A stretch of DNA of 20,319 bases, taken from the IMG/VR virus record IMGVR_UViG_3300013099_000117, positions 1 through 20,319 of that record; one strand, 5' to 3'. Shown piece after piece: positions 1-20,319 of the stretch; position 1 is the stretch's first letter; each line of letters begins with the position of its first letter. The notes below the pieces were generated by a model, which worked only from the letters and a program-made list of their open reading frames with translations, did no database searches and was not told the DNA's origin. Both the position numbers and the translations under genes were made by a program. This DNA comes from a virus.

Positions 1-2369
1 GGTGTACCAGGTACATCAGCTATAAAATTAGTCATCCCCGAGTCAATACCACCACTTAAATTTAATGGAGAATTATACGCAGGAACTATAAATGTACCGA
101 GTCCCGAAATTATTGAAACTTCATCACCCACATTAGCCGCATTATAAGCGGCGAGTACCGTGTTTGTATCATCAGATCCATTAAACGCTATGGAGTAAGA
201 GTTACCTACAGCCCCTGTATTATCAGCAGCAATAGTAATATCTCCAGAAGAACCCCCTGTTAGATTGACCGTAGTAGCAGGTGTTTCTGTTCCTACTCCG
301 TCGTGCGAAACAGTATTCCCGGCATTCCCTGCGTTCCAAGCAGTAACAACAGTATCTACTGTTTCTGCTGCTACTCCGCCTGATAAATTTATCGGACTTA
401 CTGCTAACCCAGGAATTTCTGTACCTATCCCATCGTGAGAAACCTCGTTCCCAATATTAGCACCATTCCAAGTCGCTACAGCATCGTCTACTGAAATAGC
501 GGATGCACCTTGAATGGATGTGCCTACTGCAAATCCAGTTCCATTGTCCGTAGTATCTGGAACTTGTATTTGAGCTGGTAGGAAATATTCAATAGCATCA
601 GAACCGATCGGAGCACCTGGAGATAAAACACCATCGGCATTAATTTCTGTGGCCATTGCTCCCGCAGCCTGAGCAGCCGTTCTATTTGCAGCAATAGCGA
701 TCACTATACTTCGAGTGGCCCCTCCTGTTGGAGCAGTACCTGAAGCATCAACATTGTAATAATATTCGACCGATGTTGTTGGTGAGTCCCAAAAGATAAC
801 TCCAGTTCCATCTAGTGAACCAGCAACATCAGCTACCATAAACACTTGTGTAGTTTCATTTGCCCCATCATCAAATACTAGAGAAATACTGTCGCCTGCT
901 ACTCCAGCAACATCAGCAGTAAAAGTAACACTAGTCCCTGCATCATTAGCAGTAGAAGCAACAGCACTATCAAAAATTAAAGAAATGTTTCCCGCTGCAC
1001 CAATAAAATCAGCAGTGAAGTTCACTGTCGTCCAAGTACCTTGGGCAAAAAATCCTGCTTGAACAATCCCACTAGCAGACAAAGCGGCAAAACCGTAAGT
1101 TTCTCTAGACTGAACTCGGTAAACCTCGTCACCATAGGCATAAGTACTTGTCGTTACATCTCTAAAAGCATAGGCATCATAAAAAGTATCAGCAGTAGCA
1201 TAAGTATCATAGATAACTCTTTCGTATGCCGTGGTACTTATGGTGGATGTATTAAATGCATAGGCTTTAGCTAAACCAGATGCACTAGCAGCGTAATCTA
1301 CATCGACTTCTGCTGTAGCAAAGGTGTTATAAGTTGCACCCGTGCTAGTAGCATAAAAATCATAAGAAGTAGTTTCTTTTGCAAAAGATGCATAAGGAGC
1401 TTTTGTGCTTATAACAACAGTATTATCTATAACTTTAGATGTTGAGCCTATCCAACAATTTGTCAGCCTATTGTACGAAGTAGACCCCTGAAACTCAATA
1501 TCCCCGTCAATGCGCATATTATCAAACCAACAACCATCACCATCGTCATTTACGGTATTCCAAGCACCTACTATATCTTCTAAAGTATCAATCCCAGAAA
1601 TGGTTAAAGAAATAGAGTTCCCAGACAACCCAATATTATTAGCGGTGAAAACATGAGGACCACCGACATCAGTAAACGGGTCATTTGAGGCACGCTGATT
1701 ATAAACACCATTATTAAATGATTTAGCCGCAGCCGTCCCTCCGGCTAGTTGGATAGCTACAGGAAATGGGATACCAAGAGGATCAGCAGCATTATGTGTT
1801 ACTTGTAAATTTATATTAGTAGGATCATCATTCCATGCGTCAACTGTAGCTTGTACTGTATCCTCACCATCAAAAATCAGTTTAATACTATTTTGAGCAG
1901 TTCCCGTTGCTACAGATGTGTAAGTAACTGGGTTATTCTCAGAACCCCCAGAAAAAGTTATAATTTGGAAAGGTAAAACTGAGAGGACGTCCCCTGTAAA
2001 ATTGACCCTATTGCCAGGGGCAAAAGTTACATTCCCTATTAAATTACTCTCTATCCCATCTCCTATTATGGAGATATGTTGTTTGGATAAGATTAAATCC
2101 CCAACATAATCACCTTTTAAAACCTTTATTCTATCCCCAGCCACAGATGCATTATAGGCAGAGATGATATCAGGATATCCCCCCTCAACCCCTACTACTC
2201 TTTCTAAGGAAAACACAGGTATAGAGCCATCTTTCACAGCAGAATCGTTAAACCTAAAACCTCCTTTGGAGGCATAAAAACTTAAATGGCCAAGCTTTGC
2301 GGGAATTGTTTCTTCATGTAGAAACATTAATCCTGTATCTAGCCCAATCCGTCTTCTATCGCTTCCCAT
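1..2369 (-). CDS. Large tail fibre / receptor-binding protein with beta-helix and repeat modules (3' end cut by window)
   Basis: I translated this frame by hand. It stays open for 789 codons from ATG 2369 to the left edge, so the C-terminus is missing. AGAGG sits 4 nt before the ATG and overlaps the stop of the upstream fibre gene. Residues about 64-130 look like the start of a pectin-lyase-type beta-helix (short strands with 'GDRIKVLKGDYVG' and 'ISIIGDGI'). Residues 150-290 hold degenerate beta modules. Residues 326-412 form an aromatic-Ala periodic tract, and residues 450-789 hold copies of 'GNSISLVFD...AWNA.N.GNTVSHDGVGTE.P...LSGG' plus a 'YYYNVDASG...GGATRSI' module. By position after a gpH-like fibre and by its beta-rich, low-charge make-up it is a virion fibre or spike; this role is inferred. 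No depolymerase active site could be identified, so enzymatic activity is unproven. Confidence 0.8.
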   Translation of the reverse strand, partial: MGSDRRRIGLDTGLMFLHEETIPAKLGHLSFYASKGGFRFNDSAVKDGSIPVFSLERVVGVEGGYPDIISAYNASVAGDRIKVLKGDYVGDLILSKQHISIIGDGIESNLIGNVTFAPGNRVNFTGDVLSVLPFQIITFSGGSENNPVTYTSVATGTAQNSIKLIFDGEDTVQATVDAWNDDPTNINLQVTHNAADPLGIPFPVAIQLAGGTAAAKSFNNGVYNQRASNDPFTDVGGPHVFTANNIGLSGNSISLTISGIDTLEDIVGAWNTVNDDGDGCWFDNMRIDGDIEFQGSTSYNRLTNCWIGSTSKVIDNTVVISTKAPYASFAKETTSYDFYATSTGATYNTFATAEVDVDYAASASGLAKAYAFNTSTISTTAYERVIYDTYATADTFYDAYAFRDVTTSTYAYGDEVYRVQSRETYGFAALSASGIVQAGFFAQGTWTTVNFTADFIGAAGNISLIFDSAVASTANDAGTSVTFTADVAGVAGDSISLVFDDGANETTQVFMVADVAGSLDGTGVIFWDSPTTSVEYYYNVDASGTAPTGGATRSIVIAIAANRTAAQAAGAMATEINADGVLSPGAPIGSDAIEYFLPAQIQVPDTTDNGTGFAVGTSIQGASAISVDDAVATWNGANIGNEVSHDGIGTEIPGLAVSPINLSGGVAAETVDTVVTAWNAGNAGNTVSHDGVGTETPATTVNLTGGSSGDITIAADNTGAVGNSYSIAFNGSDDTNTVLAAYNAANVGDEVSIISGLGTFIVPAYNSPLNLSGGIDSGMTNFIADVPGT
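243..506 (-). repeat. Tandem 132-bp (44-residue) coding repeat, two units
   Basis: Two adjacent 44-residue units occupy residues 622-665 and 666-709 of the left fibre. Both follow the plan VDxxVxxWNxxNxGNxVSHDGxGTExP...LSGG or LTGG. The anchor His residues are H645 and H689, and the Trp residues W634 and W678 are also 44 apart. A further, degenerate copy follows at residues 710-774. The same unit occurs singly in the neighbouring fibre, around H249 and H1073. Confidence 0.75.
1134..1394 (-). repeat. Aromatic-Ala periodic tract (about 10-11 residue period) in the left fibre
   Basis: Residues 326-412 carry Tyr-Ala or Phe-Ala pairs at Y326, Y339, F350, Y359, Y370, Y390, Y400 and Y410, with an inverted Ala-Tyr at 381-382. 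Spacing is roughly 9-13 residues, and the segments between are rich in Thr, Ser, Ala and Asp. On the plus strand this shows as recurring 'gcata' words. It looks like a short-period fibrous repeat, perhaps a beta-solenoid, but no named family is recognised. Confidence 0.55.
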
Positions 2370-2377
2370 AAAACCTC

Positions 2378-5300
2378 TTAGAAATTTCTATTTGAATCTG
2401 TCCAGAGTTCTCTAACACCATCATACTGATATTCAATGATATATCCCTCTCTCAATTCAGCTTGTCCATTACAGTCTATTCCGTATTGTAGTCCACCAGA
2501 CCATCTTATAATAGGATAATTAGTACTATCCATACCTGAAAGTCTAATGGTGTCACCATCTTTCCAAAAGGGAGATACACCAAAAGCATTGGGGTCTAAT
2601 GTAACAGGACCACCAGAACTTTTCACTCGCCAATATTGCTGTCGCTTTCTTTCAAGAGGAATGATATCCCCGTCATTTAGAATAATTGTGTTTGCTTTAG
2701 GGTAAGTTTTCCAACCCCCTCCGCCTCCGCCTCCGCCACCCCCAGCTCCAAACTGAATAATGTTAGGGTTTATTATAGGTTCTAACCCTATAGAGTCAGG
2801 CAATTTACCTTGTTGTTCTACTGCAACAAAGAAAGCAGAAGTACCAACTTGGACATCTGAGGTGGGGCCAATGATTAAACAAGTAATTGTGGTCTTATTA
2901 TTTATATTAGATGCACTAAAAGAAGCATCAGCATTTATAGCTGCCGATAATTTAGTTGCTATAGTAATAGAGTCGTCATTAGAGACTAAATCTATTTTAA
3001 TAGATCTACTGGCCCCATGAGCAGGTTCGGGGGTTGATCCTGTGAAATCAAGCCAGATAGCAACAGAGGTTGTACCTGGAAGACTCCCACCTCCTGATAA
3101 AGATATTGTTTTGGGCGTAGGAACTTCTGTACCAACACCATCATGGCTAACTGTATTAGTTGTATTGATTGCATTCCAAGCACCTGTAACTTTACTTATA
3201 GTATCTAGGTTTCCAGCAGTAGTGATTGCAATAGTGAAGTTAGTCCCAAAGTCTACAGGAGTAGTAACATTTTCTCTTGGGCCTAAGGGATCGGTAACTG
3301 TAATAGTTGAGCCTGTTACACTACCTCCCGTTTTAAGTTGGGTTTTAGTTGTAACAACACTTGCGAGGTCTGATGAAAATAAAGATATCTCAGTACCACC
3401 TGGGGTTGGATCAGTCCCTACTGGACCACCGCCAGAATCCACAGAATACCAATAGCTTGAATCATATAAAGTAAACCCAGTACCTGCTAACGATGGAGCA
3501 TCAATACAAGTAACATCAGTTACCTCAGTAACCGAAGGGGTAAAAACTAACGAAATACTATTTCCAATAGGGCCCGGAACATCTGCGGTAAAGTTAACAC
3601 CAGCATCTGTAGCTTCTGCTACAACTAAACCACTATCAAAAATTATAAAATAACGACCATCTAAAATATCATTAGTATCATCTATCGTTTGAACCGTTGA
3701 TACTTCGTTCAAACCAAAAGCACCCTTTATTTTAAGATACCCTGCGCTAATACCATCTTGGATTTCTGGTCTTGTTGCCAGCTCCGGGTCTAGATCTTGA
3801 ACTGCCCCTTCGCCTATGGCCACAGTCAAACCTACTCGGTTATCTGCAGTGGGGCCTGTTTCTGGTAAGGCCACTGAAAACCACTTCCAATTACTATTGG
3901 TAATGATTGGTTTGGTAAACGTACTAATTATCGTCACACCATCTACGTCATAAATATTCCCATCACTGAAGTCAATCTCAGCACCTTTAAAATCAACAAG
4001 AAGGTTCTCTAAAGTCCTGCCTAAATTTGCCCCTGTTATTAGTGGGGTTTCCGCAGAGCTTAGGACTACCCTAAAGGGATTTGTTGGGTGTTCTGATAGT
4101 TTTGTTAATCCAGATAATTCATTACTGAAACCTACGGAGGAGGTGGACTGGAAATCTACCTCGGAACGTAGACCACCTGAAGATATAGGTATCACTGTAT
4201 TTAAAAAGTCTACTTCTAGGTGAGTTCCTTTTATTTCGTTTAACTCAATACCTATTTCAAAGTTTTCAATTACTCCTCTACCTGTAATCTGCATATTAGG
4301 AACGTCCACATTAAAACAGATATCAGGGCCGACAGCAGTTACCTGCTGACTTTGAGTAGAAACAATGAATACAGTATTTGCCCCCTGCTTGAGGTTCGCA
4401 GCAGGGTAACTACCTGCTTGAATTACTGTTGCATCAATCGGGAGATTCCCAGCACTGGCCTCAGGATCAAGGGAATTAATAAAAGTAGGATCAAAAGGTA
4501 AAATTACTGCTAAATTTGAATAGATAACCTCCATAAAATCAGCAGAATCTGTGTTTGTAATTAGTGGGGTAACAATAGACCAGGGGGTATTCCCGTCAAC
4601 TCCAACCCATTCAATAGTAAAGTTTTGATTAGAAAAACCACCAGAAAAATCAACTTCTGTAATGGATGCAATCCTCTCAATATCTACATCTATTTCCGCA
4701 TTGGAATCATTGAAGGCAATAAATGGAGAAGTGTCACCCCTAAACCTAAGTCTTAATGTTCCATCGGTCGGTACATTACTAAATACAAATTTTTGAATCT
4801 CGTTAACGCCAGAAGCGGTAAATGTTAGGGGTTGGGAGGGGAATAAGAACCCCAAAAATTCAATAACGAATCCAGCAGTGTAATCACCTGTAACAACAAT
4901 ACCATTATGTCCTGCAAGTAAATTCATCTCAGAGGCCACAGTGGTAGCATCTGCATCAAAAGGCATATCTCTTGTTGCCTGACTATTCCACTCAATACGC
5001 CAAGTACCACTGTCTGGGATAGACGAGAAAGTAACTAAATTTACTTGATTAGAACCTGCGGCCCGCATCCATCCAGTGTTTGGGCCATTAAACGTAATAT
5101 CATATTGTTCGCCAGCGGGCTCAATAGTAAATGAAACTAATTCTGTTTTATCAATTAAAATAGAAGATCCAGGTGCTACTGCATCTATAGCTTCTTGAGT
5201 AGAGGGATAATGACCAGCACCAGGAACATCAGTTACAACGGCATCATATCCTGTGGCTTCACCGCCACCAAAGGCAGCACCGAATCCTGCTAAAAATGCC

Positions 5301-6361
5301 ACCCCTTCACTGAGAGATAAAGCAACTAAAACATTAGTATCCGTGTTTGTGAAAGCACCAGGAACTGTGTCTGAGAGATATAGAAGTTGTCCATTAGGCC
5401 AGATATCTGGAGTTTTAATAAAACCTTGTGCGACAACTAATCTATCTGCGAGTCTTGCTTGACCTGTTAACTTTGTTTTTAAAGTATTATCTGCAAGTGC
5501 AGCCTTATATAAACCATCATCGTCTCTATAAACAATATCCCTGTCTGAAACGGAGTATGTACCGCTAGTTAAAGAGATAATTCCATCAGAGGGAACTTCT
5601 GTTCCTACACCGTTATGGTCTACTAAGTTATCTGGGTTTTCATTATTCCAATTTTGTTGTAGCTCATCAGCTGTTTTAACCCCATCGGCGATAACATTGA
5701 TGGAGTTACCTTCTGTGCCGTTATACCTAGCTGTCCACTGTAGGGTGTTATATGATGTCGTGGCCTTTGTACCACCAAATTGAACATCCTTTATATAATT
5801 TTGACCATTCCAATCTTGTGGAAAATATCCTGCTGCTGGAAACATCCCAGCATATTTCATCTCTTTTATTATTTCTGGGTGAGAATCAGGGTCATAACGA
5901 TGTTCTTCTAACTCTGTAGCTTGGGTGGAATTGAAGACATAGTTCTGTGTGATGTCTATATCGACTATAGCCATCTGGAGTTCAAAAGTTATCGAGGTCG
6001 TAGGGTCATATTGTATATTCTCTGTTGGTTGGCCTAGAGAAATTAAGAAGGTTTCTGTTACCCCAGATCCTTGGTCAAGATAAGCATAGATATAAATTTC
6101 TTTAATAACCTCAATACCTGTAGGTATTGCTCCAAGGGGTATCGTACAGATAATTTTTATTGTATTTGTATCTACAACAACCCTAGAAGATATTAACCCC
6201 CTAAACCACTCACCTGCATTTGGGTCAGTTCTACTTGTGTCTAAAAGACCAGCGGCATTACTAACACCAAATTCCGTTGGAATAATATTCCAACCCTCAT
6301 TGCCTGCGGCTTCCATTGTTTTACCAATTCCAGAATCAGTCCAAAGTCCTATGATGGCCAT
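2378..6361 (-). CDS. Large tail fibre protein with gpH-type N-terminus and polyglycine linker
   Basis: The product is 1327 aa from ATG 6361. I prefer this start to the TTG two codons upstream because AAAGGAGGG lies 7 nt before the ATG and almost touches the TTG. Residues 1 to about 145 resemble the phage tail-collar fibre (P2 gpH-type, DUF3751) N-terminus: 'WTDSGIGK', a 'FGVS' segment, and a beta-rich 'VIKEIYIYAYLDQG' resembling the family's iREvglyd..G motif. This part should attach the fibre to the baseplate. Repeat modules occur at about 200-267 and 918-1188, a long beta-rich shaft lies between them, and ten glycines occupy 1207-1216. A 111-residue tip (1217-1327) ends 'YDGVRELWTDSNRNF', like C-terminal beta domains of many phage tail proteins. 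It follows the endonuclease gene by 2 nt and shares modules with the next fibre and the gp6-like protein. Host receptor binding is inferred. Confidence 0.85.
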   Translation of the reverse strand: MAIIGLWTDSGIGKTMEAAGNEGWNIIPTEFGVSNAAGLLDTSRTDPNAGEWFRGLISSRVVVDTNTIKIICTIPLGAIPTGIEVIKEIYIYAYLDQGSGVTETFLISLGQPTENIQYDPTTSITFELQMAIVDIDITQNYVFNSTQATELEEHRYDPDSHPEIIKEMKYAGMFPAAGYFPQDWNGQNYIKDVQFGGTKATTSYNTLQWTARYNGTEGNSINVIADGVKTADELQQNWNNENPDNLVDHNGVGTEVPSDGIISLTSGTYSVSDRDIVYRDDDGLYKAALADNTLKTKLTGQARLADRLVVAQGFIKTPDIWPNGQLLYLSDTVPGAFTNTDTNVLVALSLSEGVAFLAGFGAAFGGGEATGYDAVVTDVPGAGHYPSTQEAIDAVAPGSSILIDKTELVSFTIEPAGEQYDITFNGPNTGWMRAAGSNQVNLVTFSSIPDSGTWRIEWNSQATRDMPFDADATTVASEMNLLAGHNGIVVTGDYTAGFVIEFLGFLFPSQPLTFTASGVNEIQKFVFSNVPTDGTLRLRFRGDTSPFIAFNDSNAEIDVDIERIASITEVDFSGGFSNQNFTIEWVGVDGNTPWSIVTPLITNTDSADFMEVIYSNLAVILPFDPTFINSLDPEASAGNLPIDATVIQAGSYPAANLKQGANTVFIVSTQSQQVTAVGPDICFNVDVPNMQITGRGVIENFEIGIELNEIKGTHLEVDFLNTVIPISSGGLRSEVDFQSTSSVGFSNELSGLTKLSEHPTNPFRVVLSSAETPLITGANLGRTLENLLVDFKGAEIDFSDGNIYDVDGVTIISTFTKPIITNSNWKWFSVALPETGPTADNRVGLTVAIGEGAVQDLDPELATRPEIQDGISAGYLKIKGAFGLNEVSTVQTIDDTNDILDGRYFIIFDSGLVVAEATDAGVNFTADVPGPIGNSISLVFTPSVTEVTDVTCIDAPSLAGTGFTLYDSSYWYSVDSGGGPVGTDPTPGGTEISLFSSDLASVVTTKTQLKTGGSVTGSTITVTDPLGPRENVTTPVDFGTNFTIAITTAGNLDTISKVTGAWNAINTTNTVSHDGVGTEVPTPKTISLSGGGSLPGTTSVAIWLDFTGSTPEPAHGASRSIKIDLVSNDDSITIATKLSAAINADASFSASNINNKTTITCLIIGPTSDVQVGTSAFFVAVEQQGKLPDSIGLEPIINPNIIQFGAGGGGGGGGGGWKTYPKANTIILNDGDIIPLERKRQQYWRVKSSGGPVTLDPNAFGVSPFWKDGDTIRLSGMDSTNYPIIRWSGGLQYGIDCNGQAELREGYIIEYQYDGVRELWTDSNRNF
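2714..2743 (-). repeat. Polyglycine tract built on a GGCGGA hexanucleotide repeat
   Basis: Ten consecutive Gly codons (residues 1207-1216 of the fibre) include three in-phase GGCGGA units. This makes a short GC-rich island in an AT-rich gene. It separates the repeat-rich shaft from the C-terminal tip domain and probably acts as a flexible or polyglycine-helix linker. Gain or loss of a 6-bp unit would keep the frame. Confidence 0.85.
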
Positions 6362-6363
6362 TG

Positions 6364-7113
6364 TCAAACCCTCCTTTCAAGGAAAGGAATTACATCATCA
6401 TGCGTGAGGATATGTAATTCTTTGTCTTCTTCTTTCATAAATTTTTTAACGCTCAAAATTTTTTTACCATACCTTTTACTTCTATCTTTTCCTTTAATTT
6501 CCACATACTCCTCTGCTTCTGGAAGAAAAAAATCCAAAACGTATGCCCCAAAAGGCCCCTTAAAAATTTTAGTTTCATACTCCCATTCAACATTATTCTT
6601 ATCACAGAGGGTAGCAAATCTAACTTCATACAATGAACGCATAATAGTATTTTTATAAGGGTAAGGCGTATTGATATTAAAATTCTTATGTGCTTTAAGA
6701 CCATTATTAGAAAGCATTTCTTTATATTTTTTTGTATTTCTTGCCTTATCTATCCCAGATAATCTTTTAGAGTGTACTGTTGAATCTTGATGAGCTTTTT
6801 TAAGGTACTTACTTGTCCAAGCTGCATGAGCTTTTTTAAAAACAGGATTTTTATGATTAGCTTTCATCTTTTCTGAGTTTATTTTTCTATTTTTTGGGTC
6901 TTTGCCTACACAAGCATTAGAACAATACTTTCGGTATGAAAATTTTTGGTCATTCCAATTAGTCTCTTCTCCACAAGTCCTACAACGGTTAGGATTTCCT
7001 AGATACTTATCAAAATAAAGTTTTTTAGAAATATTATGTAAGCTTCTCAGGTGAGCCCCAAAACTGCTTTTAGAGCAAGTATGGTCACAAATTTTACAAA
7101 TAATTATCGCCAT
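6364..7113 (-). CDS. Free-standing homing endonuclease, zinc fingers plus PD-(D/E)xK-like domain
   Basis: The product is 249 aa, very Lys-rich, and looks more AT-rich than its neighbours. N-terminal zinc ligands are visible: C6/C9 with H21 and H25, then C44/C47 with C64/C68. Residues 75-145 are basic, with repeated 'NPVFKKAH'-like helices resembling NUMOD-type DNA-binding segments of phage homing enzymes. The C-terminal part looks like a PD-(D/E)xK or Vsr-like nuclease: E163, then D194 in 'YVLDFFLPE', then E205-I-K207. It probably cuts a specific DNA site in related phages that lack the gene and so spreads itself. It sits neatly between gpI- and fibre-type genes: the gpI stop is 4 nt upstream and the fibre ATG is 2 nt downstream, and its 3' end supplies the fibre ribosome binding site. 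It has no expected structural role in the tail. The nuclease fold assignment is by motif only. Confidence 0.8.
   Translation of the reverse strand: MAIIICKICDHTCSKSSFGAHLRSLHNISKKLYFDKYLGNPNRCRTCGEETNWNDQKFSYRKYCSNACVGKDPKNRKINSEKMKANHKNPVFKKAHAAWTSKYLKKAHQDSTVHSKRLSGIDKARNTKKYKEMLSNNGLKAHKNFNINTPYPYKNTIMRSLYEVRFATLCDKNNVEWEYETKIFKGPFGAYVLDFFLPEAEEYVEIKGKDRSKRYGKKILSVKKFMKEEDKELHILTHDDVIPFLERRV
6369..6377 (-). promoter_or_regulatory. Strong ribosome binding site for the fibre gene inside the endonuclease 3' end
   Basis: AAAGGAGGG lies 7 nt upstream of ATG 6361 and within the last codons of the endonuclease. It decides the fibre start: the in-frame TTG at 6367 is too close to it to be used well. 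It is one of the best Shine-Dalgarno matches in the window, fitting a need for abundant fibre protein. Confidence 0.8.
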
Positions 7114-7117
7114 GTTA

Positions 7118-7792
7118 TCACTCCATTAAAGGCACAAGTGGCACATTTGTTGAGCAGGTGGTGCTAGTACATCTGTACCCACAGTATATTGGATTTCTAT
7201 CCGTTCTAGCAAACCAGTTACCCTTGCTTAAACTCATACTAAAACCACCCATAACTGCTTTATTTGAAGCAAAAATATCTGGCGTGTATGTTAATCTAAT
7301 AGTATCTAAATGTGAGTAAACATAGTTACGAGAAAAATCCCTAACTTTCTGTAATGTTAAATCAATATCTTTTATATAAGAAGTATCAATTAAAATAACA
7401 ATATCATGTGTCCAAGGAGTGGGCTCACCAGATTCCCACCATTCCTGAAGTGCTACATCTAGTCCAAGTAATTTTAAGGTTAGTTGATAACCTAACTTTG
7501 AACCCTTCATCTGTTGAACCCAAGCAAAGAAGGATAAAAGATCATTAAACGAGTAATTTGTTATGGTATCCATTAAATCAACGAGATACCCATAACCCAT
7601 CTCAATAAGTATTTCTTTAATAACTTCTTCTCGAACTATTTCTGGTCTTATATATTTATAAACTACATCTTCATTAGCAGATAAGCCTGGAGCTATTCCA
7701 TAATCTATAAGATCACAAACCATAGTCCAGAAGTCATACTTTTGGAGTGCTTCAGGTAAAAATGATTTAGAATCTGAAAGTTCCGGGCCCAT
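7118..7792 (-). CDS. Baseplate protein I-like (P2 gpI family, fibre-attachment wedge component)
   Basis: The product is 224 aa. Its ATG overlaps the stop of the gp6-like gene (TAATG). Residues 15-90 are helical and include 'LIDYGIAPGLSANEDVVYKYIRPEIV'-type segments. The run 'KGSKLGYQLTLKLLGLDV' (96-113) followed by 'EWWESGEPTPWTHDIVILID' (117-136) is the layout of P2 gpI-type tail proteins, where a short helical motif precedes a beta domain. The order gp25, J/gp6, I, H is a hallmark of simple contractile baseplates and supports the call. In that family this protein joins the wedge to the tail fibre. A C-terminal cysteine cluster (C204, C208, C213) is unusual and might bind metal; this is inference. 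Confidence 0.75.
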   Translation of the reverse strand: MGPELSDSKSFLPEALQKYDFWTMVCDLIDYGIAPGLSANEDVVYKYIRPEIVREEVIKEILIEMGYGYLVDLMDTITNYSFNDLLSFFAWVQQMKGSKLGYQLTLKLLGLDVALQEWWESGEPTPWTHDIVILIDTSYIKDIDLTLQKVRDFSRNYVYSHLDTIRLTYTPDIFASNKAVMGGFSMSLSKGNWFARTDRNPIYCGYRCTSTTCSTNVPLVPLME

Positions 7793-10089
7793 TAAGTCCT
7801 CGTAGTAATTTTTTCATTTATTAAATAATATTGATTATAGTCTAAAGGTGCAGCAACACTTTTTCCTTTTGTTACCCACATAACTTGATAGTCAGGAGAT
7901 TCTGCTCCCTCGGCACTCGGCCAAGTAGGTTCTGTTGCCCCTGAAAGTCCTAGAAAGTTAGCTACTTGAAACATCAGCCCTTCGGTATCTGAGATAATAG
8001 GGTCTGAGGGCTCTACTATATCTCCAAGGCTATAATCTACATTAGCTGTCCATGTTGTAGGAACCCCTTCCTTTAACACAGTAGTCCACAGAAGATCGTT
8101 ATCTTGAAAAGTTACCCCTACCATATCCCCCAATCCTCTTCCTTGAACTTTCGGCCAAATAGGTTCTGTTGCTCCCGACAAATTTACATTATTAATACAT
8201 TTATACATAAAAGTATCACCAGCATCCCCAGGAATATTATTGGTAATAGTCATCGTCGAGGTTCCTGAGTCATGTACTCGTGGGCCAGAAGTTTCTTGTG
8301 TTATTTTAACATCGTTTATATTTATAACAGCTAAAGCAATTCCAGGGTCTGCTTCTAAAAGAGGGCCCAGGATTACTGCGATGTTCGGAGCAAATTCCCC
8401 AGAGGATATTGGTATTGTTACATCTCGTGTGGCCCCAGTAGGGACCGCAGGGTTTCCTGCTCCTGTATCAAAGATAACTCCAAGAGTTACACCATCTCCA
8501 ACATCCAAGACGAAATATTTTTGATCTAAAAAGTTAGGTGGGGAGTCATCAATAAGAGCAATAGTGTCGTCAGAATTCACCCCAGGGTTTACCGGGATAA
8601 CGTAGTCGCCGACATTATAATGTTTCCCAAATTCCCAAGCAGGTAGAACCTCATCATTATCACGAGCTTCAGTAACCCAGATAACTCTATTATCTTCTAC
8701 ATTTTGGCCCAGAGTTAAAGCCCAAACAGGTTCTGTTGTGCCTGATTTATATAAGAGGTGACCACACTGTTGAATAAAAGTAGAATCACCTGTATCTAGG
8801 GTTTCACCCATCTGGTAACGAAAATCATTTGACCAAGAATTCCCACTAAAAAATGCCCTGGCAACTTTTACACCACCAAGGTCTTCTATCCGCATCTCAA
8901 TTTCCTCAAAGTCTAAAACTAAATCTAGTTGCTTAGAATAACTTTGAATAATATCTGAAACTTCCTGCGCTAGTGTTCCTGGCGTTGGTGGAAGTAGCAC
9001 AATATCTATGCCCACAGTTACGGGAACTCTTAAAGCGTTTGACCAAGAAGGCGGCATCATTCCAAATTGTCGAATTGACTCAAAAAATACAGTTAACTCA
9101 CCTACCTCTAAATAATTAAGGGTAGATAAATCAGCTTTTAGTATGGAAACGTCAATAACGCCGAGACTTACATCTACTCCTTTAGCATCAATATATTTTG
9201 GAGACGATAGGATTACGATTTTTTCTACATCATTTCTAGCTCTAATAATAAACTGAGTCTCAAAGTAAAGAGGCGCATGAAGCTTTATCGAATCATTTTT
9301 TTCCTCCGTTAAAAACAGACTAAGGATCTCAGTATCTATAATAGACCCATAATTGAAGGTAACTTTGGAGGAATCAATTTCTACATTCTGTAATTCAACA
9401 TAGCTTAACTCAATAACAGAATTTGCTATGTATTTGTTTTCTGATGTTATTGGGTTTAGAGAAAATAAGTCCACAGACTCATAAGGGTTAGTAATAACTA
9501 TAAACTGAGAAGTATCAAGGTCTTTTATTTGCTTTGACACTGTGACAACTTGATCATCAATTTTAACTGACAACTCTTCAGAAACGCCCACCTGAATAAA
9601 TCTAAAGATCCCTAAAGAGCTAGAAGAGGCTAAAAGAGATTCTGTTTTAATAAGACCTACAACAACATCAAAAGTTATTGGCGTTCCTGCCACTAAAGTT
9701 ATGTCGTTTAATAAAAGAAGATCATAGTTAGAAATAGTACCTATAAGATCAAATCTTTCTAATGATATAGTTGTATTAGCTAGGACAGTTAATCGTAATT
9801 TAGGGTTATCACCACGAAATACTGAATATCCCAAATACTGGGACGCTCCTATCAAGGATGATCTGTTCTGGGCATACTGAAAATATGCTTCTCTTCTCCC
9901 GACAATAGATTGATATTCGAAATATGATGCCATCCCCGCGATGAGTTCAAGCATCGTCTGACCAACGCCAGTAGAGAAATAATTATCCCACTTACTTGAG
10001 TCTGGGTGTGTGCCAACATACGAATTGATATCGCTTAATATAGATCTAAAATCAACTGAATTTGGATTGATTACCCAAGTATCCTTCAT
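7792..10089 (-). CDS. Baseplate wedge protein, gp6/J-like, with repeat-bearing C-terminal extension
   Basis: The product is 765 aa; its ATG overlaps the gp25 stop as ATGA, with AGGTGAG 8 nt upstream. Residues 1 to about 425 look like a baseplate J/gp6 wedge protein: N-terminal 'FSTGVGQTMLELIAGMASYFEYQ' type helices, a beta-rich middle, and a C-terminal 'GTLAQEVSDIIQSY...LDLVLDFEEIEMRIEDLGGVKVA' segment typical of the family. This forms the ring that holds the baseplate together and triggers sheath contraction. Residues 440-745 are an addition carrying three repeats with a Ser-Gly-x-Thr-Glu-Pro-x-Trp core (around 449, 638 and 716), each ending near a 'v.Wvt' strand. The second is interrupted by a module (about 518-622, 'VPTGATRDVTIPISS') also found in the fibres. 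The extension may bind sugars or anchor fibres; this is inference. The gp6/J call itself is firm by fold layout and position. Confidence 0.85.
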   Translation of the reverse strand: MKDTWVINPNSVDFRSILSDINSYVGTHPDSSKWDNYFSTGVGQTMLELIAGMASYFEYQSIVGRREAYFQYAQNRSSLIGASQYLGYSVFRGDNPKLRLTVLANTTISLERFDLIGTISNYDLLLLNDITLVAGTPITFDVVVGLIKTESLLASSSSLGIFRFIQVGVSEELSVKIDDQVVTVSKQIKDLDTSQFIVITNPYESVDLFSLNPITSENKYIANSVIELSYVELQNVEIDSSKVTFNYGSIIDTEILSLFLTEEKNDSIKLHAPLYFETQFIIRARNDVEKIVILSSPKYIDAKGVDVSLGVIDVSILKADLSTLNYLEVGELTVFFESIRQFGMMPPSWSNALRVPVTVGIDIVLLPPTPGTLAQEVSDIIQSYSKQLDLVLDFEEIEMRIEDLGGVKVARAFFSGNSWSNDFRYQMGETLDTGDSTFIQQCGHLLYKSGTTEPVWALTLGQNVEDNRVIWVTEARDNDEVLPAWEFGKHYNVGDYVIPVNPGVNSDDTIALIDDSPPNFLDQKYFVLDVGDGVTLGVIFDTGAGNPAVPTGATRDVTIPISSGEFAPNIAVILGPLLEADPGIALAVININDVKITQETSGPRVHDSGTSTMTITNNIPGDAGDTFMYKCINNVNLSGATEPIWPKVQGRGLGDMVGVTFQDNDLLWTTVLKEGVPTTWTANVDYSLGDIVEPSDPIISDTEGLMFQVANFLGLSGATEPTWPSAEGAESPDYQVMWVTKGKSVAAPLDYNQYYLINEKITTRT
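8224..8538 (-). repeat. Fibre-type beta module inserted in the gp6-like wedge protein
   Basis: Residues 518-622 ('KYFVLDVGDG', then 'TGATRDVTIPI', then a helix-like 'EADPGIALAV', then 'ITQETSGP') follow the same plan as segments in both fibres: left fibre residues 520-620 and central fibre about 960-1048 and 1093-1188. The shared pattern is an aromatic 'Y..VD..G', a 'GA[TS]R[SD][IV].I' strand, a small-residue helix and a 'vtIt...G' strand. Confidence 0.6.
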
Positions 10090-10448
10090 CTTGTTAGCTC
10101 ACCTGTTAAGTTAAATTCTCCCCCAAGCCCAATTATAGAAAAAGATATATCTATCTCATAACTATGTTTTTCTGGGTGGGGGACTATTTTAGTATTTGGA
10201 ATGTCTAAAACAACCCTCGGCTCAAATCTTTTTAAAGAGTTGATTAACTGGTTTTTAATAATGCTTATCGCATCTTCATTCATTATTTCAAATAACCAGT
10301 CATCTAAGTCTAAACCCAAATGTGGGCGAAACAACCGCTCGCCTGGTTTAGTGGATAGCAAATTATAAATACTCTGATATATCACTTCAGAGTCCTCTAC
10401 AATTTGACTTTCAAGAGGAGTAAACTGGTTTAAGTCACTGAGGGCCAT
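10086..10448 (-). CDS. 25: Baseplate wedge protein gp25-like (lysozyme-like fold)
   Basis: The product is 120 aa, close to the usual length of the gp25/GPW family (T4 gp25 is about 130 aa). The family signature is clear at residues 33-53: 'KPGERLFRPHLGLDLDDWLFE'-type, with the conserved E-R-x-F-R-P and G-L motifs. A helix (residues 56-74) and beta strands ending 'GGEFNLTGELTR' follow. In contractile tails gp25 joins wedges to the sheath at the rim of the inner baseplate. Its stop overlaps the start of the gp6-like gene (ATGA), which suggests coupled translation in the order gp25 then gp6. The gap to the upstream gene is only 3 nt and no good Shine-Dalgarno precedes its ATG, so its own translation may also depend on coupling. 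Confidence 0.93.
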   Translation of the reverse strand: MALSDLNQFTPLESQIVEDSEVIYQSIYNLLSTKPGERLFRPHLGLDLDDWLFEIMNEDAISIIKNQLINSLKRFEPRVVLDIPNTKIVPHPEKHSYEIDISFSIIGLGGEFNLTGELTR

Positions 10449-10451
10449 AGG

Positions 10452-10754
10452 TTACATATTAAAGGCAGGCCCTGGACCTTCACCTTCTCCTGGCATCGGA
10501 GGGGCCATTTCACCAGCACCACCTAACAGATCATCTAACTCATCTGTATCTTCTTCATCATCATCACCCATGTCACTCTCTTTATTCATAGTAACTTTGA
10601 CTTCAAGATCAATGACAGCAGTATCACCTGGTTTTAAATCCATAGCATCATTATCTACTTCTTCCTCTCCTTCTTCAAATTCTTGAATAGGTTCTTTAAA
10701 AAGCTCAGGGCGTACTCTCCCCAGTGCTTCTAATAGGTCTTTTGCTTTTGACAT
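10452..10754 (-). CDS. Small, strongly acidic protein of unknown function
   Basis: The product is 100 aa, with a good GGAGGA site before ATG 10754. Residues 1-22 form a basic amphipathic helix ('KAKDLLEALGRVRPELF'). An acidic stretch follows (24-35), then a beta-like segment 'GDTAVIDLEVKVTM' (43-56), then a second acid block (59-75). The tail is low-complexity Gly/Pro/Met. I recognise no family. It sits between two unknown or structural genes and directly ahead of gp25, so a part in baseplate assembly, as a chaperone or a minor component, is possible but not shown. The bipolar charge and disordered tail would suit an assembly factor. A real gene is likely given its ribosome binding site, placement and lack of a better competing frame. 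Confidence 0.7.
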   Translation of the reverse strand: MSKAKDLLEALGRVRPELFKEPIQEFEEGEEEVDNDAMDLKPGDTAVIDLEVKVTMNKESDMGDDDEEDTDELDDLLGGAGEMAPPMPGEGEGPGPAFNM

Positions 10755-10777
10755 TATTCCTCCATATTGAATAACTT

Positions 10778-10807
10778 ATTATATTCATTTTATCTTTATC
10801 GTGCCAT
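10778..10807 (-). promoter_or_regulatory. Candidate sigma70-type promoter ahead of the gp25/gp6 block
   Basis: In the 55-nt gap after the 414-aa gene, a perfect TATAAT (10783-10778) lies 18 nt downstream of ATGGCA (10807-10802), which matches TTGACA at four of six positions. It falls exactly in an intergenic space, upstream of the acidic gene, gp25 and gp6. AT-rich sequence produces such matches by chance, so this is only a candidate. Confidence 0.3.
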
Positions 10808-10809
10808 CC

Positions 10810-12054
10810 CTAAATCTCCACAAACATTCTAGCTACCTCGTTTGTTGTTAAAGTTAGACCTACAGCAGAGTCTAAAGTTACTTTAAGACCTGTAATATCT
10901 ATTATAGTCCGTGTGTTAACTATGCTTTCATTATCTGCTATTTTGATAATATCAAGGACAGTAAACCCTGTGACATCTAATACCTCTATCATGGTATCTA
11001 CAGGCAATACATCAACTAAAATTTTAGTGGAATTTAAATCTTTAGTTTGTTCTACAGCTAAGTTCTGCTCAGTTTTAATAGCAAAATTAAAATAATCTAT
11101 AGATAGTTGAGCAGAATAGTATTTTGATAATGCTCCTTTTCCTTTTGATACCCTCTGACAAAGCCATAGAAAATAAATCCACCAATATCCATGCCCTGAA
11201 AAATCATCACCATTCTGGGTCAATGAACCCAAATAACTTTTTATCTGGGTAATTCTTGGTGGTATATCTGCTAACCTCAGGTTAAAGGCAGCAATTAAAG
11301 TGTCTAATTGTAAATCACCAAATCTACTATTATCTGGGTCACCAGGAGAATCTGAGGGAAAACTCTGCCATAAATCAATCGCGTCTATACATGATTGAAT
11401 TGAGTCTCGCTCTAATCCTAATGCTACTATCTCTACGTTGTCTGTAGTGGTATTATGGTTAACTGCAGTTAAAGACTCATACAAATTGGTTTCAACAGAT
11501 TGTACAGCAGCGTTCACACTTACTTTAGCATCAGCCACTTCTTGGCGATAATCTGGGCCAAAGATTGGTGGTGGGCCGGGATCGGTCACTATGGGGGATG
11601 GAATACTAGAAGCGTCTGTCCTCCATTGTTCCGAGTAATTACTTTTTATGTTACTCATAACAGAGATAGCAGAATTGACTAAATCTGATTGTGTAGTGGG
11701 AGTGGGGGTATAAGGACTACCTGTGTTACTCGCTAATTGTTTTGGGTTAAAGTAAACCCAAACATCTGGGGCGAAGGGAAAATGTAAAGAGTCCGGGGCC
11801 AATCTTGCTGCCTTATCTATTTGGCCCCGATCATATCGGGTATATGTTCCATCTAGGATAGTAAGTTCTGTGTAATACTCATCTATAATTGCGTAGTACT
11901 TATCAGTGTACCAAGCATAGGAATTATCCAAAGCTAAAAAATCTACTTGTTCGTCAAGAGTTAAGGTTAAAGATTGTTGAAGGGCGTTGATGATATCAGG
12001 TGACATTACCTGTTTTAACGAAAGATACTGTAAATCTATATCAGTACGTGCCAA
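10810..12054 (-). CDS. Unrecognised virion or baseplate protein, 414 aa
   Basis: The likely start is TTG 12054: an in-frame TAG lies two codons upstream and AAAGGA is a few nt further 5'. The 43-nt gap before it (12055-12097) shows only this ribosome binding site. Residues 1-100 are Tyr-rich and partly helical. Residues 112-168 are low-complexity Pro/Ser/Thr linker. Residues 170-335 are mainly helical, with an aromatic cluster 'GHGYWWIYFLWLCQ' (287-300). Residues 343-414 are a compact beta domain with 'PVDTMIEVLDVTGFTVLDIIKI', a pattern seen in many phage structural proteins. There is no signal peptide or enzymatic motif. Its place between the spike and gp25 suggests a baseplate-associated structural protein, perhaps specific to this phage group; this is inferred from context only. 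Confidence 0.75.
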   Translation of the reverse strand: MARTDIDLQYLSLKQVMSPDIINALQQSLTLTLDEQVDFLALDNSYAWYTDKYYAIIDEYYTELTILDGTYTRYDRGQIDKAARLAPDSLHFPFAPDVWVYFNPKQLASNTGSPYTPTPTTQSDLVNSAISVMSNIKSNYSEQWRTDASSIPSPIVTDPGPPPIFGPDYRQEVADAKVSVNAAVQSVETNLYESLTAVNHNTTTDNVEIVALGLERDSIQSCIDAIDLWQSFPSDSPGDPDNSRFGDLQLDTLIAAFNLRLADIPPRITQIKSYLGSLTQNGDDFSGHGYWWIYFLWLCQRVSKGKGALSKYYSAQLSIDYFNFAIKTEQNLAVEQTKDLNSTKILVDVLPVDTMIEVLDVTGFTVLDIIKIADNESIVNTRTIIDITGLKVTLDSAVGLTLTTNEVARMFVEI

Positions 12055-12097
12055 AACCTAATTCCTTTCGTTTCCTAGTTTCAAAACTTTCATAACG

Positions 12098-12913
12098 CTA
12101 TCCAGCAAATACCTTCGAGCTACCGTCAATAATTTGACTCATAACAGGACTTCCCATGTTTCCAGTTCCTATTGCCTGACTACCTATTAAGGCCACAGGT
12201 TTTCCACCACCACCTAAGTTAACAATACTCCCATCTACATTAGTAATAGATGACCCAGTACCTATATCAGTGCCACCTTTCCCAGAAAACTCTGCTTTTC
12301 CACCAGACGTGATAGTAACTCCTCCATCAACATCTAAAGTCCAATCACCACCAACACTAGTAGTTACATCACCCTCATAGCTATATGTGGAATCTCCCTC
12401 TACTGCAAAGTTATAATCACCTGTGACAGTTGTATTCACATCCCCTTCATAGACAGTGTTTCTGTCACCTTTTATTTCCCACAAAAAATCACCAGGAAAC
12501 TTAAATCTAGTTTCCAAAGTTTTCTTATTATGAAAAAACTCAAGTCCTGATGATGCTATAAACCCAAAAGATTCTGGGTAGTCTTCATCAAAAACAAGTT
12601 GATGTGTCTTCTTATCTTGCCAATAACCTTTATAAAAAGGTGCATAAATATCGTGGAATGGAAATGTGATTTCTAAAAAAGATTCCAGCTCAGGTACTGA
12701 GAAAGACCCACTATCAGGCTTCCCTCCAAGACCATAAGGATTTAGGGGGTAGACCCATGGCAAATCTTCTGGATTGTCTGCCATTATTAAATCTTTTATC
12801 TCAACTTTAACTCTGCCAAGCATTTCGGGGTCTTTGTTGTCAACAACCTTCCCCTTCCAAGGAACCCCCAAAAAATTAGAACGAGATAAGTTACCTGTCA
12901 TTTTTAAAAACAC
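12098..12913 (-). CDS. Baseplate central spike, gp5/VgrG-like without lysozyme domain
   Basis: The product is 271 aa from GTG 12913, which overlaps the previous stop (TAGTG) and has GGAG about 11 nt upstream; the in-frame ATG four codons in has no site of its own. Residues 15-60 look like the gp5-type OB fold: 'GVPWKGKVVDNKDPEMLGRVKVEI' style, then 'LPWVYPLNPYG'. Residues 148-200 carry Gly-Asp-anchored repeats of about eight residues (GD..T.Y.GD..T.V.GD), the mark of the triple-stranded beta-helix that pierces the outer membrane. A Gly-rich C-terminus follows. T4 gp5 has a lysozyme domain between these parts; here only about 85 residues lie between them and no lysozyme motif is visible. It is adjacent to the hub gene, as expected for a hub-spike complex. 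No PAAR tip gene is seen nearby. Confidence 0.88.
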   Translation of the reverse strand: MFLKMTGNLSRSNFLGVPWKGKVVDNKDPEMLGRVKVEIKDLIMADNPEDLPWVYPLNPYGLGGKPDSGSFSVPELESFLEITFPFHDIYAPFYKGYWQDKKTHQLVFDEDYPESFGFIASSGLEFFHNKKTLETRFKFPGDFLWEIKGDRNTVYEGDVNTTVTGDYNFAVEGDSTYSYEGDVTTSVGGDWTLDVDGGVTITSGGKAEFSGKGGTDIGTGSSITNVDGSIVNLGGGGKPVALIGSQAIGTGNMGSPVMSQIIDGSSKVFAG

Positions 12914-13185
12914 TAGTAGTAAATCTCCAATTCAGAGAAAGGTTCATCTTCCATCTCTTGTAAATGCCTTATATCTTCACTTACTATTTGCCTATAAATT
13001 AAGTCATCTTGATCTTCTAAGTAACAGTAATCATCACACTCCCAGGTATTAGTACCTGCATCTTTATAGTAGTTATCAATATAATAACTATCAAGAACAT
13101 ACGCATCTGATTTTAGGATTGAAAGAAACCAAAACATAAGCATTATTAATAAGAATATTTTCATAAACCCTCTCTTGAGGTCCAT
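12913..13185 (-). CDS. Small exported protein with N-terminal hydrophobic segment, unknown function
   Basis: The product is 90 aa from ATG 13185, whose A overlaps the hub stop (TAATG) with AGGAAG upstream. A second start at ATG 13164 (residue 8) also has a site, GAGAGG, so either may be used. Residues 9-25 are a strong hydrophobic stretch ('FLLIMLMFWFLSIL') after a basic start, followed by S-D-A, a fair signal peptidase I site near residue 28. The remainder is Tyr/Asp/Glu-rich with one close Cys pair (C50, C54) and no lipobox. It may be secreted or anchored in the inner membrane by an uncleaved segment. A spanin- or superinfection-exclusion-like role is possible but nothing shows it. Its position between the hub and spike genes is odd for a membrane-targeted protein. 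Confidence 0.7.
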   Translation of the reverse strand: MDLKRGFMKIFLLIMLMFWFLSILKSDAYVLDSYYIDNYYKDAGTNTWECDDYCYLEDQDDLIYRQIVSEDIRHLQEMEDEPFSELEIYY

Positions 13186-14318
13186 TAACTTCCTTTATTT
13201 AATCCGTCTCTAGTTAATTGAACCTGCGTGTACAAAGTTCTGTCCCTTACTTGCCTGGTTATCCGGGTGATAAAGTACCCACCAGAATAGGGACTTAATA
13301 CTCCTTCGTCAGACTTAACTGTCTTATCGAAAAAGCTAACATAGTCTAAAAGTCCAAGTTCTTTAAATTCGTTTATAAAAGATATATTTATATTCAATGT
13401 TGACATGGTAGCCAAATTAGTCAAGTTACTATAGTAACTTTCCCAGTATTTTTTGTGTGTATTTTCCCCTATAATTCCTACCTCTGTAGTTTTATATTCT
13501 ATTCCCTGGGCCCTCTTTATCTCACTAGCAATAGCGATAAAAGGTGTAGCTTTAAACAGGTTCTCTGTTTCTTCACCTTCCTCAAACATATATATTGGTT
13601 TTTTTCTGCCATATCCTAGCCAACCATTTATAAAAGCACCCAAGTTTTCTACCCCATAATCTGGGGTAATTTGAATTGTGTTATTATGATCATCTTCTCT
13701 TGTAGTGAAATTCCAGCTAAAACTAGTTAATGACTGCCTCAAAGATTTTACAATAATTTCTTTATTACCAGAGATACCTAGCAGGGGTACATCGTTATCA
13801 CCTATATCGCACCTAAGCCAAAGATTATGAACCATTTTCTTATCTGTTAACCCGTACTGTATCCATTTCTGTCTATCCATACTCTTGGTGATATTACCTT
13901 TTGCCCAAGTAAAATATTTACTTGAAATCTCTTTTAAAGTGGATATCGCGTCAGTTTCTGGAAAAATTTTAGTATTACCTTGTGACAAGTAATCAAGAGA
14001 ATCTAACATCCCGACCAACTCAACAGTATAATTAATCTGGGATTTTTGTAATGAGACATTAACTATTTGAAGCTCATAATCGACCATATTATTATTTGTC
14101 GCTCCAAGGGAGATACTTAAAGAAACACCTTCTTGAAACTTATAAACCAAACTCTCGTTCTCGCTCCTGAAAGCTAAATTAAAAGTTGGTAGTGTGCCCC
14201 CTGCCTCTTCTTGGATGACAAAATTTATTAAGTCCGCTTCTGTAATAAAGTCTTCATTTCCATCCAAGTCAATTCGGAGTAGAAACTGTCCATCTATCCC
14301 TATGATAAAGATACCCAC
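13185..14318 (-). CDS. Baseplate hub protein, gp27-like
   Basis: The product is 377 aa. GTG 14318 is the probable start because a TAA lies in frame two codons upstream, though its ribosome binding site is weak. The protein is beta-rich at the N-terminus ('FLLRIDLDGNEDF', 'GTLPTFNLAFRSENESLVYKFQEG', residues about 10-65), like the tube-fold domains of gp27/gpD hub proteins. A middle segment 'LDSLDYLSQGNTKIFPETDAISTLKEIS' (105-132) is typical of the hub family's loop into the next domain. The C-terminal strand 'GYFITRITRQVRDRTLYTQVQLTRDGLN' (349-374) also fits. As a trimer it would adapt the six-fold tube to the three-fold spike encoded just downstream. Sequence identity to any named member is low by eye, so the call rests on layout and gene order. 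Confidence 0.82.
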   Translation of the reverse strand: MGIFIIGIDGQFLLRIDLDGNEDFITEADLINFVIQEEAGGTLPTFNLAFRSENESLVYKFQEGVSLSISLGATNNNMVDYELQIVNVSLQKSQINYTVELVGMLDSLDYLSQGNTKIFPETDAISTLKEISSKYFTWAKGNITKSMDRQKWIQYGLTDKKMVHNLWLRCDIGDNDVPLLGISGNKEIIVKSLRQSLTSFSWNFTTREDDHNNTIQITPDYGVENLGAFINGWLGYGRKKPIYMFEEGEETENLFKATPFIAIASEIKRAQGIEYKTTEVGIIGENTHKKYWESYYSNLTNLATMSTLNINISFINEFKELGLLDYVSFFDKTVKSDEGVLSPYSGGYFITRITRQVRDRTLYTQVQLTRDGLNKGS

Positions 14319-14352
14319 TTGTTATGCTTCGTATTAAGGAAGATATATTTTC

Positions 14353-14703
14353 TCATCCATTGACTCTTGAGTTAGATGCCTTTAAAGAAAAATAAAGAGA
14401 TTCTAATGCGTTTAGAGAGGGGTAAGACAAAATAGTTTTACTAGGTAGATACCAAGGAAAAACTATTCCGTTATATAATAATAAAACCCACCAGTATTGT
14501 GTATCCCCAAAAATTTTAAAAGAAAGAATCTCTGGCCTTCCTTCATTTCCTTGGACATACCAGATTCCTGCTTCTGGTAAACTTACCAGTTCATTAAAAA
14601 AATATGATGTTAAAGGATCTGAGTTATCTGAGAACTCCATGAACTTACCAGCTTGATATCTTGTTTCATAATCCCCTTCAGTATCTATAAAGAATGCACT
14701 CAT
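14353..14703 (-). CDS. Baseplate wedge protein, gp53-like (LysM-type)
   Basis: The product is 116 aa and starts 1 nt after the stop of the tube-initiator gene. The core 'GRPEILSFKIFGDTQYWWVLLLYNGI' (56-81) has the R-P-x-x-[IL]-S...G-[DT]-x-x-YWW-x-L-x-x-x-N pattern found in T4 gp53 and in small LysM-like tail proteins of contractile phages. It precedes 'YLPSKTILSYPSLNALESLYFS', a C-terminal segment that suits the family. In T4, gp53 locks neighbouring baseplate wedges together around the hub. Its location next to the hub gene agrees. The 34-nt stretch after it (14319-14352) carries only the weak start signals of the hub gene. Confidence 0.8.
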   Translation of the reverse strand: MSAFFIDTEGDYETRYQAGKFMEFSDNSDPLTSYFFNELVSLPEAGIWYVQGNEGRPEILSFKIFGDTQYWWVLLLYNGIVFPWYLPSKTILSYPSLNALESLYFSLKASNSRVNG

Positions 14704-14704
14704 A

Positions 14705-15727
14705 TTATCTTCCTGGGGTTGGCGGCAAGCGGCTGTTCTTAGAAGAATTTTTCTTTAGTTTAGATCCATGCTGCTTTCCTGGGTTAGTGTTGAAGGTTGG
14801 TGATTTAGCTCGTTGACCTGCTGTAGTATCTTTCCCAGTAGTTTGTTTTTGTATTATGGGAAACCAAGCAATAAATTCATCGAATTTTGGAGAGAAGTTA
14901 GGTCTAAACTGAATACTTACTTTTGCAAAAATTGGTTGTTGTTTATTCGTGACTTCTGGAGAGAAAGTGACTGATACGTTCTCCATGACCATGGAAGTAC
15001 CATAAAACCAATCACCTATTTGCACAGTGAAAGTACCTTTCCCATAAAACCCAGGAAAATAACCTAAAGGTGGGCCATAAACTTCCCCCGCTTTAAATTC
15101 ATTTTTACCAAAGTCGGGTGAACCATCTTTTTTTTTACCAATCTCTTTACCTCCCTTTTTATCCGTTGTCTGGACATCAATAAACTTCGCAGGAGTTGGC
15201 ATAACAGTAGAGTAGAGGTTTCCAACCATTTTAGGAATGTTATCCCCTGGCCTTAATGTCAGCAGTAGAATATCAAAGGTAAATCCTGGTGCTTGTGGTC
15301 CACTCCATCCAAGAAGAGTCTGTGTTGGTGACATATAAGAGTTCCAAGTAAACGACTTAGAATCTTGCCCTACCCCCTCCGCCGCCCCTGTTTTTGCACC
15401 TAAAAATTTAGAGTAGTTAGCAATATCTGATATGGTTTGACTCAGCCCCCAGTCAAAAGGATTAGACCATTCGTTTGAAGCAGACATAGAAAACTCGTTC
15501 ATAAAGATACCAGATGCTAAAACCTGTTTATTAAAGATAATCTTAACTTTAGAAAAAGGGTTATTTATATAATAGTCTGCTAAGAATACCTTGCTATCAG
15601 GCTCCCCTCCTGTCTCAAAACCTAAAGAAGTAGCAATTTCTGCCCCTATTGACTCTAAAGCATCTGTAGCAGAACTTACTAAACCACCTACTTTATCGCC
15701 TATACCACCTATTAAATTAAAACCCAT
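14705..15727 (-). CDS. Tail tube initiator / baseplate-tube junction protein, gp48/gp54-like
   Basis: The product is 340 aa. The core (about 45-290) is beta-rich and tube-like: 'FSKVKIIFNKQVLASGIFMNEFSMSASNEWSNPFDWG' near the N-terminus, 'FTFDILLLTLRPGDNIPKMVGNLYSTVMPT' at 149-178, then 'YFPGFYGKGTFTVQIGDW' and 'ENVSVTFSPE', ending with a parallel strand set at 265-275. This plan, with a strand bearing 'T...R.GD....V..L......P', matches gp48/gp54-type proteins that sit on the hub and nucleate the tube. The first 35 residues are helical and Gly-rich, and the last 45 are basic and Pro/Ser-rich, probably disordered. Whether it is the counterpart of gp48 or gp54 cannot be told; the tube-like gene nearer the sheath may be the other. 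Confidence 0.72.
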   Translation of the reverse strand: MGFNLIGGIGDKVGGLVSSATDALESIGAEIATSLGFETGGEPDSKVFLADYYINNPFSKVKIIFNKQVLASGIFMNEFSMSASNEWSNPFDWGLSQTISDIANYSKFLGAKTGAAEGVGQDSKSFTWNSYMSPTQTLLGWSGPQAPGFTFDILLLTLRPGDNIPKMVGNLYSTVMPTPAKFIDVQTTDKKGGKEIGKKKDGSPDFGKNEFKAGEVYGPPLGYFPGFYGKGTFTVQIGDWFYGTSMVMENVSVTFSPEVTNKQQPIFAKVSIQFRPNFSPKFDEFIAWFPIIQKQTTGKDTTAGQRAKSPTFNTNPGKQHGSKLKKNSSKNSRLPPTPGR

Positions 15728-15735
15728 TAAAACTC

Positions 15736-17592
15736 CTAATCTGCGTATCCTAAGTTTAGCATAGATAAACTCATGTCATTTGGGATTTGAGGCATTCTAC
15801 CCGACTGTTTGGGGGAAGAACCTCCAACAGCAGGAGATACAATTGGTCCACCTCCGGGCCCAGATCCTTGTCTAGCATCTTTCTTAGGTGGGTCAGTATC
15901 TACTCTTGGGAGGGCCTTAGGTTTAAGACCTGATATACCTGTGGAGGCCAAATGTTTATCAGTGCCACCTGCTGGTGTTGCTCCCTCACCTCTTGCTAAA
16001 GCCCTAGTTTCTTCTAACTGTTTTTTGGTAATATTTGGAACCTCTTCCCCAGCTTTTAGTCTCTTATCATAATTTCTAATTGCAAAGGATGCTTTCCTCT
16101 GGCTTTTTTCTTCCGTAGCTGAACTAAAATTATTTTTTAAATTCTCTACTCTTTTTGAGTCACGATGTTCATTACCTTCTCTTTTTTGTTTATCTTCGTC
16201 TGTTTCTTTTCCACCTCCCCCACCGATCCATTCTGGCATCTTTTGCCAGAGGTCTTCAAACCATTGGACAATCTTTCCTATGCCTTCAAAGATAGCCTGG
16301 GTGAACTCATCTATTGAGGGAAACCACTCTCTAAGTTTTCCGCCTAACCAATAGGCCGCTCCAAAGATAATGGCCCCTAAACCTAAAAGCATTAGAGGGG
16401 TTGAAATCATACTCCAAAGACCTGCAAGGAAAGGCCACACTTTTAGAAGGCCTTTCCACATACCCTTAAAACCCTTCTTTAACATAGCTGTCATCTTGGG
16501 GAAATATTTTTCAAACGCCCCCATCATTTTCCCAAAACCTTTTTTAATAAGACCCCCCATCCCCTTAAGAAGACCACCCATCATCTTCCCCAAAAATTTA
16601 AAGGTAGCTTTTAGCGCATTAAAAAGACCTTTAAGATCATTCCAAACTACAGACAACTGTTTTGATAAATTACCCATCCCTGGAAGGAAAAAATCTAAGT
16701 ATCCTTTTTGGGAAACTTCCCACATCTCAGAACCTAAGTCCTTAAGGATGTCTCCAAGAAGAGATACCTCAAAAGCAGTTTTGAAGCTGTTTTCAGTGAC
16801 TCTTCCCATCTGCTCAGAGGTCTTTGACAAGATTACATTACTAGTTATCATCTCTTTTGTTAGTGGCTTAAAAGCTTCTATGACAGGAGAATTTTCATCG
16901 AAGTTATCTTTGTCTGCTCTATCTATCAAGGTTACTAAATGCTCATCCAACTCTTCTAAAGACCCATGTTGATTTTTCATATCGTCGGTCATCAAATCTT
17001 TATTTTCTCGTAACTGTTGGACAAACTGCTTGAACTCTTTTCTCTTCTCCTTAGTATCTACTGATTGATCATCTAATATGTCATTTAAATATTGTGCTTG
17101 AGTGCTAAGGTTTACCTCAAATATTATTCCTAAAGACTTGGAATTCTGACTAAGGATCTCTAGTTTCTCATTCAATAATGATTGTTGTTTATTATCTAAC
17201 TTCCCCTCACGCATAAAAGTTTGACTTAACTCTTTTCCAAGATCAACATTACTTTGTGTCAATTCATCTAATATGGCCTTAGCTCTTTCATCCCCATCTT
17301 TCTCCCATTTTTCTTCTAACTTCTTCCTATTTGTTTCAGACCCAAACATACTTTGAAGCATCTCAAGTTGTTTAACTCCAACACCATGGGTAGCTTTATT
17401 TTGTTCTTTCTCTATAGCTATTTGTCTGTCTTCACTTTTTTTCCGTGCCTTGGCATCTGTAGATAGCACACTAGTATTTTTTTGAATTTCACTGAGTTTT
17501 TTGAAAAGAGCTTTCTCTATACCTTTAGCGGATGCATCTCTACCCTTGCCCCCGCCACCAACAGTCCCATGTACTCTTCCTTGTAATGCCAT
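15736..17592 (-). CDS. Tail tape-measure protein, gp29-like
   Basis: The product is 618 aa, close to T4 gp29 (590 aa). ATG 17592 has GGGAG 7 nt upstream. Residues 25-270 are charged, heptad-like helix rich in Lys, Glu and Gln, with few prolines. Residues 305-390 carry Gly/Lys/Met-rich amphipathic repeats ('LGKMMGG', 'LLKGMGGLIKKGFGKMMGAF', 'LKKGFKGMWKGLLKVWPFL'), and 384-416 is strongly hydrophobic with a probable membrane-spanning run. A Gly run at 457-461, a charged stretch and a disordered Pro/Ser/Gly tail follow. This is the usual make-up of a tape measure, which fills the tube, sets tail length and helps form the DNA passage in the inner membrane. At about 0.15 nm per residue, a known rule for the class, it predicts a tail of roughly 90 nm. 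The position directly after the chaperone supports the call. Confidence 0.9.
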   Translation of the reverse strand: MALQGRVHGTVGGGGKGRDASAKGIEKALFKKLSEIQKNTSVLSTDAKARKKSEDRQIAIEKEQNKATHGVGVKQLEMLQSMFGSETNRKKLEEKWEKDGDERAKAILDELTQSNVDLGKELSQTFMREGKLDNKQQSLLNEKLEILSQNSKSLGIIFEVNLSTQAQYLNDILDDQSVDTKEKRKEFKQFVQQLRENKDLMTDDMKNQHGSLEELDEHLVTLIDRADKDNFDENSPVIEAFKPLTKEMITSNVILSKTSEQMGRVTENSFKTAFEVSLLGDILKDLGSEMWEVSQKGYLDFFLPGMGNLSKQLSVVWNDLKGLFNALKATFKFLGKMMGGLLKGMGGLIKKGFGKMMGAFEKYFPKMTAMLKKGFKGMWKGLLKVWPFLAGLWSMISTPLMLLGLGAIIFGAAYWLGGKLREWFPSIDEFTQAIFEGIGKIVQWFEDLWQKMPEWIGGGGGKETDEDKQKREGNEHRDSKRVENLKNNFSSATEEKSQRKASFAIRNYDKRLKAGEEVPNITKKQLEETRALARGEGATPAGGTDKHLASTGISGLKPKALPRVDTDPPKKDARQGSGPGGGPIVSPAVGGSSPKQSGRMPQIPNDMSLSMLNLGYAD

Positions 17593-17595
17593 CGA

Positions 17596-17793
17596 CTATC
17601 TCCCAGATATAGCTTCCTTTTCTTTCTCTAACGCTGTACTTAAAGCATCGCATAGATAATTAACTTCTTGAAAGTCTAAAAAATTTAAATGGTACGGGCT
17701 AATTCCTAGCTTGTATGCCAAAGCGAATTCTGCCTTTAGGAGGTTCTTTATCTCCACGAAACGGTAAGACCAAAGTTTGGCCCACCTCCAGGT
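17596..17793 (-). CDS. Shifted-frame C-terminal extension of the tail assembly chaperone (T-like domain)
   Basis: In the +1 frame relative to the gp26-like gene, 65 codons are open from just after a TAA (17796-17794) to TAG 17598, leaving 3 nt before the tape-measure ATG. The last 53 codons read like a real helical domain: 'EIKNLLKAEFALAYKLGIS', then 'LNFLDFQEVNYLCDAL', ending in 'EKEKEAISGR'. This follows the plan of lambda gpT-like tail chaperone segments (helix, 'lA..LG.s...L..l...E.....al'). No ATG lies in the frame, and the possible GTG or TTG starts lack good ribosome binding sites, which points to entry by frameshift from the upstream gene. A +1 shift would give a 295-aa fusion and a -2 shift 296 aa. 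Without this extension, 17593-17698 would be a non-coding gap much longer than any other here. Confidence 0.7.
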   Translation of the reverse strand, partial: TWRWAKLWSYRFVEIKNLLKAEFALAYKLGISPYHLNFLDFQEVNYLCDALSTALEKEKEAISGR

Positions 17794-18484
17794 TTATTTT
17801 GAATTCTTTCTTGCAGAAAGCACAGGTTGTGGGTAAGGGCTTAACCCCATGATATAAATACTTGTCAACTTCGTTCATGTACTCGGCTTCTGCTAACGTG
17901 AAGCTGGAAAAGATATCGTAAGAGTCTTGAAAATCCATGTTTCTACAGCAACTGGCCAACACAGCAATTATATCACTACTTAAGTCTGTCTCTATCAAAT
18001 GATAAAAATCACCTAATGTTACTGGTGAAAAGTGAAATTCATAGGTTTGACCACTATCTCTTTCTAAATCAAAAATCAGAGGAAGCTCTACTTCAAGATC
18101 ATCAAAATCTAGATTAGCAAGAGTGAAGTCAATGGAATTTTCTTTCTTACAACTTACACAATTGGACTTAAGACTGAACTTAGATTTTCCTAAAGATGAA
18201 ATCTTTCTCAAAAGACCTATATACATAAGGTCTGAGATTGTAATTAATAGTTGATCAAAATTGGTCTTTATTCCAGAGACAACAAACTCTAAATATTCTC
18301 GCTCTGATACATTAGATTGGGAGATTTTCTTTATTTCCCCAAAAGTGTAGGGAGTATATGAAACCTCTGCCCCATCAGGATAAGCTCTACCCTTGCTTGG
18401 GAGGCCCTCTAAAGTCAAATTAATACTCGAGAGAGCTTGGGATTGTATTTGTTGTTTTTGATCTACTATAGGTTGAAAGCTCAT
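17699..18484 (-). CDS. Baseplate hub subunit / tail assembly chaperone, gp26-like, with two CxxC zinc knuckles
   Basis: The product is 261 aa in the unshifted frame. Residues 27-50 ('GLPSKGRAYPDG...YTPYTFGEIKKIS') and the following helices resemble T4 gp26/gp51-type baseplate hub assembly proteins, which are small factors needed to build the hub around the tape measure. Two CxxC pairs, C109/C112 and C221/C224, each lie in a '[CV].C...' knuckle followed by Lys and polar residues, and could jointly hold one zinc. The acidic centre 'DFDDLEVELPLIFDLERD' is conserved-looking. It lies between the tube proteins and the tape measure, exactly where siphophages and P2 carry frameshifted G/GT or E/E' chaperones, and a matching extension frame overlaps its 3' end. 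The last 15-20 residues (after 'LPFRGD') are basic and may be absent from the shifted form. Confidence 0.8.
   Translation of the reverse strand: MSFQPIVDQKQQIQSQALSSINLTLEGLPSKGRAYPDGAEVSYTPYTFGEIKKISQSNVSEREYLEFVVSGIKTNFDQLLITISDLMYIGLLRKISSLGKSKFSLKSNCVSCKKENSIDFTLANLDFDDLEVELPLIFDLERDSGQTYEFHFSPVTLGDFYHLIETDLSSDIIAVLASCCRNMDFQDSYDIFSSFTLAEAEYMNEVDKYLYHGVKPLPTTCAFCKKEFKINLEVGQTLVLPFRGDKEPPKGRIRFGIQARN
17734..17761 (-). other. Probable programmed frameshift window in the chaperone gene
   Basis: The shift must occur between 17793 and 17699. Good +1 slip sites in this part are TTT-C (codon at 17761-17759, tRNA-Phe can re-pair with TTC), AAA-G (17749-17747) and AAA-G (17737-17735, after CCT-CCT). 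A GGAGG run about 35 nt upstream and GGAG near 17755 could act as internal Shine-Dalgarno stimulators, as in prfB. The exact site is not settled from sequence alone. Confidence 0.45.
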
Positions 18485-18488
18485 GTAA

Positions 18489-19193
18489 CTACTTTATTAT
18501 CTTTGGATACAAACTACCAGACGCATTACTCAAAAAACTGTATCCGTCCTGAAGTGCAGCTTTCCAGTTTGTTCCTGAGGATGTTTCTGTCCATTTAACT
18601 TCAGAACAAATTATCAATTCCACTGAATACTTCGAAGCTTCAGAAGCAGAATTCCCTTCCCACTCTAAATTACCTTTTGGAAACACCCAATAAGCTGAAG
18701 TTCCAATTACTTCTTGATAAGAATTTAATCTATTAATTGTCACCATCTTAACAGCACTGGATAAAGGGACAACTACTCCCGCCCCCAGTATGCTATTATA
18801 CCAAGATCTAAAAAAATTAAATAAGGTGTTAGGTTCATCATCATAATAAGTAAGACTTATAGTTCTTAAGTCCGCCTTTCTAGGAATAGCAATAACCCCA
18901 CCAGGAACCTCAAAAGTTTCTTCTCTTAAAGTAGCCACAGTTTCTCTGATAGTGTCTGCTGGGATAAAGTTAACAAAAGGTTTAGTGGGTACTGGGTTAT
19001 TTGGTGTTTGAATAAACTTAAAATTCCAGAGGTAACTCTTTCTCCATTCTATCTCTCTGACTTGATCTATACCGAATCTATCAAGGCCTAAAGTTTTACG
19101 GAGGAGCCTACCAGCATCTAAGTTGCCTATTGGTTTAAGTACTGGAGCCAAACCAACGGCTGCAGCCCCACCAAAAGAAGGTAGTAAAGACAT
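18489..19193 (-). CDS. Second tail tube-like protein (gp19/gp54-type fold)
   Basis: The product is 234 aa, with GGAGG 7 nt before ATG 19193. Residues 45-70 ('REIEWRKSYLWNFKFIQTPNNP') resemble the tube entry strand 'W.f.i', and residues 85-115 ('VATLREETFEVPGGVIAIPRKADLRTISLTYYDDEPNTL') have the strand-turn-strand pattern of tail tube proteins in which 'e..evp......iP...d...l.l.f.dd....l..F...W' precedes a helix ('FNFFRSWYNSI'). A central insertion and the strand 'SKYSVELIICSEVKWTE' end the fold. It follows the main tube gene by 43 nt. It may form the first or last ring of the tube, like gp54 or a tube terminator, or it may be a diverged tube duplicate. The fold call is reasonable, the exact role open. 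Confidence 0.68.
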   Translation of the reverse strand: MSLLPSFGGAAAVGLAPVLKPIGNLDAGRLLRKTLGLDRFGIDQVREIEWRKSYLWNFKFIQTPNNPVPTKPFVNFIPADTIRETVATLREETFEVPGGVIAIPRKADLRTISLTYYDDEPNTLFNFFRSWYNSILGAGVVVPLSSAVKMVTINRLNSYQEVIGTSAYWVFPKGNLEWEGNSASEASKYSVELIICSEVKWTETSSGTNWKAALQDGYSFLSNASGSLYPKIIK

Positions 19194-19236
19194 TAAATAA
19201 CCTCCATGTTAATAGGTCTTAAAAAATAAAGTCACA

Positions 19237-19779
19237 CTATCTGATAGGGCCGTCATCATAATAATCATAGCTGAGTGTTACAGTAGGTCTTCTTACGTTA
19301 GACTCATTAGTTAACGATCCATTATCGAAGTCTTCTAGAAAACAACCTATCAAAGTGTACTGATAAATCGGCTGATCTAGAGAGTTCAACTGGTGAAGAA
19401 TTATAGTAGCTTCTTGCTGTAATTTTGGTTGTGAAATCCCTGTCCTAGTCTGCCAAACAAGTTCACGCCAAGTTTTAATGAAATTCATCACAACTTGATC
19501 TACAGTATCAACCATAGTCAATAGCATGGTATTTGTGTACTGTGCTGTTCCTGATTGGAAAACTTTATGACCTCTGATATTAACTTCGATCTTTGTGTTT
19601 TGCATCTTTGGAATAACAAGACTCTCACATCGTAAATTAATCTCATTAGAACTGGGAAAAGGTAAAACACCACCCAAACTCCCTAACAAAGGGAAAGATG
19701 AAATTATTAAGTTCCAACGGTATATATCAGTGTAGTTAGATATATTACGGACATCTGTGATAGACGGACGAGGGCTCAT
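19237..19779 (-). CDS. Tail tube protein, gp19-like
   Basis: The product is 180 aa, near the size of T4 gp19 (163 aa). It sits directly after the sheath gene, the standard place for the tube. The entry strand 'YRWNLIISSFP' (20-30), 'EINLRCESLVIPKMQNTKIEVNIRGHKVFQSG' (46-77), the strand 'TMLLTMVDTVDQVVMNFIKTWRELVW' (84-109), and the final strands 'YTLIGCFLEDFDNGSL' and 'PTVTLSYDYYDDGPI' follow the tube plan of short strands, a Cys/Ser 'CES..iP' turn, a helix with W-R and a C-terminal 'v.l.yd.y'. Hexamer rings of this protein make the inner tube through which DNA passes. Its ATG overlaps a tiny upstream frame as ATGA and has AGGAG 8 nt upstream. Confidence 0.85.
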   Translation of the reverse strand: MSPRPSITDVRNISNYTDIYRWNLIISSFPLLGSLGGVLPFPSSNEINLRCESLVIPKMQNTKIEVNIRGHKVFQSGTAQYTNTMLLTMVDTVDQVVMNFIKTWRELVWQTRTGISQPKLQQEATIILHQLNSLDQPIYQYTLIGCFLEDFDNGSLTNESNVRRPTVTLSYDYYDDGPIR

Positions 19780-19814
19780 GAGTTAACTCCTGTTATTTGC
19801 TTATTCTTTTGCAT
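19776..19814 (-). CDS. Possible 12-codon leader peptide overlapping the tail tube start
   Basis: In the 53-nt gap after the sheath gene, ATG 19814 begins a 12-codon frame, MQKNKQITGVNS, with its own AGGAG. Its TGA overlaps the tube ATG as ATGA. The two ribosome binding sites share the word AGGAGTTAA. It could couple tube translation to an upstream initiation event, or simply be a chance product of a duplicated binding site. There is no evidence that the peptide itself has a function. Confidence 0.25.
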   Translation of the reverse strand: MQKNKQITGVNS

Positions 19815-19832
19815 ATTTAACTCCTATGCTCA

Positions 19833-20319
19833 TTACGTTGACTCTACCGCAATGGATGCATTAGTTATAATGACTCTCAAATTAATCTCCTCTAATGAGG
19901 TAGTGGGCTGGACAAATAAATCTACATTTAAAATGCCATTATCAACATCTGTTGGAAGATTATTAGTCTCATCTGAAACAACTTTATAATTAACAACACC
20001 TCTTCTTGCTAGAATGGTGTCCATGTAATTAGAAATAAGAGAGACAACAATTGTTCTTGTTGTTATATCATTAAGTTCAAATAAAAAGTCTTGAAGAACT
20101 CGTTTAATCGCTGGTTCAATAACAATTAAAAGCATCCTTACGTTAACCCTATCAAGAGACGATGGTTTAGTTTGAAGAGTCTTTTGTCCCCAAATAATAA
20201 TCCCGCCAGTAGTGTCAAACTTTATTGGGTTAATATTAACATTATATAGAGTATCTCTTTCACCTTCTGTGAATCTAATTTTAGTGTCCAAGACATTAAT
20301 AACACCTCTAGTGTTACCA
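19833..20319 (-). CDS. 18: Tail sheath protein C-terminal part (5' end cut by window), gp18-like
   Basis: The frame is open from the right edge to TAA 19833 (161 residues). The TTG codon at 20291 is internal, since codons continue upstream as 'GNTRGVINV' without a stop. The C-terminal sheath signature is plain: 'NINPIKFDTTGGIIIWGQKTL' style, then 'SSLDRVNVRMLLIVIEPAIKRVLQDFLFELND', the paired pattern (N-P, W-G-x-K-T-L, S-x-L-D-R-V-N-V-R-x-L) seen in T4 gp18 and other contractile sheaths. The last third is the C-terminal sheath handshake domain with 'GILNVDLFVQPTTSLEEINLRVIITN', the strand exchanged between neighbouring subunits. This protein contracts to drive the tube through the envelope. 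It heads the tail block and is followed 53 nt later by the tube gene. Confidence 0.95.
   Translation of the reverse strand, partial: GNTRGVINVLDTKIRFTEGERDTLYNVNINPIKFDTTGGIIIWGQKTLQTKPSSLDRVNVRMLLIVIEPAIKRVLQDFLFELNDITTRTIVVSLISNYMDTILARRGVVNYKVVSDETNNLPTDVDNGILNVDLFVQPTTSLEEINLRVIITNASIAVEST

Follow-up and report, generated by a model that had tools for sequence, protein, structure and literature searches.

The gp26-like gene and its neighbours

The window, by which we mean the whole stretch of DNA that was analysed, is a 20,319-base fragment of an uncultured myovirus from IMG/VR, with tail and baseplate genes on its minus strand and no tRNA genes. The locus contains the following features:

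17699..18484, minus strand: gp26-like gene encoding a putative tail/hub chaperone; zero-frame product of 261 aa and 29.6 kDa, stop TAG at 17701-17699
17756..17764, minus strand: candidate +1 shift site CCG_TTT_CGT (E, P and A codons); CCN_TTT_C in 40/40 homologues with the ordinary gene layout
17699..17755, minus strand: zero-frame tail after the residues PFR, dual-coded with the +1 extension
17596..17760, minus strand: +1-frame extension of 54 codons plus stop, FVEIKNLLKAEFALAYKLGISPYHLNFLDFQEVNYLCDALSTALEKEKEAISGR; conserved in 35/35 representatives
17596..18484, minus strand: predicted frameshift fusion product of 295 aa and 33.4 kDa, assuming that one base is skipped at the site
15736..17592, minus strand: tape-measure protein gene, 618 aa, assigned from a PHROG match (tail length tape measure protein, E-values of 1e-4 to 1e-3) and position

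The gp26-like protein is a member of the T4 gp26/gp51 family PF12322. It matches the Pfam profile PF12322 (T4_baseplate) with an E-value of 5.8e-9 and 36.4 bits, above the gathering cut-off of 24.5, and phrog_150 (baseplate hub) with an E-value of 7.8e-7. The AlphaFold model of the zero-frame product has a pLDDT of 85, and its foldseek matches are T4-type baseplate hub proteins. T4 gp26 and gp51 are given as hub assembly chaperones (PMC3004832), and by analogy the window protein may act as a tail/hub assembly chaperone. It contains two CxxC pairs, C109/C112 and C221/C224. An earlier, sequence-only reading of this DNA described zinc knuckles here; CxxC pairs are indeed present and common in the family, but they are not universal, being lost in the Vibrio and Pseudomonas jumbo-type members L004, L008, L010 and L014, which retain the shift site and the extension.

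The tape-measure gene lies directly downstream, with its ATG at 17592. The 106-nt gap between the two genes is the largest in the module, where the remaining gaps are at most 55 nt. Elsewhere in the window, the C-terminal part of a baseplate wedge-like protein (7792-10089, minus strand) also matches the head-decoration family phrog_20658, which suggests a wedge-like protein with added repeat domains.

An open reading frame in the +1 frame relative to the gp26-like gene overlaps the 3′ end of that gene and fills the gap. The frame (17793-17596, minus strand) comprises 65 codons and the stop codon TAG at 17598-17596. It extends 103 nt beyond the gp26 stop, made up of 100 nt and the +1 stop codon, and leaves 3 nt up to the tape-measure ATG. 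It contains no ATG in the window, and no well-placed Shine-Dalgarno sequence precedes its candidate GTG and TTG starts. The sequence-only reading had described this arrangement correctly in its coordinates and counts, in the lack of an ATG and of a well-placed ribosome binding site, in the singular size of the 106-nt gap, and in the position of a gp26-like gene just before the tape measure, which the PF12322 match and the downstream PHROG match bear out. Conservation is limited to the 54 codons after the shift site (F-V-E-I-K...); the 11 codons with which the 65-codon frame begins are incidental. The same bases are present across the region in another, nearly identical contig (L001, 99.98%), and therefore a read error is excluded.

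A one-base step at the site would produce the junction sequence INLEVGQTLVLPFVEIK in the window fusion protein. For structure prediction, the zero-frame protein and the extension were folded separately, each as a plain translation. In the zero-frame product, pLDDT falls below 50 at residues 235-246 and 259-261, and the zero-frame tail after PFR is probably disordered according to the model. The extension is predicted to form helices at residues 4-18, 22-25 and 30-52, with a pLDDT of 83.

The +1 frame is conserved and under purifying selection

Homologues of the gp26-like gene were found in 26 phage records, in IMG/VR, and in one Pseudoalteromonas genome contig, with sources that include phages of Rhizobium, Pseudomonas, Vibrio, Escherichia, Acinetobacter and Thermus. 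Removal of duplicates gave 40 distinct genes, with 35 representatives that share less than 60% identity. In each of the 40 genes the +1 frame is open for 43-75 codons from the site and past the zero-frame stop. Over the 1,872 extension codons of the representatives, the -1 frame has 181 stops; the +1 frame has 0, as the definition of the run requires. Under a mononucleotide model in which the representatives are taken as independent, the open +1 runs in all 35 have a log10 P of about -59.

The extension is also under purifying selection, as judged from codons that lie wholly past the gp26 stop. Five close pairs of genes show 51 synonymous and 29 non-synonymous differences in these codons (pN/pS 0.14), and in the pairs with equal post-stop lengths the other two frames give the opposite pattern to the +1 frame. 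Alignment of homologues, the check proposed in the sequence-only reading, thus finds the frame open in 35/35 representatives with an excess of synonymous change. Stops or drift in this frame, one of two outcomes that had been named there as evidence against a frameshift, occur in none of the relatives.

The Pseudoalteromonas contig, L180 (NZ_WEHZ01000015.1, Pseudoalteromonas peptidolytica), came from a scan of genome contigs. Its gene layout is the same; the site reads CCC_TTT_CGC and is followed by a +1 extension. That bacterium probably carries a phage of this group, integrated or otherwise.

An invariant CCN_TTT_C near the end of the gene

In all 40 distinct homologues, an in-frame CCN_TTT_C occurs 9 to 26 codons upstream of the gp26 stop, and the corresponding residues P241 and F242 are nearly invariant. 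Among the 35 representatives, the phenylalanine codon is TTT in 35/35 and the following codon is CGT in 30, CGC in 4 and CAA in 1, while the third base of the proline codon, just before UUU, is unconstrained (C 22, G 7, T 4, A 2). Measured against each contig's own codon usage, exclusive use of TTT has a log10 P of -9.6 and use of CGT for arginine a log10 P of -21; these statistics treat lineages as independent, an assumption weakened by shared descent even though the representatives are less than 60% identical. In the window's genes, CGT accounts for 20/185 arginine codons. One homologue, L024, has lost the arginine and gained about 10 residues after the site but retains CCC_TTT_C.

The site does not have the form X_XXY_YYZ of a -1 slippery heptamer and is instead of the +1 type CCN_UUU_C. 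Sites of the PA-X class are defined by UUU_C with a CGN codon in the A site, and the corresponding TTT_CG is present in 34/35 representatives, with TTT_CA in one. Shine-Dalgarno and RNA-structure stimulators were considered and rejected: a Shine-Dalgarno-like sequence occurs within 15 nt upstream in 5/35 representatives against a background of 14%, which is no enrichment, and no downstream RNA structure was found at the site (mean z -0.11). Shine-Dalgarno-like 4-mers are concentrated at -25 to -18, where they overlap a conserved coding stretch for Asp/Glu-Gly-Gly. Slippage at CCN_UUU_CGU, at whatever rate, is a prediction from sequence comparison. One point against slippage is that slow decoding of CGU in all likely hosts is not established.

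Entry into the +1 frame

The +1 segment could instead be a separate small gene, translated by re-initiation close to the end of gp26 or from a non-ATG start (GTG at 17757, or the TTG that forms codon 14 of the extension), and it is annotated as a stand-alone small CDS in several records (RHph_TM39, Amme-1, GR11A and Vibrio 1.031.O). The TTG at codon 14 recurs in most representatives, and in the window it has a weak AAGG 8 nt upstream. However, this recurrence is a by-product of dual coding, with Phe-Gly read in the zero frame and Leu-Ala in the +1 frame; the TTG is replaced in some members, is mostly found without a Shine-Dalgarno sequence, and as a start would drop the conserved helix 1. A conserved start codon, the second outcome named as contrary evidence in the sequence-only reading, does not exist among the homologues. 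No ATG, GTG or TTG is present among the first 30 codons of L012 or L068, and the open +1 frame of L012, L023 and L058 reaches just 2 codons upstream of the site. Therefore, the +1 frame appears to be entered at the site itself. Independent starts would also leave the invariant CCN_TTT_C unexplained, and we consider a separate gene improbable.

The direction of the step can be read from the same alignment. The sequence-only reading, which did not identify the shift site, had allowed for either a +1 or a -2 shift, and the two lead to the same frame. The equivalent product in Mu is made by a -2 shift. In the present genes, the base before UUU can be C, G, T or A, so that tRNA-Phe cannot generally re-pair two bases back, whereas movement from UUU_C to U_UUC gives perfect re-pairing in the +1 direction. 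Because the base before UUU is free, the shift is read as +1 and not -2. Transcriptional slippage would need a long homopolymer for the polymerase, which is absent from the site. A -2 step or transcriptional slippage in place of a +1 ribosomal shift is thus very unlikely. It is scarcely credible that the PFR motif, although Pro-Phe-Arg is nearly invariant at the peptide level, is kept for protein reasons only, with the +1 frame a product of chance or dual constraint, given that TTT is always and CGT nearly always used against the contigs' codon bias (log10 P -9.6 and -21), that purifying selection in the +1 frame continues past the zero-frame stop, and that L024 still has TTT_C without the arginine.

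A likely relationship between the extension and the T4 gp51 tail

On its own, the extension has no match in Pfam, PHROGs or the PDB, and it does not match phrog_634 directly when 28 members are tried singly. A foldseek search with the extension returned nothing significant, with all E-values above 0.1; the weak matches in that range include tail assembly chaperones, gp51 of Acinetobacter phage ZZ1, and a small protein of phiW-14, and we give them no weight. The sequence-only reading had expected a helical domain with a plan like that of lambda gpT, to be sought by profile search. The helical fold is supported by the prediction, while the link to lambda is not: searches for sequence homology to the gpG and gpT families gave no Pfam or PHROG match, and profile alignment points to the gp51 tail instead.

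T4 has two PF12322 genes, encoding gp51, with a 48-aa tail, and gp26, without one. The last 47 residues of T4 gp51 match phrog_634 (baseplate hub assembly catalyst), as do segments from P-SSM2, KVP40 and phiW-14, and PHROG 150 contains both the gp26-type part and the tail in one chain. When the fused family of the window clade was aligned by hhalign with -1-fused cyanophage proteins and T4 gp51, the match had a probability of 97.6% and an E-value of 3.2e-12, and the alignment spans the extension. The profile score against the -1-fused relatives and T4 gp51 rose from 68.6 to 91.1 when the +1 extension was included; scrambled extensions gave 71.1 ± 1.9 and the zero-frame tail gave 69.8. The extension thus contributes 22.5 to the score, scrambled extension columns 2.5 ± 1.9, and the zero-frame tail 1.2. 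The extension segment alone also aligns profile to profile, in register and in the same place after gp26, with P 4.5e-4 for alignment A7 and P 0.0046 for a 40-row set, in which 0/100 column shuffles scored as high. On the basis of the profile alignment and the gain in score through the extension, we take it to be a likely distant relative of the T4 gp51 C-terminal tail.

Proposed other routes to a short and an extended chaperone in T4-type phages

The gp26 genes of the phages P-SSM2, S-PM2, KVP40, phiW-14 and BUCT608 end at T_TTT_TTC, beyond which the -1 frame stays open through a further segment. The segments from P-SSM2, KVP40 and phiW-14 match the same phrog_634 as the T4 gp51 C terminus, and the GenBank records of KVP40 and P-SSM2 label the short ORF gp51. 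The heptamer immediately precedes the gp26 stop in 80/80 cyanophage-type IMG/VR loci. With the named phages included, the loci that show it are L041, L042 and L100-L179, all of cyanophage type, and L045, L047 and L048. Elsewhere in cyanophage-type loci, Phe-Phe is spelled TTTTTC in ~6% of pairs (12/209). These sequences suggest that cyanophage-type gp26 probably undergoes an unrecognised -1 frameshift at a canonical heptamer. We grade this shift as probable only, because most cyanophage-type loci have an ATG near the gp26 stop, where re-initiation is possible. The order of gp26, short ORF and next gene or tape measure is shared by cyanophages, KVP40 and the window, and the cyanophage and KVP40 short ORF matches the T4 gp51 C terminus. 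It lies in the -1 frame after T_TTT_TTC and usually has an ATG near the gp26 stop, whereas the window clade uses the +1 frame.

Pseudomonas phage PaBG (L188, record 44072-45636) has a tandem pair of gp26-family genes directly upstream of a tape-measure-like gene, one encoding 265 aa without a C-terminal extension and the other 321 aa with one, which is a T4-style two-gene solution. In Bacillus phage SP-15 (L187:1455-2500) and Rhodothermus phage RM378 (L049), gp26 is followed by a +1-frame extension in the same place; in SP-15 the sequence where a site would be expected is TTT_TTT_CAC. L078 (2000-2860) encodes a gp26 relative that lacks the shift site and looked like an exception, but its reading frames suggest a similar helical C-terminal segment apparently fused in frame with gp26; only the first part of this segment aligned to the profile.

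The G/GT scheme therefore seems, from sequence comparison, to be present across the T4 supergroup with the direction of the frameshift switched between lineages. We think it likely that the supergroup makes a short and an extended chaperone (gp26, and gp26 with a gp51 tail), and that lineages have switched freely between a +1 shift (window clade, SP-15 and RM378), a -1 shift (cyanophages, KVP40, phiW-14 and BUCT608) and gene duplication (T4 genes 26 and 51, and the PaBG tandem pair). T4 itself appears to obtain both forms from its separate genes 26 and 51.

A probable programmed +1 frameshift in a gp26-type gene

The site and its invariance, the selected +1 frame, and the collinearity with T4-type gp26 plus a gp51 tail can be read directly from the aligned genes. 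They are very probably explained by a programmed +1 ribosomal frameshift in the gp26-like gene, which would yield short and fused forms like lambda G and GT. In this model, most ribosomes would reach the zero-frame stop and produce the 261-aa G-like chaperone, and a fraction would shift +1 at UUU_CGU to produce the 295-aa fusion, with an added segment that would be a small helical domain related to the T4 gp51 C-terminal tail. By analogy with lambda gpG and gpGT, from which the chaperone roles are taken, both forms probably bind the tape measure encoded next door. The short form may coat the tape measure, and the additional contact made by the long form may start tube or hub assembly by recruiting the tail tube or hub.

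The locus resembles lambda G/GT, P2 E/E′ and Mu in several respects: the gene is directly upstream of the tape measure, the predicted shift is near its 3′ end and would give a short and an extended form, the extension runs over the stop and occupies the space before the tape measure, and distant relatives keep the arrangement. However, the lambda-type shift is -1 on X_XXY_YYZ, whereas that of the window clade would be +1 at CCN_UUU_CGU, and the base protein is unrelated to that of lambda, belonging to the T4 gp26 family, often having CxxC pairs, and having no detectable gpG or gpT sequence match. With T4 (PF12322, phrog_150 and phrog_634), the window shares the PF12322 base domain, and the fusion aligns with a gp26-type domain followed by a gp51-type tail. 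In T4, these parts are encoded by two separate genes located away from the tape-measure gene and expressed without a frameshift, in contrast to the single gene beside the tape measure in the window.

The closest counterpart in the shift site is influenza A PA-X, where the +1 site UCC_UUU_CGU has been proven by mass spectrometry and tRNA-Phe moves from UUU to UUC (PMC3498833). PA-X likewise has no evident stimulatory signals (PMC5009743). The PA-X and window sites share UUU in the P site followed by CGU, a C-rich E-site codon nearby, the lack of evident structure, and an extension of about 40-60 codons (PMC3498833). They differ in that the window-clade sites are read by bacterial ribosomes and their E codon is any proline codon (CCN), and in that PA-X is a host shut-off factor whereas the products of the window clade would be tail-chaperone isoforms. 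A review also cites a predicted +1 tail-chaperone frameshift in the archaeal myovirus HSTV-2 (PMC5009743); as described there, the likeness lies in the +1 direction in the tail chaperone of a contractile-tailed virus.

Reviews describe the G/GT tail frameshift as widely conserved in long-tailed phages "except T4" (PMC5009743). Our search, which covered the open-access literature, turned up no paper describing a gp26-type gene with a frameshift. G/GT-type shifts are already known and a +1 shift has been suggested for HSTV-2; the new element is the proposed frameshift in a T4 gp26-type chaperone. The data indicate that the T4 exception is only apparent: T4-type chaperones share one short/long scheme, which the window clade reaches with a +1 shift, cyanophages probably with a -1 shift, and T4 with two genes. 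The homologues would also provide many naturally occurring UUU_CGU +1 sites for bacterial ribosomes, governed by one clade-wide rule, CCN_UUU_C, and useful for studying the effects of P-, A- and E-site codons in +1 slippage. In many phage genome annotations the extension is missing or stands as a gene of its own, and these would be corrected. Finally, gp51 has been reported as essential, its function unknown, within a contested hub pathway (PMC3004832); the short/long scheme would give it a specific, testable role.
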